From positions 1-64,000 of the forward strand of contig NZ_QBUK01000005.1 in NCBI RefSeq assembly GCF_003058265.1: a stretch of DNA of 64,000 bases, read 5' to 3'. The position numbers and the translations under genes are program-made. The notes beneath the pieces were generated by a model, which saw only the letters and a list, made by a program, of their open reading frames with translations, made no database searches and was not told where the DNA came from. How positions within the stretch are numbered: position 1 is the stretch's first letter; each line of letters opens with the position of its first letter. This document shows, piece after piece, positions 1-64,000 of the stretch. This DNA is from Flagellimonas amoyensis. GTDB lineage: Bacteria; Bacteroidota; Bacteroidia; Flavobacteriales; Flavobacteriaceae.

Positions 1-554
1 GGGTTCAATTGTTTCTGTGATTCGTCCGCCACGTGCATGGCATAGTCGGCACCGGTCCTCTGCCAGTCCTGGAGCAGCTCGGGGTGCTCGGCACCAAATT
101 GGGAGTTGTACCCGGTCAAATCGTGGATGTTCGCATAATTTTCATCATCTATGATCTGATATTCCGGGGCCACCACGGGCGGGCCGTCATAACCTTCTTT
201 CACGTGATAAAAAATACCGCTGTTGGCCCCCTCGGGGATCTTCCACTCCAGATAGAGCTCGAAATTGTCGAACTCCTCGGCACCATATATGATGTCCTTT
301 CCGCCTTTATAATCCTGTTCCATGCCCAGTTCGGTGTCAAAGGTCAATATGCTGTCCTTGATCGTCCATCCGGGGGGAAGGGAATCCATGTTGTATCCTC
401 TCCAACCTTCCAGACTGGTACCATCAAAAAGATGGACCCATTCGGATTTCTTCTCCTCAGGTTGGGCGGTTGTTGTTTCTTCTGTTTGTTTCGATTGGTT
501 TTTACAGGCCACAAGAAGGATGGATAGCAAGGCGAGCCTGAACAAATTTTGCAT
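1..554 (-). CDS. DUF1080 (3-keto-disaccharide hydrolase) lipoprotein, 3' end cut by window edge
   Basis: The reading frame opens at an ATG at 552-554 on the minus strand and stays open to base 1, so about 184 residues are present and the C-terminus is missing. The N-terminus MQNLFRLALLSILLVAC is a lipoprotein signal with lipobox LVAC, followed by a low-complexity Lys/Glu/Thr linker. The DUF1080 fold then begins with WVHLFDGTSLEGW and continues with the family's NSGIF and PEYQIIDDE segments. DUF1080 proteins cleave 3-keto-glycosides; the role here is inferred from family. It is divergent from the large Asp-box protein gene. Two further DUF1080 genes lie at 38.0-39.5 kb, so this may be an outlying member of the same sugar route. 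Confidence 0.85.
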   Translation of the reverse strand, partial: MQNLFRLALLSILLVACKNQSKQTEETTTAQPEEKKSEWVHLFDGTSLEGWRGYNMDSLPPGWTIKDSILTFDTELGMEQDYKGGKDIIYGAEEFDNFELYLEWKIPEGANSGIFYHVKEGYDGPPVVAPEYQIIDDENYANIHDLTGYNSQFGAEHPELLQDWQRTGADYAMHVADESQKQLN

Positions 555-658
555 AGTACTAAGGTTTTTTTATCTGGAGGGTTAAAGTACGAAATATTGG
601 AAAACTTTTTTTACAGCTTTTTGATTACATTTAAATGACTAACTGAACACCTTAAACA

Positions 659-3600
659 ATGAAGACTCGCCTTTTTAAAATCGGTATGCTTTCACTTGCC
701 GTCGTTTTCTGCATTACGCCCATTCATTCCCAAAGAAAAAAGAACAGCCAGACGGGACCGGAATACCCCAAGGAACTCTATTCCAGTTTGGAGTATCGAT
801 TGATAGGTCCGTTTCGGGGCGGTCGTTCCGCAGCGGTCACCGGAGTGCCGGGAGAACCCAATCTGTTTTATTTTGGAGCGACTGGCGGCGGGGTATGGAA
901 AACCACTGATGGCGGGCGTAGTTGGGAAAACATTTCCGATGGTTATTTTGGAGGGAGTATCGGCTCGGTGGAGGTGGCCAAAAGTGACCCCAATGTGATC
1001 TATGTGGGCGGTGGAGAAAAAACGGTCCGTGGAAATGTTTCTTCGGGCTATGGGGTCTGGAAGACTGAGGATGCCGGAAAAACGTGGAAGTCTGTAGGGT
1101 TGGAAAACACAAGACATATCCCAAGATTGCGGGTTCATCCCACAGATCATAATATCGTGTATGCTGCTGTCATGGGCGATATCTACAAGCCAGCGAAAGA
1201 CAGGGGAATCTATAAAAGCACAGATGGTGGAGCATCTTGGGAAAAAGTTCTTTTTGTGAACGATCAGTCCGGAGCAGTGGATCTTACCTTCGACCCCAAC
1301 AATCCCCGGATTTTATACGCATCCACTTGGAGAGTCCAGCGCACCCCTTATAGTCTGAGCAGTGGCGGCGATGGTTCGGCGCTATGGAAGAGCACGGACA
1401 GTGGGGAAACTTGGACGGAGATTTCAAAAAATGAAGGCTTCCCGAAAGATACCTTGGGAATCATGGGCGTGACCGTTTCGCCACAAAATAGCGATAGGGT
1501 CTGGGCCATTGTGGAGAATAAGGAAAAGGGAGGGCTTTATCGTTCGGACGATGGAGGAAAAAAATGGACATTGGTCAACAGTGATCGTAGTTTACGGCAA
1601 AGGGCATGGTACTACACCCGGGTGTATGCCGATGCTGAGGATCTGGACAAAGTCTATGTGCTGAATGTAAGCTATCACAGAAGTACGGATGGCGGAAAGA
1701 CCTTTGAGTCGTTCAATGCGCCGCATGGGGACCACCATGATCTTTGGATCGCTCCTGAAAATTCCCAACGTATGATCATTGGTGACGATGGAGGGGCCCA
1801 GATCAGTTATGATGGCGGTGAAACATGGAGCACCTATTACAACCAGCCCACGGCCCAGTTTTATAGGGTGGTCACGGACAATGCCTTTCCATACCGCATC
1901 TATGTGGCACAGCAGGACAATTCTACTTTGCGGATCAATTATCGAAGCGATGACAATTCCATTGGGGAAGATGATTGGGAGGAAACCGCTGGAGGTGAAT
2001 CGGCCCATATCGCTGTTGATCCTGCGAACGACGACATTGTATATGGTGGCAGCTATGGTGGATTCCTGACCCGCGTCAACCACAAGAACAAGACCGTTAG
2101 GGGCATCAATGTCTGGCCTGATAACCCTATGGGTTATGGTGCCGAAGGCATGAAATATCGATTCCAATGGAACTTCCCCATTATTTTCAGCAAGCATGAT
2201 CCCAAAAAACTATACACTTTCTCCAATCATGTGCATAGGACCACCAATGAAGGGCAAAGCTGGGAGTTGCTCAGTGGGGATTTGACACGGAACGATCCTG
2301 CAAAGATGGTCTCCAGTGGGGGACCCATCACCCAAGACAACACCAGTGTGGAATACTACTGTACCATTTTTGCCGCCAATGAAAGCCCGTTGAAAGAAGG
2401 ATTGCTATGGGTGGGCAGTGATGACGGACTCATCCATGTGACCAAGGATGGTGGAAAGACATGGGAAAATGTCACCCCGTCGAACATGCCCGAGTGGAAC
2501 ATGATCAACAGTATAGAACCATCCGCTTTTGATGAGGGTACCTGCTATGTAGCGGCCACCCGATACAAATTGGGCGATTTTGCCCCCTACCTCTACAAGA
2601 CCACCGACTACGGGAAAACGTGGACCAAGATCACCAATGGTATCGAGGCCGAGCATTTTACCCGTGTGGTCCGTGAAGATCCCAAAAGAAAGGGGTTGCT
2701 CTATGCTGGAACAGAAACCGGGATGTATATTTCGTTCAATGATGGCCAAAACTGGGAGAAATTCCAGTTGAACTTGCCCATTGTGCCCATCACGGACCTG
2801 ACCATCAAAGATGACAACCTGATCGTGGCCACTCAGGGAAGAAGCCTTTGGGTAATCGATGACCTTACGGTATTGCATCAGTTGAACGATGCGAAGAAAT
2901 CCGCCAGTGCCATCCTGTATCATCCCAAGGACAGTTATCGAACCAAGGGCAATGCAGCAAGAAGGCCTTCCAAAACAGAAGGGCAAAACCTCGCCAATGG
3001 GGTAATCACCCACTTCTACCTAAAAGATGTTCAGGAAAAAGACAGTATAGCCCTTAGCTATACACAAATGAATGGGGACACCTTGGCTTCCTTTAGCACT
3101 TATGCCAAAGAAAGGGACAAAAAACTGGAAGTGAAGAAAGGGGGCAACATCCACGTTTGGGACACTAGGGGCAAAGGGGCCGAAAGGCTGCAGGGCATGA
3201 TTCTCTGGTGGGCCAACCTGAACGGGGCAAAGGCAGTTCCGGGTTCCTACAAGGTGCATTTGAACGTCAATGGAGAGGAACAATCCCAAGAATTCAAGAT
3301 CTTGCCCGATCCAAGGTCGGAGGCCAGCGTGGCAGAAATGCAGGAACAGTACGATTTTATCTCCGATGTGAACGCGACTGTGGACAGGGCACACCAATCC
3401 ATCAAAAAGATCAGGAACATCAACGGCAAACTGGATGAGTTCGTTAAGCAATACAAGGACAACGAAGCTACCAAGGCCTTGGTGGAAAAAGCAAAAAAAA
3501 TGAAGGAAGGCTTTGGGGAAATTGAAAAAGCACTGTACCAAACAAAGAACCAAAGTAACCAAGACCCCCTGAACTTCCCGATCAGGCTCACGAACAAATT

Positions 3601-3793
3601 GGGCCATTTGAACAGTTTGGTCGCTTTGGACGATTTTCCGCCCACCGAGCAGGACATTGCCGTGAAAAATGAACTCTCCGCCAAAATAAAAGAGCAGTTG
3701 ACCGCTTTTGATGCTTTGGTGGACAAAGAGATAGCAGCATTCAATGAAGAGTTCAACAATTTAAAACTGAACTATCTGTCCGTAGAGGAATAA
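659..3793 (+). CDS. Exported VPS10/sortilin-like Asp-box beta-propeller protein
   Basis: This is a 1044-residue protein with a Sec signal peptide (MKTRLFKIGMLSLAVVFCITPIHSQ). Residues about 50-760 contain roughly eleven BNR/Asp-box motifs of the SxDxGxxW type, for example KTTDGGRSW, KTEDAGKTW, KSTDGGASW, KSTDSGETW, RSDDGGKKW, VTKDGGKTW and KTTDYGKTW. This indicates one or two beta-propellers of the sortilin/VPS10 class. The last 280 residues are different: a beta segment, then a charged alpha-helical region with predicted coiled coil. The family is often annotated as 'glycosyl hydrolase', but I see no sialidase catalytic arginine triad, so a binding or scaffold role is as likely. It is divergent from the DUF1080 lipoprotein and stands alone on its strand. 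Confidence 0.85.
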   Translation: MKTRLFKIGMLSLAVVFCITPIHSQRKKNSQTGPEYPKELYSSLEYRLIGPFRGGRSAAVTGVPGEPNLFYFGATGGGVWKTTDGGRSWENISDGYFGGSIGSVEVAKSDPNVIYVGGGEKTVRGNVSSGYGVWKTEDAGKTWKSVGLENTRHIPRLRVHPTDHNIVYAAVMGDIYKPAKDRGIYKSTDGGASWEKVLFVNDQSGAVDLTFDPNNPRILYASTWRVQRTPYSLSSGGDGSALWKSTDSGETWTEISKNEGFPKDTLGIMGVTVSPQNSDRVWAIVENKEKGGLYRSDDGGKKWTLVNSDRSLRQRAWYYTRVYADAEDLDKVYVLNVSYHRSTDGGKTFESFNAPHGDHHDLWIAPENSQRMIIGDDGGAQISYDGGETWSTYYNQPTAQFYRVVTDNAFPYRIYVAQQDNSTLRINYRSDDNSIGEDDWEETAGGESAHIAVDPANDDIVYGGSYGGFLTRVNHKNKTVRGINVWPDNPMGYGAEGMKYRFQWNFPIIFSKHDPKKLYTFSNHVHRTTNEGQSWELLSGDLTRNDPAKMVSSGGPITQDNTSVEYYCTIFAANESPLKEGLLWVGSDDGLIHVTKDGGKTWENVTPSNMPEWNMINSIEPSAFDEGTCYVAATRYKLGDFAPYLYKTTDYGKTWTKITNGIEAEHFTRVVREDPKRKGLLYAGTETGMYISFNDGQNWEKFQLNLPIVPITDLTIKDDNLIVATQGRSLWVIDDLTVLHQLNDAKKSASAILYHPKDSYRTKGNAARRPSKTEGQNLANGVITHFYLKDVQEKDSIALSYTQMNGDTLASFSTYAKERDKKLEVKKGGNIHVWDTRGKGAERLQGMILWWANLNGAKAVPGSYKVHLNVNGEEQSQEFKILPDPRSEASVAEMQEQYDFISDVNATVDRAHQSIKKIRNINGKLDEFVKQYKDNEATKALVEKAKKMKEGFGEIEKALYQTKNQSNQDPLNFPIRLTNKLGHLNSLVALDDFPPTEQDIAVKNELSAKIKEQLTAFDALVDKEIAAFNEEFNNLKLNYLSVEE

Positions 3794-3806
3794 GACAAGA
3801 AGTACA

Positions 3807-3857
3807 AAAGGTAAAGGGCGAAGGTTGTTTCATATCTGCCATCTTCCCTTTACCTTT
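3807..3857. repeat. Perfect 12-bp inverted repeat in the spacer
   Basis: AAAGGTAAAGGG at 3807-3818 is the exact reverse complement of CCCTTTACCTTT at 3846-3857, with 27 bases between. It lies between the propeller gene and hemJ. No clear T-run follows, so it may be a transcript-end hairpin or part of the heptad-repeat family seen in other spacers. Confidence 0.6.
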
Positions 3858-3883
3858 GACTCCTATTACATCGGGCCAAGCAA

Positions 3884-4432
3884 ATGGAAATCTATAATTA
3901 CATCAAATCACTTCACTTGATCTTTGTGGTCACCTGGTTCGCGGGACTGTTCTATATCCCGAGACTTTTCATTTACCACATTGAGGCATGGCAAAAACCA
4001 TCACCGGAAAAAGAAATCCTCAGTGATCAGCTCAAGTTGATGACCAAACGGTTGTGGTATATCATCACATGGCCATCTGCCATTCTGTGCACCCTCTTTG
4101 CCATTTGGCTTTTGGTTTTGATGCCGGGTTGGTTGCAACAATCGTGGATGCACGTGAAACTGGCCTTTGTCGCACTGCTCTTCGTTTACCACCTAAAGTG
4201 CCATCAAATATTCAAACAACTGCAACGCGATGAAGTGAAATACACCTCAAAGTTTATGCGTGTTTGGAACGAAGGGGCCACCCTTATCCTTTTTGCCGTG
4301 GTGTTCTTGGTCATTTTGAAAAACGCTTTCAATTGGATCTATGGGGTGATCGGCATTTTTGTTTTGGCCATACTGCTCATGTTGGGCATTCGACTGTACA
4401 AGCGTATTCGGGATAAAAATCCTGATGCTTAA
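3884..4432 (+). CDS. hemJ: HemJ/CopD-family membrane protein (protoporphyrinogen IX oxidase)
   Basis: The protein has 182 residues and about four or five transmembrane helices. It starts MEIYNYIKSLHLIFVVTWFAGLFYI, with the helix-1 histidine (H11) typical of HemJ, then KRLWYIITWPSA in helix 2 and a conserved Lys/His-rich loop near residue 105. HemJ oxidises protoporphyrinogen IX to protoporphyrin IX in the inner membrane of bacteria lacking HemG or HemY. The length matches the family. It is followed by a kinase gene 118 bases downstream, across a repeat-rich spacer. The assignment rests on family resemblance; other CopD-like roles cannot be excluded. Confidence 0.8.
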   Translation: MEIYNYIKSLHLIFVVTWFAGLFYIPRLFIYHIEAWQKPSPEKEILSDQLKLMTKRLWYIITWPSAILCTLFAIWLLVLMPGWLQQSWMHVKLAFVALLFVYHLKCHQIFKQLQRDEVKYTSKFMRVWNEGATLILFAVVFLVILKNAFNWIYGVIGIFVLAILLMLGIRLYKRIRDKNPDA

Positions 4433-4437
4433 AAAGG

Positions 4438-4535
4438 TTCAAACATCAAGAACAAGTATCAAGCTCAAATGGACAAGATTCGAATTTAGTTGACCTTGAG
4501 TTTGTCACTTGAAACTTGAATGTGCTCTTCTACCT
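4438..4535. repeat. Degenerate 7-bp-period repeat region
   Basis: The spacer can be cut into heptamers that resemble each other, such as CAAACAT, CAAGAAC, AAGTATC, AAGCTCA and, at the right end, TTGAGTT, TGTCACT, TGAAACT, TGAATGT. The right part is roughly the reverse complement of the left (CTCAAA against TTGAG/TTTG). Similar 7-base periodicity occurs in spacers at 8461-8716 and 15112-15238. Confidence 0.5.
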
Positions 4536-4550
4536 CATTTGGCTTGATAA

Positions 4551-6035
4551 TTGTTTAAATTTATCGCAAATCAGCCAAGTTTGTTGAAGAAGCTATCCTT
4601 AAGGTCCCGTATTTTTTTCGCCATGATCATGTTGGTGGTCATCGCTTCCGTATTGATTGTGGCCGTCACCATCTATCAATACAGGGAAGAGGGGAAGGAC
4701 TATCACAACGATAGGTTGGAACGAAAGGAAGAACAGGTGTTGCAGAGCATTTCCTATGCCTTAAAAGAGACCACCTACCCGGTCACCACCGAAAACTTGG
4801 GACATATTTTCAGGGACGAGATCTATAAGATCGCGGACGTGCAGAACGTAAACTTCAACATCTATGACCTGGAGGGCAATCTCATCAAAAGTTCCCGTCC
4901 CAGCTTTGAAGAGGATTCCATTGCCAGCTGCTTGGATGCCAAAATCCTGAATTACCTTCGGGATAGTGGCAATAAAAGATATGTGGAGGAAAAACGTGCG
5001 GCGGGCGATAACTATCAGGCCACCTATTCCTATATCAACGACCCCAAGTTCAAGCCCATCGGCATCATGAGCCTTCCTTATTTTGAGGATAACACGTTCA
5101 ACAACAAAGAGTTGAGGGAGTTTCTTTTTCGGTTGGGCGGAGTGTATCTGTTGATGCTGATTTCGGCCATAGTACTGGCCTATTTCATTTCAAAATACAT
5201 TACGAGATCACTCCAGACCATATCCGATAAAATGTACCGGACCAACCTCACCCGAAGGAACGAGAAGATCTATTTGGAGAGTCCTGGGGAAGAAATCGGC
5301 AAACTGGTGGATTCCTATAACCGGATGATCGATGAATTGGAAGAGAGTGCCGTGAAATTGGCACGTAGTGAAAGGGAGCAGGCCTGGCGGGAAATGGCCA
5401 AGCAGGTGGCACACGAGATCAAGAACCCCCTGACCCCATTGCGGCTTACCGTCCAGAGTTTTGAGCGCAAGTTCGACCCCAACGACCCCGATATCCAAAA
5501 AAAGGTAAAGGAGTTTTCCAAGACCTTGGTGCAACAGATAGATACGATGAGCAACATAGCCACGGCCTTCTCCAGTTTTGCAGATATGCCCGCGCAGCAG
5601 AACGAGACGTTGAATGTGGTGAATATCGTGAAACTGGCCTTGGAGATCTTCAATGAGGACTACATCCATTTCATTGCGGATGAAGAAGAGATCATTGCCA
5701 AACTGGACCGTACCCAACTCATCCGGGTCATCACCAACTTGGTGAAAAATGCCATACAGGCCGTTCCCGAAGTTGAATCGCCCCGGATATTGGTCACGGT
5801 GGCCACCGAAGACCAGTACGTGAAAATTTCCGTTGCCGACAATGGTGTGGGCATTCCAGATGACCTGAGGTACCGTGTATTTGAGCCTAAATTTACGACC
5901 AAGTCAAGCGGTACTGGCCTTGGCCTGGGGATGGTCAAGAATATTGTGGAAAACTATAAGGGAACCATTACCTTTACTTCAAAAGAGGGCAAGGGAACGG
6001 TCTTTACCATCAAATTCCCCAAACAACGCAAATAA
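4551..6035 (+). CDS. HAMP-containing sensor histidine kinase, NtrY-like
   Basis: This 494-residue membrane kinase starts at TTG 4551. No in-frame ATG precedes the first helix, and the next Met (codon 25) would remove part of it. Transmembrane helices lie at about 22-42 and 194-214, with a periplasmic sensor between. HAMP follows at about 215-265. The HisKA motif has the phospho-acceptor H288 in QVAHEIKNPLTPLR. The N box has N396 and N400, G1 is DNGVGIP (430-436), and G2 is GTGLGLG (454-460). HEIKNPLTPL and the domain order resemble NtrY. No response regulator is adjacent, so its partner is elsewhere. It is followed 44 bases later by an enoyl-CoA hydratase gene on the same strand. Confidence 0.9.
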   Translation: MFKFIANQPSLLKKLSLRSRIFFAMIMLVVIASVLIVAVTIYQYREEGKDYHNDRLERKEEQVLQSISYALKETTYPVTTENLGHIFRDEIYKIADVQNVNFNIYDLEGNLIKSSRPSFEEDSIASCLDAKILNYLRDSGNKRYVEEKRAAGDNYQATYSYINDPKFKPIGIMSLPYFEDNTFNNKELREFLFRLGGVYLLMLISAIVLAYFISKYITRSLQTISDKMYRTNLTRRNEKIYLESPGEEIGKLVDSYNRMIDELEESAVKLARSEREQAWREMAKQVAHEIKNPLTPLRLTVQSFERKFDPNDPDIQKKVKEFSKTLVQQIDTMSNIATAFSSFADMPAQQNETLNVVNIVKLALEIFNEDYIHFIADEEEIIAKLDRTQLIRVITNLVKNAIQAVPEVESPRILVTVATEDQYVKISVADNGVGIPDDLRYRVFEPKFTTKSSGTGLGLGMVKNIVENYKGTITFTSKEGKGTVFTIKFPKQRK

Positions 6036-6079
6036 ATTCAAGTACAGGTCCGTCATGGACCATTCCTAAACGATTGCAC

Positions 6080-6862
6080 ATGGACTACGAAAACATCTAC
6101 ATCGAAGAAGAGAACAATTTGGCCATCATCACCATCAACAGGCCCAATAAATTGAATGCGCTCAACCAAAGGACCATTGAGGAACTCCATGTCGCTTTCA
6201 AGGAGTTGGACGAGGACAGTGAGATCAAGGTCATCATCATCACAGGAAGTGGTGAAAAGGCCTTTGTGGCCGGTGCGGATATTTCGGAATTTGCCAATTT
6301 TTCGGTCAAGGAAGGCCGTCAATTGGCAGCCATGGGGCAGAAAAATTTGTTCAACCTAGTGGAGAACCTGTCCACGCCCGTCATAGCGGCCATCAACGGT
6401 TTTGCGCTTGGCGGCGGATTGGAGCTCGCCATGGCCAGCCATTTCAGGGTGGCCAGCAGCAATGCCCGCATGGGACTTCCAGAAGTTTCCCTTGGCGTGA
6501 TCCCAGGCTACGGGGGCACACAGCGCTTGCCACAGCTCATTGGGAAGGGAAGGGCGATGGAACTCATCATGACCGCAGGGATGATAGATGCGGACAAGGC
6601 TTTTGCCTTTGGATTGGTGAATCATGTGGTGTCGCAGGAAGAACTGTTGCCCCTTTGTGTTAAAATAGCGGGCAGGATATCGAAAAATTCCACAGTGGCC
6701 ATCAAGCATGCAATAAAAGCGGTAAATGCTGGTTTTGGGTATGACGCCGATGGCTATGCCACGGAGATAGATGCCTTTGGCCATTGTTTTGGCACCGACG
6801 ATTTCAAGGAGGGGACATCCGCCTTTTTGGAAAAGCGTCAGGCAGATTTTCCGGGGTCGTGA
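6080..6862 (+). CDS. Enoyl-CoA hydratase (crotonase family)
   Basis: I start at ATG 6080 (260 residues, MDYENIYIEEENN); a TTG two codons upstream is also possible. The crotonase fold shows oxyanion-hole segments AGADISEF and ALGGGLELA. Both catalytic glutamates of true hydratases are present, E115 in GGGLELAM and E135 in GLPEVSLG, followed by IPGYGGTQRL. It should hydrate short- or medium-chain trans-2-enoyl-CoA in beta-oxidation or amino-acid breakdown. The length matches the family. It sits between a sensor kinase and a secreted protein of unknown function, without other beta-oxidation genes, so the exact substrate cannot be told from context. Confidence 0.92.
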   Translation: MDYENIYIEEENNLAIITINRPNKLNALNQRTIEELHVAFKELDEDSEIKVIIITGSGEKAFVAGADISEFANFSVKEGRQLAAMGQKNLFNLVENLSTPVIAAINGFALGGGLELAMASHFRVASSNARMGLPEVSLGVIPGYGGTQRLPQLIGKGRAMELIMTAGMIDADKAFAFGLVNHVVSQEELLPLCVKIAGRISKNSTVAIKHAIKAVNAGFGYDADGYATEIDAFGHCFGTDDFKEGTSAFLEKRQADFPGS

Positions 6863-6887
6863 CCGTTGGCCTGAACTCAGCCAAACC

Positions 6888-8441
6888 ATGATCAGAAACC
6901 ACTTTTTCCTACTTTGTTCTTTGTTGTTTGCCATGGTGACCATGGCCCAAAAAATGCCGGTCACTTACGACTTTGGTGAAAAATACAACGATCGATACCG
7001 ATACTCTAATCTAATGACCATCGATGAAGATGGGACAGGTGGGTATCTTTTGGTCCGCGCCTATTACCAAGGTCTCATTCTGAAGCCAAAGGGATATCTG
7101 ATTGAACATTATAACAGTGCCCTGGAACTGGTGAACGAATACAACTACAAGCTGAAGGATCAGGAATTTGTGGAAGGATTCTTCAAAAATGGGCAACTGA
7201 ACCTATTGTTCCTCAACTATAACGGGGCAAGGGGCCAATACGAATATTGGGTGCATACCAGTCCCATCATCGATTTTAATTTTAGCACAAAACAGCTACT
7301 TTCCATAGCATCGGAACAGGTGGGCGATCCGGTCGGGAAAAATTTCTACAACCGTAATTTTTCCAGTGGGTTCTCCACGGCCATCCTGTTCAATGAGGAA
7401 AAAACGGGGTTCATCATAAGTACCCACCACAAAAAGGGGAAGGACAACAAGCATATCATCCATTTGTTCGACACTGCCCTGAACAAGCGGTTTGAGCATG
7501 ATTTTTCGGCAGAGATAGAGGAAAAGAACTATGCTTTTGAGAGCGTGGCCATTTCCTCCGACCTGCAAACGGCCTATATCATTGGCAAGGCCTATTTCAA
7601 ACGGAACCGTTTTCAGGTGGATGAGCGCAAGTTCCAGTATGAACTCGTGAAAGTATCACAAAATAGTAGTCAGACGCAATCTTTTGTGGATCCCGGCAAA
7701 TATCCCGAAGGTCTGTACCCCATCATCCTAAAGAACAAACTAGTCTGCGTTGGTTTCTATGCCGACCGAAAGGACAATCGCTACAATGGCATCGCTTATT
7801 TTGATGTGGACCCCTCCACCCTCGCCATACGGACCAATAGGTACAATGCCTTTTCGGAGCAGTTCATGGACGACAAATTTGGCCGAGAAGGGGACAAGGT
7901 CATCAAGAACTTGGTGTTCAAAGGGGTCGAGGTTACCCAGAACAACGAAATCTTCTTCAATGCAGAGGAATATTTTGTCACATCGGGAATGGAAGTTACC
8001 GGAGCTGGGCAAAGGGTAAAGATTGAGCGGTACCATCACAACGACATCGTGAGCGTGAAGTTGGGGGCCGATGGGAATATGGAATGGGCCAGAAACATCA
8101 ACAAGACCGAGGTGACACAGGGCGATGGTGCCTATGCATCCTACAGCTCGTATTGCAAGGATGGGAAGACCTACTTCTTTATCTGTACCGCGGCGGAAAA
8201 CCCGCAACTCATCAACAACGAACGCCTAATCTTCAAACAAGGCCTGAGCCGCAACCGGAACGTCTTCTTGATCTCTTTGGATGAGAACGGGACCATGGAC
8301 TACGAAAAGATCATTGACCAGCAGGAGGCCAGACTTCCCCTCATGGTTTCCAAACCCTTGAAGGACGAAGTGGACAGCAATATGCTCTTCTACGCCAAAA
8401 GAGGCGGCAAAAAGCAATTGGTGAAAGTGGGTTTCAATTAA
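6888..8441 (+). CDS. Secreted protein of unknown function, 517 residues
   Basis: I do not recognise this family. I chose ATG 6888 because it gives a clean Sec signal peptide (MIRNHFFLLCSLLFAMVTMA, then QKMPVTYDF); the open frame extends further upstream into the hydratase gene, which is unlikely to be coding. The mature protein is soluble, about 495 residues, rich in Asn, Tyr, Phe and charged residues, with no transmembrane helix. Alternating hydrophobic stretches suggest a beta-rich, perhaps propeller-like fold. It starts 25 bases after the hydratase gene and is probably co-transcribed with it. A spacer with 7-bp-period repeats follows. Confidence 0.75.
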   Translation: MIRNHFFLLCSLLFAMVTMAQKMPVTYDFGEKYNDRYRYSNLMTIDEDGTGGYLLVRAYYQGLILKPKGYLIEHYNSALELVNEYNYKLKDQEFVEGFFKNGQLNLLFLNYNGARGQYEYWVHTSPIIDFNFSTKQLLSIASEQVGDPVGKNFYNRNFSSGFSTAILFNEEKTGFIISTHHKKGKDNKHIIHLFDTALNKRFEHDFSAEIEEKNYAFESVAISSDLQTAYIIGKAYFKRNRFQVDERKFQYELVKVSQNSSQTQSFVDPGKYPEGLYPIILKNKLVCVGFYADRKDNRYNGIAYFDVDPSTLAIRTNRYNAFSEQFMDDKFGREGDKVIKNLVFKGVEVTQNNEIFFNAEEYFVTSGMEVTGAGQRVKIERYHHNDIVSVKLGADGNMEWARNINKTEVTQGDGAYASYSSYCKDGKTYFFICTAAENPQLINNERLIFKQGLSRNRNVFLISLDENGTMDYEKIIDQQEARLPLMVSKPLKDEVDSNMLFYAKRGGKKQLVKVGFN

Positions 8442-8460
8442 GGGTACTTGGTTGTTTGAT

Positions 8461-8716
8461 GCTCGAAGTCCGAAGTTCGAAGCTTCACATTGAGTGCAGT
8501 CGAAACGCTGGAACTCGGTAGGGCTTCAAATCTCTTGTTTCAGGTTTTTCCTTGTTCATGCTTGCTGGCCGAACGTGTGAACTTGAACTGGCATATTGCC
8601 AACTATCCACTGTTAACCGAGTCGTTGGTTATTGCAATCTGATGTTGTGTTCATGATTGTTCTTATTTAAAGTTGAACTGCCTACTGCCCATTGCTTACT
8701 GTTTACTGAGAGTTGA
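8461..8716. repeat. Intergenic spacer with several 7-bp-period repeat tracts
   Basis: The 424-base gap 8442-8865 contains no credible gene. At 8461-8488 the sequence reads GCTCGAA, GTCCGAA, GTTCGAA, GCTTCAC. At 8675-8716 it reads GAACTGC, CTACTGC, CCATTGC, TTACTGT, TTACTGA, GAGTTGA. A weaker tract (ATTGCCA, ACTATCC, ACTGTTA, ACCGAGT) lies near 8596-8623. At 8490-8505 the string TTGAGTGCAGTCGAAA matches one arm of the hairpin at 10769-10825. A -7-like TACTTTTG at 8831-8838 probably serves the next gene. Confidence 0.6.
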
Positions 8717-8865
8717 AATTTCAAGAAAGAATATCCCTACAAACTTTTTCATCCGTCAATTCCAAAGGCACATGGGTCAATTAGTATTGGGCATCCGTTA
8801 GTTGGCCCCAATTCCTAAAAGGCACTGCGCTACTTTTGGTTGGTATAAACTTTCAAATTGATTTT

Positions 8866-9483
8866 ATGAAAACAGTTAAGTTGTTCAGTATGGCCATGCT
8901 CTGTATGGCAATGGTTTTAATGTCCTGTTCTGGTGAGGACGGGGAACGTGGCCTTCAGGGACCAGCAGGTGTTCAAGGGCCGGCAGGAGCTGATGGCGAG
9001 GATGGAACTAATGGAACCAACGGCACCAATGGAACGAATGGTGTGGACGGCAATGCCAATGTGCAATCGGTCAAAATAAACATGGAGGCATGGAATGGAG
9101 GGGAGTTCTTTGAATTCGATATGCCGATTGTAGCGGAAAAGAGATCCAATTTTGCCTTCCTTTTTTACATGGAATATTTTATTGAAGCTGAAGTTGCAGT
9201 ACATTCGGTTCCAGGCGGGCCTGTTTTTGACCTTTTCACGACAGATGTGAGTTTTTTGGCCAATTCCGATGAAAGTCCGAATGGGATTATTGTGTTCAAG
9301 GATAGCCAAGGAGCTCTTTTTAATGTACCTCCCGGTTTTTACCTTAACCTTGTCATTGTTGCCATAGAGGTTAATACCATGCAAGGCAAAGCCGGTACTG
9401 GAGATATGATGGCCGAACTCAAAGCCGCAGGAGTGGACACCAACGATTATCATGCGGTGGCAGCCTATTTTGGTCTGCACTAA
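8866..9483 (+). CDS. Lipoprotein with collagen-like Gly-X-Y repeats
   Basis: The start is ATG 8866, giving a 205-residue lipoprotein (signal MKTVKLFSMAMLCMAMVLMSC, lipobox LMSC); an in-frame ATG ten codons upstream would spoil the signal peptide. Directly after the lipidated Cys come about fourteen Gly-X-Y triplets (GED GER GLQ GPA GVQ GPA GAD GED, then GTN four times, GVD, GNA). The remaining 140 residues form a globular domain with no family I recognise. Acidic residues just after the Cys (SGEDGE) resemble Bacteroidetes surface-export signals, so it may be displayed on the outer surface. It is a single-gene unit with its own terminator; TACTTTTG at 8831 fits a -7 box. Confidence 0.85.
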   Translation: MKTVKLFSMAMLCMAMVLMSCSGEDGERGLQGPAGVQGPAGADGEDGTNGTNGTNGTNGVDGNANVQSVKINMEAWNGGEFFEFDMPIVAEKRSNFAFLFYMEYFIEAEVAVHSVPGGPVFDLFTTDVSFLANSDESPNGIIVFKDSQGALFNVPPGFYLNLVIVAIEVNTMQGKAGTGDMMAELKAAGVDTNDYHAVAAYFGLH

Positions 9484-9530
9484 AAAAGGAAATTACCCCT
9501 TTTGGGGCACATCCCAACCATTAAGCGGAA

Positions 9531-9556
9531 AGCCGGACACTGTCCGGCTTTTATTT
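9531..9556 (+). terminator. Rho-independent terminator
   Basis: AGCCGGACACTGTCCGGCT forms an 8-9 bp perfect stem with a tiny loop and is followed by TTTATTTTT. It ends the collagen-like lipoprotein gene 47 bases after its stop codon. Confidence 0.9.
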
Positions 9557-9591
9557 TTCTGATTGAGTTTTAACAATACATAAAATCAATT

Positions 9592-9627
9592 ATAGGAAAT
9601 ATTCCATAAATTTGGAATAAATCCTAT
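9592..9627. promoter_or_regulatory. Two-part perfect dyad overlapping the -7 box of the radical SAM gene
   Basis: The arms ATAGGA (9592-9597) and TATTCCA (9600-9606) are mirrored by TGGAATA (9613-9619) and TCCTAT (9622-9627), with AA spacers at matching positions on both sides. The centre TAAATTTG (9607-9614) is a perfect TAnnTTTG -7 box, and the start codon lies at 9632. This looks like an operator for a dimeric or tetrameric repressor; the regulator is unknown. Confidence 0.6.
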
Positions 9628-9631
9628 TTTT

Positions 9632-10705
9632 ATGTCTTCCGATAATTTCCTAAAGGGCAGGGGTGCACAAAAAAACACGCCCAATCAATTTTTACAGCAT
9701 GTATATGAGATGCGGGAGGACTTTTTGGAATTTTGTAGGATAGAGGGTGAGGAAGCCGAAAGCAATAAGACCCAATATATCCCCATTTTCCCAAAGACCA
9801 TAGTGAACAAAGTGGACAGCCCGGATGTGGGGATGATGTTCTCCATGAACCCATACCAAGGCTGTGAACATGGCTGTATCTATTGCTATGCAAGAAATGC
9901 CCACGAATATTGGGGATATAGTGCCGGATTGGATTTTGAACGAAAGATCTTGGTGAAGAAATCGGCCCCAGAGCTGTTGGAGGCCAAGATAAAACACAAA
10001 AATTGGAAGGCACAGACCATCGTCCTGTCGGGCAACACGGATTGCTACCAACCAGCTGAGCAAAAATTCGAGATCACCCGAAAATGTTTGGAGGTGTTCT
10101 TAAAATACAGGCATCCCGTGGGCATCATCACTAAAAATGCCTTGGTATTGCGTGATCTGGATGTTTTAAAAGAACTGAATGCCCACAGATTGCTGGCCGT
10201 GAACATATCCGTTACCTCACTTTCCGAGGCGACGAGAAGAAAACTAGAACCCCGCACGGCATCCATCCAGAAAAGATTGAAGACCATCCAAGTCCTGTCA
10301 GAGAACAATATTCCTGTGAACGCCATGTTGGCTCCCATGATTCCCGGAATCAACAGCCATGAACTGTTGCCGTTGGCAAAAACGGTATCCGAGCATGGGG
10401 CGCTTTCTTTTGGGTTCACCGTGGTTAGGCTGAACGGGGCCATTGGACAGATTTTTACGGATTGGATCAAAAAGGCCATGCCGGACCGCGCCGAAAAAGT
10501 ACTCCACCAGATCCAGGACTGCCATGGCGGCACCATAAACGACAGTCGGTTTGGGTTAAGGAACAGGGGAGAGGGAAAGATAGCTTCTCAAATACATGAT
10601 ATGGCCCGATTGGCGAGGAAAAAGTATTTCATGGGCAAAGAGTTCCCCATTCTGAACAAGGAACTCCATGAGCAATACAAAGATGGCCAGATGAGGTTGT
10701 TCTGA
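9632..10705 (+). CDS. PA0069-family radical SAM protein
   Basis: This 357-residue protein has the radical SAM cysteines C78, C82 and C85 in GCEHGCIYCYARNAHEYWG, followed by the family-typical DFERKILVKKSAPELLE and VLSGNTDCYQP segments. The fold belongs to the group related to spore photoproduct lyase (PA0069/Rv2578c type). It should cleave S-adenosylmethionine using a 4Fe-4S cluster, but its substrate is not known. The start ATG 9632 lies immediately after a striking dyad and -7 box, with no clear Shine-Dalgarno, so the leader is very short. It is a single-gene unit followed by a REP-like hairpin. Confidence 0.9.
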   Translation: MSSDNFLKGRGAQKNTPNQFLQHVYEMREDFLEFCRIEGEEAESNKTQYIPIFPKTIVNKVDSPDVGMMFSMNPYQGCEHGCIYCYARNAHEYWGYSAGLDFERKILVKKSAPELLEAKIKHKNWKAQTIVLSGNTDCYQPAEQKFEITRKCLEVFLKYRHPVGIITKNALVLRDLDVLKELNAHRLLAVNISVTSLSEATRRKLEPRTASIQKRLKTIQVLSENNIPVNAMLAPMIPGINSHELLPLAKTVSEHGALSFGFTVVRLNGAIGQIFTDWIKKAMPDRAEKVLHQIQDCHGGTINDSRFGLRNRGEGKIASQIHDMARLARKKYFMGKEFPILNKELHEQYKDGQMRLF

Positions 10706-10768
10706 AGTAAAATGGCAATGAACAACCATTACTTGTATTTACAAAATATGGGTGCAGATTGCGGAATA

Positions 10769-10825
10769 TGTCAAGTTGAGCGCAGTCGAAACCTATTGAA
10801 ATTCTCGACTGCGCTCGAATTGACA
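10769..10825. repeat. REP-like palindromic hairpin
   Basis: The arm at 10769-10791 (core TTGAGCGCAGTCGA) pairs with the arm at 10802-10825 (core TCGACTGCGCTCGAA) with about 20 of 23 positions matching and a 10-base loop. It lies between convergent genes, where it could act as a transcript-end structure. One diverged half-copy occurs at 8490-8505, which suggests a dispersed repeat family. Confidence 0.7.
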
Positions 10826-10871
10826 GAGGGTAACCTTTTAGGACACCTCTTTTACTTCTAATATGCGAGGC

Positions 10872-12296
10872 TTACTTCAGTTCCCACCCTTTGCGATAGT
10901 CGCGGGTCACCCATTCATTGGCCTTGTCATAGTTGGTGATCTTCATGTTCTCCCCATCCCAAAGTAGTTTTCTTCTACCGGGGGAATCGAAAGGTTCCCA
11001 GTCCCGTGCAGTTTTTCCGGGTTTCAGTTCCTTGTATTGATAGGCTTTCACGGCCAAGTTCCCCATAAGTACGGTTTCTGTCAACCTACCTGCCTTATCA
11101 AAGTTGGATGATGTGGCGGCACCGTTGAGGCAACCATCAACAAAGTTGGCAATGTGTCCGTCCATACCTCCGGGGATCCTTGGGTATTTTGGAGCGGGCG
11201 ATTTGTATAGGTCCATCATATCGGAAGGCAACAAACGGGCATTTCTGGAATAGGTATCGCATACCAAAGTACCCTTATCCCCATACATGATGGTACCTCC
11301 ACCAGTATCGCCAATAGTTTCACCGTCTTTTAGTTCATCCGGAAGATCGGGCTTAAGGCCTCCATCATACCAGTTAAGGGCGATATCACCATGTTCCTCA
11401 TGCTCAAATTTCAAGTGGATCTTGGAGGAAGGCGGACAGGATTGGCTGTAATCGGCTTCCACAAAATCATCTACCCAAACCGTGGTGCAACTGGCTTCTG
11501 CTTCGGTGGGATACCCAAGGTCCAGCACACTGAAAGGGGTTTCCATGATGTGGCAGCCCATATCACCCAACGCACCTGTTCCAAAATCCCAGAACCCTCT
11601 CCATTTGAAGGGAAGATAAGCATCGTTGTAATCTCTCATAGCTGCAGGGCCCAACCAAAGGTCCCAGTCCAATTCTTTGGGAATACGGTCTTTTTGGGTA
11701 GGCGTAGGCACGCCTTGTGGCCACACGGGACGGTTGGTCCAACAGTCAATGGTGTGTATTTTTCCGATGACACCGGACTCCACCCATTCCCGGGCGATAC
11801 GGCTGTCATCGCTGGAAGCTCCTTGGTTGCCCATTTGGGTCACAATGCCCTTCTCTTTGGCCACTTGGGTCATCAAGCGGGCCTCGTGGATGTTATGGGT
11901 CAATGGTTTTTCAACATAGGCATGTTTTTTCTCCCGCATAAAGGGAAGCGCTATGGTGGCATGGGTATGGTCTGGGGTTGCGACCATTACGGCATCAATG
12001 TCTTTCAATTGTTCATCATAGACCTTTCTGAAATCCTTATATCGTTTTACGTCAGGGAAAAGATCGTAGGTAGGTTTTGCCCTTCGGTCGTCCACATCAC
12101 AGAAGGATACAAATTTGACTCTGCCGGTGGCGTTCAATCCTTTGACCACACCATTCCCCCTACCACCTACACCAAAAGCGGCAACATAAAGGGTATCACT
12201 TGGTGGAACATGCATTTTGCCCAAAACATGGCTTGGTACAATGGAAAACGCGGCCGAGGCAGCCGCGGCATTTTTTAGGAACTTTCTTCTTTGCAT
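10872..12296 (-). CDS. Tat-exported Gfo/Idh/MocA-family oxidoreductase
   Basis: I start at ATG 12296 (474 residues) because MQRRKFLKNAAAASAAF is a textbook twin-arginine signal (RRKFLK); longer frames would bury it. The mature protein has a Rossmann N-terminus with GVGGRG, the EKPLTHN motif of Gfo/Idh/MocA enzymes, and GDMGCHIME with the conserved catalytic-region histidine. These enzymes hold NAD(P) tightly and oxidise or reduce sugars, and Tat export fits folding with cofactor in the cytosol. It resembles the exported subfamily sometimes grouped with GH109. It may add a periplasmic sugar 3-dehydrogenase to the keto-sugar genes at 27-39 kb, but no neighbour shows this. Confidence 0.87.
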   Translation of the reverse strand: MQRRKFLKNAAAASAAFSIVPSHVLGKMHVPPSDTLYVAAFGVGGRGNGVVKGLNATGRVKFVSFCDVDDRRAKPTYDLFPDVKRYKDFRKVYDEQLKDIDAVMVATPDHTHATIALPFMREKKHAYVEKPLTHNIHEARLMTQVAKEKGIVTQMGNQGASSDDSRIAREWVESGVIGKIHTIDCWTNRPVWPQGVPTPTQKDRIPKELDWDLWLGPAAMRDYNDAYLPFKWRGFWDFGTGALGDMGCHIMETPFSVLDLGYPTEAEASCTTVWVDDFVEADYSQSCPPSSKIHLKFEHEEHGDIALNWYDGGLKPDLPDELKDGETIGDTGGGTIMYGDKGTLVCDTYSRNARLLPSDMMDLYKSPAPKYPRIPGGMDGHIANFVDGCLNGAATSSNFDKAGRLTETVLMGNLAVKAYQYKELKPGKTARDWEPFDSPGRRKLLWDGENMKITNYDKANEWVTRDYRKGWELK

Positions 12297-12355
12297 TTTG
12301 TTTAGTTTGATTAAATGTCCATCACAAGATACAAAAAAGTGTAGGAGAAGGAAGA

Positions 12356-13015
12356 TTATTCCTTTCCATTCCACTCGCTATAAAACCGTTCCAGATAGTC
12401 CAGCATGAATAGGTGTCTCTCTTGGGCCATTTTTTTTCCAGTTTCGGTGTTGATGCCGTCTTTCAGCAACAATAGCTTTTCATAAAAGTGGTTGATGGTC
12501 GGGGCTTGGGAGGCCTTGTATTCCTCCTTCGTCATGTTGGGGCTGGGGGGGATGTTCGGGTCGTAGAGTGCCCTGTTTTTGAAACCGCCATAGTTGAAGG
12601 CCCGGGCAATGCCAATGGCACCCATGGCATCCAATCGGTCCGCATCTTGCATGATTTCCAGTTCTTTGGAGGTGAATTTTTGCCCCTCCCCATCCAGACT
12701 GTTTTTAAAGGACATGTGTTGGACGATCAGCACCACATGCTCGATGGTATTTTCATCCACGCCTTCGGATTCCAGAAACCCCCGGGCTATTTTCGGACCA
12801 ATGGATTCATCACCCTGATGGAACTTGGGGTCGGCAATGTCGTGTAAAAGTGCTGCCAATTGCACGGTCAGCGCATCTGCACTTTCATGCTGTAAGAGCA
12901 TTTTGGAGGTGTTGAACACCCGCTCAATATGGAACCAATCATGTCCGCCTTCCGCATCATGGAGCGTTTCCTTGACAAATTGGATAGTTTTTTCTAGGAG
13001 AGCTTCGTTGTTCAT
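12356..13015 (-). CDS. HD-domain metal-dependent phosphohydrolase
   Basis: This 219-residue protein has HD-superfamily ligands: H29 in GGHDWFHIERV, the H58-D59 doublet in ALLHDIADPKFH, and a later Asp in MQDADRLDAMGA. It resembles the YedJ-like group of cytosolic HD hydrolases that act on phosphoesters, probably nucleotides. Its ATG overlaps the stop of plsC by four bases (ATGA), so the two are translationally coupled. The substrate is unknown. Confidence 0.88.
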   Translation of the reverse strand: MNNEALLEKTIQFVKETLHDAEGGHDWFHIERVFNTSKMLLQHESADALTVQLAALLHDIADPKFHQGDESIGPKIARGFLESEGVDENTIEHVVLIVQHMSFKNSLDGEGQKFTSKELEIMQDADRLDAMGAIGIARAFNYGGFKNRALYDPNIPPSPNMTKEEYKASQAPTINHFYEKLLLLKDGINTETGKKMAQERHLFMLDYLERFYSEWNGKE

Positions 13016-13749
13016 TTGGAAGTATGTATTCCTGATACAATCTGTGCTTCGGCACGGGCAATGAGTTCGTCGGCATTCCCTTTGTTCTCAAATGGGGCAT
13101 GTACTTGAAACTGGACATGCGAGCCCAGCCCCATCGGAAATTTTCCATAGCGGAGCAGTTTCCAGGAATTGTTGATGCTGATGGGAACGATCAGGGCCGA
13201 TGGGGCCTGCTTCATCAAGACCTTTAGCCCAGTGGTCCTGAAAGGTTTTGGATCTCCTGTGCGACTGCGGGTGCCCTCAGGGAAAATGACCGCGCTGCGT
13301 TGGTGTGTTTCAATATACTTTCCCAATTTTTGAAGCTCGGTGATGGATTGTTTGGGATCTTTCCTGTCGATAAGTGCCGATCCACCATGCCTTAGGTTGA
13401 AGGACACACTCGGGATGCCCTTGCCCAGTTCTATTTTGCTCACAAATTTGGGATGGTGTTTCCGCATGTAACAGATCAGAGGGGGAATGTCGTACATGCT
13501 CTGGTGGTTGGTCACAATGATCAGTGGCCTGTCCGTTGGAATGTTATGGGGATTTTCAAAACTGTAGCGTGTGCCCAGCACGTTGGTACATCGCATAATG
13601 AACCAGTTCAGTACGGTCACGCTCCTTTTGTGCGCATCGTAGCCGAACACCTTCAAACAGAACCATTGGATAGGATGGAACAGCACCAGTACCAATCCAA
13701 ATAAAAGGAAGAAAAGGACGGTCAGGGGATAGGATAGCAATTTTATCAC
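13012..13749 (-). CDS. plsC: 1-acyl-sn-glycerol-3-phosphate acyltransferase
   Basis: The 245-residue protein starts at GTG 13749. An N-terminal membrane helix (LTVLFFLLFGLVLVLF) precedes the PlsC acyltransferase motifs: NHQSMYD (H82, D87), the phosphate-binding FPEGTRSR, and a later VPISINNSW segment. It transfers an acyl chain to lysophosphatidic acid at the inner membrane to make phosphatidic acid. It is followed by and overlaps the HD hydrolase gene, and the link between the two functions is not obvious. Confidence 0.92.
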   Translation of the reverse strand: MIKLLSYPLTVLFFLLFGLVLVLFHPIQWFCLKVFGYDAHKRSVTVLNWFIMRCTNVLGTRYSFENPHNIPTDRPLIIVTNHQSMYDIPPLICYMRKHHPKFVSKIELGKGIPSVSFNLRHGGSALIDRKDPKQSITELQKLGKYIETHQRSAVIFPEGTRSRTGDPKPFRTTGLKVLMKQAPSALIVPISINNSWKLLRYGKFPMGLGSHVQFQVHAPFENKGNADELIARAEAQIVSGIHTSK

Positions 13750-13779
13750 GGCAAAAACTTACATATAGTTGATGGTAAA

Positions 13780-13806
13780 AATAAAAAAACCACCCTTTAG
13801 GGTGGC
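13780..13806 (-). terminator. Rho-independent terminator of the bacilliredoxin gene
   Basis: On the minus strand CCACCC-TAAA-GGGTGG (13805-13790) is followed by TTTTTTTATTTTT. It lies 25 bases past the stop of the gene at 13831-14241. Confidence 0.88.
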
Positions 13807-13830
13807 ATGGAATTTAAGTCATGGAAGGAA

Positions 13831-14241
13831 TCAACAAAACTCGTTGTAGGCTTCCATCAAATTTTCGGCGATGAGTTCCGCTGGTCTTCCCTCAATGTGG
13901 TGCCTTTCTATCATGTGTACCAATTCACCGTCCCTGAAAAGGGCCATACTGGGTGAAGATGGGGGGAAAGGGACCATGTGGTTTCTTGCAGTGTTCACCG
14001 CTTCGGTGTCCACCCCGGCAAAAACGGTCACCAAATGGTTCGGTTTCTTGCTGTTCTGTAGGCTCAATTTGGCAGCTGGCCTGGCGTTGGCCGCGGCACA
14101 ACCACAAACGGAATTGACCACGACAAGGGTGGTTCCATCCTTCTTCAGGGCGTTTTCAACGGCCTCACTTGTATATAGTTCTTCAAACCCGGCTGTGGCC
14201 AAGTCTGCTCGCATGGGTTTTACCAATTCTTCGGGATACAT
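13831..14241 (-). CDS. BrxA/BrxB-family bacilliredoxin (DUF1094)
   Basis: I start at ATG 14241 (136 residues, MYPEELVKPMRADL), where a purine-rich AAGAAG lies just upstream; a frame extension of 12 codons is not supported by the family start. The protein has a thioredoxin-like fold with the CGC active site (C46, C48) in VVVNSVCGCAAANARP, which defines BrxA/BrxB. In Bacillus these remove bacillithiol from oxidised protein thiols; in Flavobacteriia bacillithiol use is plausible but not shown here. It is a single-gene unit with its own terminator. Confidence 0.9.
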   Translation of the reverse strand: MYPEELVKPMRADLATAGFEELYTSEAVENALKKDGTTLVVVNSVCGCAAANARPAAKLSLQNSKKPNHLVTVFAGVDTEAVNTARNHMVPFPPSSPSMALFRDGELVHMIERHHIEGRPAELIAENLMEAYNEFC

Positions 14242-14363
14242 AGGCTTCTTTTTTAATGAAGTACAAAGATACGGCATTGTCGGGTTTTTTTCATCACCCT
14301 TAACATAGCTTAAGACTTTGTTTCTTGGGTAAAGCCCTATATTTGGGGTTTAAAATTTGTAGG

Positions 14364-15089
14364 ATGGTCAAATGGGTGGCCGCCGTTCTCGGCTTTTTTT
14401 TGTTTCGGTTTCCTGGTGCAGTGTTGGGCTTTTTTTTGGGAAGCCTTATGGACAGTCTTGGAAAATCTGACAGTGGGGCAAAAAGTTTTACCCGACAGAC
14501 GGTCTCCCCCGCTGATTTTGAACTGAACCTACTTTCCCTTTGTTCCATCATCATCAAGGCCGATGGACAGGTGAGCCAAAAGGAGCTCGACTATGTGCGA
14601 CAGTACTTTTTGAGCACCTATGGCAAGGAAAAGGCCAATGCCATTTTTAGGACCTTCAACGAGGTCATCAAAAAAAGGGAGATATCGGCACAGCGCATTT
14701 GCTCCTATCTGTCGCAGCGTACCCGATATGAGGTCCGGTTGCAGTTGTTGCACTTTCTGTTCGGGATAGCACAGGCCGATGGACAGGTGAGCCAGGCCGA
14801 AATCAACAAGTTGAGGGAGATTGCGGGCTATCTGAAAGTGGGCCAATACGATTTTGAGAGTATCATGGCAATGTTCATCAAGTCTGCGGACAATGCCTAC
14901 AAGATTTTGGAGGTGAACAAGGATGCTACGGACGAAGAAATAAAAAAAGCCTATCGGAGCATGGCCAAAAAATACCATCCTGACCGTGTAGTGACTGAGG
15001 ATGAGGCCATCAAGAAAGGGGCTGAGGAGAAGTTCAAAGAGGTGCAGAAAGCCTATGAGACCATACAAAAGGAACGGGGCATCGCTTAA
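14364..15089 (+). CDS. TerB-like/DnaJ co-chaperone-type membrane protein
   Basis: I start at ATG 14364 (241 residues, [16 protein letters not shown]); a TTG 13 codons upstream is possible. A hydrophobic, glycine-rich N-terminal hairpin (about 5-28) should anchor it in the membrane. A TerB-like acidic metal-binding helical domain follows at about 45-165, with two [18 protein letters not shown] repeats. A C-terminal J domain (about 178-241) has the HPD motif in KKYHPDRVV. The order matches DjlA-type co-chaperones, which stimulate DnaK at the membrane. A spacer with 7-bp-period repeats follows. Confidence 0.88.
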
Positions 15090-15111
15090 TTTTTAGGAAT
15101 TTGTGGATAGT

Positions 15112-15238
15112 GCGTTTCAGCTTGAACTAAAAACCCCTAAACTTTATCAAACCTGAAACTTGAAACAACAACAGAATATTTGACACCAAGCACCGAGTAT
15201 CTAACTCCAAATAACCTAATAACAGAATCAACAATACC
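15112..15238. repeat. Degenerate 7-bp-period repeat spacer
   Basis: From 15151 the sequence reads in heptamers ACCTGAA, ACTTGAA, ACAACAA, CAGAATA, TTTGACA, CCAAGCA, CCGAGTA, and on to the next start codon, with A kept in the last column almost throughout. GTTTCAG near 15114 is the reverse complement of CTGAAAC near 15153, so the tract has an inverted layout. No gene is seen in it. Confidence 0.55.
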
Positions 15239-15823
15239 ATGCAAGATTTTATATTTTACATCCAACTGGGGCTGAACCATGTATTGGATTTTGGGGCTTA
15301 TGACCACATCCTCTTCTTATCTGCATTGGCCGTGCCCTTTACGTTCAAGCAATGGAAACGGGTGTTGATCCTGGCCACGGTGTTCACCATCACCCACTGT
15401 ATTTCCTTGGCGTTTTCCGTTTATGAGGTCGTTACCGTGGATGTGGGCCTTATCGAGTTTCTGATTCCGGTGACGATTTTGCTGACGGCTCTTTTCAACT
15501 TCACCTACGTGTTCAAGGAGGCCATGGATGTTGGGCTTTTTCTGCACATTTTGGCCACTTCTTTTTTTGGTTTGGTGCATGGATTTGGGTTTTCCAACTA
15601 TTTTAAAATGTTGATGGCAGAAGAGGAGGACAAGATTACCCCTTTGTTGGGTTTCGCAACGGGCATTGAGCTTTCGCAGGTGACTATCATCTTGGTAGTG
15701 CTCACCATTGCCTATGTGGTATTGGACCTTTTGAAGGTCAAAAGGCGTATTTTTATCACGGTGGCCTCCATTTTGATCATCGCCATCACAATACCCCTGC
15801 TCATTGCCACGTTTCCCATGTAG
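15239..15823 (+). CDS. HupE/UreJ-family membrane protein
   Basis: This 194-residue protein has six or so transmembrane helices and the family motif with histidines and acidic residues in the first helix pair (LGLNHVLDFGAYDHILF), then THCISLAFSVY and GLVHGFGFSNY. HupE/UreJ proteins are thought to carry nickel or a related metal. No urease or hydrogenase genes are near, so the substrate is uncertain, and in Flavobacteriia this short form is common on its own. Confidence 0.85.
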   Translation: MQDFIFYIQLGLNHVLDFGAYDHILFLSALAVPFTFKQWKRVLILATVFTITHCISLAFSVYEVVTVDVGLIEFLIPVTILLTALFNFTYVFKEAMDVGLFLHILATSFFGLVHGFGFSNYFKMLMAEEEDKITPLLGFATGIELSQVTIILVVLTIAYVVLDLLKVKRRIFITVASILIIAITIPLLIATFPM

Positions 15824-15911
15824 GGCCCCGTTAAATTTAACCGAATAAGGTTGTAAGGGTCTTGCAAAGCAGGTATATTTATTTCAGCATCAGCATTTTT
15901 GATATTGACCT

Positions 15912-16349
15912 ATGACGGAGAGCAAACAAGAAAAATATGACAAGGCCTACCTGCGGATGGCCCAGGAATGGGGAAAACTCTCCTACTGCAAAAGAAGACA
16001 GGTAGGGGCCATCATTGTCAAGGACCGTATGATCATATCCGATGGATACAACGGAACGCCCACTGGTTTTGAGAACATTTGCGAGGACGATGAAGGATAT
16101 ACCAAATGGTATGTGCTCCATGCCGAGGCAAACGCCATACTCAAAGTAGCTTCCTCCACCCAGTCCTGTGAAGGGGCCACATTGTACATCACATTGTCCC
16201 CATGCAGGGAATGCAGTAAACTGGTGCACCAGTCTGGCATAAAACGTGTGGTGTACCAGCAGGCATACAAAGATGATTCTGGGTTGAAATTCCTGGAGAA
16301 GGCCGGTGTAGAGATTTTACATTTGCCCGTTGTGGAGGAAATGGTTTGA
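15912..16349 (+). CDS. dCMP deaminase family protein
   Basis: The 145-residue protein has the zinc deaminase motifs HAEAN (H70, E72) and PCRECSK (C98, C101), and a dCMP-deaminase-type N-terminus with YCKRRQVGAIIVKD and GYNGTPTGFEN. It should convert dCMP to dUMP for thymidylate synthesis. It precedes the S41 protease gene by 15 bases and is probably in the same transcript. Confidence 0.92.
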   Translation: MTESKQEKYDKAYLRMAQEWGKLSYCKRRQVGAIIVKDRMIISDGYNGTPTGFENICEDDEGYTKWYVLHAEANAILKVASSTQSCEGATLYITLSPCRECSKLVHQSGIKRVVYQQAYKDDSGLKFLEKAGVEILHLPVVEEMV

Positions 16350-16364
16350 ACCTCAATTGCTATT

Positions 16365-17993
16365 ATGAAAAAGATCAAAGGGTATTTATGGCCAACGTTG
16401 CTTGCCTTTGCGGTAGCCGCTGGTATTTTTATAGGAGGAAAGCTCCATTTCAACGACAGTCCTGAAAAACTCTTCTCCACCAATTCCAAAAAGGACAAGC
16501 TCAACCGTCTTATCGACTACATTGACTATGAATATGTGGATGAAATCGACACGGACAGTATCGTGGATGTTACCGTGAACAATATCTTGGGCAAATTGGA
16601 TCCCCATTCCGTCTATATTCCAAAAAGCGAGATGAACGAGGTCTCCGAGAACATGAAAGGGGATTTTGCGGGCATAGGCGTGAGCTTTTATATGTTCCGT
16701 GATACGATCACCGTCATCAGGACCATAAAGAACGGGCCCAGTTACATCAGTGGCATCAGACCGGGCGATCGCATATTGATGGCCGACAAGGACACCCTGT
16801 TTGGGAGAAGGATACCCAACGATGACGTGGTGGCCACCCTAAAAGGTAAAGTAGGTACCAAGGTGAACCTAAAGGTGTACAGGAAGTCGGAGAACAGGAT
16901 GATGGATTTGGCGGTTACGCGTGATAGAGTGCCCATCAGGAGTGTGGATGGATATTACATGCTCACCAAGGACATTGGCTACATCAAGATCAACCGTTTT
17001 GCCGAATCCACATTTGGGGAATTCAAGGATGCCCTAAAAAAATTGAAACTGAGAGGTGCAGAAAAACTGGTCTTGGACCTAAGGGACAATCCCGGGGGAT
17101 ATTTGGGCATTGCCGAGAAATTGGCCGATGAATTTTTGAGTGAGGACAAGCTCATCCTCTTTACCAAGAACAAAAAAGGGCGCATCAAAAAAGCCTTTGC
17201 CACCGATAAAGGGGATTTTGAGGACAAACCCGTGTATGTCTTGATCAATGAACGCTCTGCGTCGGCCAGTGAGATTATTGCCGGAGCATTGCAGGACAAT
17301 GACATAGGCACCATAGTGGGCAGGCGTTCCTTTGGAAAGGGACTCGTGCAGCGGGAAATGGACCTCGGCGACGGCTCAGCGGTCCGCCTTACGGTTTCCA
17401 GGTACTACACGCCCACGGGACGTTCCATACAAAGGTCTTATAAGGATGGAAATAAGGATTATTACCACAAATTCATGGAGCGCTATAGCAGTGGAGAACT
17501 GGTTTCCGCGGACAGTATCAAAGTGGCGGATTCGTTGCGGTTTGTGACACCCAAAGGAAAAGTGGTGTATGGAGGAGGGGGCATTATCCCCGATGTCTTC
17601 GTGCCCATCGGCAGCAATGAGGAAGAGGCCATTGAGAGTATGGATGATACCTATCAGTTCTTCTCCCGATTTGTTTTCGAACATTTGGAAGAAGACCGGA
17701 CCCGGTATTCGGGATACGACCAAAACCAGTTTTTGGATGAGTTCACTGTGGACGATATCCTTTTTGACCAGTTCATCCAATTCGTTTTGGACAGAAAGGT
17801 GAAACTGGACTTCTATGCCTACGAAGAAAAAATAAAGGCCTATTTGAAGGCCAATATTGCGGAGCAACTTTTTTCACCCAACCTTTCCGCGCAGATCAAG
17901 GGCGATTTTGATGCCATGTTGATCAAGATCAAGGAACTGGATGTAGAGGCCTTTGAAAAGTCACAGGTCGGTGCGGTAAACCTTGACCGATAA
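16365..17993 (+). CDS. S41-family C-terminal processing protease (CtpA type)
   Basis: This 542-residue protein is exported or anchored by an N-terminal helix (about 8-25). A PDZ domain lies at about 95-180 (GIGVSFYM through DRILMADKD). The peptidase domain carries Ser300 in ERSASASEI and Lys325 in RRSFGKGLVQ, the Ser-Lys dyad with the usual 25-residue spacing. DLRDNPGGYL matches the oxyanion strand. It trims C-termini of periplasmic proteins. The extra C-terminal 120 residues are helical and charged. It directly follows the dCMP deaminase gene. Confidence 0.92.
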   Translation: MKKIKGYLWPTLLAFAVAAGIFIGGKLHFNDSPEKLFSTNSKKDKLNRLIDYIDYEYVDEIDTDSIVDVTVNNILGKLDPHSVYIPKSEMNEVSENMKGDFAGIGVSFYMFRDTITVIRTIKNGPSYISGIRPGDRILMADKDTLFGRRIPNDDVVATLKGKVGTKVNLKVYRKSENRMMDLAVTRDRVPIRSVDGYYMLTKDIGYIKINRFAESTFGEFKDALKKLKLRGAEKLVLDLRDNPGGYLGIAEKLADEFLSEDKLILFTKNKKGRIKKAFATDKGDFEDKPVYVLINERSASASEIIAGALQDNDIGTIVGRRSFGKGLVQREMDLGDGSAVRLTVSRYYTPTGRSIQRSYKDGNKDYYHKFMERYSSGELVSADSIKVADSLRFVTPKGKVVYGGGGIIPDVFVPIGSNEEEAIESMDDTYQFFSRFVFEHLEEDRTRYSGYDQNQFLDEFTVDDILFDQFIQFVLDRKVKLDFYAYEEKIKAYLKANIAEQLFSPNLSAQIKGDFDAMLIKIKELDVEAFEKSQVGAVNLDR

Positions 17994-18065
17994 TTTATCA
18001 AAGCAATAGACAAGAATTAGACTATTTGAGTGGTCCTGATTCTAATTTAGGCTAGGAGATTCTGC

Positions 18066-18272
18066 TCAGTTCTTGTTTTTCAGCTTGTTCTCCACCTTCT
18101 TGGAGGTAATGTAGATCAACAGCAGCACTACGGCACACAAAGAGGCCATGATACCAATCAGGGCAATGGTACTGTCTCCTTGGAAAGGTTCTTCAAAATC
18201 CACCAAGGTCACATTGTACGCAATAAGGCCCAAGGCCAAAATAATGAGGATTACACTGAATGTTCTGTTCAT
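18066..18272 (-). CDS. Small two-helix membrane protein
   Basis: This 68-residue protein has two transmembrane helices (about 5-22 and 36-57) and a basic C-terminus (SKKVENKLKNKN). I know of no function; such small proteins are common in Flavobacteriia. It starts nine bases after marC on the same strand and is probably co-transcribed. Confidence 0.7.
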   Translation of the reverse strand: MNRTFSVILIILALGLIAYNVTLVDFEEPFQGDSTIALIGIMASLCAVVLLLIYITSKKVENKLKNKN

Positions 18273-18281
18273 GACAAATCT

Positions 18282-18866
18282 TTAAAGCCCGTGCTCAAAG
18301 AGCTGGTTGATGTTGGTGGCAAACAATTTCACGGCAATGGCCAATAGCACCACCCCAAAAACTTTCCGGATGATACTGAGTCCGTTCTTTCCCAATACCC
18401 GTTCAATCTTGGCACTGGACTTCAGAACGGCATATACAAAGATAACGTTTAGAACAATGGCAACAATAATGTTCTCCACATGATATTCTGCCCGTAGCGC
18501 CAAGAGGGAGGTCATGGTCCCGGCCCCGGCAATAAGGGGGAAGGCGATGGGTACAATGGAGGCGGTCTCGGGCACATCGTCCCTGTAGAGTGTGATGCCC
18601 AAGATCATTTCAATGGCCAGGAAAAAAATGATGAACGATCCCGCGACCGCGAAGGAGTTCACATCTATCCCGATCAAGGACAAGATCCTTTCCCCAACAA
18701 ACAGAAAGGAGACCATGATGCAGGCGGCCACAATGGAAGCCTTTTCGGATTGGATGTGGCCCACCTTGTTCCGCAATGAGATAATGATCGGGATACTTCC
18801 CAAGATGTCTATCACGGCAAACAAGATCATTCCAGCGGTGGCTATCTCCTTAAAATTGAAATTCAT
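18282..18866 (-). CDS. MarC-family (UPF0056) integral membrane protein
   Basis: I start at ATG 18866 (194 residues, MNFNFKEIATAGMILFAVID); the open frame continues upstream across a likely -7 box (TAAATTTG at 18895-18888), so the longer start is rejected. Six transmembrane helices are seen, with the family segments DILGSIPI, FFLAIEMILG and PLIAGAGTMTSL. The transport substrate of MarC proteins is unknown, and early links to multiple antibiotic resistance were not upheld. Confidence 0.88.
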   Translation of the reverse strand: MNFNFKEIATAGMILFAVIDILGSIPIIISLRNKVGHIQSEKASIVAACIMVSFLFVGERILSLIGIDVNSFAVAGSFIIFFLAIEMILGITLYRDDVPETASIVPIAFPLIAGAGTMTSLLALRAEYHVENIIVAIVLNVIFVYAVLKSSAKIERVLGKNGLSIIRKVFGVVLLAIAVKLFATNINQLFEHGL

Positions 18867-18887
18867 GGCGTTATTTTTTTCGGACTG

Positions 18888-18968
18888 CAAATTTACGAGT
18901 AAAAAAACCTTTTGGACCATATAAAAAGGTTTAGAAAATGTCAAATTTTAGGTTTTGGACTACCTTTG
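18888..18968. promoter_or_regulatory. Divergent promoter region: -7 boxes for marC and the DUF3109 gene
   Basis: On the minus strand TAAATTTG (18895-18888) lies 22 bases before the marC ATG. On the plus strand TACCTTTG (18961-18968) lies 22 bases before the DUF3109 ATG. Both match the Bacteroidetes -7 consensus TAnnTTTG. I could not find a good -33 TTG for either. Confidence 0.5.
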
Positions 18969-18990
18969 CCGCAAAAGTGATTAGCCCATT

Positions 18991-19563
18991 ATGTTCCAGA
19001 TAGGAAAAACCATTGTGTCCGAAGAGATATTGGAGAACGACTTTGTCTGCAACCTGAATGCCTGCAAAGGTGCTTGTTGTGTTGGGGGTGAGTATGGTGC
19101 ACCATTGGAAGATTCGGAAACGGACAAGCTCGTCAATATTTTTGAAGAGGTAAAGCCTTTTTTGAGACCAGAGGGCGTGAAGGCCATTGAGGAGCAAGGC
19201 GCCTTTGTGGAAGGCGAGGACGGTGAATGGGAAACTCCTTTGGTAAACAATAATGAATGTGCCTACGTGATCTTCTCGGATTCAGGGGTGGCCAAATGTG
19301 GCATAGAGGCAGCCTACGAGGCCGGTGCCACGAAATGGAAAAAACCCGTTTCCTGCCATTTGTACCCCGTTCGCACACGTGAATATTCGGAGTTCACGGC
19401 GGTCAATTACCACAAATGGGAAATATGCGATCCCGCATGCAGCTTGGGAAGAGAATTGAAAGTGCCCATTTACAAGTTCGTGAAGGACGCCTTGATACGA
19501 AAGTTTGGAAAGGCATGGTACCGAGAGCTGGAAGAGGTAGCTGAGGGGAAACCTAAATCGTAG
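18991..19563 (+). CDS. DUF3109-family protein
   Basis: This 190-residue cytosolic protein is rich in cysteine: CNLNACKGACCVGGEYGAP near residue 20, then CAYVIF, KCGIEA, VSCHLYPVR and WEICDPACSLG. The Cys layout resembles YkgJ-like zinc- or iron-binding proteins, to which DUF3109 is related. Its function is unknown. Its last 11 bases overlap the end of the convergent TPR kinase gene. Confidence 0.88.
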   Translation: MFQIGKTIVSEEILENDFVCNLNACKGACCVGGEYGAPLEDSETDKLVNIFEEVKPFLRPEGVKAIEEQGAFVEGEDGEWETPLVNNNECAYVIFSDSGVAKCGIEAAYEAGATKWKKPVSCHLYPVRTREYSEFTAVNYHKWEICDPACSLGRELKVPIYKFVKDALIRKFGKAWYRELEEVAEGKPKS

Positions 19564-21520
19564 GGATGTCCAGCACCACCTTGGTGCCGTTCGGAATCCC
19601 ATTTTCGTCAAAAAGATCCACCAAGGACACATCAAACTTATTCTGATAGTCCTTGGAAAAATTGGCCAAGCGTTCCTTGGTGATGTGGATGCCCACGGAT
19701 TTTCTCTTGAGCACCCTATTTTCTTTGTTGGCCTCGGCGGCCAGACGGCCCACACCATTATCGATGATCTCTATGGTCACATGGCCCTTGTCCTTCTTGC
19801 GTACATTGACGTGGATCTTCTTCTCACCATCCTTTGGGGAAAGCCCATGCCATAGCGAGTTTTCAAGAAAGGGTTGCAAGGTCAGTGAAGGAATCTTGAT
19901 GTTGTCTATGAATATCTCCTTGTCCACATCGATTCGGAAATCGATCTCATTGGAGAACCGTATGTTTTCAATGTTCATGTATAGTTCCACGGTTTCCAAT
20001 TCTTCTGCCAAGGAAATTTCTTTTTGTGAAGAGGCTTCCAGAATTTTCCGCACCAGTTTCGAAAACTTGTTCAGGTAGTGTACCGCATTTTTTTGCTCGT
20101 TGTTGATGATGTACAACTTGATGGAATTCAACGAGTTGAACAAAAAGTGTGGATTCATCTGGCTACGGAGCATTTTTTGCTCCAGCGTAAGCACCCTTTT
20201 CTCATTCTTGCTCTGGTACTGGCGGTACAGGATGTAGAGAATGGAGGAGATGAGCCCCACGATCAGTGCACTCACCAAAAGCGTGGTCTGGTTTTTTTTC
20301 AGCCGCAGCCGCACGATTTCGTTTTCCTTGGCCAGAACAGAAATCTGGTTGTTCTTCTTTTCAGCTTCGTACCGGACGATGATGTCGTTCATGTACCTCA
20401 AGTTGGTGGCACTGGAGATCTCCGCTTCATATTCATCTGCCTTTTTGTAGAACTCATAGGCTTTTTTGAAATCGCCCCTGATGCTTTCCAACTCCGACAA
20501 TTTTTGGTAGGCATAAAGAATACTGCTGGGCAAGTTGTGGCTTTGGGCCATACCAAGACCTTCTTCGATGAACTCCCTTGCCTTTTCATAGTTGCCCAAT
20601 TTGGTGTGTGCCCACCCGGTATTGATGAATATCGAAGGGGTGATGAAAAAGTCCCCGATTCTTTGTGAAGCTTCCAACAAGGGCTCCAACAACACCAAAG
20701 CGGCATAGGGCATTTCTTGCTTCAGATAGATCTGTGCCAGACTGTTCTTGCAGATGATGCTTCCGTATTCCGAATTGATCTCCTCGTTGTAGGCAAGGGA
20801 CTTTCGGTAGTTTTCCAGTGCGCCTTCCAGGTCTCCCTTTTCTTCCATACAGTGGCCAATGTTCTGATGGTTGATGGCCAGCCCCAATTTATTGCCCAGT
20901 TCCTCTTCCAATTTCAGTGCCCTTCGGAACTGTATGATGGCCAGATCGTACTGTTCCAAGGTCTGGTATAGGTTCCCGATACCGTTCAAGGCCACATTGA
21001 TGCTCCTTTTGATATGGTTGGAAGGGTTTTCCACCGTTTCGGCCAGTTCCAAGGCCTTTTGGTTATAGTCCAATGCCGTTTTTATGGCATCGGTCCTTCT
21101 ATAGACCACCCCGAGCATATTCAGGCTGAGTACCCGGAGTTCGGTGTTATTGGCCTCTTCGGAAGCGGCAAGTGCCTGTTCGTGCAGGTCGGCGGCTTTT
21201 TTGTACTGAGAGATGTTCCGGTACTTGGATCCCAATTGGTTCAGGGCATAGGCCTGGCCTTCCGGATAGTTGTTTTCTTTGCTCAATTGGGCAAAATAGC
21301 GCAACAGGAGAGTGTCGTTTTTGTCCGCGTCCAAATCTTCATCCAAGGATTCGTAGGTCTTGGGCTGTAATTGGATAATGGCCTTGGCCTTTTCCACAAA
21401 GTCGGCAGGCACTTTTTGTGCTTTCGAGACTTGGGATAGGAATAGGAACAATGCCAATGCCAGAGTAGTTCTTTGTACTCGATGTAGGTTTTCGATTTGT
21501 TTGAACTTTAGCTTAGGCAC
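19553..21520 (-). CDS. TPR-containing sensor histidine kinase of the LytS/His_kinase type
   Basis: The start is GTG 21520, giving 655 residues with a signal sequence near 17-35 (ALALFLFLSQVSKAQ). About seven TPR units fill residues 85-370, placed outside the membrane. One transmembrane helix lies at 411-431, then a short coiled coil. The kinase domain has H458 in QMNPHFLFNSLNSIK, the His_kinase (PF06580) box, and an ATP-binding domain with LTLQPFLENSLWHG and IIDNGVGRLAAE. It partners the LytTR regulator encoded 15 bases upstream in the same operon. The signal sensed by the TPR part is unknown. Confidence 0.92.
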   Translation of the reverse strand: MPKLKFKQIENLHRVQRTTLALALFLFLSQVSKAQKVPADFVEKAKAIIQLQPKTYESLDEDLDADKNDTLLLRYFAQLSKENNYPEGQAYALNQLGSKYRNISQYKKAADLHEQALAASEEANNTELRVLSLNMLGVVYRRTDAIKTALDYNQKALELAETVENPSNHIKRSINVALNGIGNLYQTLEQYDLAIIQFRRALKLEEELGNKLGLAINHQNIGHCMEEKGDLEGALENYRKSLAYNEEINSEYGSIICKNSLAQIYLKQEMPYAALVLLEPLLEASQRIGDFFITPSIFINTGWAHTKLGNYEKAREFIEEGLGMAQSHNLPSSILYAYQKLSELESIRGDFKKAYEFYKKADEYEAEISSATNLRYMNDIIVRYEAEKKNNQISVLAKENEIVRLRLKKNQTTLLVSALIVGLISSILYILYRQYQSKNEKRVLTLEQKMLRSQMNPHFLFNSLNSIKLYIINNEQKNAVHYLNKFSKLVRKILEASSQKEISLAEELETVELYMNIENIRFSNEIDFRIDVDKEIFIDNIKIPSLTLQPFLENSLWHGLSPKDGEKKIHVNVRKKDKGHVTIEIIDNGVGRLAAEANKENRVLKRKSVGIHITKERLANFSKDYQNKFDVSLVDLFDENGIPNGTKVVLDIPTI

Positions 21521-21535
21521 GTATATAGGGGAGGG

Positions 21536-22270
21536 TTACAGCATATCCAAAAAGTCGGATTTCTTTTGCCGGGATACGGGAATTTTGTGATTGGACTCCA
21601 AAACCACATAGCCATCGGTCTTCAAGAACTCCTTTATCTTATTGAGGTTGATGATGTATGAATTATGGATCCGGAAGAAACTACTTTCAGGTAAGAGCGA
21701 GTTCACTTCCTTTAATTTTTTGGTGAGCAATATCTTTTGGCCATCCTTTAGGAAGATGGTGCTGTAATTTCCATCGGATTCGGCATATAGGATTTCATCG
21801 CTGTTGAGGAAGAGCAATTTACCGTCCGTGTTGATGGTGATTTTTTTGCTGTGCGATTCCGAATTGAAATTCAATAGAATTTTCTCCAGTCTATTTACGG
21901 TGAGGTTCTTGGAGTTGTACCGCTTTATTTTGGCAATGGTGATTTCTAGGTCGTCCGAGTCAATGGGTTTCAAGAGGTAATCAATGGCCTCGTTCTTGAG
22001 TGCCTGAAGGGCATATTGGTTGTACGCGGTGGTGATGACCACTGGAAAATCCTTGTTCTTGAGGTTTTTGATGAACTGGAACCCATCCATGGCAGGCATC
22101 TCTATGTCCAGAAAAAGGCAGTCCGGGGTATTGCGCTCCAGATATTCCAATGCCTCGTTCGCATCGGTAAAAGAAGCAACAATGTCCACTTCGTCGCTCA
22201 AGTTGGTCAGTTCCCAGCTCAAACTCTGTAGGGCCTTTATTTCATCGTCCACAATTACAGCTTCTAGCAT
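21536..22270 (-). CDS. LytTR-family response regulator
   Basis: I start at ATG 22270 (244 residues, MLEAVIVDDEIKAL). The receiver domain has acidic residues DDE at 8-10, phospho-acceptor D55 in LFLDIEMPAMDG, T81 in TTAY and K101 in LLKPID. The LytTR DNA-binding domain covers about 135-244 (ILYAESDGNYS, FFRIHNSYIINL). LytTR proteins bind direct repeats about two helical turns apart. The spacer upstream holds such a pair at 22443-22473, plus an inverted copy at 22350, which suggests control of itself and the divergent 39-residue peptide gene. Confidence 0.92.
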   Translation of the reverse strand: MLEAVIVDDEIKALQSLSWELTNLSDEVDIVASFTDANEALEYLERNTPDCLFLDIEMPAMDGFQFIKNLKNKDFPVVITTAYNQYALQALKNEAIDYLLKPIDSDDLEITIAKIKRYNSKNLTVNRLEKILLNFNSESHSKKITINTDGKLLFLNSDEILYAESDGNYSTIFLKDGQKILLTKKLKEVNSLLPESSFFRIHNSYIINLNKIKEFLKTDGYVVLESNHKIPVSRQKKSDFLDML

Positions 22271-22277
22271 AGTACAC

Positions 22278-22473
22278 GTATAGGTCTTACCAAATTTAGG
22301 ATTATTCTTCAAACACCACTAAAATTATGTGCTAATGGATGGCTAACACGTATAACTGGCACAAAATGCCAATTTAGGGGGTGAAAACCCCATTTTTGGC
22401 TACATGACTTGCATTTTGGGAGGGCATCCGGAGGGAGAAAAACCAGTTATACACAAAAAAGGACCGTTTATAC
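22278..22473. promoter_or_regulatory. Candidate LytTR binding sites in the divergent spacer
   Basis: ACCGTTTAT (22463-22471) matches the published LytTR consensus [TA][AC][CA]GTTN[AG][TG] at every position. A related copy CCAGTTATAC (22443-22452) lies exactly 21 bp upstream of CCGTTTATAC (22464-22473), in the same direction. GTATAACTGG (22350-22359) is a perfect inverted copy of the first. ACCTATAC on the minus strand (22285-22278) is a weaker fourth. They sit between the regulator gene and the 39-residue peptide gene. Confidence 0.55.
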
Positions 22474-22551
22474 ATCCTCCAAAGGAGACGCATTTTTGTT
22501 CTTTATCTTGGCCGTGTCAAAAAATAAAAGTTTGACAAAAAGCAGCTAGAG

Positions 22552-22671
22552 ATGAAAAAATGTGCAGTTTTATTTGTGATTTTGATCGTTGCTTTGATCA
22601 TTGCCGCAGTATCTGAACGCGAACCGATTAAGATACGGACAGAATGGGACAAGGTCATTGCCAAGAAATGA
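22552..22671 (+). CDS. 39-residue single-helix membrane peptide
   Basis: ATG 22552 opens a short frame ending TGA 22671, with GAG just before the start. The peptide starts MKKCAVLFVILIVALIIAAV, one transmembrane helix or uncleaved signal, followed by a charged tail (SERE ... WDKVIAKK). A Cys at position 4 lies too early for a lipobox. It is divergent from the LytTR/TPR-kinase operon and lies downstream of a direct-repeat LytTR site, with a -7-like TATCTTGG at 22504-22511. I recognise no family; it could be the output or a feedback peptide of this system. The coding status is inferred from composition and context. Confidence 0.5.
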   Translation: MKKCAVLFVILIVALIIAAVSEREPIKIRTEWDKVIAKK

Positions 22672-22870
22672 CAGTCCCGGCAAAAATACGCTCTTAAACA
22701 ATTTTGTATTACCAAACATACGTACGGCCGCAGCAATCAAACTCTTGATTATAGAAACCGCTTGCAAGAAAAAATCTCCGGTTTGGCCAAGATCTGGATT
22801 TGGAAATAGGTTTCGGGGGAACTACCTGTTACAAAAAAAGATCACAAAACAGTCGGACGGGGACAGGCCG

Positions 22871-22967
22871 TACCTTTGGTAATATATAGAGGGAGATATG
22901 TTTCTTCCGTAAAAAAACAAGACCAATCAGTATAGAAACCAATATACTTTTTGGTCTTTTTTTATTG
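22871..22967 (+). ncRNA. Possible small RNA between a -7 box and a terminator
   Basis: The gap 22672-23169 has no credible protein gene. Within it, TACCTTTG (22871-22878) matches a -7 box, and 41 bases on a strong terminator begins. A transcript from about 22884 to 22967 would be about 80 bases. No -33 element is obvious and I see no known RNA family, so this is tentative. Confidence 0.25.
22919..22967. terminator. Strong terminator hairpin
   Basis: AAGACCAA (22919-22926) pairs with TTGGTCTT (22951-22958), and the inner AGTATA pairs with TATACT. TTTTTTTATT follows on the plus strand; AAAAAAAC before it would give T's on the minus strand. It separates the peptide/small-RNA region from nrdB. 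Confidence 0.85.
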
Positions 22968-23169
22968 TGGCCCAGAATGGAAAAAATCTTTCCACATCGG
23001 CGTCTTTCCTAAGCCCAAGAAACATCACTGGCCATCCAAGATTTCAACATTTGGTGTTAAAAACTTTGCCCCTGTTTCAAATAAGTGCCCTTTACATTCT
23101 AACAACATTTTTAAATCTTTGTTAACCTTTTGAACCCTTCCGAACTATAAACTTTTATAACGAGCTATT

Positions 23170-24156
23170 ATGTCCGCAGCAACAGAGCCCATTTTGCAGG
23201 AAAACAAAGACAGGTTTGTCATCTTCCCCATTCAGCACCATGATCTGTGGGAGTGGTACAAAAAATGTGAGGCCTGTTTTTGGACCGCGGAAGAAATAGA
23301 TCTGCACCAGGACCTCACGGACTGGAACACCAAATTGAATGAAGACGAGCAATATTTCATCAAGCACATCCTCGCGTTTTTTGCAGCTTCGGATGGGATT
23401 GTGAACGAGAACCTTGCGGAAAACTTCGTGAACGAGGTCCAGTATTCCGAGGCCAAGTTCTTCTATGGCTTCCAGATCATGATGGAGAACATCCACTCCG
23501 AGACCTATTCCCTGCTCATTGACACCTATGTGAAGGACGAAAAGGAGAAAAACGTGCTCTTTAAGGCCATCGAAAACTTCCCGGCCATCAAGAAAAAAGC
23601 GGATTGGGCCCTCAAATGGATAGAATCACCCAGCTTTGCCGAGCGTCTCATCGCCTTTGCAGCCGTTGAGGGGATTTTCTTCTCAGGTGCCTTCTGTTCC
23701 ATCTTTTGGTTGAAGAAAAGAGGCTTGATGCCAGGGCTCACCTTTTCCAATGAGCTTATCTCCAGGGACGAGGGCATGCACTGCGACTATGCCGTTCACT
23801 TGCACAACAGGCACCTGGTGAACAAAGTGCCAAAAGAGCGCATCTCGGAGATCATCGTGGATGCACTCAACATAGAAAGAGAGTTCATCACGGAATCGCT
23901 CCCCGTGAGCCTTATCGGGATGAACGCCAAATTGATGACCCAGTACTTGGAGTTTGTCACGGACAGATTGTTGGTGGAACTGGAATGCGAGAAAGTATAT
24001 AACGCCACCAATCCGTTCGATTTTATGGACATGATCTCGCTCCAAGGCAAGACCAATTTCTTTGAAAAACGCGTATCCGAATACCAAAAAGCGGGCGTGT
24101 TGAACAAGGAAAGTGACTCCGATTCGCAGAAAATCAGTTTCGACGCGGACTTTTAA
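23170..24156 (+). CDS. nrdB: Ribonucleoside-diphosphate reductase, small (beta) subunit, class Ia
   Basis: This 328-residue protein has all dimetal ligands of class I R2: D75 (ASDGIV), E106 and H109 ([11 protein letters not shown]), E167 (AAVEGIFF), E201 and H204 (RDEGMHCDY). The radical tyrosine Y113 stands four residues after H109, as in E. coli R2. With NrdA it reduces ribonucleoside diphosphates to deoxy forms. The C-terminus ends in [14 protein letters not shown], which would dock onto NrdA. It lies 131 bases before nrdA with a hairpin between them. Confidence 0.95.
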
Positions 24157-24173
24157 GGAACAAAAAGAACCAT

Positions 24174-24203
24174 GACCCCAAGAATGCCCCTTTCTTGAGG
24201 GTC
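24174..24203 (+). promoter_or_regulatory. Hairpin in the nrdB-nrdA spacer
   Basis: GACCCCAAGAA pairs with TTCTTGAGGGTC with one bulged base and a 7-base loop. No T-run follows, so it is more likely an mRNA-stability or processing structure than a terminator. Confidence 0.5.
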
Positions 24204-24287
24204 TTATAGGCCTTAACCTAAAAATGTTAATTTTTTTAACAGGGCTGTGGAAGAACCAACAGTATCAACAAAAATATTCGTAGCGAC

Positions 24288-26756
24288 ATGTATGTAGTAA
24301 AAAGAGACGGTAGAAAAGAGCCGATAATGTTCGATAAGATCACGGCCAGGGTCAGAAAACTTTGTTATGGACTCAACAATCTGGTAGATCCCGTAAAAGT
24401 GGCCATGAGGGTCATCGAGGGACTGTATGATGGTGTCACCACCTCCGAGCTGGACAACCTGGCGGCGGAAATAGCGGCGACCATGACCACCACGCATCCG
24501 GATTATGCAAAACTGGCTGCGCGGATATCCGTTTCCAACCTGCACAAAAACACCAAAAAGTCCTTCTCCGAGACCATGAAGGACCTCTACGAATATGTCA
24601 ACCCCAGAACCGGAAAAAAGGCGCCCCTGCTTTCCGATGAAGTGTATCAGGTGATTGCCGAACATGCGGAACAGTTGGACTCCACCATTATCTATAACCG
24701 TGACTTTGGCTATGACTATTTTGGGTTCAAGACCTTGGAACGTTCCTACCTGTTAAAAATCAATGGAAAGATAGCGGAACGCCCCCAACAGATGCTCATG
24801 AGGGTTGCTGTGGGAATCCATTTGGACGATATGGATGCCGTGGTGGAAACCTACGAGCTGATGTCCAAAAAGTATTTCACCCATGCCACGCCCACCCTGT
24901 TCAATTCTGGGACCCCAAAACCTCAGATGTCCTCTTGCTTCCTTTTGGCGATGAAGGACGATAGCATTGACGGGATCTATGACACCTTGAAACAAACGGC
25001 AAAGATTTCACAGTCTGCAGGAGGAATTGGCCTTTCCATCCACAATATCAGGGCTACGGGATCATACATCGCAGGGACCAATGGAACCTCCAATGGGATT
25101 GTGCCCATGCTCCGTGTGTACAACGACACGGCTCGCTATGTGGACCAAGGCGGCGGAAAACGGAAAGGGAGCTTCGCTATTTATGTGGAGCCTTGGCATG
25201 CCGATATTTTCGACTTTTTGGAGCTTAAAAAGAACCACGGTAAAGAAGAGATGCGGGCACGCGATCTGTTCTATGCCATGTGGATTCCCGATCTGTTCAT
25301 GAAGCGAGTGGAGGCCGACGGGGAGTGGACCTTGATGTGTCCCAACGAATGCCCTGGGCTTTTCAGTACCCACAGCGAAGAATTTGAGGCACTCTACACC
25401 AAATATGAGGCCGAAGGAAAAGGCCGCAAAAAGATAAGGGCGAGGGACCTTTGGGAGAAGATATTGGAATCCCAAATAGAGACAGGCACCCCCTATATGC
25501 TCTACAAGGATGCAGCGAACAGGAAGAGCAACCAGAAAAATTTGGGGACCATACGTTCCTCCAACCTCTGCACGGAGATTTTGGAATATACCTCACCTGA
25601 TGAAGTTGCGGTATGCAACTTGGCATCCATAGCATTGCCCATGTTCGTGAAAAATGGTGAGTTTGACCATAAGGAACTCTTTAAGGTCACCAAGCGCGTC
25701 ACCAGAAACCTGAACAAGGTCATTGATAGGAACTTCTACCCAGTGGAGGAAGCCAGAAACTCCAACATGAGGCACAGACCCATAGGGTTGGGTGTGCAGG
25801 GCTTGGCAGATGCCTTCATCATGTTGCGGATGCCCTTTACCAGCGACGAGGCCAAAAAACTGAACCAAGAGATTTTTGAGACACTGTACTTTGCCGCGGT
25901 AAGCGCTTCCATGGAAATGGCCCAGGAAGAAGGAGCCTATTCCACATACAAAGGTTCCCCAATGTCCAAGGGCGAGTTTCAGTTCAACCTATGGGGTATC
26001 AAGGATGAGGAACTGTCCGGCCGATGGGATTGGGACAAACTTAGAAAGGAAGTGCTACAGTATGGTGTCAGGAACTCCTTGTTGGTGGCTCCGATGCCCA
26101 CAGCGTCCACATCGCAGATATTGGGCAACAATGAGTGCTTTGAACCCTATACCTCCAACATATACACCCGTAGGGTACTTTCCGGGGAGTTCATTGTGGT
26201 GAACAAGCACTTATTGGAAGATTTGGTGAAGCTCGGCCTATGGAACGAGAATCTAAAGCAAGAGCTCATGAGGGCCAATGGTTCCGTTCAGGGCATAGAT
26301 GCCATCCCAGAGGATATCAAGGAGCTGTACAAGACCGTTTGGGAGCTCAGCATGAAGGACATCATCGATATGAGCAGACAACGCGGTTATTTCATTGATC
26401 AAAGCCAATCGCTGAACCTGTTCATGGAGAACGCCAATTACGCCAAGCTTACCTCGATGCATTTCTATGCTTGGAAGAGCGGCCTGAAAACGGGGATGTA
26501 CTACCTCCGTACCAAAGCAGCGGTGGATGCCATCAAGTTTACGTTGGACAATACCAAGAAGCAAGAAGTCCCCGTTGAGGTAGAGGCAGAAGCAGCGTCG
26601 GCAGCAGTGGCGCAAGAGATCACTGTGGAGGCTATTTCTGCAGAGCAGCAGCAAGAAGTGGACATACAGCCCATGACCCCTGAAGAAATGAGGGAAATGA
26701 TTGCACGGGCCAAGGAAGGCCAGGCAGACGACGACTGCCTCATGTGCGGTTCATAA
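24288..26756 (+). CDS. nrdA: Ribonucleoside-diphosphate reductase, large (alpha) subunit
   Basis: The 822-residue protein starts at ATG 24288. Residues 1-90 form an ATP cone ([21 protein letters not shown]), the allosteric activity site. The barrel includes [27 protein letters not shown] and the [19 protein letters not shown] segment typical of class I enzymes. The tail ends DDDCLMCGS, the redox-active C-x2-C pair that passes electrons from thioredoxin or glutaredoxin. An Ala/Glu-rich linker of about 40 residues before the tail should be flexible. It forms an operon with nrdB and ends at a strong terminator. Confidence 0.96.
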
Positions 26757-26810
26757 CATAGTCGGCACTGGACTTTATCAGTGCATGTGATAGTGTTTAT
26801 TGACCAAATG

Positions 26811-26857
26811 CCCCGGAACGTTCACCCCACTTGGGACAATTCCGGGGTATTTTTTTG
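26811..26857 (+). terminator. Terminator after nrdA
   Basis: CCCCGGAA (26811-26818) pairs with TTCCGGGG (26840-26847) and is followed by TATTTTTTTG. It ends the nrdBA transcript. Confidence 0.85.
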
Positions 26858-26872
26858 AACAGATTCGGACAC

Positions 26873-26905
26873 AAAAAAACCTCCAATTTTATTGGAGGTT
26901 TTTAT
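26873..26905. terminator. Bidirectional terminator
   Basis: AACCTCCAAT (26878-26887) pairs perfectly with ATTGGAGGTT (26891-26900) across a TTT loop, with A's before and T's after. It serves mainly the minus-strand gene ending at 26926. Confidence 0.9.
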
Positions 26906-26925
26906 ATCTCAAAAAGAGATTGAAC

Positions 26926-27579
26926 TTATAAGGACCAGGCTTTTCCACCGGTCAGCGTGTTGACATCTTCACAGGCGATGTACTCTCCTGGTATAGGCAA
27001 ATAGGCCAAGACCTCTTCGCCTACATATTCGGATGATTTGTAGGCCCAAGTGCCCAGATCTCTCAGATCGTTGGCAAAGGAGAAGCGGGAAATATCATCG
27101 TCCAGAGTGGCCTGGCCTCCCTGCATGATGGCTTCCATGTAGCTGTTGATGGCTTCAAAATGCGCTATCTCTTCCTCGTCCGAACGCTTCTTGAGGTATG
27201 TTTGAAGAGCAGGCTCAATGTCCGCGGCTTCAATGTCCATCAAGGTCTCCTTGCCAGAATCTGCCAAGACTTTGTCGTAGAATTTGTTCATCTTCATCAG
27301 AACAAAATCCCTTTGCTCCAAGGGCATTACCTCATCCAAGTATTTGTCGATGAAAACGTGTACGTTCATTTCTGTTGCGGATGGGGTATCTGTTTTCGGA
27401 AGAATCACGTCCAGTGTCTGGGCGAGTGCATATCCTTTTTCTTTGTCCAGAAAACTTGGTACCCACTCGGCATAGGCCGGTTTGTCCTTGCAGCTCTGGA
27501 GCAGTCCCAAAAGGGTCGGTGTGGCCACGGCATAACCAAAGGCCAATCCCATATTCTTAAGTGCAGATCTTCTTTCCAT
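26926..27579 (-). CDS. Gluconate 2-dehydrogenase subunit 3 family protein (gamma subunit), Tat-type lipoprotein
   Basis: I start at ATG 27579 (217 residues), whose A is shared with the stop of the upstream GMC gene (TAATG). The N-terminus MERRSALKNMGLAFGYAV carries a twin Arg, and LGLLQSC gives a lipobox, so it should be a Tat-exported lipoprotein. The mature part has the family's ILPKTDTPSATEMNVHVFID segment and a helical body. In FAD-dependent sugar dehydrogenases this gamma subunit carries the folded GMC alpha subunit through Tat and holds it outside the cytosol. The tight coupling with the GMC gene supports that role here. Confidence 0.9.
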   Translation of the reverse strand: MERRSALKNMGLAFGYAVATPTLLGLLQSCKDKPAYAEWVPSFLDKEKGYALAQTLDVILPKTDTPSATEMNVHVFIDKYLDEVMPLEQRDFVLMKMNKFYDKVLADSGKETLMDIEAADIEPALQTYLKKRSDEEEIAHFEAINSYMEAIMQGGQATLDDDISRFSFANDLRDLGTWAYKSSEYVGEEVLAYLPIPGEYIACEDVNTLTGGKAWSL

Positions 27580-29297
27580 TATATGTTTCCTTTTTTGAGT
27601 TCTTGGGCGGCATGGTTCGCGGCCCTTGCTGTAAATGCCATATAGGTCAAAGAGGGGTTCACGCAACTTGCAGAGGCCATAAAGGCCCCATCGGTCACAT
27701 AAACGTTCTTACAGGCGTGGACTTGGTTGTATCCGTTCACCACAGAGGTCTTTGGATCAAGGCCCATTCGGGCAGTACCCATTTCGTGGATACCCAATCC
27801 AAGGGCATAAGGGTTGTCATAGGGCGTGATGTCCTTGGCACCGGCCTTTTCAAGCATCTGTACCGCTTGGTCCTGCATGTCCTTGCGCATGTTCAGCTCG
27901 TTCTGTCTGATTTCCGCATCGAAGGTAACCGTGGGTAGTCCCCATTTGTCCTTTTTGTCGTAATCCAAGATCATTCTGTTGTCTTCATACGGAAGGATTT
28001 CCCCGAAGGCCAACATGTTCATCGTCCATCCACCGGGTGTCAGGATCGCATCCTTGTAGCCTTTTCCGAAGGAGGCCTCAGCGACCAATTCCTCATAATT
28101 GCCCCGACTGGCTCCACCTTGGTAGCCATAGCCACGGGTAAAGTCCTTCATGTCGGAATCCCCACCAAGGTTCCGGAACCTTGGGATATAGGTTCCGTTG
28201 GGCTTTCGTCCCTTATAGTATTTGTCATCAAAACCTTCAAACTTGCCACTGGCACCAACCAAGAAATGGTGGTCCATGACGTTTCGGCCCAATTGGTCGG
28301 AGTCGTTCCCCAATCCGTTAGGGAACCTGTCCGATTTGGATTGCATCAAAATGGAAGTGGTGGCAATTGCCGAGGCACAAAGGAAAATGACCTTGGCCTT
28401 GAACTCGAACACTTCTTTGGTTTCCCTATCGATCACCTTGACACCGGTCGCTTTTTTGGTATTGGGATCATAAATGATCTCGTGCACGATGGAATCCGGT
28501 CTAAGGGTCATGTTCCCGGTCCTTTCCGCAGCGGGCAATGTGGATGACACACTGCTGAAATAGGCCCCAAATGGACACCCTCTCACACAACGGTTACGGA
28601 ATTGGCAACGTACCCTTCCGTCTCCTTCGAATTTTTTATCACTGTTGATGTGGGCCACCCTTCCAGCGGTGATCACACGGCCGTTGAAGTGCTCGGCCAC
28701 TTTTCCTTTTACGTGTTCTTCCACACAGTTGAGCTCCATCATGGGCTCAAATTGCCCATCAGGCAGTTGGGGAAGGCCCAGGCTTTCGCCCGATACACCG
28801 ATATAACTTTCAACCTTATCGTACCAAGGGGCAATGTCCTTGTAGCGCACGGGCCAATCCACGGCAATGCCTTCGTTCTTATTGGCGGCAAAATCGATGT
28901 CGCTCCAGCGGTAACTGTGACGGCCCCACATAATGGAACGGCCACCCACATGGTAGCCCCTCATCCAGTCAAAACGCTTTACCTCATTGTAAGGATGTTC
29001 CAGATCGTTCACGAACCAATGTTTGGATTCGGCCCTTACAGTATATCCGGTTCTGGCCTGCTTTTCTTGTTGCTTTAGTTCCTCCCTGGTGGGTTGTCCC
29101 GCATTTGGAAAATCCCAAGGGTCTAGGTTGGCTGTGGGGTAATCCTCACGGTGTTTCACCATTGGACCACGTTCCAAGACCAAGGTCTTGAGCCCATTTT
29201 CGCATAGTTCCTTGGCAGCCCAACCACCACTGATGCCCGTTCCTACCACGATGGCATCATAGGATTCTTGCTCTTGGTTGTAATAAAATTTACTCAT
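27579..29297 (-). CDS. GMC-family FAD sugar dehydrogenase (glucoside 3-dehydrogenase-like), module A
   Basis: This 572-residue flavoenzyme has an N-terminal GTGISGG dinucleotide-binding motif (19-25) and ends in a GMC_C domain with H504 (GLGIHEMGTARMG) and N547 (ASCVNPSLTY) as the catalytic pair. Cys231, Cys237 and Cys241 (RCQFRNRCVRGCPFG) give C-x5-C-x3-C, the same spacing I recall for the 3Fe-4S cluster of Burkholderia FAD-glucose dehydrogenase. It has no signal peptide and would be exported with the gamma subunit encoded next. It should oxidise a sugar or glycoside, probably at C3, and pass electrons to the respiratory chain. It is about two-thirds identical by eye to the GMC protein at 35109-36812 over much of its length. 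Confidence 0.92.
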   Translation of the reverse strand: MSKFYYNQEQESYDAIVVGTGISGGWAAKELCENGLKTLVLERGPMVKHREDYPTANLDPWDFPNAGQPTREELKQQEKQARTGYTVRAESKHWFVNDLEHPYNEVKRFDWMRGYHVGGRSIMWGRHSYRWSDIDFAANKNEGIAVDWPVRYKDIAPWYDKVESYIGVSGESLGLPQLPDGQFEPMMELNCVEEHVKGKVAEHFNGRVITAGRVAHINSDKKFEGDGRVRCQFRNRCVRGCPFGAYFSSVSSTLPAAERTGNMTLRPDSIVHEIIYDPNTKKATGVKVIDRETKEVFEFKAKVIFLCASAIATTSILMQSKSDRFPNGLGNDSDQLGRNVMDHHFLVGASGKFEGFDDKYYKGRKPNGTYIPRFRNLGGDSDMKDFTRGYGYQGGASRGNYEELVAEASFGKGYKDAILTPGGWTMNMLAFGEILPYEDNRMILDYDKKDKWGLPTVTFDAEIRQNELNMRKDMQDQAVQMLEKAGAKDITPYDNPYALGLGIHEMGTARMGLDPKTSVVNGYNQVHACKNVYVTDGAFMASASCVNPSLTYMAFTARAANHAAQELKKGNI

Positions 29298-29354
29298 TTA
29301 TTCGGATTGTTTATTTGCTAAATGTATCAATTATTAAATTAATTTTCTACATTT

Positions 29355-29396
29355 AATCCCTATGTTTATTGAGAATTCACTACTATAACGTTGTAG
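29355..29396. promoter_or_regulatory. Shared motif and palindrome in the module A divergent spacer
   Basis: AATCCCTATGTTTAT (29355-29369) recurs in the equivalent spacer of module B as AATCCCTATATTTAT. The TATGTTTA part resembles a -7 box. CTATAACGTTGTAG (29383-29396) is a near-perfect palindrome around a central CG, like LacI-family operators. Both lie between the GMC gene and the TIM-barrel lipoprotein gene. No regulator gene is adjacent. Confidence 0.45.
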
Positions 29397-29432
29397 TTTT
29401 TGGATTCTACATCAAATTTTCAACTTAAAAAT

Positions 29433-30440
29433 ATGAACAGGAGTAGTTTAGCCCAAAAAGGTATTTTATCGGTATTTGCAGTTGTATTGTTCGGGATTAT
29501 TTCCTGCAAACAGAATCCAAAAAAGGAAGTTACCGAAGTAGAGACGGCCCAAGAGATGACCGTTGAGCAAACCGAATCGGACATCAAACTTTCGTTGGCC
29601 CAGTGGTCCATGCACAAAATGATATTGGAAGAAGGGATGGACCCTTACACCTTTGCCGAGAAGGCCAAAGGATGGGGTTTTGAAGGTCTGGAATATGTGA
29701 GCGGACTTTATTACAAGGAACTCCAGGCGGCCAATTTCTCTGAAGAGGCCATGAACAACTGGGTGGAAAAGAGCAAGGCGGAAAGTGAGAAGCACGGTAT
29801 GAAAAACCTGCTCATCATGGTGGACGGTCAGGGCGACTTGGCGGCCACTGATGCAAAGGAGAGGAAAGCGGCCGTGGAGAACCATTACAAGTGGGTAGAT
29901 GCCGCTGCTGCATTGGGATGCCATTCCATCCGTGTCAACCTGAACGGAACACAGGATCCTGAACCATGGGTGCCCGCATCGGTGGACGGACTTACCCAAT
30001 TGGCCACCTATGCCAAGGACAAGAACATCAACATCATTGTGGAGAACCATGGTGGACCTTCCTCAAATGCAGCCTTGTTGGTCGAGGTGATGAAAAAAGT
30101 GGGAATGGACAATTGCGGCACACTACCCGACTTTGGAAATTTCTGTATCAAAAGAGAGGCAGGCGACTACTATGAGTCCAAATGCCTTGAGGAATATGAC
30201 AGATATAAAGGAGTTGAAGAGTTGATGCCCTACGCCAAGGCCGTAAGTGCCAAATCCTACAGTTTTGATGCCGAAGGCAACGAGACCCGTGTGGATTATG
30301 AAAAAATAATGGGCATTGTGGAAGAAGCGGGCTATTCAGGCTTTGTGGGTGTTGAATATGAAGGAAGCGAGCTCAGCGAAGAGGAAGGTATTTTGGCCAC
30401 TAAAAAGTTATTGGAAAAAGTGCTTAATTTACCCGAATAA
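29433..30440 (+). CDS. TIM-barrel lipoprotein, sugar phosphate isomerase/epimerase family
   Basis: I start at ATG 29433 (335 residues); the lipoprotein signal ends in FGIISC, followed by a charged linker. The TIM barrel (about 45-335) shows metal-ligand segments IIVENHGGPSS, TLPDFGNFC and GVEYEGSE. In the strand that usually gives a His ligand this subfamily has AVSAKSYSFD instead. Family members act on keto-sugars or as hydratases and epimerases of sugar intermediates. Being outside the cytosol, it should act on sugars still in the periplasm. It is the first gene of a five-gene plus-strand run (gaps 11, 20, 50 and 21 bases) divergent from the GMC operon. Confidence 0.88.
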   Translation: MNRSSLAQKGILSVFAVVLFGIISCKQNPKKEVTEVETAQEMTVEQTESDIKLSLAQWSMHKMILEEGMDPYTFAEKAKGWGFEGLEYVSGLYYKELQAANFSEEAMNNWVEKSKAESEKHGMKNLLIMVDGQGDLAATDAKERKAAVENHYKWVDAAAALGCHSIRVNLNGTQDPEPWVPASVDGLTQLATYAKDKNINIIVENHGGPSSNAALLVEVMKKVGMDNCGTLPDFGNFCIKREAGDYYESKCLEEYDRYKGVEELMPYAKAVSAKSYSFDAEGNETRVDYEKIMGIVEEAGYSGFVGVEYEGSELSEEEGILATKKLLEKVLNLPE

Positions 30441-30451
30441 TTCTAGGGCCC

Positions 30452-30895
30452 ATGAAGGGATTTTTACAACAGCTCTTCGATTACAATTTCCATTGTAACA
30501 AAAAAATCATTCAACAGTGTGGCAGTCTGGATACAGTCCCTGACAATTGCCAAAGGCTTTTCAGCCATATTTTGAACGCCCATCATATCTGGAACCACAG
30601 ATTGTTGGGCAAGCCCAGTGAGTTTGGGGTGTGGGATGCACAACCTTTTGAAAAGTGGGAAGAGGTCCATTATGAAAACCAGCGCACCTCTTTTGAAATT
30701 GTGACCAACACCGACGATTTTATGAAACGGGTGGAATATGAGAATAGCCAAGGCAGGACCTTTTCCAATGAGGTCAAGGATATGCTTTTCCATATCATCA
30801 ATCATTCCACGCACCATAGGGGCCAGATCATGATGGAACTGCGTGCCTCTGGAACAGTGCCAGAACCGTTGGATTACGTACATTACAAACGATGA
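30452..30895 (+). CDS. DinB-family protein
   Basis: The 147-residue protein folds as a four-helix bundle with metal-binding histidines: H46-47 region (LNAHHIWNHRLLG) and HSTHHRGQIMMEL near residue 123. DinB/YfiT proteins are thiol-dependent or metal-dependent transferases of mostly unknown substrate. Its place inside the sugar operon is odd; it might act on an intermediate or be a passenger. Confidence 0.88.
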   Translation: MKGFLQQLFDYNFHCNKKIIQQCGSLDTVPDNCQRLFSHILNAHHIWNHRLLGKPSEFGVWDAQPFEKWEEVHYENQRTSFEIVTNTDDFMKRVEYENSQGRTFSNEVKDMLFHIINHSTHHRGQIMMELRASGTVPEPLDYVHYKR

Positions 30896-30915
30896 TTACC
30901 TACTAAATATCTAGC

Positions 30916-32142
30916 ATGAACAGTAAAACCAAATTCCAACTTTCCTTTATGATGTTCCTCGAATTTTTTATTTGGGGAGGTTGGTTCGTGTCCTTGGGCA
31001 CATTTTTAGGAAACAATTTGCAAGCAACGGACGCACAGCTTGCCATGGCTTTTTCCACACAATCCTGGGGTGCCATCATAGCCCCGTTCATCATTGGTCT
31101 GATTGCGGACCGCTATTTTAACGCAGAACGGATTTTAGGGGTCTTGCACCTCATGGGTGCCGTATTGATGTACCTGATGTATCAAAGTACCGATTTTGCC
31201 ACCTTCTATCCGTATGTCCTGATTTATATGATTCTGTACATGCCCACACTGGCCTTGGTGAACTCGGTCTCTTTCAACCAAATGTCGGATCCGGCCAAAC
31301 AATTTTCATTTGTACGGGTTTTTGGTACCATCGGATGGATCGTTGCCGGGCTTTTGATCAGTTATGTTTTTTTCTGGGATTCGCCCGAAGGTAGGGAGGC
31401 AGGTCTGTTGAAGAACACCTTTTTAATGACGGGAATCGCTTCGGCACTTTTGGGCCTTTTTAGCTTCACACTGCCAAAGACTCCACCAAAAGTAAATCGA
31501 AATGAAAAAGTGGACATTTCTGAGATATTGGGCTTGGATGCCCTGAAACTTTTGAAGGACAAAAACTTCCTTCTGTTCTTTATATCTTCAGTATTGATAT
31601 GCATTCCTCTGGCATTTTATTACCAAAACGCAAACCCGTTCCTTGCCGAGATCGGCGTGGAAAACCCAACGGGGCTGATGACCATTGGGCAGGGTTCAGA
31701 GGTGTTGTTCATGTTGTTGCTCCCTTATTTCTTCAAGAAATTTGGATTCAAGAAAACCATATTGGCAGGGATGCTGGCCTGGACCGTGAGATATTTGCTT
31801 TTTGCATATGGGGATACAGGAGAACTTTTGTTCATGCTTATCATTGGGATCGCGCTCCACGGAATCTGTTATGACTTCTTCTTTGTTTCAGGACAGATCT
31901 ACACCGATTCAAAAGCAGGAGAGAAATATAAAAGTTCTGCACAGGGACTGATTACCTTGGCCACCTATGGTGTAGGTATGCTTATTGGGTTCTGGGTCGC
32001 TGGAAAAATAGCAGATTATTTTAAAATAGAAGGTGTGCACGAATGGCAGAATATATGGATGTACCCAGCGGGCTTTGCCTTACTGGTGGCCATATTGTTC
32101 GTACTGTTCTTCAAAAATGAAGAAGTAGCCTATAAATCATAA
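30916..32142 (+). CDS. MFS transporter of the NupG-like nucleoside:H+ symporter family
   Basis: The 408-residue protein has twelve transmembrane helices. MMFLEFFIWGGWFVSLGTFL and FVRVFGTIGWIVAGLLI are typical of the NupG/XapB family, which imports nucleosides with protons. In Bacteroidetes such genes often sit beside Gfo/Idh and TIM-barrel sugar genes, so a sugar or keto-sugar substrate is more likely here than nucleosides. That is an inference from context. It is the third gene of the module A run. Confidence 0.87.
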   Translation: MNSKTKFQLSFMMFLEFFIWGGWFVSLGTFLGNNLQATDAQLAMAFSTQSWGAIIAPFIIGLIADRYFNAERILGVLHLMGAVLMYLMYQSTDFATFYPYVLIYMILYMPTLALVNSVSFNQMSDPAKQFSFVRVFGTIGWIVAGLLISYVFFWDSPEGREAGLLKNTFLMTGIASALLGLFSFTLPKTPPKVNRNEKVDISEILGLDALKLLKDKNFLLFFISSVLICIPLAFYYQNANPFLAEIGVENPTGLMTIGQGSEVLFMLLLPYFFKKFGFKKTILAGMLAWTVRYLLFAYGDTGELLFMLIIGIALHGICYDFFFVSGQIYTDSKAGEKYKSSAQGLITLATYGVGMLIGFWVAGKIADYFKIEGVHEWQNIWMYPAGFALLVAILFVLFFKNEEVAYKS

Positions 32143-32192
32143 AAGCAAACGACCATATATAAGTAGGGACACATAAATAACAAAAGCAAACC

Positions 32193-33431
32193 ATGAAAAA
32201 CGTAAATAAGAACCAGCTATTTTTGGCGGCCTGCATATCCTTGGTCGTCACTTCCATGACCTTTGCCATCAGGGCAGGGATATTGACCCAATTGGGACTG
32301 GAATTCGGGATTTCCAACCAACAACTGGGCTGGATAAACAGTATGGCCTTTTTAGGCTTTCCTCTAGCGATGATTCTTGGAGGGCTGCTTTATAACAAAG
32401 TAGGGGCGCGAAAACTTATGGTGGCCGCTTTTGTCTGCCACCTGCTTGGATTGGTGCTTACCATAATGGCAGGAGGTTTCTGGACCTTGATCATCTCCAC
32501 ATTCTTTATTGGCTTTGCCAACGGATCTGTTGAGGCGGCCTGTAACCCTATGATTGCGGATATGTACACCAAAAACCGTACAGCAATGCTCAATAAATTC
32601 CATGTTTGGTTTCCTGGAGGTATTGTGATAGGTTCTTTGATCTCAAAGTTCATGACCGATTTTGGAATGGGATGGCAGTTGCAGATTGGGGTGATGCTGA
32701 TACCAACCCTGATTTATGGCTACATGTTCTTCAAGCAAGAATTTCCAGAAAGCGAGCATATCGAAACGGATACGGCCAAGAACATCAAATCACTTGCCGA
32801 TCCCTTGTTCATTTTCATTTTGGCATGCATGACCCTTACCGCCATTTCAGAATTTGGGCCACAACAATGGGTAGAACGTATTTTGGGGAACTCTGGGGCC
32901 AGTCCAATGCTTGTTTTGGCCATGGTAACGGGAATCATGGCAATAGGGAGGTACTTTGCTGGTCCAATTGTGCACAGGTTGAATCCAATAGGCGTACTTT
33001 TGTTGTCCGCGATCATAACCACCGCAGCCGTGTATAGCATGAGCATCGCCGAAGGGTCCATGATCTATTTGGCAGCTGTTCTTTTTGCCTTGGGCGTTTG
33101 TTACTTCTGGCCGACCATGATCGGTTTCACCTCGGAATACCTCCCCAAGACCGGGGCATTGGGAATGTCCTTGGTGGGAGGGGCCGGAATGTTTGCTACC
33201 TCGATCTGGCAACCTGTCATAGGTACATGGTTGGATGACGCCAAGGAAGCTGCAGTTGCCTCAGGGATAACGGAACAAGTTGCTGAGCTTACTGCAGGCA
33301 AGGCCACCTTAGGAAAGATGATGTTTTTCCCCTTGGCTGTTGCCGTCTTGTTCGCATTATTGTTCTTGTTCCGAAAGAAACTCGAGGAAAGAAGAGTGCC
33401 ACAAGGCCATGTTTCAGAGGAAATTGTTTAA
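32193..33431 (+). CDS. MFS transporter, second of the sugar operon
   Basis: The 412-residue protein has twelve transmembrane helices and MFS loop motifs such as GGLLYNKVGARKLM between helices 2 and 3. It is unlike the preceding NupG-type carrier. I would expect it to import a sugar or keto-sugar product into the cytosol for the Gfo/Idh dehydrogenase encoded 21 bases downstream. A more precise family cannot be told by eye. Confidence 0.88.
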   Translation: MKNVNKNQLFLAACISLVVTSMTFAIRAGILTQLGLEFGISNQQLGWINSMAFLGFPLAMILGGLLYNKVGARKLMVAAFVCHLLGLVLTIMAGGFWTLIISTFFIGFANGSVEAACNPMIADMYTKNRTAMLNKFHVWFPGGIVIGSLISKFMTDFGMGWQLQIGVMLIPTLIYGYMFFKQEFPESEHIETDTAKNIKSLADPLFIFILACMTLTAISEFGPQQWVERILGNSGASPMLVLAMVTGIMAIGRYFAGPIVHRLNPIGVLLLSAIITTAAVYSMSIAEGSMIYLAAVLFALGVCYFWPTMIGFTSEYLPKTGALGMSLVGGAGMFATSIWQPVIGTWLDDAKEAAVASGITEQVAELTAGKATLGKMMFFPLAVAVLFALLFLFRKKLEERRVPQGHVSEEIV

Positions 33432-33452
33432 TTAAATAGTAAAAAATAGAAA

Positions 33453-34589
33453 ATGCCAAAAAAAATAAGACTTGGAATTCTTGGAGGAGGCGGTGATTCC
33501 CTCATCGGGGTGTTGCACAGAGTGGCCTCTTTCATTAATGACAACTATGAAATCGTAGGAGCGGTATTCAATCCAGACTACGAGCAAAGTTTAGATTTCG
33601 CAAAGGAAATAGATATCCCTACCAACCGTATCTACAAGGATTTTGATACGTTGATCGAAGAGGAAATGAAATTGCCCGAGGACGAACGCATACAAGTATG
33701 TTCCATCCTTACGCCCAATTTCCTGCATTTTCCAATGGCCAAGAAGCTCTTGGAAAACGGGTTCCATGTCATCTGTGAAAAGCCGATGACCACAACCTAT
33801 GATGAGGCCAAGATTTTGCAGGACACCTTGGAAAAAGCGGGTACCGTTTTTGCCGTGACACATACCTACACAGGCTATCCCATGGTCCGCCAGATGCGGG
33901 AGATGATCAAAGATGGTGTGATAGGGAAAGTCCACAAAGTGGATGCACAATACTACCAAGGCTGGATGAACCCCATAATCCACGACAAGGAAAAGCGTGG
34001 AACGGTTTGGAGACTCGACCCCAAAAAGGCGGGCATCAGTTCCTGTATGGGGGATATAGGCGTGCATGCCTTCAACATGATCGAATTTACCACAGGATTG
34101 CAAATACAGTCGCTTTTATGCGATTTCAACTACCTCTACGATGACAATGTGATGGACATGGACGGAACCGTGCTCATCCGAATGGGCAAGAACGTAAAGG
34201 GCGTCATTAGGGCGAGCCAAGTGGCCACTGGTGAGGAAAACAATATTACCATTGCCATCTATGGTCAAAAAGGAGGGTTGAAATGGGAACAGGAAAACCC
34301 AAATTACCTCTACAAGTTGAACGACCCCGAACCATTGCAGGTCTACAAACCGGGCCATGCATACAATTCCGAACTATCGCTGGACGGAACCAAACTGCCC
34401 CCCGGACATCCGGAAGGTATTTTTGATGCCATGGCCAATATCTATTTGGGTGTGGCAAGGGCCATCCGTGGAGAGCAATACAATAGTGGGGAATTCCCCA
34501 CCTTGTTGGACGGCGTGCGCGGTCTCAATTTTATTGAGAATACCGTGGCCTCCCACAAACAGGGAAATATTTGGGTGGATATGGATTGA
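33453..34589 (+). CDS. Cytosolic Gfo/Idh/MocA-family dehydrogenase
   Basis: This 378-residue enzyme has no signal peptide. The Rossmann start is LGILGGGGDSLIG, with CEKPMTTTYDEA as the family EKP motif and SCMGDIGVHAFNMIEF holding the Asp and His of the active site. It should use NAD(P) to reduce or oxidise a sugar at one carbon. As the last gene of the module A run, after two transporters, it fits the cytosolic reduction of an imported 3-keto-sugar. The run ends at the terminator at 34611. Confidence 0.92.
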   Translation: MPKKIRLGILGGGGDSLIGVLHRVASFINDNYEIVGAVFNPDYEQSLDFAKEIDIPTNRIYKDFDTLIEEEMKLPEDERIQVCSILTPNFLHFPMAKKLLENGFHVICEKPMTTTYDEAKILQDTLEKAGTVFAVTHTYTGYPMVRQMREMIKDGVIGKVHKVDAQYYQGWMNPIIHDKEKRGTVWRLDPKKAGISSCMGDIGVHAFNMIEFTTGLQIQSLLCDFNYLYDDNVMDMDGTVLIRMGKNVKGVIRASQVATGEENNITIAIYGQKGGLKWEQENPNYLYKLNDPEPLQVYKPGHAYNSELSLDGTKLPPGHPEGIFDAMANIYLGVARAIRGEQYNSGEFPTLLDGVRGLNFIENTVASHKQGNIWVDMD

Positions 34590-34610
34590 TGTTTGCCCTA
34601 AAACATTGAA

Positions 34611-34645
34611 AATAATGTCCGCTTTTGGCGGACATTATTTTTTAT
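34611..34645. terminator. Bidirectional terminator between convergent operons
   Basis: AATAATGTCCGC (34611-34622) pairs perfectly with GCGGACATTATT (34628-34639), with a TTTTG loop and T's following. The stop codon of the ASCH gene lies inside the right arm. Confidence 0.92.
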
Positions 34646-35099
34646 ATAACATTTCAAACGTTTCAAAGACCACGATCATACTTTCCGTAGGTTGGGTGCC
34701 AAATTTGGCAAGCTCTCGGGTGTAAAAGTCCCAATGGACCTTTTTCCAATGGGCGAGGCTCTTGTCTCCTTCACCTTCAATACGGGCATGTTCTTCTCGA
34801 ATGGCAAAATAGGGGACCAACTTCACCGAGGTGGTCCGAATGACACATTTGGCAGTTCCTTTCCAGTCCGTGACCACATAAAAGTCACCTATTTTGGGCA
34901 ATTTTTCGTTCCGTAGCTGGATTCCCTTCAAAGAAGGGGAAGTGGCCCTCTTGATTTCCTTGCAGACAAGGTCGGCACAGGTATCGGCATCCTTTTCATT
35001 GTCACCGAAATAAATGACTTTGGGGGCATCTTCGGAGGCAAATTCCAAATGGGCATCCAAAAAATCGCCCCAAAGATTTCGGGCAGAGGCATTTTCCAT
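34635..35099 (-). CDS. ASCH-domain protein
   Basis: This 154-residue cytosolic protein has the ASCH (PUA-like) pattern: a Lys/Arg-rich IKRATSPSLKG region, KIGDFYVVTDWKGTAKCVIRT, and the C-terminal HWKKVHWDFYTREL. ASCH proteins bind RNA or act as small amidohydrolases on modified nucleosides. It starts ten bases after the module B GMC gene and probably shares its mRNA. A link to sugar oxidation is not obvious. Confidence 0.85.
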   Translation of the reverse strand: MENASARNLWGDFLDAHLEFASEDAPKVIYFGDNEKDADTCADLVCKEIKRATSPSLKGIQLRNEKLPKIGDFYVVTDWKGTAKCVIRTTSVKLVPYFAIREEHARIEGEGDKSLAHWKKVHWDFYTRELAKFGTQPTESMIVVFETFEMLYKK

Positions 35100-35108
35100 A
35101 AGCAGGGT

Positions 35109-36812
35109 TTAAGAAAATTTATGTTGTTTGAATTGTTGTGCGGCATGGTTTGCGGCCCTTGCAGTAAAGGCCATATAGGTCAACGATGGGTTTACACAGT
35201 TGGCCGAGGTCATGAATGCCCCGTCGGTAACATATACGTTGGGAACATCATGCAATTGGTTATGTTTGTTCAGGATGGATGTTTTTGGGTCGTGTCCCAT
35301 TCTTGCCCCTCCCATTTCGTGAATGCCAAGACCGGGACCTGTTTCCCTATCGTAGGCGGTGACGTTCCTAAAGCCAGCGGCTTTAAGCATGGCAGTGGCT
35401 TCTTCCTTAATGGCCTCCCTCATTTTATATTCATTCTCCTTGAATTCCACATCAAAGTCCAATTGGGGCAATCCCCATTGGTCTTTTTTGTCCTGGCTCA
35501 GGGTCACGCGATTGTCGTGGTATGGGAGCATTTCACCAAAACCGGTCATCCCGATTTCCCATCCTCCCGGTTCTAAAATGGCTTCTTTGAGATTGGCACC
35601 ATAACCCAGTTCGGCCACAGTTTCGGCCCAATTGCCCCTACTGGCACTGCCTTGGTAGCCAAAACCACGTAGAAAATCCTTTTGTTTGGTTTTTTCATCA
35701 AGGTTGACAAACCGAGGGATATAGAACCCATTGGGCCTTCTTCCCTTGTAATAGTTGTCCAAATGGCCATCTACCTTGGCAGAAGCACCCAATTGGTAGT
35801 GATGGTCCATGATGTTCCGACCGAGCTGGTCATGGTTATTGCCCATGCCGTTGGGGAACACCTTCGATTTGGATTGCAATAAAATGCCCACAGAGGCCAT
35901 GGCCGAGGCACAGAGAAAAACAATTTTTGCCTTGAACTCTATTTTTTCATGGGTTTCGGCATCCACGATCTTTACCCCGGTGGCCCTTTTTTGATTTTCA
36001 TCATACACCACCTCATACACAATGGAATTGGGGCGCAGGGTCAGATTTCCGGTGCGCTCTGCAGCGGGCAGGGTAGAGGAATTACTGCTGAAATATCCTC
36101 CGAACGGACATCCTCTCCAACACCGGTTTCTGTATTGGCAAGGACCCCGGCCTTCAATATTGGGTTCTTTATCAGTAATGTGGGCCACCCGGCCAATGGT
36201 CAAGAGCCGATCATCATCGAATTTTGAGCCCAAGGTTTGTTGCAGCTCTTTTTCCACACAGTTCAGTTCCATGGCAGGCTGAAATTGTCCATCGGGCAAC
36301 TGTTTCAGGCCCAATTTTTCGCCGCTTATCCCAATGTAGGTTTCCACTTTATCGTACCAAGGGGCTATGTCTTCATAACGTACCGGCCAATCTACGGCAA
36401 TGCCCTCATTTTTATTGGCTTCAAAATCAATATCGCTCCATCGGTAGCTTTGTCGGCCCCAGGTCAGGGAGCGTCCACCCACTTGGTATCCCCTGATCCA
36501 ATCGAACCTTTTGGTTTCTTGGTAGGGATGTTCCAGGTCGTTCACAAAAAAATGCTTTACATCGTCTCGGGGAGCCCAACCAACGCGTAATTGTTTATGG
36601 TACTTTTCTTGGTCCTCCCGGCTCAGGTTTCCCTTATAGGGAAAATCCCATGTGTCCTTGTTCATGGTCTTGTAGTCCTCCACATGTTTTACCATCGGAC
36701 CACGTTCCAGTACCAAGGTCGTAAGACCATTTTCACACAGTTCCTTGGCGGCCCAGCCCCCACTTATACCTGTGCCAACAACAATAGCATCATAAACTTT
36801 GTTTTCGTACAC
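35109..36812 (-). CDS. GMC-family FAD sugar dehydrogenase, module B
   Basis: The 567-residue enzyme starts at GTG 36812; an in-frame stop lies just upstream. It is a close paralogue of the module A enzyme, with GTGISGG (13-19), catalytic H498 (GLGIHEMGGARMG) and N541 (ANCVNPSLTY). Cys225, Cys231 and Cys235 (PCQYRNRCWRGCPFG) keep the C-x5-C-x3-C iron-sulfur-type motif. Unlike module A, no gamma subunit is next to it; an ASCH gene follows. It may share the module A gamma subunit or use one encoded elsewhere. It is divergent from the TIM-barrel/DUF1080 operon. Confidence 0.92.
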   Translation of the reverse strand: MYENKVYDAIVVGTGISGGWAAKELCENGLTTLVLERGPMVKHVEDYKTMNKDTWDFPYKGNLSREDQEKYHKQLRVGWAPRDDVKHFFVNDLEHPYQETKRFDWIRGYQVGGRSLTWGRQSYRWSDIDFEANKNEGIAVDWPVRYEDIAPWYDKVETYIGISGEKLGLKQLPDGQFQPAMELNCVEKELQQTLGSKFDDDRLLTIGRVAHITDKEPNIEGRGPCQYRNRCWRGCPFGGYFSSNSSTLPAAERTGNLTLRPNSIVYEVVYDENQKRATGVKIVDAETHEKIEFKAKIVFLCASAMASVGILLQSKSKVFPNGMGNNHDQLGRNIMDHHYQLGASAKVDGHLDNYYKGRRPNGFYIPRFVNLDEKTKQKDFLRGFGYQGSASRGNWAETVAELGYGANLKEAILEPGGWEIGMTGFGEMLPYHDNRVTLSQDKKDQWGLPQLDFDVEFKENEYKMREAIKEEATAMLKAAGFRNVTAYDRETGPGLGIHEMGGARMGHDPKTSILNKHNQLHDVPNVYVTDGAFMTSANCVNPSLTYMAFTARAANHAAQQFKQHKFS

Positions 36813-36837
36813 CTTAGTATTGTTTTAATTGTTATTG

Positions 36838-36875
36838 AATCCCTATATTTATGTTTTACTTCATGAGATGTAAAA
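36838..36875. promoter_or_regulatory. Shared motif and inverted repeat in the module B divergent spacer
   Basis: AATCCCTATATTTAT (36838-36852) matches the module A motif at 14 of 15 positions in the same direction relative to the flanking genes. TTTTAC (36854-36859) and GTAAAA (36870-36875) form a 6-bp inverted repeat right after it. The pair suggests a common regulator of both modules. Confidence 0.45.
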
Positions 36876-36954
36876 TTAACACAGTTTTTTTCTTAAATAT
36901 AGAAGATAAATCCCAAATGGATGCGGATTTATAAATTCTTAAAATCAATTTTAA

Positions 36955-38007
36955 ATGAAGACAATCAAAGGACCGGCTGTATTCTTAGCGCAATTTGTGG
37001 ACAGTCAACCTCCGTTCAACTCCTTGGACGGACTTTGCAAATGGGCATCGAGTTTGGGGTACAAAGGTATCCAGATACCCACTTGGGTATCGTTCCTCAT
37101 CGATTTGGACAAGGCAGCCGAAAGCCAGGATTATTGTGACGAACTGAAAGGAAAGGTCAATTCCTACGGATTGGAGATCACAGAGCTTTCCACCCACTTG
37201 CAAGGACAATTGGTAGCGGTGCATCCAGCCTATGACATCATGTTCGATAACTTTGCGCCCGATGCCCTTAAGGGCAAGCCCAAAGAGCGTACCCAGTGGG
37301 CCATTGAAACCGTAAAAAAAGCAGCTATCGCAAGCAGAAGGTTGGGTCTTAATGCACATGCCACTTTTTCAGGGGCATTGCTTTGGCACACGGCCCATCC
37401 TTGGCCACAACGCCCTGCCGGATTGGTGGAAATGGGTTTTGAGGAGCTTGCCAACAGATGGCTGCCCATCCTGAACCATTTTGATGAACAGGGAGTGGAT
37501 GTCTGCTATGAGATCCATCCTGGGGAAGACCTACATGATGGGGACACCTTTGAACGCTTTTTGGCCGCAACGGGCAACCATAAGCGGGTGAACATTCTGT
37601 ACGACCCAAGCCATTTTGTATTGCAGCAGTTGGACTATATTGCATACATAGATCATTACCATGAGTTCATCAAAGCATTCCATGTGAAGGATTCGGAATT
37701 TAATCCTACGGGCAAGAAAGGTGCCTTTGGAGGGTACAATGATTGGGGTGATAGGGCCGGTAGGTACCGTTCCTTGGGAGATGGCCAAATCGATTTTAAG
37801 ACCATCTTCTCCAAACTCACCCAATACGGATGCGATGTTTGGGCCGTAATGGAATGGGAATGCTGTATCAAGAGCCCCGAACAGGGAGCTCGTGAGGGGG
37901 CCAAATTCATACAAGATCACATCATTGAGGCAACCACCAAAACCTTTGATGATTTTGCTGGAGCAGAAATAGATAAAAATCAACTAAAACGAATATTAGG
38001 ATTATGA
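36955..38007 (+). CDS. Cytosolic sugar phosphate isomerase/epimerase-family TIM-barrel protein
   Basis: This 350-residue protein has no signal peptide. The metal-ligand set looks complete: Glu in VCYEIHPGEDLHDG, Asp/His in LYDPSHFVLQQLD, His in IKAFHVKDSEFNP and Glu in AVMEWECCIKS. ATFSGALLWHTAHPWPQRP is typical of the subgroup found with Gfo/Idh and DUF1080 genes. In the Bacteroides 3-keto-glycoside pathway a relative acts as the hydratase or epimerase step. The downstream DUF1080 gene overlaps it by four bases (ATGA). Confidence 0.9.
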   Translation: MKTIKGPAVFLAQFVDSQPPFNSLDGLCKWASSLGYKGIQIPTWVSFLIDLDKAAESQDYCDELKGKVNSYGLEITELSTHLQGQLVAVHPAYDIMFDNFAPDALKGKPKERTQWAIETVKKAAIASRRLGLNAHATFSGALLWHTAHPWPQRPAGLVEMGFEELANRWLPILNHFDEQGVDVCYEIHPGEDLHDGDTFERFLAATGNHKRVNILYDPSHFVLQQLDYIAYIDHYHEFIKAFHVKDSEFNPTGKKGAFGGYNDWGDRAGRYRSLGDGQIDFKTIFSKLTQYGCDVWAVMEWECCIKSPEQGAREGAKFIQDHIIEATTKTFDDFAGAEIDKNQLKRILGL

Positions 38008-38741
38008 AAAAACCAATTGTTTTGGTCGCATTGGCCCTGACCTTTGCCTGCAAGGAAAAACCAAAGGAAGAAACCGCGGTAACGGAAGAAATCATTGAGG
38101 TAGTGGAAGAAACTGAATGGACCACACTATTTGACGGCACATCCTTTGAAGGATGGCACTTTTACAATGGAGGGGAAGTAGGTGCACCTTGGAAGATAGA
38201 GGATGGCAGCATGGTGCTCTATCCACCGGAAACAAGGCCCGAAGGATCCAATTACAATCTGGTCACGGACAAGGAATTCACCGATTTTGTGCTCACCTTG
38301 GAATGGAACATAGCCGAAGGAGGGAACAGCGGCATTTTCTGGGGGGTCAATGAAAGTGAAGAATATGGACAACCCTATGTGACCGGTCCTGAAATCCAAG
38401 TGCTGGATGATGAGAGGCACCCCGATGCCAAGAACGGTACCGATCGTTTGGCCGGCGCATTGTATGATATGGTATCCCCATCGGCAAATGTGGTCAAACC
38501 TGCGGGGGAATGGAATGCCGTTGAAGTCATGATCAACCACAAGACGAATGAAGGCTACATCATGCTCAATGGGACCAAGGTTGTTGAATTTCCTGTTGAA
38601 GGTGAAGGATGGGATGCATTGGTCGCCGATTCAAAGTTTGCGGATTGGGAAGCTTTTGGAGCTTTCAAAACAGGTAAAATAGGACTACAGGACCACGGCA
38701 ATGTGGTGTCTTTTAGAAATATCAAGATCAAAGAACTATAG
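38004..38741 (+). CDS. DUF1080 (3-keto-disaccharide hydrolase) lipoprotein
   Basis: The 245-residue lipoprotein has the signal MKKPIVLVALALTFAC. DUF1080 landmarks are TLFDGTSFEGWHFY, the NSGIFWGVNE segment, GPEIQVLDDERHPD and the C-terminal GKIGLQDHGNVVSFRNI. The family cleaves 3-keto-glycosides, by elimination in the Bacteroides enzyme. It overlaps the TIM-barrel gene before it and is one base from the next DUF1080 gene, so the three are surely co-transcribed. It should work outside the cytosol on the product of the GMC enzyme. Confidence 0.92.
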   Translation: MKKPIVLVALALTFACKEKPKEETAVTEEIIEVVEETEWTTLFDGTSFEGWHFYNGGEVGAPWKIEDGSMVLYPPETRPEGSNYNLVTDKEFTDFVLTLEWNIAEGGNSGIFWGVNESEEYGQPYVTGPEIQVLDDERHPDAKNGTDRLAGALYDMVSPSANVVKPAGEWNAVEVMINHKTNEGYIMLNGTKVVEFPVEGEGWDALVADSKFADWEAFGAFKTGKIGLQDHGNVVSFRNIKIKEL

Positions 38742-38742
38742 C

Positions 38743-39495
38743 ATGTCAACATTCAGAAACATCTTCGTGGCCCTGGCCATACTGATGGGCCTATACGTGT
38801 CCGCCCAAGAAGTGGAACCTGCCAAACCAGAGGAAACCGAAAGCTATCAGCCCGTACCACCAAAGGTGGTGCCCGGCGAACAGGGCGCCCCTCCCAGTGA
38901 TGCCATTGTGCTTTTTGACGGCACCAACTTGGACCAATGGATCAGTTCCGTGGATAGCACTGCGGCCAAATGGACCCTCAACAAGGACGGTAGCGTCACC
39001 GTGAAGAACAGGACAGGGGATATCCAGACTAAGCAGAATTTTGGCAGTGTCCAGCTCCATATCGAATGGAGATCACCTGCTGAGGTGCAGGGCAAGGGCC
39101 AGAGCAGGGGAAATAGTGGGGTGTTCCTTTCCAACCTCTACGAAGTGCAGGTTCTGGACAACAATGATAATGATACCTATGTGAACGGTCAGGTGGCGTC
39201 CATATACAAACAACATATCCCTCTGGCCATGGCTTCCGTGCCCACAGGCGAGTGGAATGTGTATGACATCATCTACCATGCCCCTGTTTTTGAAAAGGGA
39301 CAAAAAGTGACCTCAGGGACATTGACGGTCATCCACAATGGTGTTTTGGTACAGGACCATGCCGAGATCAAGGGTACGACCCCCTATATTGGGTGGCCCA
39401 AAAACCCGCCACACGGCAAGGGTCCCATCAGGCTGCAAGACCATGGGGACAATAGCAGGGTGAGCTATAGAAACATTTGGTTGAGGGAGCTATAA
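38743..39495 (+). CDS. DUF1080 (3-keto-disaccharide hydrolase) secreted protein
   Basis: I start at ATG 38743 (250 residues), which gives a Sec signal (MSTFRNIFVALAILMGLYVSAQ) without a lipobox. After a Pro/Glu-rich linker come IVLFDGTNLDQW, RGNSGVFLSNLYEVQVLDN and GPIRLQDHGDNSRVSYRNIW. It is a soluble paralogue of the lipoprotein before it, and the two differ enough to suggest different glycosides. No terminator is clear before yicC 92 bases on, but a separate -7 box (TACCTTTG 39561-39568) serves yicC. Confidence 0.92.
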   Translation: MSTFRNIFVALAILMGLYVSAQEVEPAKPEETESYQPVPPKVVPGEQGAPPSDAIVLFDGTNLDQWISSVDSTAAKWTLNKDGSVTVKNRTGDIQTKQNFGSVQLHIEWRSPAEVQGKGQSRGNSGVFLSNLYEVQVLDNNDNDTYVNGQVASIYKQHIPLAMASVPTGEWNVYDIIYHAPVFEKGQKVTSGTLTVIHNGVLVQDHAEIKGTTPYIGWPKNPPHGKGPIRLQDHGDNSRVSYRNIWLREL

Positions 39496-39560
39496 CAGTT
39501 CCATAGCCACTCCCATACCTAACATTTTCAGAAGGCAAAGAGGCCAAAAGCTATTTTGGT

Positions 39561-39568
39561 TACCTTTG
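39561..39568 (+). promoter_or_regulatory. -7 box before yicC
   Basis: TACCTTTG is a perfect TAnnTTTG and lies 19 bases before the yicC ATG. The -33 element is not clear. Confidence 0.5.
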
Positions 39569-39587
39569 GCAAAATTTTCATGTATAT

Positions 39588-40445
39588 ATGATCCAATCCA
39601 TGACCGGCTTTGGGAAGCACATCGTGCAGCTCCCTTCAAAGAAGATTACCGTTGAGCTAAAATCGCTCAACAGCAAGAACTTGGACATCAATGCAAGGAT
39701 CCCGCAAACCTATAGGGAAAAAGAACTGGAACTCCGAAAGATGATCGCCGACGTCCTGATCCGCGGAAAAGTGGACCTTGCCCTTTATGTGGAGATCACC
39801 GGGGAGGAGACCACTGCGGAAGTGAACCAGGGTATGGTAAAGAAATACATGGAACAGTTGGCGAACATTGCCAAAGGCGATGATATCAAACTATTGGAAC
39901 TGGCATTGCGCATGCCGGATACCTTGAAGACCGAGAGGGACGATATCAATGAAGCGGAATACGAGGCCATAACAGGGGCCATGGAAGAGGCACTTTCCGA
40001 GATCGTTTCCTTTAGGAACGAAGAAGGAAAAGTGTTGGAGAAGGATTTTGACGAGCGCCTCGACAACCTGAACACCTTGTTGGCACAGATCAAGGTGATG
40101 GACCCGGAGCGACTGGCAACGGTAAGGGAGCGTTTGGAAAAGGCCGTGGCGGACCTCAAGGTGGAACTGGACGCCAACCGATTTGAGCAGGAACTCATCT
40201 ATTACCTTGAAAAATACGACATCACCGAGGAAAAAGTACGCTTGGCCAACCACTTGGACTATTTCAAAACTACCTTGAAATCCCATGATTCCAATGGAAA
40301 AAAACTGGGGTTCATCGCACAGGAAATCGGTAGGGAGATCAATACCATTGGTTCCAAGGCCAACTATGCGCCCATGCAGCAATTGGTGGTGCAGATGAAG
40401 GACGAACTGGAAAAGATAAAGGAACAAATGCTCAACGTATTATGA
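39588..40445 (+). CDS. yicC: YicC-family endoribonuclease
   Basis: The 285-residue protein has the family start MIQSMTGFGKHIVQL, then VELKSLNSKNLDINARIP and the C-terminal DUF1732 segment EIGREINTIGSKANYAPMQ. YicC proteins are endoribonucleases involved in RNA turnover. Its end overlaps the gmk start by four bases. The yicC-gmk-nadD order is common in Bacteroidetes. Confidence 0.93.
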   Translation: MIQSMTGFGKHIVQLPSKKITVELKSLNSKNLDINARIPQTYREKELELRKMIADVLIRGKVDLALYVEITGEETTAEVNQGMVKKYMEQLANIAKGDDIKLLELALRMPDTLKTERDDINEAEYEAITGAMEEALSEIVSFRNEEGKVLEKDFDERLDNLNTLLAQIKVMDPERLATVRERLEKAVADLKVELDANRFEQELIYYLEKYDITEEKVRLANHLDYFKTTLKSHDSNGKKLGFIAQEIGREINTIGSKANYAPMQQLVVQMKDELEKIKEQMLNVL

Positions 40446-41041
40446 CAGAAGGAGGAAAACTCATCATTTTTTCGGCACCGTCCGGTAGTGGAAAGACCAC
40501 TATTGTCCAACATTTGTTGAAACAACCCGAACTGAACTTGGCTTTTTCCGTATCCGCAACCTCAAGACCGCGAAGAGGGAAAGAAAAGCACGGTGTCAAT
40601 TATTACTTCATGTCGGTGTCGGAATTTAAGCGACACATCAAGAACGAGGATTTTTTGGAGTGGGAGGAAGTGTACCGCGACAATTTCTATGGAACGCTGA
40701 AGAGTGAAGTGGAACGTCTATGGGCCGAAGGTAAAAATGTGATCTTTGATATTGATGTGGTAGGCGGCCTTCGGATCAAGAAGAAATTTCCGGAAGCAAC
40801 ATTGGCCGTTTTTGTGAAACCGCCCAGTGTGGACGAGTTGAAGATCAGACTGAAGAAAAGGAGTACCGAAAGCGACGACAAGATCAATATGCGGATTGCC
40901 AAAGCCTCTGTGGAACTGGCCACGGCCCCACAGTTTGATAAGATCATAAAGAATTACGATTTGGATGTGGCACTCAACGAGGCACACCAGCTGGTCGCCG
41001 AATATGTCGGTGCCAAGGTGCCCGGTCCAAAAGAAGAATAA
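40442..41041 (+). CDS. gmk: Guanylate kinase
   Basis: The 199-residue enzyme has the P-loop APSGSGKTTIV, the GMP-binding ATSRPRRGKEKHGVNYYFMS region and FLEWEEVYRDNFYGT. It phosphorylates GMP to GDP with ATP in the cytosol. It overlaps yicC and is two bases from nadD. Confidence 0.96.
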   Translation: MTEGGKLIIFSAPSGSGKTTIVQHLLKQPELNLAFSVSATSRPRRGKEKHGVNYYFMSVSEFKRHIKNEDFLEWEEVYRDNFYGTLKSEVERLWAEGKNVIFDIDVVGGLRIKKKFPEATLAVFVKPPSVDELKIRLKKRSTESDDKINMRIAKASVELATAPQFDKIIKNYDLDVALNEAHQLVAEYVGAKVPGPKEE

Positions 41042-41043
41042 GT

Positions 41044-41628
41044 ATGAAAAAGGTAGGGCTCTTTTTTGGGACCTTCAACCCGATACATATAGGCCATTTG
41101 ATCATAGCCAACCATTTGGTGGAGTTTTCGGACCTGGATGAGGTTTGGTTCGTCATTACCCCCCAAAGTCCGTTCAAGACCAAGCAATCGCTTTTGGAGG
41201 ACCACCACAGGTACCAAATGGTGTACGAGGCCGTACAGGATTATGACAAGCTGAAACCGAGCAAGATCGAATTTGATCTGCCGCAGCCCAATTACACCAT
41301 CAACACCTTGGTCCATTTGGGGGAAAAATATGGAGAGGGACATCAGTTTTCGCTCATCATGGGGGAGGACAACCTGAAAAGCCTCCACAAGTGGAAAAAC
41401 TATGAGACCATTTTGGAACTCCATTTCATCTACGTGTATCCCAGAATTTCCGAAGGAACTGTGGACCATCAGTTTCAGGGAAACCCCAAGATCAAAAAAG
41501 TGGATGCCCCCATAGTGGAAATCTCATCTACCTTCATCCGTAAGGCCCATAAATTGGGAAAAAACATTAAACCATTGCTTCCTTCTGCCGTATGGAAATA
41601 TATGGATGAAATGAATTTTTACAGATAG
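41044..41628 (+). CDS. nadD: Nicotinate-nucleotide adenylyltransferase
   Basis: The 194-residue protein has GTFNPIHIGHL (nucleotidyltransferase H-x-G-H motif), FVITPQSPFKTK and the C-terminal ISSTFIRKA motif. It makes deamido-NAD from nicotinate mononucleotide and ATP. It ends four bases from the convergent GH130-like gene with no terminator between. Confidence 0.95.
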   Translation: MKKVGLFFGTFNPIHIGHLIIANHLVEFSDLDEVWFVITPQSPFKTKQSLLEDHHRYQMVYEAVQDYDKLKPSKIEFDLPQPNYTINTLVHLGEKYGEGHQFSLIMGEDNLKSLHKWKNYETILELHFIYVYPRISEGTVDHQFQGNPKIKKVDAPIVEISSTFIRKAHKLGKNIKPLLPSAVWKYMDEMNFYR

Positions 41629-41632
41629 CAGG

Positions 41633-42739
41633 TCATTGCTTGGCCTTCACTACTCCCACCATGCTATCGGCCGTGCCGTAGTACAAGTGCCAAGTCCCAT
41701 TGAACAGTACAAGTCCTTCCAAAAAAGTGGTGCCATCTACGTACTGTCCCGATTTTTCAAAAGGCAGTTCGGGCTTGATAAAGGGCACATCGGTGCGGTC
41801 CAGTAGTTTCCAGGGCTCGTTTGGGTCAAAAAGTGCCTGTCCACCCGTGTAAATTCGATTGCCCAGTTCCTTTACGCCGATGTTCTGCGAGTTTCCTGCA
41901 TTGTAGAGCACCACAATACCATTTTCCGTGAGCAAGGGAGGTGGTCCTGCCTCCACCAGCCAAGAATCAAAATAACCGGGTCTAGGGCTTAAAACTGGGG
42001 CAAGTTTACCTTCGTAGGTTTCCACGGGAGCCCAGTCTTTCAGATTTGTTGAACTGGCCAGCCAAATGTGTGGAACTCCATAGTACATCCAATATTTTCC
42101 ATTGATCTTTGCTGCGACCAACTTCCCATTTTTGAGCTCGGTCACGATGGCCCCAGATTTGGTCTCGCTTGTGTGGTAGATCTCTTCCTTATACTTTTTG
42201 AAAACAGGGCCATGCTTTTCCCAATGCAGCAGATCTTTGGAAGTGGCCACTGCAAGGTGAGGTACTTCGCGGTTCCATTGGGTATAGGTCAGCACGTAGG
42301 TTCCATCTTCCATTTCCACGATCCTTGGGTCTTCCGTACCGCCAGGCCATTCATTCTGCTTTTGATGGTCTTCATTGGGATAAAAAACGGGCACAGGCTG
42401 TTTGGTATAGATGGTCCCATCTTCGGAAACGGCCATCCCGATTCGGGAGCGGTGCCCTCCAATTTCCTTTTCCCCTAATTTCTCTTCGGCTCTATAAAGC
42501 ACATATATCCTCCCTTCCTTAACAATGGCGGCCGGATTGAAAGTGGCCATGGATTCCCAATGCGAAATTTGATGGGTTATCGGGTCTTTAAACTCGGATT
42601 CCGAATTCTGCTGAAGAATGGGTCGTGCATCTTGATCGCGTTCAAAGGGCCCCAACATCCATTCCTTTTCCTTGGTTTGTGCCAAAGCAGAGAAAGAGTA
42701 GAACATGAGAAACACATGGACGAACCCACGAAGCATCAT
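41633..42739 (-). CDS. Secreted GH130-like glycosidase/phosphorylase family protein
   Basis: I prefer ATG 42739 because MMLRGFVHVFLMFYSFSALAQ is a clean Sec signal (368 residues); ATG 42793 would add 18 residues. The five-bladed propeller shows GH130/DUF377 marks: TFNPAAIVKEGRIYVLYRAEE, GGTEDPRIVEM and the C-terminal WHLYYGTADSMVGV. GH130 includes mannosyl phosphorylases and beta-1,2-mannosidases; an exported one is more likely a hydrolase, since phosphorolysis yields sugar phosphate outside the cell. No polysaccharide-utilisation genes flank it. It might supply sugars to the nearby oxidation modules. Confidence 0.82.
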   Translation of the reverse strand: MMLRGFVHVFLMFYSFSALAQTKEKEWMLGPFERDQDARPILQQNSESEFKDPITHQISHWESMATFNPAAIVKEGRIYVLYRAEEKLGEKEIGGHRSRIGMAVSEDGTIYTKQPVPVFYPNEDHQKQNEWPGGTEDPRIVEMEDGTYVLTYTQWNREVPHLAVATSKDLLHWEKHGPVFKKYKEEIYHTSETKSGAIVTELKNGKLVAAKINGKYWMYYGVPHIWLASSTNLKDWAPVETYEGKLAPVLSPRPGYFDSWLVEAGPPPLLTENGIVVLYNAGNSQNIGVKELGNRIYTGGQALFDPNEPWKLLDRTDVPFIKPELPFEKSGQYVDGTTFLEGLVLFNGTWHLYYGTADSMVGVVKAKQ

Positions 42740-42828
42740 TAGGCCATTTTTAGAGGGAGCCGTAATGTTAAAAGCGAAGAAATTTTGCATCATTATTCAG
42801 CCGGATTTGCTGGAAAAGATACGTTTTT

Positions 42829-45126
42829 TTATTTCTTCTCCGTGATCTTGGCCGGTGTTACGGAGCTGTCATGCTGTTGGTAATACTGCTCCAACAGATC
42901 CATCATGGCCGTCATCAAATCACGAGTTTCCAACAAAAGGGAGAAATAGAGGGTAGTGTTCTTGGGGCTGGACTCTTCCGTTCTTGTCCTAGAAACCTGC
43001 CTGTCTATTTTTTGCGAAACCATATCGTATAGATCCTGCTTGGAATTCAGAATGGCCCCGATCTGTTCAAAGGATTTGGCCTCAAAGGCATTTTGGGTCC
43101 TGTCAAAAAGTTCCTCCAGCTTTTGGTCTATTTCCTTTAGTTCCTTGATCTGGTTATACTTTAGTTTCTTGTGGTTGTTGTGCACGTGGTTGTAGCTCAC
43201 CTTCCCTATATATTCAAGGGATTGGGAAACATCCGTCAGGTGACCCATGGCATTGATGTAAAAATTACTGGCGCCAATATGGGCTTCCTCAAGATTTTTG
43301 ATGAAGTAAAAGGTATGTTCCCGAAGGTCTTCGATTTCCCCGGCCAACTTATTTCCCTGTTTTTTGTTCTTCTTCAAAAAGTTGAGGTCCTGTTTGGCCA
43401 ACCCGTTTATGGAATTGGAATAGATCTTTTTGCTACGTTTCACCACATTGGCAATGTTCGCGGCACTTTCTTCGATCACACCCTGTATGGAGCTGCTCTC
43501 GGCCCTTCTTAGACGATCTTCCACCTTGATCTCCTTTGTCTTTTTGTTGTAGGAGATGTAGTTCCTCACCAATAGGAGTACGGAGGCGAACAGCAAAATG
43601 GCGATGGCCGCACCCTTACCAAAACTGATCAGTGCCAAGATGGTCCCAGACGCTATAAACGCAATGATGGCGGTACTGAACCATCCAGCGATCACGTTCA
43701 ATACCCCGGCCACACGGTAAACGGCACTTTCAGCGCCCCAGGCCCTATCGGCCAAAGAGGTACCCATGGCAACCATGAAGGTCACATATGTAGTGGAAAG
43801 CGGCAATTTGTAGGATGTGGCCACGGAGATCAGGATACCGGCCACCATAAGGTTCACAGAGGCCCTGATCATATCGAAGGCGGGCAAATGGTGCACTTTG
43901 TCCTTGGATAGACTGATAACAGGTTTTTGGAACCTTTTGTCAACCGCTGTTTTTACATTGGAAGGCACCATGGACGATACCCATTCCGAGACGGCGATGG
44001 AATACCGGACCAAGCTTCTGGACAAATAGTTGGGCTGGAACCTTTCGTTCGCCTCTCCTTCACGGGAAAGGTTGATTTCGGTATCGGCTACATATCGTGC
44101 CTTTTTGGACAGCCACAAAGTGGCCACCATCACCATGCCTGAAATGAACAGCAGCAGGGTAGGGGTTTCCACTTTGGTGGAAAGTACTTCCATACTGAAC
44201 TCGGAGGCGGGGATTCCCGAAGCGGCCCAAGCCTGATAGGACTGTAGCCCCGCTATGGGCACCCCGATGAAGTTCACAAGGTCGTTGCCCGCAAAGGCAA
44301 GGGCAAGGGAAAAAGTTCCCACGCCGATGATGAGTTTATAGATATTCGTGTTGGCGAACATAATAAGGACATACGAAATAATGGCCCAAGCCAAAAAGTT
44401 GACGACCATGACCTGATAGACACTGGTTTCGATGTATTCCTTGATGGTCATGTCCCCAATGAAACCGTAGGTGCGGTCCGCAAATGGAGTGCCGCTGATC
44501 CCTTTGATCAAAATGAAATAGGTGATGGCCGAAAGGGCAAGTCCCCCAAAAATGGCACCGGTCCATTTGGGTTTTTTCAGGAAATCATAGGACAATAAAA
44601 GCCTAGAGACCCATTGCACCACAGCTCCAATGGTAAAAGCGATCACGACCGAGGACAGGATCCCCATGATGATCTCAACGGCCTTTTCAGTATTGATATA
44701 GTTGATGACATCGGAAAAATTTCCGTTTGCCGCCCCTATTTTGATCAAGGCCATGGCCACCGCTGCCCCCAAAAGGTTGAATACAATGGAGACCGTGGTA
44801 GAGGTGGGCATTCCCAAAGTGTTGAAAAAGTCGAGCAAGAGAATGTCCGTGATCATCACGGCCATAAAGATGAACATGATCTCATCAAAATAGAATTCCC
44901 CGGGGTTAAAGATCCCTTTTCGGGCAACTTCCATAAGTCCACTGGAAAAAATGGCGCCACAGGCAATGCCTATGCTCGCCACGATCATGACGGTCTTGAA
45001 GGAAAGGGCCTTGGATCCAATGGCTGAGTTCAGGAAGTTCACGGCATCATTGCTCACACCAACTACAAGATCGGCAATGGCCAGTACCGCAAGCGCAACC
45101 ATTATGAGGAAGTAAATATTGTCCAT
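42829..45126 (-). CDS. PiT-family inorganic phosphate transporter with PhoU-like C-terminal domain
   Basis: This 765-residue protein has two PiT signatures, GVSNDAVNFLNSAIGSKA near residue 25 and AFAGNDLVNFIGVPIAG near 280, and about twelve transmembrane helices to residue 530. The last 220 residues form a helical, charged domain like PhoU. PiT proteins import phosphate with protons or sodium. The fused PhoU-like part may regulate transport. The phosphate-type porin gene lies 71 bases upstream on the same strand, so both likely form one operon. Confidence 0.92.
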   Translation of the reverse strand: MDNIYFLIMVALAVLAIADLVVGVSNDAVNFLNSAIGSKALSFKTVMIVASIGIACGAIFSSGLMEVARKGIFNPGEFYFDEIMFIFMAVMITDILLLDFFNTLGMPTSTTVSIVFNLLGAAVAMALIKIGAANGNFSDVINYINTEKAVEIIMGILSSVVIAFTIGAVVQWVSRLLLSYDFLKKPKWTGAIFGGLALSAITYFILIKGISGTPFADRTYGFIGDMTIKEYIETSVYQVMVVNFLAWAIISYVLIMFANTNIYKLIIGVGTFSLALAFAGNDLVNFIGVPIAGLQSYQAWAASGIPASEFSMEVLSTKVETPTLLLFISGMVMVATLWLSKKARYVADTEINLSREGEANERFQPNYLSRSLVRYSIAVSEWVSSMVPSNVKTAVDKRFQKPVISLSKDKVHHLPAFDMIRASVNLMVAGILISVATSYKLPLSTTYVTFMVAMGTSLADRAWGAESAVYRVAGVLNVIAGWFSTAIIAFIASGTILALISFGKGAAIAILLFASVLLLVRNYISYNKKTKEIKVEDRLRRAESSSIQGVIEESAANIANVVKRSKKIYSNSINGLAKQDLNFLKKNKKQGNKLAGEIEDLREHTFYFIKNLEEAHIGASNFYINAMGHLTDVSQSLEYIGKVSYNHVHNNHKKLKYNQIKELKEIDQKLEELFDRTQNAFEAKSFEQIGAILNSKQDLYDMVSQKIDRQVSRTRTEESSPKNTTLYFSLLLETRDLMTAMMDLLEQYYQQHDSSVTPAKITEKK

Positions 45127-45197
45127 AGTTAAAAATCAAAAAAATTTTTCAAATATCAAGAGATTGACCTACGATTAAGTTATGTTAAGGTTATTTT

Positions 45198-46412
45198 TTA
45201 TAGGTGTACGTCCAATTGCAACCGGAACATCACCTCATCCGTCCCGTTGTCCACATCCAAATAACTGAGGTCTGTCTGCACCTTCAGTTTGTGTCCCACA
45301 ATATACTTTGAAAGTCCCAGTGTATATTGATCTTCTGGATTTTTTCCAGTGATGTCCCAATCCAATTCAAGGTGGGTGTACCTTGCGGAAACTTCCCAAT
45401 TGGTCTTGAAAAGATAGCCTGTCTGAAGGTTCAGGGCATTCCCCACCTGCACAATGTCCCCCGTTTCCGTACCGTCCAGATTAAGGGCCACCGGTTCGTC
45501 CGCATCGCGATGGGCATATTCGCCCATGAGGGAAAACCCACTGTATTTGAACATGAAGTCCATAAAAAGTGTCGAAATGTCCGTTTCGTGCAATCCAACA
45601 TCGGTCTGCATGAATGTTCCCATGTTGCTTCTGGTCCTTACGGCATCTTTGTTGATGTCATAGGTGGCCCCGAGCATCAGTTTTGGAGTCTGTTCCCGGC
45701 TCAGGTCGGCTCCTTTGTAGTCCCCTTTGGAAACGAACGTGCCAAACGGGAGGAATTCCAATCGAGAGGTGTATTGATGTCCTCCCTGATTGCCTACGGT
45801 AACGTTCCGTCCTTCACCTTGGGAAAAAGCAAACTTTTCCCGTAGCAATGTTTTTTTTCCCAACTTGAAATGGTGCCTTAGCTGAATGCCCATGTCACGG
45901 TCTATGTTGAATTTGCCGTTGAGCAACGATCTGTCCACCAGTTGGAGGTCTGCCGATGAGATGACCCGCTCTATGTTCCCGGGAAGTTTGGTCTGCCCGA
46001 ACCAGAGTTCAAAATTTTGGTAAAAGTTCCACATTACCACAGCATCCATAACATATCTGGGGGTATTCCCCGTATATTCCGAACCGCCTGAAACATCACG
46101 GTTGGATAGCCCAAGTTCCAATTTGTACCTGAGTTTTGGGGTGTGAACGAATCCATCAAACTTCAATCGGGCCCTACGGACCAAAAAATTCTGGTCAGGG
46201 TTTCCAAACCCTCCATTTTGGGTTTCTTCCCAAGATGAAATGGCCAAGATCTGCATTCGTGCCCCCACTTTTGCGGTCCAACTACTGTCCTTACCGACAA
46301 TATTGAGCAATCCATTGCCAAATGTGGTTTGGGACTGGTATTGCGAATAGGAAAAATGAATGCATAGGAAAAGAAAGTAAGACCCCAAAAGGGCCAACTT
46401 TTTGAAATCCAT
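45198..46412 (-). CDS. Phosphate-selective porin O/P family outer membrane protein
   Basis: The 404-residue protein has a signal peptide (MDFKKLALLGSYFLFLCIHFSYSQ) and a beta-barrel with repeated amphipathic strands, aromatic-rich turns and a C-terminal aromatic/Leu pattern (FRLQLDVHL). It fits the OprO/OprP porins that pass phosphate through the outer membrane. The downstream PiT gene fits this. Upstream, three 11-bp-spaced AACAT repeats suggest a PhoB-type site. Confidence 0.9.
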   Translation of the reverse strand: MDFKKLALLGSYFLFLCIHFSYSQYQSQTTFGNGLLNIVGKDSSWTAKVGARMQILAISSWEETQNGGFGNPDQNFLVRRARLKFDGFVHTPKLRYKLELGLSNRDVSGGSEYTGNTPRYVMDAVVMWNFYQNFELWFGQTKLPGNIERVISSADLQLVDRSLLNGKFNIDRDMGIQLRHHFKLGKKTLLREKFAFSQGEGRNVTVGNQGGHQYTSRLEFLPFGTFVSKGDYKGADLSREQTPKLMLGATYDINKDAVRTRSNMGTFMQTDVGLHETDISTLFMDFMFKYSGFSLMGEYAHRDADEPVALNLDGTETGDIVQVGNALNLQTGYLFKTNWEVSARYTHLELDWDITGKNPEDQYTLGLSKYIVGHKLKVQTDLSYLDVDNGTDEVMFRLQLDVHL

Positions 46413-46738
46413 TACAGTACTAGTTTTTGTCGCTGCAAAGAACCGTACCTTATGTTAAATTAATGTTTCCTGTATGTTATGATAAGAATGTATTATACAA
46501 AAAGGGCCACCTTATTGAAAAAGGCAGCCCTAGGATTTCGAAGAATAGTCGACAAAAACTAATATCCGTAACGAAAACCTTATTGTAAACTCTACAAAAT
46601 AGCTCCTTCTAGATGTCCTAAGTGTAATGCTAAAATGAAGAAATCATTAAAATTCAAAATACTGGGGAAAACAAGCCTACTTTCAGGTTGGCTTGGCGCA
46701 TATGGAAGCTTAGGCGTATATTGCACCAATAGTAAACT
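46413..46738. promoter_or_regulatory. Spacer with candidate Pho-type direct repeats upstream of the porin gene
   Basis: This 326-base gap holds no credible gene. On the minus strand AACAT occurs three times with an exact 11-bp period (complement ATGTT at 46452-46456, 46463-46467 and 46474-46478), 40-66 bases before the porin ATG. This phasing is like PhoB boxes and the sequence is like cyanobacterial TTAACC repeats. A degenerate -7 element (GTTCTTTG) lies about 20 bases nearer the gene. The dgt promoter must lie in the right half, but I see no clear match. Confidence 0.5.
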
Positions 46739-48097
46739 ATGGACTGGGAACAGCTACTCTCATTACGGAGATTCGGGGACAAGGGAAAAAGATTGCGCAA
46801 AGAGCAAAACGAGACCCGTTTGGGTTTTGAAGTGGATTATGACCGTATCATTTTCTCTTCAGCCTTCAGGAGCCTTCAGGATAAGACACAGGTCATCCCG
46901 ATGCCCATCAGCGTTGGGTCCAAAAAGGATTTTGTACATACCCGCCTCACCCACAGTTTGGAGGTTTCCGTAGTGGGAAGAAGCCTTGGTCGAATCGCAG
47001 GACAGCAGATCTTGTCCAAATATCCCTTTCTGTCCGAAGTGCACGGCTATCAGTTCAATGATTTTGGGGCCATTGTGGCCGCCGCGGCCCTAGCTCACGA
47101 CATCGGCAATCCGCCCTTTGGGCACAGTGGGGAAAAGGCGATTGGGAACTACTTTGCCCAAGGCGCCGGCCAAAAATATAGGGATATCCTTTCTGATTTG
47201 GAGTATCAGGATTTGATTGATTTTGAAGGAAACGCAAATGGCTTCAAATTGCTGACCGAATCCAGGGAAGGGGTTCCCGGGGGGCTTCGGTTGAGCTATG
47301 CCACTTTGGGCACTTTTATGAAATACCCCAAGGCCTCGTTGCCCAAAAAGCCTTCCCGGCATATTGCGGACAAAAAGTTTGGGTATTTCCAATCGGAAAA
47401 GGACTTCTTTTTGGAAGTTGCCGATGAAATTGGACTCGTGCCCAACCCCAATGCACTTGGGACAGCTTTCTATCGGCACCCATTGACCTATCTGGTGGAG
47501 GCTGCCGATGATATCTGCTATACCATCATCGACTTTGAGGATGGTATCAACCTTGGGCTTGTTCCGGAAGAATACGCCTTGGAATACCTGATCAATCTGG
47601 TGAAAGGGAACATCAATACGCAAAAATATAATGCCATGACCAGTTCCAGTGACCGATTGAGCTATTTGAGGGCCTTGGCCATCAATACCCTTATCGGTGA
47701 TGCCGTTGAAACTTTTGTGGCGAACGAGGACAAGATCTTGGAAGGCAATTTTGATGCTGCGCTTTTGGACAAGGGAAAATACAAGGCCCAAGTAGACGAC
47801 ATCATAAAATTGAGCGTGGAGCGGATCTATCAGTCCACCGAAGTAATCGACAAGGAACTGGCGGGCTATCGCATCATATCCGACCTTTTGGAAATATATA
47901 CCACGGCATTGGTCAACATCAAGGAAGGGAGTGACACCAACTATGACCGACTTCTTGTGAAAAGTCTGCCCGAAATGTATCGGAAAACAGACGTTGACAT
48001 CTATTCGATATTATTGGGCACCAGTTGCTTCGTGGCCAGTCTATCGGATAGTGCGGCAGTGCACATCCACGATAAATTGACCGGGAGAACGTTCTAA
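46739..48097 (+). CDS. dgt: Deoxyguanosinetriphosphate triphosphohydrolase
   Basis: The 452-residue protein has the HD motif AALAHDIGNPPFGHSGE, FSSAFRSLQDKTQV and RLTHSLEVSVVGRSLG, all typical of dNTP triphosphohydrolases. It cleaves dGTP to deoxyguanosine and triphosphate and so limits the dNTP pool. It is a single-gene unit that overlaps the end of the convergent DUF3078 gene by four bases. Confidence 0.94.
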   Translation: MDWEQLLSLRRFGDKGKRLRKEQNETRLGFEVDYDRIIFSSAFRSLQDKTQVIPMPISVGSKKDFVHTRLTHSLEVSVVGRSLGRIAGQQILSKYPFLSEVHGYQFNDFGAIVAAAALAHDIGNPPFGHSGEKAIGNYFAQGAGQKYRDILSDLEYQDLIDFEGNANGFKLLTESREGVPGGLRLSYATLGTFMKYPKASLPKKPSRHIADKKFGYFQSEKDFFLEVADEIGLVPNPNALGTAFYRHPLTYLVEAADDICYTIIDFEDGINLGLVPEEYALEYLINLVKGNINTQKYNAMTSSSDRLSYLRALAINTLIGDAVETFVANEDKILEGNFDAALLDKGKYKAQVDDIIKLSVERIYQSTEVIDKELAGYRIISDLLEIYTTALVNIKEGSDTNYDRLLVKSLPEMYRKTDVDIYSILLGTSCFVASLSDSAAVHIHDKLTGRTF

Positions 48098-49152
48098 AAA
48101 TTATATAGGATACCCACGCCCAACAGTTGCTTGAACTGGATTCGGGAGATGCCGGGGTCCACTATGGTGCCGTCATCCGCAACCACCTCGTCAAACTTGA
48201 TGTCATCGTCAAAAATGAGATGGGTGCCTATGTTCGCATTGATGTACTGATTGACCTTGAGGTTGAAATTCATCTCCCAATCCACATCAACATTGCCAAA
48301 ACTCCGCACATAATCGGTGTAAAGATTTATCCGGTGTTTCATATGTACATTTTTCAGCACTTCTTTCTCCCAGGTATTGGTAATGAGAAATCCCATTTCC
48401 ATGAAAACGTTGTCCCCTGCTTCCACACCGAAGGATCCTAGATCGGAAAGCGCCTCATCCAGAACAAAGGTGGATTTCATGGTAGCGGGAGAGATGTAGA
48501 GGTTGAACTTGTCATTGGGTGGTATATAGGAAGTACCAATACCCACGAAAAGGTAACCGGGGGCCATGAACCTGGAAATGGGGGTTACCCTGTCCGGATA
48601 TTTGAAGCCGTTCGAGAATTGGGTGTTGAAATTGGCCTTCACGGAATAATACCAGTTGGTTATGGTGTCCTTCCTGAAACTTATGGTGGTCGAAAGCCTT
48701 AGCTGATCATCCGTCTTTCGGAGCTTTCTGCCTTCTTGGGCATTCATCCCATACCGGAGCTGTGCCTCATTGTCCCAGTTCAGATAACGGAACTTATAGT
48801 TCCGAGCAAAACGGAAGCTTGCCAGAGCGGAGACGGAATTGTCCCCACCCGCGTTCCAGTTCACAAAGGAGACTTCATTGACGTTAAGGCCAAATTCGTT
48901 CACTTTTTTCCAAAAGGAAGTAGGTTTGAAGCGTTTGTACCATCTTTTCAACGGCTTTACCCGGTTCAGCACGGTCCGCGGATCGGTGAGCTTTGCCTCC
49001 CGGGTAAGATATCTGAGTTTGGTGTCCTTGATGCGGACAATCTTGAAACCCGTTTCCGTACTATCGGGTTCGAAGACTTTTAAACGATTGATCTGTGCAT
49101 GTGACGAAAGGAAAACAGTAAAGAATAAAATCAGAAAACAAATTATCCGCAT
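48094..49152 (-). CDS. DUF3078 outer membrane beta-barrel protein
   Basis: The 352-residue protein has a signal peptide (MRIICFLILFFTVFLSSHAQ). From about residue 80 it shows repeated amphipathic strands with aromatic ends (NEVSFVNWNAGGDNSVSALA, then YKFRYLNWDNEAQLRYGM), ending GVGILYNF, a typical outer-membrane C-terminus. DUF3078 is common in Bacteroidetes and its function is unknown. It overlaps the end of dxs by ten bases and is probably co-transcribed with it. Confidence 0.9.
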   Translation of the reverse strand: MRIICFLILFFTVFLSSHAQINRLKVFEPDSTETGFKIVRIKDTKLRYLTREAKLTDPRTVLNRVKPLKRWYKRFKPTSFWKKVNEFGLNVNEVSFVNWNAGGDNSVSALASFRFARNYKFRYLNWDNEAQLRYGMNAQEGRKLRKTDDQLRLSTTISFRKDTITNWYYSVKANFNTQFSNGFKYPDRVTPISRFMAPGYLFVGIGTSYIPPNDKFNLYISPATMKSTFVLDEALSDLGSFGVEAGDNVFMEMGFLITNTWEKEVLKNVHMKHRINLYTDYVRSFGNVDVDWEMNFNLKVNQYINANIGTHLIFDDDIKFDEVVADDGTIVDPGISRIQFKQLLGVGILYNF

Positions 49153-50921
49153 TGGTCCAAGGTTGATTGTATGTTCGAAAAAAGCGTATCAAAATCTATA
49201 CCAGCCATCTTGTGGGTCTCTTCCATTGTGCCATGATCCACAAACTTGTCCGGAATGCCGAGAATGGTAACAGGTTTGGACAGTTTTTCCCCATTTGCAA
49301 ATTCCAGTACGGCCGAACCAAATCCACCCATTTTGCATCCATCTTCCACAGTGATGATATGGTCATACTTTTCAAAAATAGCACGTAGCATCTTTTGGTC
49401 CAAGGGTTTGGCAAATCGCATATCGTAGTGGCCAATCCCTTCCGGCCTGTCCACGGTTGCTATGGCCCGTTCCACTTCATTTCCGATGTGGCCAATGGAG
49501 AGTACGGCTACTTTGGCTCCCTCCTTCATACATCTGGCCGTACCGATTTCAATCGGTTCAAATTCATTTTTCCAATCCAAGGTGGTGCCCTGTCCTCGAG
49601 GGTATCGGATGGCAATGGGTCCATTTAGCCCCAATTGGGCAGTGTACATGATGTTCCTCAGCTCCATCTCGTTCATCGGGGCAAAAACAACAAGGTTGGG
49701 GATGCACCTCAAATAGGCAAGGTCAAACACCCCATGATGCGTTGGCCCATCTTGTCCCACCAGTCCGGCTCGGTCCAAACAAAAGATCACTGGAATCTTC
49801 TGAAGGGCCACATCGTGGATGATCTGGTCATAGGCCCGTTGTAAAAAAGTGGAATAGATATTACAAAAAGGAACAAGGCCCTGTGTGGCCATTCCTGCCG
49901 CCAAGGTGACTGCGTGCTGCTCGGCAATCCCCACATCAAATGCACGATGGGGCATTTTGTCCATCATGAATTTTAGGGAGCTGCCAGTGGGCATGGCAGG
50001 GGTGATTCCCACTATCTTATCGTTCCTCTCGGCCAATTCCACCAAAGTATGCCCAAAGACATCTTGATATTTGGGAGGTTCGTTTCCTTTGGATTTTTTC
50101 AGCCGTTCCCCGGTCACTTTATCAAATTTTCCAGGCGCATGATAGACCACTTGATCCTCCTCGGCTTTTTTCAAACCTCTTCCCTTGGTGGTTATGATGT
50201 GCAGTAATTTTGGTCCATCCAATTGCTTCAATCGCTCCAGTTCGTTTACGAGGGTCTGAATGTCATGTCCATCAATAGGTCCGGAATAGTTCAGGTTGAG
50301 GCATTCGAAGATGTTCTCGTCCTTCGCGGTCCCTTTTTTGACATTGGTGAGGTATTTTTTGAGCGCCCCCACACTTGGGTCTATGCCAATGGCATTGTCG
50401 TTCAGGATGATGAGTGCGTTCACATCGGCAACACCCAAATGGTTCAGCCCCTCAAAGGCCATCCCGCTGGCTATGGAAGCATCGCCTACCACGGCAATGT
50501 GTTGTCTGGTATGGTCGCCGTTCAATCTTGAGGCCATGGCCATGCCCAAAATAGCGGAAATGGCGGTGGAGCTGTGGCCCGTGCCAAAATCGTCGTACAC
50601 GCTCTCACTCCGCTTGGGAAATCCGCTGATGCCGCCAAGTTGCCTGTTGGTCCCAAAAATTTCCTTTCTCCCTGTCAGTATCTTGTGTCCGTAGGCCTGG
50701 TGGCCTACATCCCAAATGAGTTTGTCCTTTGGAGAGTCAAACACATAGTGAAGGGCAATGGTGAGTTCCACGACACCCAAACTGGCGCCTAGGTGACCTT
50801 CTTTGGTAGAAACAATATCAATGATGAAATCCCTCAGTTCTTGCGCAAGCCTAGGGAGTTCGTCCAAGGCCAGTTTTTTGAGGTCTTCAGGGGAATTGAT
50901 ATGTGTTAAAAGTGTTTTCAA
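49143..50921 (-). CDS. dxs: 1-deoxy-D-xylulose-5-phosphate synthase
   Basis: The 592-residue enzyme starts at TTG 50921; no ATG lies near the family start. It shows the thiamine-diphosphate motif GDASIASGMAFEGLN with a later NDN, DVGHQAYGHKILTGR and the transketolase pyrimidine-domain segment FDVGIAEQHAVTLAAGMA. It joins pyruvate and glyceraldehyde 3-phosphate in the first step of the MEP isoprenoid pathway. The length is slightly below the usual 620. Confidence 0.95.
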   Translation of the reverse strand: MKTLLTHINSPEDLKKLALDELPRLAQELRDFIIDIVSTKEGHLGASLGVVELTIALHYVFDSPKDKLIWDVGHQAYGHKILTGRKEIFGTNRQLGGISGFPKRSESVYDDFGTGHSSTAISAILGMAMASRLNGDHTRQHIAVVGDASIASGMAFEGLNHLGVADVNALIILNDNAIGIDPSVGALKKYLTNVKKGTAKDENIFECLNLNYSGPIDGHDIQTLVNELERLKQLDGPKLLHIITTKGRGLKKAEEDQVVYHAPGKFDKVTGERLKKSKGNEPPKYQDVFGHTLVELAERNDKIVGITPAMPTGSSLKFMMDKMPHRAFDVGIAEQHAVTLAAGMATQGLVPFCNIYSTFLQRAYDQIIHDVALQKIPVIFCLDRAGLVGQDGPTHHGVFDLAYLRCIPNLVVFAPMNEMELRNIMYTAQLGLNGPIAIRYPRGQGTTLDWKNEFEPIEIGTARCMKEGAKVAVLSIGHIGNEVERAIATVDRPEGIGHYDMRFAKPLDQKMLRAIFEKYDHIITVEDGCKMGGFGSAVLEFANGEKLSKPVTILGIPDKFVDHGTMEETHKMAGIDFDTLFSNIQSTLDQCG

Positions 50922-51009
50922 GGCGCAAAAAACAAAAGTACCGATTATCGACTAACTTTTTTTATACGTAGCTTAGCCCTTCAATGAATTTTTTCAACTT
51001 TTTTTTCGA

Positions 51010-51456
51010 ATGAACCTGTTTGATGACCAGTATTTCATGAAAAAGGCCCTGCAACAGGCCGAAACCGCCTTCGAGATCGGCGAAGTGCCGGTCGGTGCCG
51101 TGGTGGTGGTGAACAACAGGATCATAGGCAGTGCCCATAACCTCACCGAGCGTCTAAGGGATGTCACGGCACATGCTGAAATGCAAGCCATCACGGCCGC
51201 ATCCAATTTTCTTGGGGGCAAATACCTACACGGGTGCACACTCTATGTGACCTTGGAACCTTGCCAAATGTGTGCCGGGGCACTCTATTGGAGCCAGATT
51301 TCCAAAGTGGTCTATGGGGCGGCCGATCTGGAGCGTGGGTTCAATGTGGTAGGCGGGAACCTGCATCCAAAGACCGAGATTCTTGGAGGGGTCATGGAAA
51401 ATGAGGCCTCCGAACTGCTCAAAAGGTTCTTTATCCAGCGAAGGAACTTGAATTAA
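51010..51456 (+). CDS. tadA: tRNA-specific adenosine deaminase-type nucleoside deaminase
   Basis: The 148-residue protein has zinc motifs HAEMQAI (H55, E57) and EPCQMCAGAL (C85, C88), with GEVPVGAVVVVNNRIIG before. TadA converts the wobble adenosine of tRNA-Arg to inosine. A guanine-deaminase-like role is possible but less likely. It converges on the cold-shock gene across a hairpin. Confidence 0.9.
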   Translation: MNLFDDQYFMKKALQQAETAFEIGEVPVGAVVVVNNRIIGSAHNLTERLRDVTAHAEMQAITAASNFLGGKYLHGCTLYVTLEPCQMCAGALYWSQISKVVYGAADLERGFNVVGGNLHPKTEILGGVMENEASELLKRFFIQRRNLN

Positions 51457-51484
51457 ATAAAAAACCCTGACACTGCCAGGGTTC
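51456..51484 (-). terminator. Terminator of the cold-shock gene
   Basis: On the minus strand AACCCTG-GCAGTGT-CAGGGTT (51483-51463) is followed by TTTTATTTAA. On the plus strand it lacks a good T-run, so it mainly serves the gene at 51513-51707. Confidence 0.85.
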
Positions 51485-51512
51485 TACAAAAAATCAAAAT
51501 AAAATATTGTTG

Positions 51513-51707
51513 TTATCCGATTACTTGCACACGTGCAGCAACCACTCCTTTTCTTCCGTCTTCTTCTTGGTATTCTACTTTGTCACCTTCGTTCAATTCC
51601 ACCCCGTTCAAAGCTGTAACGTGAACAAAGATGTCCTTTCCTGTGTCGTCGTTGGTAATGAACCCATAACCTTTGGATCCATTAAAAAATTTTACTGTAC
51701 CAGTCAT
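51513..51707 (-). CDS. Cold-shock domain protein
   Basis: The 64-residue protein is a single cold-shock domain with RNP1 GSKGYGFI and RNP2 DIFVHV. It binds single-stranded RNA and prevents secondary structure. A leader of about 30-40 bases with a TACTTTCG -7-like box precedes it, and a good terminator follows, so it is a single-gene unit. Confidence 0.96.
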   Translation of the reverse strand: MTGTVKFFNGSKGYGFITNDDTGKDIFVHVTALNGVELNEGDKVEYQEEDGRKGVVAARVQVIG

Positions 51708-51787
51708 TAATGTAAATATTTGTTAAAACACGAAAGTAGAGTTTTTTGGGTAGCGATGGATGAATTGAATATTAAATCTTAAGAAAA

Positions 51788-52051
51788 TTATTGATTTTCA
51801 GTCTTTTTTCGCTCCTTTTCCTGCATTTTCATAATGTTTTCCTTTGTCAACATATAATCTTTCATGTTTTTCCCTTTACTCTCTTTGAACAAGAAGAGGG
51901 GCATGGCCACAAAAAAGAGGGACACAGTGCCCAGGCCTATGCATTTATGCCCCCAGTTCGGGTTGTCTTCCTTGATGGAAAAGCCATAGATGATGGAAGC
52001 AATGGAGGCCAAAGTGACCAGAAGGACGATATATTTCAATTTGATTTTCAT
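51788..52051 (-). CDS. Small membrane protein, 87 residues
   Basis: I start at ATG 52051, which overlaps the stop of the ClC gene by four bases (ATGA), rather than at an upstream in-frame ATG inside that gene. It has two transmembrane helices (about 5-24 and 37-54) and a basic, methionine-rich tail (MKMQEKERKKTENQ). I recognise no family. The coupling suggests a partner or accessory of the chloride channel, but this is only context. Confidence 0.75.
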   Translation of the reverse strand: MKIKLKYIVLLVTLASIASIIYGFSIKEDNPNWGHKCIGLGTVSLFFVAMPLFLFKESKGKNMKDYMLTKENIMKMQEKERKKTENQ

Positions 52052-53838
52052 TGCGTGTAATTGATCAATTCCCTGCGATAGGCCGTCAAGAGTTTTGACT
52101 TTGAGATGAAGCCCACGTATTTCCCATCTTTGATGACAGGAAGGTTCCAAGCACCACTGTCCTGGAATTTTTGCATCACGTCCGCCATCTTGTCGCTTTC
52201 CAAAGTTATGGTGCTGGGTGGGGTGTGCATCACATCCCGGGCCAGTATTTTATCGTAAAGGGATTGGTCGAACATAATGGGCCGTATGTCGTCCAAAAGA
52301 ATGATGCCCAAAAGTGTACCGTCCTTTTCGCTTATCACGGGAAAGATGTTCCGGTTGGATTTGGTAACAATGTTGTGTAACAGGTCCCGAAGGGTCATAG
52401 AGGGAAAAACGGGCAAAAAGTTTTTTTCAATGACCTTTTCTATTTCCATGAGCATCAGCACAGTATGGTCCTTATTGTGGGTGAGTAGCTCCCCTTTCCG
52501 AGCCAATTGTACCGCATATACCGAGTGAGGATGGGCATATCGTGCCAAAGCATAGGATATGGCAGCGGTCAGCATCAATGGAATGAAGAGTTCGTAACCT
52601 CCCGTTACTTCCGCGATCAGAAAAATGGCAGTAAGGGGGGCATGGAGTACACCTGCCATGAGCCCGGTCATGCCCACCAATGTAAAGTTGCTTTCCGAGA
52701 CCGCATCTTTGAAAATCCCCACATGGTTTATGATTTTGGCCACACAATTCCCCATAAGGCTCCCCATAAAAAGAGTAGGGGCAAAGATGCCACCAACCCC
52801 TCCTGCACCAAAGGTCATGGCACTGGCGATTATCTTGAAGATAACGAGACCTGCTAACAGAAATATAACGACCCAGGCATTGTCAAGATTCAAATTTAGG
52901 ATGTTGTTTTCCAGTACGGCATTGGTATTTCCTTGCACAAGATTGTTCATGGCATCAAAGCCTTCACCATATAGTGGCGGGACCAAGAACAAAAGTATGC
53001 CGATGCCGACACCACCCAACAACAATTTAGAAATGGGGGACGACAGTTTGTCGAACATGTTCTGTATCCGGGTGTATGCTTCATAAAAATATATGGAAGT
53101 GATGCCACCAATGATCCCTAGGACAACATAATACGGAACATCGGATATACTAAAACCATCCACGATATCGAATGCAAGGAGGGCATCGTCGCCAAAAAAG
53201 AAATAAGAGGTGATGATGGCCGAAAGCGATGCGAGCAACAAGGGCAAAAGGGAAACCAAGGTCAGATCCAGACTGAAGACCTCAATGGCAAACACAATAG
53301 CGGCAATGGGAGCTTTGAATATCGAGGACAATGCCCCTGCCGAGGCACAACTGATGAGCAGGATGCGGGTGGCATGGTTCAGGTGCAATGCCCTGGCAAT
53401 GTTGGAACTAATGGCGGTCCCAGTGGCCACCGTAGGTCCTTCCAGCCCTACCGATCCCCCAAAACCTACAGTGACCGGTGCGGTCAACAGGGAGCCGAAC
53501 ATCTGGTAACGTGGGATGACCCCCTTTCTTTTCGAAATGGCATAGAGTGTGGACGGGATTCCATGGCTTACTTTCTTTCGGATGATGTATTTGATGATGA
53601 GGTACACCAAGGTCAAGCCTATGATGGGAAAAACAAAATAAAAGGCATGGTGGTAATCCTGCACCAATTTGCCCTTCATCAAGTGTTGAAAAAAATGGGT
53701 AAGGTTTTTCAGGAGCACGGCACCCAATCCCGAAGTAAACCCCACCAATATGCTCAATATGGCAACAAATTGAGTATGGGTGATGTGTTTGGCACGCCAT
53801 ACCAAAAATTTTGTCAACCAAGATTTTTTATGTGCCAT
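52048..53838 (-). CDS. ClC-family chloride channel/antiporter with CBS pair
   Basis: The 596-residue protein has ClC selectivity motifs FGGSVGLEGPTVATG (with the gating Glu), SCASAGALSSIFKAPIA and GGIFAPTLFMGSLMG across about 430 residues of membrane helices. Two CBS domains follow at about 460-590 (FPVISEKDGTLLGIILLDD, NLPVIKDGKYVGFISKS), which may bind nucleotides. The gating Glu fits either a channel or a Cl-/H+ exchanger. It is coupled to the small membrane protein downstream. Confidence 0.92.
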   Translation of the reverse strand: MAHKKSWLTKFLVWRAKHITHTQFVAILSILVGFTSGLGAVLLKNLTHFFQHLMKGKLVQDYHHAFYFVFPIIGLTLVYLIIKYIIRKKVSHGIPSTLYAISKRKGVIPRYQMFGSLLTAPVTVGFGGSVGLEGPTVATGTAISSNIARALHLNHATRILLISCASAGALSSIFKAPIAAIVFAIEVFSLDLTLVSLLPLLLASLSAIITSYFFFGDDALLAFDIVDGFSISDVPYYVVLGIIGGITSIYFYEAYTRIQNMFDKLSSPISKLLLGGVGIGILLFLVPPLYGEGFDAMNNLVQGNTNAVLENNILNLNLDNAWVVIFLLAGLVIFKIIASAMTFGAGGVGGIFAPTLFMGSLMGNCVAKIINHVGIFKDAVSESNFTLVGMTGLMAGVLHAPLTAIFLIAEVTGGYELFIPLMLTAAISYALARYAHPHSVYAVQLARKGELLTHNKDHTVLMLMEIEKVIEKNFLPVFPSMTLRDLLHNIVTKSNRNIFPVISEKDGTLLGIILLDDIRPIMFDQSLYDKILARDVMHTPPSTITLESDKMADVMQKFQDSGAWNLPVIKDGKYVGFISKSKLLTAYRRELINYTQ

Positions 53839-53873
53839 CTGTCAAAGTTTCAAAAAGCCCCCACGGTATTAAT

Positions 53874-55628
53874 TTACTTATTATTGGCCAAACAAATGCT
53901 CAATTCATCCAATTGGGCCTTGTCTATGGTTGCAGGGGCATCTATCATCACATCCCTTCCGCTGTTGTTCTTGGGGAATGCGATAAAATCCCTGATGGTC
54001 TCCTGTCCACCCAAAATGGAAACCAAACGGTCCAGACCGAAGGCAATTCCACCGTGGGGCGGGGCACCATACTGGAAGGCATCCATCAAAAAGCCGAACT
54101 GGGCTTTTGCCTCTTCGGGGGTAAAGCCCAAATGTTTGAACATGGTGGCTTGGGTTTCCTTGTCATGGATACGGATGGATCCCCCACCAATTTCATTCCC
54201 GTTCAGCACCAGGTCATAGGCATTGGCCTTGACCGCGCCGGGATTGGTTTCCAAAAGCTCCAATTGACCGGGTTTGGGCGAGGTAAAGGGATGGTGCATG
54301 GCATGATAGGTGCCTGTTTCCTCATCCAGTTCCAACAGTGGGAAGTCCACTACCCAAAGTGGGGCAAATTCATTCGGTTTTCGGAGTCCGAGCCTAGTGG
54401 CCAGTTCCATGCGGAGCGCACTGAGTTGTGCACGGGTAACGTTGGCATCGCCCGACAGCACAAAGATGAGGTCGCCCGGTTTGGCCCCGGTGACTTCGGC
54501 CCATTTGGCCAAATCTTGTTCGTCGTAGAATTTGTCCACTGAGGATTTGTAGGAGCCATCTTCGTTACATTTTACATAGACCATGCCCTTGGCGCCGACC
54601 TGTGGGCGTTTTACCCAATCGATCAAAGCGTCAATTTCCTTTCGGGTATATTCCGATGCACCGGGAACTGCAATGCCCACTACCAATTCGGCAGTGTTGA
54701 ACACATTGAAATCCTTGTGCTGAGCCACGGCGTTCAGTTCACCGAACTGCATCCCGAAACGGATGTCCGGCTTGTCGTTGCCATAAAGGCGCATGGCATC
54801 GTCATAGGTCATTCTTGGAAATTCCTGAATATCTACACCTTTGATTTCCTTCAAAAGGTGTTTGGTGAGTCCCTCGAAGGTGTTGAGGATGTCCTCCTGT
54901 TCCACAAAGGCCATTTCACAATCGATTTGGGTGAATTCCGGCTGCCTGTCCGCACGGAGGTCTTCGTCCCTGAAGCATTTTACGATCTGGAAATATTTGT
55001 CCATGCCGCCCACCATCAACAACTGTTTGAAGGTCTGGGGGGATTGTGGAAGGGCATAGAATTGTCCTTCGTTCATTCGGCTTGGTACCAAAAAGTCACG
55101 GGCACCCTCTGGGGTGGATTTGATCAAATATGGGGTCTCCACATCGATAAAGCCTTGGTCCGAAAGGTATTTTCGGACTTCCATGCTCACCTTGTGCCTG
55201 AAAATGAGATTATTTTTTACCGGATTCCGGCGAATATCCAAATAACGGTACTTCATGCGAATGTCCTCACCACCATCGGTATCATCCTCAATGGTGAAGG
55301 GGGGCAGGAGGGAGGTGTTCAGGATGGTCAGTTCGGTCACCAATACCTCAATCTCGCCTGTGGGGATGTTGGGGTTTTTGGAGGCCCGTTCTATGACCTG
55401 TCCCTTGGCCTGGATAACGGTCTCCCGTCCCAGTTCCCTGGCCTGTTCCAAAAGTTCTTTTGAAGTGCGCTCCTCATCAAATACCAATTGCGTGATGCCG
55501 TAACGGTCGCGCAGATCCACCCAGGCCACAAAACCCTTGTCCCGTAGCTTGTGTACCCAACCACTTAAAATAACCTCTGAACCTATGTGTGACGCCCTTA
55601 GTTCGCCACAAGAATTGCTTCTATACAT
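53874..55628 (-). CDS. aspS: Aspartyl-tRNA synthetase
   Basis: I start at ATG 55628 (584 residues, [16 protein letters not shown]); longer frames add an unrelated stretch and cross a -7 box. An OB-fold anticodon domain (residues 1-110, [20 protein letters not shown]) is followed by the class II core with [18 protein letters not shown] (motif 2), a bacterial GAD insertion and [15 protein letters not shown] (motif 3). It charges tRNA-Asp. It is a single-gene unit. Confidence 0.96.
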
Positions 55629-56000
55629 GATGTTTGTTAATGAGAGGGCAAATTTAATAGGAAACCACATATTTATAGCGAGATAAACCGATTTTCTGTC
55701 CATGACCCTTCATTTCTGGACCATACGGCATAATGGGTGCTTCAGGTGTTTTAGGTTGTTTTTTGATCTATTTCTTAACATTAAATTTACATTGGAACAT
55801 CCTTTTTGGGGATAAAAACCCTTTTAATACGATAACCTGAATTATCTTTTATTATATAAATAACTGCAAATCAACTATATATAACTTTAAAGTTAACTTA
55901 ATGTAAATTAATTGTTGTTTAAATGTTATTATGAAATCTATTTTAGATAACTTTGTGTAGTTACCCTTTGGTAATGAAGAATTTATAAAACCCATATACT
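55629..56000. promoter_or_regulatory. Divergent spacer of aspS and the MORN-like gene
   Basis: The 372-base AT-rich gap has no credible gene. On the minus strand TAAATTTG (55656-55649) is a -7 box 20 bases before the aspS ATG. On the plus strand TAACTTTG (55948-55955) is a -7 box 45 bases before the next gene. Clear -33 elements are lacking for both. Confidence 0.5.
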
Positions 56001-56351
56001 ATGAAGAAAGCTGTATTTTTTTTAGCGGTCATGTTTTCGGTCTGTATGTTTTCACAGGAGACAAAACCGACTTTGGAAAAAGTGGGGAAAATGGTGAAGG
56101 CCACATATTTTCACGAAAACGGGGAAGTTTCCCAGACAGGTTATATGCTGAAAGGAAAGTTACATGGGGATTGGCTTATGTTTGATACCAATGGCAAAAA
56201 GATGGCCGCTGGAAAGTATGACAATGGCAAGAAGACCGGAAAGTGGTTCTTTTGGAAAGAAGATGTTTTGCGCGAAGTTGATTTTTCCGATAACCGCATT
56301 GTCAACGTAAAGGATTGGAGCCAGTCCGAAGTTGTTTCCGTGAACAAATAA
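56001..56351 (+). CDS. Small exported protein with MORN-like (YwqK-type) repeats
   Basis: The 116-residue protein has a signal peptide (MKKAVFFLAVMFSVCMFSQ). Three or four repeats of about 20 residues follow, such as VKATYFHENGEVSQTGYML, KLHGDWLMFDTNGKKMAAG and NGKKTGKWFFWKEDVLREV, the MORN-variant pattern often annotated as 'YwqK antitoxin'. No toxin gene is present and it is exported, so an antitoxin role is unlikely. It is a single gene with its own promoter and terminator. Confidence 0.85.
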   Translation: MKKAVFFLAVMFSVCMFSQETKPTLEKVGKMVKATYFHENGEVSQTGYMLKGKLHGDWLMFDTNGKKMAAGKYDNGKKTGKWFFWKEDVLREVDFSDNRIVNVKDWSQSEVVSVNK

Positions 56352-56370
56352 CTTGGACTTAAGATGAACA

Positions 56371-56403
56371 AAAAAGCCCCGACGAAAGGTCGGGGCTTTT
56401 TTT
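56371..56403. terminator. Bidirectional terminator
   Basis: GCCCCGAC-GAAAG-GTCGGGGC (56376-56396) is flanked by five A's on the left and seven T's on the right, so it can end both the MORN-like gene and the efflux operon. Confidence 0.93.
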
Positions 56404-56422
56404 ATATGCCTACTTTGCTGCA

Positions 56423-59400
56423 CTAAGCAGTGGCGGTATCCAATTTTTCATTCTTGCGTTCTTCCCTTCTTGTCTTGGCCCTTTGGATCCTTATTTTCAG
56501 TTTGTACACCAAACTGAACAGGATGGGCACCACGATCAACGTAAGGAACGTGGCCACGAACAGTCCGTAGATAACGGTCCATGCCAAGGGCCCCCAGAAG
56601 ATCACGTTGTCCCCCCCAATGTAAATGTTCGGGTTAAAATCCGCCATCAGGGTAAAGAAGTTGATGTTGAAACCAGTGGCCAAGGGAATCAATCCCAAAA
56701 TGGTGGTAATGGCTGTGAGCAGTACTGGTCGTAGCCTTGCCTTGCCTCCTTTTACCACGGCTTCCGTGAAGTCTTCAATGGGCAACAGTTCATCCTCGTC
56801 CATGTCCAACTTGTCCTTTTTCCTATCGATCAACAACTGGGTGTAATCCAACAAGACCACCCCATTGTTCACTACGATTCCCGCCAAGGAAATGATGCCC
56901 ATCATCGTCATCATGATCACGAAGGCACTACCTGTGGCGACCAATCCACCAAAAACCCCGATCAAGCTCAAGAAAATGGCAAGCATGATGATGCCCGGTT
57001 TTGAAATGGAGTTGAATTGGAAGATCAATATGAAAAAGATAAGCCCCAGACCTGTGAAAAAGGCACCCATCAAAAAGGCCATTTGTTTGTTCTGCTCCTC
57101 GATCTGTCCTGTATAATCGATTTTGATGCCCGAAGGAAGCCCCTCAAAATCGTTCATTTCTTCTTGGATTTTCCCCACAATGGCTCCCGCATCGGTGTAT
57201 CCGGGGGCCAGGGCCGAATAGACGGTAACCACCCGACGGGCGTCACGGTGCTTGATGGCACTGAACCCTGTACTGTTCACCTGATTGGCCACGGCCGAAA
57301 TGGGCACTTCCTTGATCTGGCCAGAGGAGGCATCCCTAAAGGTGATCCTTTGGTTGAAAAGGGCACTGGTGTTGTACCGATCTTCCTCCTTAAAGCGAAC
57401 GTAAATGTCATAATCCTCCCCGCCTTCTTTATAGATGCCTGCTTTTGCCCCAAAAATGGAATTCCGGAGCTGTTGGCCCACTTGTCCAGTGGCCACGCCC
57501 AGTTCGCCGGATTTCTTTCGGTCCACGGCAACGACCATGGAAGGCTTGGATTTGTTCACATCTATCTTGAGCTCATCCACTCCTGGAATGTTCCTGGAAT
57601 TGATGAAGTTCCGCATGTTTTCGGCGGTAACGATCAGCTCGGTATAGTCATCCCCTTCAATCTCAATGTTGATAGGGTATCCGGCAGGAGGGCCAACGGC
57701 ATCTTTTTCCACAGAAATGGCCACTCCGGGATAAATATCCTTCAGGTCTTCCTGCACTTTGCGCAAAAGTTCTTGACTGTCCGCACCTTCCCGGTATTTG
57801 AATTCACGCATGGTGGCGGTAATCTTTCCGCGGTGAGGCATTTCGGCAGCAGAGCCCCCATCTGTTTGTGGGTTTCCGGCACCTTCGCCCACTTGGGAGA
57901 CCGCACTTTCGGTGAGGAAGTTATAGTCACCGTTCATATAGGCTTCCGAATTGATGATGGCGTACACCCGATCTTCTATATCCTTGGTGATGGCATTGGT
58001 CTTTTCAATGTCCGTTCCTTCCGGGTATTCAATATAGACAATGACCTGGTTCGGGGTATTGTCCGGGAAGAACTCGACTTTGGTTCTTTGGCTGCCTACG
58101 GATGCCCCAAATCCCATGAAGGCGATCACGAGCAATACCAAGGTGGTTATGGCGATGAAAATGGGTCTTCTTTTGGCCAGCGCCCATCGCAAAGTCCTTT
58201 CGTAAAAACGTTCCCATCTGGGCAGGATATTGAATTGGAAGCTGTTGGCCCACCCCCTCAAAAAGAGGCGATATACCCATAGCATGATGGCCGTCAGCAC
58301 CATCACCGTGCCAAGTCCTCTATAGGTTCCACCAAAGAGGATGATAAGCAGACCGATGGCCGAAATGATGACCGTTGTGCGCACAATCTGTCTCAAGGGC
58401 ATTTCCTTGTCCTCCGTGGTCATGTACCTGGATACCAGCACGGAGTTGAAGAATATGGCCACAAAGAGGGAGGAGCCCAGTACCACGGACAGGGTAATCG
58501 GGAAGTACATCATGAACTGCCCCATAATACCTGGCCATAACCCTAGTGGCACGAATGCAGCTACGGTGGTCAATGTGGAAATGATGATGGGGAAGGCAAT
58601 CTCCCCGATTCCTTTTTTGGCGGCCTCGGTCCTGGACATCCCTTCCTCATCCATGAGTCGGTACACATTTTCCACGACCACGATACCGTTGTCCACCAGC
58701 ATTCCCAATCCCATGATGAGCCCGAAAAGGATCATGGTGTTCATGGTATAGCCCAATGCATTCAAGATCATCAGGGACATGAACATGGACATAGGGATGG
58801 CAAACCCAACAAAAAGGGCGTTCTTGAACCCTAGGAAGAACATCAGTACGGTGACCACGAGGATGATACCAAAGATGATGTTGTTCACCAAATCGTCCAC
58901 TTGCCCGATGGTCATGGAAGATTGGTCATTGGCAATGGTCACTGTCAAATCTTGTGGGAACACATTTTTTACGGCATCGTCAACGATTACCTGGATCTGT
59001 TCCGCTGCTGCCACCATGTTCTTGCCCGAGCGTTTTTTGACGTCCAACATCACTACGGGGTGACCGAACTCACGTGCATAGGTGGTCCTGTCCTCTTCCT
59101 TGAAAGTGATCTTGGCAATGTCCCTCAAGTAAGTGGGGTTGCCGTTTTCTGACTTTACCACGAAATTCTCCAAGTCTTTGGGTTCATCGATTTCCCCCAC
59201 GATCCGGATGGTCCTTCGCTGTCCGCTGGTAATGAGGTTACCTGCGGAAGTGGTCATGTTCTCATTGTTGATGGTGTTGATGATGTCGCTGAAACTGATC
59301 TTGGCGGCCATCATTTTGTAGATGTCCACGGCCACTTCCACTTCCTTTTCCTGTGCACCACGGATGTCCACCTGTTTGATTTCCATCAGGCTTTCGATCT

Positions 59401-59935
59401 CATCTTCCAGATATTCCCCATATTCCTTGAGTTTGTCCACGGGATAATCCCCAGAAATGTTGATGTTGAGAATGGGCATTTCCTCGGAAAGGCTCAGGTC
59501 GAACACATTGGGTTCCACCTTGGCTCCGTTGAAGGTGGGCCAATCCTCGCCTGCGGTCTCGGAATCCACCTCGTCCTTTACCTTTTGCAAGGCTCCCTCC
59601 ACGGAAATGTTCTCGTCAAACTCCACAATGATCATGGAGTAGTCTTCCTGGGAGGTAGAGGTGATCTCCACCACATTGCTCACGGTCTTCAATTGGTCTT
59701 CGAGGGGGTCCGTGATGAGTTTTTCTATATCCTCGGCCGTATTGCCCGGATAGAGCGAGCTGATGTATATCTTGGTCTCCTTGACCTCGGGAAAGCTTTC
59801 CCTGGGCATACTGAAGTAGGCCATGCCGCCAAGGATAAGGATGACGAACATCAGCACATACATCGTCGTCTTATTGTCGATGGCCCAAGAGGAAAAGCCA
59901 AATTCCTTATCTACTTGTTTTTTTTGTTTGCTCAT
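56423..59935 (-). CDS. RND efflux permease with two extra central helices
   Basis: This 1170-residue permease is longer than the usual 1030-1060. It has TM1 at about 24-42, a large periplasmic loop, and TM4 with D415 in GMLVDNGIVVVENV; the second Asp of the AcrB pair is Asn here. Between TM6 and TM7 an insert of about 40 residues (517-556) adds two helices. The second half has the mirrored loop and TM10-12 (MMGIISLAGIVVNNGVVLLDY). It should pump drugs or lipophilic compounds out by proton force with the adaptor and TolC protein of the same operon. Confidence 0.95.
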   Translation of the reverse strand: MSKQKKQVDKEFGFSSWAIDNKTTMYVLMFVILILGGMAYFSMPRESFPEVKETKIYISSLYPGNTAEDIEKLITDPLEDQLKTVSNVVEITSTSQEDYSMIIVEFDENISVEGALQKVKDEVDSETAGEDWPTFNGAKVEPNVFDLSLSEEMPILNINISGDYPVDKLKEYGEYLEDEIESLMEIKQVDIRGAQEKEVEVAVDIYKMMAAKISFSDIINTINNENMTTSAGNLITSGQRRTIRIVGEIDEPKDLENFVVKSENGNPTYLRDIAKITFKEEDRTTYAREFGHPVVMLDVKKRSGKNMVAAAEQIQVIVDDAVKNVFPQDLTVTIANDQSSMTIGQVDDLVNNIIFGIILVVTVLMFFLGFKNALFVGFAIPMSMFMSLMILNALGYTMNTMILFGLIMGLGMLVDNGIVVVENVYRLMDEEGMSRTEAAKKGIGEIAFPIIISTLTTVAAFVPLGLWPGIMGQFMMYFPITLSVVLGSSLFVAIFFNSVLVSRYMTTEDKEMPLRQIVRTTVIISAIGLLIILFGGTYRGLGTVMVLTAIMLWVYRLFLRGWANSFQFNILPRWERFYERTLRWALAKRRPIFIAITTLVLLVIAFMGFGASVGSQRTKVEFFPDNTPNQVIVYIEYPEGTDIEKTNAITKDIEDRVYAIINSEAYMNGDYNFLTESAVSQVGEGAGNPQTDGGSAAEMPHRGKITATMREFKYREGADSQELLRKVQEDLKDIYPGVAISVEKDAVGPPAGYPINIEIEGDDYTELIVTAENMRNFINSRNIPGVDELKIDVNKSKPSMVVAVDRKKSGELGVATGQVGQQLRNSIFGAKAGIYKEGGEDYDIYVRFKEEDRYNTSALFNQRITFRDASSGQIKEVPISAVANQVNSTGFSAIKHRDARRVVTVYSALAPGYTDAGAIVGKIQEEMNDFEGLPSGIKIDYTGQIEEQNKQMAFLMGAFFTGLGLIFFILIFQFNSISKPGIIMLAIFLSLIGVFGGLVATGSAFVIMMTMMGIISLAGIVVNNGVVLLDYTQLLIDRKKDKLDMDEDELLPIEDFTEAVVKGGKARLRPVLLTAITTILGLIPLATGFNINFFTLMADFNPNIYIGGDNVIFWGPLAWTVIYGLFVATFLTLIVVPILFSLVYKLKIRIQRAKTRREERKNEKLDTATA

Positions 59936-59957
59936 AATGATGGATTGCTTTGGCTAT

Positions 59958-61127
59958 CTAATTTTTTATCTTGACTTTCTGTCCTTCCTTCACGCTTCTG
60001 GCCCCTTCGTCAATAATGGCATCGCCGTCATTGATTCCGGAAAGCACCTCAACAAAATCACCTTGGGTCTTCCCTGTTTTGATGACCACTTTTTTGGCCA
60101 CGGGCTCGGAGGAAATGGAGTCGGCATCCACCAAGAACACATATTGCTCTCCTTCGGCATTTTCAGATAGGATGCTCTGGGGGATAAGGATGGCATTCTC
60201 ACTGGTGTAGTCATTGATCATTACCCTTGCCGTTAGATTAGGCTTGATTTTGCCGCCTAGGCTGGGTACAGGGATTTCGGCCGTGTACGAACGGTTGCTC
60301 GGGTTGATGAAGTTCCCGGTCTGCCTGATCTTGGTGGTGACACTGTCGCCCAATACGGGGAAATACACCTTGACGTCCTTTCCTGGGGTAACGTTGGGCA
60401 AATGGCTTTCGGGAACCTCCACGTTGATGTACATGTTGGTAAGGTTCACGATGCGGAACACTTCGGATCCTGCACCTGGGGCCACCACATTGCCCTGATC
60501 TTTGATCACGTCATCAATGATGCCATCAAAAGGGGCCCTGATGGACGATTTGCCCACTTGGCTCTCCATTTGTTTCACAGCGCTTTCCTGGGCCTCATAG
60601 TTGGTCTTGGCCTGAAGGTACTGGATCTCGGAACCGATATTCTGCTCCCAAAGCCTTTTTTGGCGTTCAAAAGTGGTTCGGCTCAATTCAGCCTGGGTCT
60701 TCAATTGGGCCAATTGGCTGGAAAGTCCCCCATCGTCAATGGTGGCCAATAGTTGCCCTTTGGACACCTTCTGTCCTTCCTTCACATACACCCGTTGCAG
60801 TGTGCCTGCCATTTCTGGGTAGATGAGCACGTTCTGTTTGGTGGTGACATCGCCCTGTAGCTCCAAATAGTGGTCAAATTGCCGTGGCTTGGCCTCAAAA
60901 GCCGTGACCAAGGGCAGCTTTGCGCTGTCGTCCAGAAGGGCTATGGCGGAGTCAAGTGACTTCAACTGTGTTTCGAGTGCTTTGTGCTGTTGGGAAATTT
61001 CAGCATGTTTGGCACGGATGGCAGCCATGTCCTTACTGGCAAGGACATTTTCGAATGACTTGTTGCCTCCGCCCCCACAGGAGGCAAGAACCGCAGCTGT
61101 AAATGTTATATATATTGCTTTTTTCAT
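59958..61127 (-). CDS. RND efflux periplasmic adaptor lipoprotein
   Basis: The 389-residue protein has a lipoprotein signal (MKKAIYITFTAAVLASC) and a glycine-rich linker. A long helical hairpin with heptads (about 35-70 and 155-200), a lipoyl/barrel-sandwich part (VTTKQNVLIYPEMAGTLQRV; IRAPFDGIIDDVIKDQGNVV) and a C-terminal barrel mark a membrane fusion protein. It joins the permease to the TolC channel. It lies 22 bases from the permease gene. Confidence 0.95.
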   Translation of the reverse strand: MKKAIYITFTAAVLASCGGGGNKSFENVLASKDMAAIRAKHAEISQQHKALETQLKSLDSAIALLDDSAKLPLVTAFEAKPRQFDHYLELQGDVTTKQNVLIYPEMAGTLQRVYVKEGQKVSKGQLLATIDDGGLSSQLAQLKTQAELSRTTFERQKRLWEQNIGSEIQYLQAKTNYEAQESAVKQMESQVGKSSIRAPFDGIIDDVIKDQGNVVAPGAGSEVFRIVNLTNMYINVEVPESHLPNVTPGKDVKVYFPVLGDSVTTKIRQTGNFINPSNRSYTAEIPVPSLGGKIKPNLTARVMINDYTSENAILIPQSILSENAEGEQYVFLVDADSISSEPVAKKVVIKTGKTQGDFVEVLSGINDGDAIIDEGARSVKEGQKVKIKN

Positions 61128-61152
61128 GATGGAATGGTTTTCTCTTTTGTGT

Positions 61153-62484
61153 TTATTGATTCAATATGTTTTCCAGTTCGATTTTCTTGTTGATGACATC
61201 TACCATGGATTGCAGGTATTCCTGCTGGGTGGAGTACAATTGGGTCTGGGCCTGTCTCAGGTCGAAACTGGTGGCCAATCCTTCCTCATACTTGATTTGG
61301 TTCTTCCTTTCGATACGTTCGGCGAGATCCAGATTTTCCTTTGAGGTGCCATATTGCTCTATGGAAAGGATGTAATCGCTCTTGGCACTCTCCAACTGAA
61401 GGCGGATCTGTGCCTGGGCCTCGGTGAACTGGGTCTTTGCCTTTTCCAGGGCTATCTTGGCCCGCTGGGTGGTGGCACTTCTTCCCAAAGAACTGAAGAT
61501 GGGAATGTTCAGGTCCACGCCCAAAATGGACGACCCGAACCATTGTTGTCCACTGCTCAAAAAGTTGAAATCGTTGCTGAAGGAATTTCCCCCGTAGTTC
61601 ACAAAAGCATTGAGGGTGGGCAATGCGTAGCTTTTTGCCAACTTCAGTTCCAATGCCCGCTGCTCGTTCAGGTTCAATGCCAATTTGTAATCGATGTTGT
61701 TCGCTATATTGAATTCGCTATCCAATAACCCTAGGTCTATCTGCTTTTGGGTAAGGTCGTCCAAATTTTCGGTCAGGACCGTTGGCGCGTCGATGGGGAT
61801 TCCCAACATCAGGTTCAACATCTGCAAGGTGATTTTTTCCAACCGTCTGGCATTCTTCAACTGGTTGTCAACAGAGGAGAGCGTTATCTGCAATTGGTCC
61901 ACACTCTCTTCGTCCCCAAGACCATTTTCGAAGATGCGCTTGGTCTCATAGAGGTTTTTTTCCAAAGTGGCCTTGTTCCTTTCGGAGATCAGGACGCTTT
62001 CTTGGGCCAACAGCACATTGCCATAGGCCTCCACTACGGATTTCCGCACTTCCAGTTCCGTTTTTTCCTTGTTGTTCTGGCTGTAGTCCAAAAAAGTCTT
62101 GGTGGCCTGTACGCCCACAATGTAGGATCCGTCAAAGATCTTTTGGCGTAATGTGGCCGTGGCGGACATGGATTGTGCCTGTCCGAATACCACTTCCTGG
62201 TAGGTTCCCGGTTCGCCGCCAAAGAATTCCGCAGGAATCTGGGAAACGGGCTGCTTCAACTGGTTCTGATAGCTCACCGCTCCCGATATCTGGGGTAGTC
62301 CCGTCGCAATGGTCTCCCATTTTTGCTTTTGGGCGTCCTCAATGTCCCGAGAGGCATTGATGGCACTGTAGTTGTGCTCCAAGGCATAGGCAATGGCCTC
62401 ATCCATGTTGAAACTGTGGATGGTATCTTGGGCCGATGCAAGCCAGGGCAATAGTAATAAAAGGGTGATTAGGGTTGTTCGCAT
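61153..62484 (-). CDS. TolC-family outer membrane efflux protein
   Basis: The 443-residue protein has a signal peptide (MRTTLITLLLLLPWLASA) and two long TolC-type helical repeats with IAYALEHNYSAINASRDIED near the start and YEEGLATSFDLRQAQTQLYS near the end. It forms the trimeric exit duct of the pump. Its ATG directly follows the tetR stop (TAAATG), so the two are translationally linked. Confidence 0.95.
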   Translation of the reverse strand: MRTTLITLLLLLPWLASAQDTIHSFNMDEAIAYALEHNYSAINASRDIEDAQKQKWETIATGLPQISGAVSYQNQLKQPVSQIPAEFFGGEPGTYQEVVFGQAQSMSATATLRQKIFDGSYIVGVQATKTFLDYSQNNKEKTELEVRKSVVEAYGNVLLAQESVLISERNKATLEKNLYETKRIFENGLGDEESVDQLQITLSSVDNQLKNARRLEKITLQMLNLMLGIPIDAPTVLTENLDDLTQKQIDLGLLDSEFNIANNIDYKLALNLNEQRALELKLAKSYALPTLNAFVNYGGNSFSNDFNFLSSGQQWFGSSILGVDLNIPIFSSLGRSATTQRAKIALEKAKTQFTEAQAQIRLQLESAKSDYILSIEQYGTSKENLDLAERIERKNQIKYEEGLATSFDLRQAQTQLYSTQQEYLQSMVDVINKKIELENILNQ

Positions 62485-63090
62485 TTATTCTTGATTTGAA
62501 TTGATGATTGAGTTCAGAATTTTTCTTCCTTTCGGGGTCACGATGCCACGGAGATGGTACTCCAGATAATAGTCCAAAATCTGCGCCTTGCTGAAAATTT
62601 CTGTGGGAAACAGCCGGTTGTCCTTGATGCTGGTCACCCCCGAAAAATAGATCCGGGACACAAACTCCACGTTGAGGTTGTCCCGATAGATCCCCATTTC
62701 CATGCCCCGTCTTACATTTTCGGCAACACAGCCATGCATGGAATCGTATTGCTTTTGTTTCAAGGCTTCGTGGATCTTGGGATAATATTTCTGCAATTGG
62801 TACACTGGGGACGATTTTTCATCCTTTAGGTGCACCATGACAAATTTTTTGATCTCATAAAGTTCCTCAATAGGGTCTTTTTGGTGCGAAACGATGTGGT
62901 CTATCCCACTGGTGATGATATCGCACATGGTCATGGTTGCCTCTTCCACCAGTTCGGTCTTGTTCCTGAAATGGGAGTAGATGGTCTTCTTTGAAATGCC
63001 CATATCATTGGCAAGATCGTCCATGGTCACGCTCTTAAAACCTAGGTTGATGAACAGCTCCGTTGCTTTGTGTATGATTTTTTCCCGCAT
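62485..63090 (-). CDS. TetR/AcrR-family regulator of the efflux operon
   Basis: I start at ATG 63090 (201 residues, MREKIIHKATELFINLGF), the standard TetR start; the longer frame crosses the promoter. The helix-turn-helix is MDDLANDMGISKKTIYSHFRNK (about 22-44 region). The C-terminal 150 residues form the ligand-binding helices. It is the first gene of the tetR-tolC-adaptor-permease operon and probably represses it through the palindrome at 63110-63143 until a substrate binds. Confidence 0.93.
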   Translation of the reverse strand: MREKIIHKATELFINLGFKSVTMDDLANDMGISKKTIYSHFRNKTELVEEATMTMCDIITSGIDHIVSHQKDPIEELYEIKKFVMVHLKDEKSSPVYQLQKYYPKIHEALKQKQYDSMHGCVAENVRRGMEMGIYRDNLNVEFVSRIYFSGVTSIKDNRLFPTEIFSKAQILDYYLEYHLRGIVTPKGRKILNSIINSNQE

Positions 63091-63099
63091 AATGAGGGG

Positions 63100-63143
63100 C
63101 AAAAGTAGTCTAGGAAACTTTAAAAACAAAAAAAGTTTCCTAG
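63100..63143 (-). promoter_or_regulatory. Efflux-operon promoter with overlapping palindromic operator
   Basis: On the minus strand TTTG (63130-63127), 19 bases, then TACTTTTG (63107-63100) match the Bacteroidetes promoter consensus. CTAGGAAACTTT (63110-63121) and AAAGTTTCCTAG (63132-63143) form a perfect 12-bp inverted repeat that lies over the -33 to -7 region, as expected for repression by the TetR protein. The implied leader is only about five bases. Confidence 0.8.
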
Positions 63144-63311
63144 GTTTTACAATTTTTTAACCGGGGCTTTGTTCTTGGCTATCAATTGGAAACCTTCAGG
63201 ACAGACTGTTCAGACAGTTCGTCCGGGTCGGGCGTGTCGGAGCTTTTCGGCCCTAAGTTCCAGAAAAAGGGCCTGTACCTTAGAAAGTACTTTTGTTTGA
63301 TGTTGTTCTTT

Positions 63312-63734
63312 TTACTCGGTATCATGATTTTCGTTTTTGATTCTTTCTACATAAGCCTTATAGGCTTCTTCGCCCTCTTCTTTCCAGAATTGGTCGTAAT
63401 GTTTCCATTCGTCAAAGTCCCTTCGAAGTGAAACACATCTGTTTGACGATTTTATTTTCGATTTGTGACGCGGACCGCCCCCTTTTTTTCCTCCACCGCC
63501 AAATCCAAAAAGGAGTTTGGCCAGGACGAAGATGCCCAAGGATTGCCAGTAGGTGATGGTGGACAGTCCAAAAAGGTCGGGCATGAGCCAGTTCCACAAT
63601 CGCATCAGAAGGTAGTTTGCCAAGAGGAACATTGCCACTCCGAAGAGCACCATGGCCATTACCTTTACGATTTTCTTCACCTTGTGTTCCACCTTTTTTT
63701 CGACACTTCTTCCGAAGTCATTTTTACGTTCCAT
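63312..63734 (-). CDS. Membrane protein of unknown function next to a sigma factor
   Basis: The 140-residue protein has a basic N-terminus, two transmembrane helices (about 25-45 and 58-78), a glycine-rich loop (FGFGGGGKKGGG) and a charged C-terminus ending in a helical DEWKHYDQFWKEEGEEA segment. I recognise no family. Its ATG overlaps the end of the sigma-factor gene by 11 bases, so it is translationally coupled and may be an accessory or anti-sigma-like factor, though it lacks a known anti-sigma domain. Confidence 0.7.
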   Translation of the reverse strand: MERKNDFGRSVEKKVEHKVKKIVKVMAMVLFGVAMFLLANYLLMRLWNWLMPDLFGLSTITYWQSLGIFVLAKLLFGFGGGGKKGGGPRHKSKIKSSNRCVSLRRDFDEWKHYDQFWKEEGEEAYKAYVERIKNENHDTE

Positions 63735-64000
63735 AATTTGATTCTTTTATGTTTTCCAAGCTTTTTGATAATTCCGACATGGCCCGGTGCCTTCGGGACA
63801 TCAATGTCCCTGAGGGTATGCCGGTGCGTTCGGCCAATTCTTTATAGGTAAATCCTTCAAAATCAATGGCAATGACAATATCCCTGTACACCGGCTTCAA
63901 GTCCGTTATGGCCTTTTTAAGGGCCGCTTCCATTTCAGGGGAATAGCTATTGTCCGCATCGCCATAGAACAGTTCTGCAAATTCCTGCCACTGTTGGTCT
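63724..64000 (-). CDS. ECF-type sigma-70 family factor, N-terminus beyond window
   Basis: The frame is open from base 64000 to the stop at 63724, so only the last 91 residues are present. Region 4 is seen: KPVYRDIVIAIDFEGFTYKEL and AERTGIPSGTLMSRRHRAM, the helix-turn-helix that reads the -35 element. The internal Met at 63933 is not the real start. The gene is coupled to the membrane protein downstream. Confidence 0.85.
   Translation of the reverse strand, partial: DQQWQEFAELFYGDADNSYSPEMEAALKKAITDLKPVYRDIVIAIDFEGFTYKELAERTGIPSGTLMSRRHRAMSELSKSLENIKESNYGT

Follow-up and report, generated by a model that had tools for sequence, protein, structure and literature searches.

The Bacteroides thetaiotaomicron cluster BT2156-BT2160 follows a logic that combines DUF1080, TIM-barrel and Gfo/Idh proteins. 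In systems of the LacABC type, LacA is a GMC flavoenzyme, LacB a cytochrome c and LacC the gamma subunit. First oxidation in B. thetaiotaomicron is carried out by BT2158, a periplasmic dehydrogenase (PMC11300592), while the lactose cluster of Caulobacter crescentus encodes LacABC with a DUF1080 protein, a transporter, two epimerases and a reductase; Pedobacter, Algoriphagus and Indibacter are named as Bacteroidetes cases of this lacABC-DUF1080 type (PMC9007349). An Agrobacterium operon encodes the flavoenzyme GlycDH, a TAT partner, two TIM-barrel-type proteins and a Gfo protein (PMC10628242), and the levoglucosan operon lgdA-B1-B2-C of Bacillus smithii provides oxidation, elimination, hydration and reduction (PMC7676230). 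FAD-dependent glycoside oxidoreductases of the GMC type have been described from Rhizobium GIN611, Sphingobacterium, Stenotrophomonas and Agrobacterium, and Zobellia GMC proteins 53-58% identical to the characterised enzymes were proposed as further candidates (PMC6950322).

Organization of the locus

The window, a stretch of 64,000 nucleotides of Flagellimonas amoyensis, carries, within 12.6 kb, genes for two GMC flavoenzymes, one gamma subunit, two TIM barrels, two DUF1080 proteins, two MFS carriers and one Gfo/Idh dehydrogenase. All the families named in the preliminary description are present at the coordinates below, each protein having at least one Pfam match above cut-off; the starts of gamma (26926-27579), TIM1 (29433-30440) and D2 (38743-39495) were adjusted by eye.

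26926..27579, minus strand: gamma subunit (PF13618, 78.7 bits; twin arginine and cysteine in leader)
27579..29297, minus strand: GMC1 flavoprotein, catalytic subunit (PF05199/PF00732)
29298..29432, no strand: divergent spacer A, between the starts of GMC1 and TIM1
29355..29369, plus strand: 15-bp motif AATCCCTATGTTTAT in spacer A, candidate cis-element
29382..29397, no strand: 16-bp palindrome ACTATAACGTTGTAGT in spacer A, candidate operator
29433..30440, plus strand: TIM1, xylose-isomerase-like TIM barrel (PF01261), lipoprotein-like leader by eye
30452..30895, plus strand: DinB-family protein (PF05163), probable passenger
30916..32142, plus strand: NucH, nucleoside:H+ symporter-family MFS carrier (PF03825, 408 bits)
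32193..33431, plus strand: second MFS carrier, variable (PF07690)
33453..34589, plus strand: Gfo/Idh dehydrogenase, predicted 3-keto-sugar reductase (PF01408/PF22725/PF02894)
34635..35099, minus strand: ASCH-domain protein (PF04266), probable passenger
35109..36812, minus strand: GMC2, GMC1 paralogue (67% to GMC1) without adjacent gamma
36813..36954, no strand: divergent spacer B, between the starts of GMC2 and TIM2
36838..36852, plus strand: 15-bp motif AATCCCTATATTTAT in spacer B, second copy
36955..38007, plus strand: TIM2, 2-hydroxy-3-keto-glucal hydratase homologue (PDB 8RO4 match)
38004..38741, plus strand: D1, DUF1080 (3keto-disac_hyd; PF06439, 172.7 bits), lipoprotein leader by eye
38743..39495, plus strand: D2, DUF1080 (PF06439, 130.3 bits), secretion leader by eye

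Both GMC/TIM pairs are divergent across the gaps 29298-29432 and 36813-36954, as the preliminary description had recognised, although it passed over the DinB and ASCH genes inside the locus. Its reading of the locus as two paralogous modules holds for the GMC pair, which is clearly paralogous (67% identity), and not for the remainder: D1 and D2 are only 27% identical and TIM1 finds no BLAST match to TIM2 at E<=1.

Flavoenzymes and gamma subunit

GMC1 has the GMC fold, with its FAD motif (GTGISGGW at 19) and C-terminal His and Asn motifs (HEMGTARMG at 504, NPSLT at 547), as well as a C-x5-C-x3-CP stretch at 231; GMC2 carries the same motifs. The closest solved relatives are fructose and glucose dehydrogenases, the former aligning with both proteins over their full length with the C-x5-C-x3-C stretch retained. 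A PF13618 gamma subunit with a twin-arginine leader adjoins GMC1 and is the sole gamma gene beside the two GMCs of the cluster. Its residues R3, R4 and C30 are invariant in 27 aligned sequences, and by eye it appears to be a Tat lipoprotein; its structural model (mean pLDDT 77) found no Foldseek match at E<=0.001, nor its sequence a PDB match at E<=0.1. No cytochrome family was found by Pfam among the 12 cluster proteins, and none of the eight genome-wide PF13442 matches lies within the window.

Compared by description with the Caulobacter lac cluster (PMC9007349), the locus differs in having two GMCs, tandem DUF1080 proteins and ASCH and DinB passengers; a cytochrome partner of the LacB type was not found among its 12 proteins. 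The Zobellia proposal likewise concerns Flavobacteriaceae GMCs as glycoside oxidoreductases, and we infer that the proteins in question are orthologs of those described here, a Zobellia locus (L073) holding part of the cluster; the available part of that account names the GMCs without mention of gamma, DUF1080, TIM barrels or a cluster (PMC6950322).

TIM barrels, DUF1080 proteins and Gfo

TIM2 aligns end to end with 8RO4, a "2-hydroxy-3-keto-glucal hydratase" (E 1.4e-161; 228 of 349 aligned residues identical, 65%), and has no signal peptide by eye. It retains the 8RO4 stretches EIHPG (save an I/L exchange), DPSHF, HVKD and EWE, which we take to be the metal site of the hydratase. From its name and size, 8RO4 is probably the hydratase of the Agrobacterium operon. 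That operon resembles the present locus in coupling a flavoenzyme to a partner with a TAT signal and in having a pair of TIM-barrel-type proteins together with a Gfo reductase, but its eliminase is the TIM barrel AtOGE (PMC10628242), whereas DUF1080 proteins are present here. AtOGE (8BVK) is absent from the sequence and fold matches listed for TIM1, which may nonetheless be akin to it. The best solved match of TIM1 is 4OVX, its fold neighbours include both epimerases and deglycosidases, and its residues E204, D233, E308 and E310 are invariant in 31 aligned sequences.

D1 and D2 match the Pfam family "3-keto-disaccharide hydrolase" (PF06439) far above its cut-off of 26.8 bits and both have export leaders by eye; D1 matched 12 solved sequences and D2 matches 4QHZ (E 1.9e-74). 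Gfo has no export signal by eye. Since its scores against the NCBIfam models BT_2158 (37.6 bits, cut-off 750) and BT_2159 (23.3 bits, cut-off 650) miss the cut-offs, it lies outside both B. thetaiotaomicron families; its best NCBIfam match, levoglucosan dehydrogenase, was rejected as a family assignment at 97.6 bits against a cut-off of 650. The locus shares DUF1080, TIM barrel and Gfo/Idh with BT2156-BT2160, but BT2158 performs the first oxidation there (PMC11300592), whereas a GMC is the candidate here. With the B. smithii lgd operon it has in common two sugar-isomerase-type proteins, a Gfo reductase and a sequence of steps like the one predicted here; lgd differs in its NAD-dependent first step and ABC transporter, and the available text names neither GMC nor DUF1080 (PMC7676230).

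Gene order in relatives and probable history of the cluster

We compared 76 loci, taken from the 80 best-ranking among 97 relatives, a sample that favours close relatives because these were picked by exact peptide patterns. Gene order was traced by matching the proteins of the window at a coverage of at least half, so that intervening unrelated genes are invisible and weak homologues can escape. Among the 70 loci bearing GMC2, the exact core order is preserved in 46, another 15 are shorter stretches of it ending at a locus or contig edge, and nine differ internally, six of the latter lacking D1 or D2 at the usual place; the gene arrangement is not a matter of chance. ASCH accompanies 67 of the 70 and the second MFS carrier 28, and in none of the 67 loci that show the next gene after GMC2 is that gene a gamma. 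TIM1 is missing from two otherwise preserved loci (L064 and L080), the order is rearranged in L083, and the Zobellia locus is a GMC2-ASCH-Gfo-NucH-DinB-TIM1 run reaching the contig ends. Beyond this sample, a Pseudoalteromonas plasmid carries Gfo, TIM2, MFS, DUF1080, GMC, gamma and a TIM barrel consecutively, in a survey that viewed six regions of 30 listed matches (from 651 and 354 matching records).

Five of the six loci without GMC2 have gamma-GMC divergent from a single run TIM1-NucH-Gfo-TIM2-D1, which suggests that GMC2 and ASCH split what had been one operon. DinB went undetected in five of the six; among the single-run loci, L074 has ASCH and DinB and L079 a second Gfo. Interruption of a single operon by GMC2 and ASCH is the likely origin of the two-module appearance, and the reading as two paralogous modules is rejected, the GMC alone being clearly duplicated and the five outgroup loci forming one run. 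Duplication and loss were not one simple step, because in the GMC tree (which leaves out the L061 GMC2 segment, interrupted by an in-frame stop) the only GMC of a Dokdonia locus (L081) falls in the GMC2 clade; simple insertion of a GMC1 copy accordingly finds no clean support there.

Co-occurrence across the class

Co-occurrence of these families in related genomes had been set beforehand as a refutation test, and it was found: of 148 further genomes from the class, 14 have a TIM2 relative and 14 a GMC1 relative; both occur in 13, and each occurs alone in one (Fisher p 1.3e-16, phylogeny ignored). The count excludes a weak TIM2 match in G107 (32%, E 1.8e-42). Within 17-20 kb around TIM2 in the 14 genomes, Gfo was found in 12, and a GMC, D1 or D2, and NucH in 10 each; three have their GMC match at another place in the assembly, and one genome has no GMC match at E<=1e-100. 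TIM1, near TIM2 in only one of the 14 and absent from L064 and L080, is not a fixed member of the set.

Predicted pathway and alternative readings

From the observed families, gene order, conservation, co-occurrence, TIM2 identity and GMC motifs, we infer reactions, locations (from leaders read by eye), an electron path and a history. It is probable that the genes form one conserved cluster that likely began as a single operon, later interrupted by a second GMC and ASCH, and that is predicted to break down glycosides through C3 oxidation, cleavage, hydration and reduction. A periplasmic GMC-gamma dehydrogenase would oxidise the sugar to a 3-keto-glycoside, with the respiratory chain taking up the electrons. 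The DUF1080 proteins, which are exported, would then split this product to give a 2-hydroxy-3-keto-glycal, or hydrolyse it. The MFS carriers would take up the glycal; in the cytoplasm, TIM2 would convert it by hydration into a 3-keto-hexose and Gfo would reduce this to a hexose. TIM1, itself exported, may work on the 3-keto-sugar beyond the inner membrane, either as an eliminase or as an epimerase. The families, TIM2 identity and co-occurrence bear out the earlier view of a 3-keto-glycoside gene set in which a GMC enzyme, which is not NAD-linked, is the candidate for the first step.

The locus might instead house two separate pathways as neighbours: unit 1 would consist of gamma, GMC1, TIM1, the carriers and Gfo and serve one substrate, for instance a polyol or an anhydrosugar, and unit 2, with GMC2, TIM2 and the DUF1080 proteins, would serve glycosides. 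The dissimilarity of TIM1 and TIM2, the confinement of the palindrome to spacer A and the levoglucosan dehydrogenase match of Gfo, far under cut-off as it is, would fit such a division, but we consider it unlikely given that five outgroup loci carry unit 1 and TIM2-D1 as a single run, that Gfo lies near TIM2 in most sampled genomes, that both spacers have the 15-bp motif and that GMC2 has no gamma next to it wherever the following gene was visible. Somewhat less probable still is that the GMCs oxidise another position or substrate (alcohols, polyols, acids), with DUF1080 and TIM2 drawing on 3-keto-glycosides that the cell produces by means of different dehydrogenases. The kinship to fructose and glucose dehydrogenases is compatible with this, as are the Gfo/Idh-like genes adjoining a two-domain DUF1080 gene elsewhere in the genome (L103); against it stand the joint presence of GMC1 and TIM2 relatives in 13 of 148 genomes, each alone in one, the clustering of the Zobellia GMCs with characterised glycoside oxidoreductases (PMC6950322) and the Agrobacterium operon, in which a hydratase accompanies a flavoenzyme that oxidises C3 (PMC10628242).

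Within the single-cluster reading, we raise tentatively, as a rather doubtful extension, that the two divergent GMCs share one Tat-exported gamma, widening the substrate range, that the inner membrane cuts the pathway, and that one new cis-element governs both divergent promoters. Oxidation and cleavage would then take place outside and hydration and reduction inside, with the carriers importing the reactive 2-hydroxy-3-keto-glycal between them.

Spacer motif and palindrome

The 15-bp motif common to spacers A and B and the 16-bp palindrome were spotted by eye and tested afterwards. With at most one mismatch allowed, the motif is found at five places in its own genome and the reversed pattern at two; a third exact site and one one-mismatch site precede genes without evident link, and another sits within an open frame. 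Several genera at a greater distance match it poorly in their spacer A (4-6 mismatches). The palindrome occurs in spacer A and not in spacer B and is matched exactly only once in the 4.1 Mb genome, while half of the spacer-A regions from relatives (31 of 62) contain its core; these counts and those of the motif are not independent, because the loci have common ancestry.

Significance

The suggestion that this gene combination might represent a pathway version of its own is not supported, as a GMC-driven 3-keto-glycoside route is already published for Caulobacter (PMC9007349) and Agrobacterium (PMC10628242). New here are the probable operon-splitting history, the single gamma beside two GMCs, the shared 15-bp spacer motif and a palindrome that is single-copy in the genome. 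As a candidate for a respiratory, GMC-based variant of non-hydrolytic glycoside breakdown, the locus is chromosomal and conserved in many genera of Flavobacteriaceae, and the proposed history would explain its odd two-module layout. It raises the questions of whether one export partner serves two catalytic subunits and whether a keto-glycal intermediate crosses the membrane, and the motif and palindrome offer concrete handles on a putative regulator of the cluster.

Gene content and paralogy within the cluster

The 12.6-kb cluster (26926-39495 of the window) lies in a 4.1-Mb genome assembled in 22 contigs. Every one of its proteins has at least one Pfam match above the cut-off.

Gene content of the cluster, in order along the window
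gamma (-), PF13618 subunit
GMC1 (-), candidate flavoprotein dehydrogenase
29298-29432, divergent spacer A
TIM1 (+), TIM-barrel protein
DinB (+)
NucH (+), nucleoside-symporter-type MFS carrier
MFS (+), second MFS carrier
Gfo (+), Gfo/Idh dehydrogenase
ASCH (-), ASCH-domain gene
GMC2 (-), candidate flavoprotein dehydrogenase
36813-36954, divergent spacer B
TIM2 (+), TIM-barrel protein
D1 (+), DUF1080 protein
D2 (+), DUF1080 protein

Upstream lies ribonucleotide reductase, and downstream YicC, guanylate kinase (Gmk) and a CTP_transf_like protein. A GH130-family gene is found nearby (41633-42793) and was detected in 17 of 70 relatives' GMC2 loci. The preliminary description had read the region as two divergent, paralogous modules. 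GMC1 and GMC2 share 67% identity, D1 and D2 share 27%, and TIM1 gave no BLAST match to TIM2 at E<=1, so that the modules reduce to two divergent spacers and one clearly duplicated gene, that of the GMC protein.

Conservation and co-occurrence

Loci were drawn with GMC2 from one genome per species, the best 80 of 97 relatives yielding 76 distinct loci, 70 of which carry GMC2. Among the GMC2 relatives listed, from which records of the same genome may have been excluded, the closest named were those of Flagellimonas hadalis (96%) and Allomuricauda taeanensis (95%). The exact order D2 D1 TIM2 GMC2 ASCH Gfo TIM1 GMC1 gamma recurs in 46 of these 70 loci, 15 others hold sub-runs of it ended by a locus or contig edge, and nine deviate internally.

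GMC2 loci deviating from the core order
L039, L040, L044, L047: D1 not found
L070: D1-like gene at the place of D2
L037: additional D1
L049: additional GMC
L064 (also without D2), L080: TIM1 not found

GMC2 is flanked by TIM2 and ASCH in 63/70 loci; in the remaining seven, one side falls outside the locus (six) or is a second GMC (one). The second MFS carrier was detected in 28/70. The ASCH-domain gene (34635-35099) accompanies GMC2 in 67/70 loci and is kept in L074, where GMC2 is absent.

The proposed association of these families in related genomes was borne out in 149 genomes of the same class: among the 148 other than our own, TIM2 (at least 63% identity) was present in 14, GMC1 (E<=1e-100) in 14 and both in 13 (Fisher p 1.3e-16, uncorrected for phylogeny). 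Within 17-20 kb of TIM2, these 14 genomes carry Gfo (12), GMC (10), D1 or D2 (10), NucH (10), gamma (4, at 23-28% identity) and TIM1 (1). GMC and a TIM2-type gene also stand together in four of six plasmid regions viewed (Ketogulonicigenium, Hymenobacter, Pseudoalteromonas, Croceicoccus); the Catenovulum region combines GMC and gamma with DUF1080 and a different TIM barrel, and in the stretch viewed from Rhizobium TIM2 and Gfo are present and GMC is absent.

Predicted enzyme functions

The solved sequences nearest to GMC1 and GMC2 are fructose and glucose dehydrogenase subunits. A C-x5-C-x3-CP stretch that aligns with fructose dehydrogenase is found in all homologues scored (58/58 GMC1, 69/69 GMC2), as are, nearly throughout, HxxGxxRMG (58/58 and 68/69) and NP[SA]LT (56/58 and 69/69); GxGxSGGW occurs in 58/58 GMC1 and 49/69 GMC2 homologues, the other 20 GMC2 reading GTGITGGW. 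The cysteines of the first stretch presumably bind a 3Fe-4S cluster, and if they do, both proteins would act as dehydrogenases that pass electrons to a respiratory acceptor, and not as oxidases. The gamma leader has an invariant twin arginine and one invariant cysteine (27 sequences).

TIM2 is identical at 228 of 349 residues to PDB 8RO4, named 2-hydroxy-3-keto-glucal hydratase; D1 resembles several solved DUF1080 proteins and D2 resembles 4QHZ. The closest structure to the TIM1 model (pLDDT 88.6) is 4OVX, followed by C-glycoside deglycosidases together with the isomerase Art22 and, after these, by 3-epimerases; the 3-keto-glucoside 4-epimerase YcjR is also among the model's matches. The predicted activity could be that of an eliminase or of an epimerase. 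Glu204, Asp233, Glu308 and Glu310 of TIM1 are invariant in 31 sequences, all of which have Ser272 at the position that, by eye, seems to match TIM2 His243. By a simple pattern, 42/66 TIM1 orthologs have a leader twin arginine, which the TIM1 of our genome lacks. In the leader of our genome (29433-29510) and of several near relatives the twin arginine is missing and the cysteine kept, hinting at a changed export route.

Elsewhere in the genome, a second GMC-gamma pair (L100:8860-11231; contig C1:20859-23230) is 83% identical to GMC1 and 75% to gamma. It is preceded by 1070-aa and 569-aa proteins that are SusC/SusD-like by size and leader, as judged by eye, and the 19.5-kb L100 stretch gave no match to the other cluster proteins. 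On contig C3 (L103:5899-9814), a two-domain DUF1080 protein has as neighbours two proteins resembling Gfo/Idh, whose leaders look Tat-like by eye; together they may form an NAD-linked 3-keto-glycoside set.

Candidate cis-elements in the divergent spacers

Each spacer contains an exact copy of the 15-bp motif AATCCCTATRTTTAT, at 29355 in A and at 36838 in B, and the genome has one further exact site. At up to two mismatches the window holds 3 sites versus 0.35 expected, a number reached by 1 of 100 shuffles. At the same tolerance the motif is present in 30/62 spacer A and 52/67 spacer B regions of relatives, and in both spacers of one locus in 28/56, against a background of 28 sites in 1.42 Mb outside the spacers of the same loci; in several more distant genera the spacer A match is poor. 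Spacer A also contains the 16-bp palindrome ACTATAACGTTGTAGT (29382-29397), a candidate operator. This is its sole exact occurrence in the genome; at one or two mismatches there are 3 other sites, versus 1 per strand for a reversed control. Its core is found in 31/62 spacer A versus 0/67 spacer B regions of relatives; three further core sites (L017, L064, L080) apparently belong, from the gene maps, to spacer A with the neighbouring gene cut off or not found. No regulator gene was found in the cluster, and we regard both elements as leads to its regulation.

History of the cluster

Five of the six loci without GMC2 (L074, L079, L081, L082, L084) have gamma-GMC divergent from TIM1-NucH-Gfo-TIM2-D1; in the sixth, a Saprospiraceae MAG (L083), the order is rearranged. 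Because DinB is present and ASCH kept in L074, GMC2 was likely lost there. L079 has a second Gfo. YicC and Gmk still lie alongside in L081 and L084, which places these clusters at the same chromosomal site. The most economical reading is that of a single operon, split later by GMC2-ASCH. In a FastTree phylogeny of 154 GMCs, rooted on a 50% identical copy on contig C17, GMC2 forms a clade of 70 tips (support 0.89), and GMC1 one of 59 tips plus the C1 copy (support 1.0). The lone GMC of Dokdonia and the second copy of Ulvibacterium join the GMC2 side (support 1.0), suggesting that the duplication may be older than the insertion at this cluster.

Relation to known systems

A conserved non-hydrolytic pathway was reportedly set out by Kastner in 2024. 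The literature consulted, from which most subscription papers were absent, contained no description of this Flavobacteriaceae arrangement. The preliminary description had supposed a distinct version of the pathway. That version is already known: in Caulobacter, LacABC goes with proteins of the DUF1080 family, with a transporter and a reductase, and with two epimerases, Bacteroidetes examples being given (PMC9007349), and in Agrobacterium GlycDH oxidises C3, AtOGE and AtHYD (preliminary there) with a Gfo completing the route to glucose (PMC10628242). Zobellia GMCs have been placed with characterised glycoside oxidoreductases (PMC6950322). The cluster is real, conserved and functionally coherent; the version of the pathway is a known one, and the cluster's arrangement and cis-elements are new, as details.
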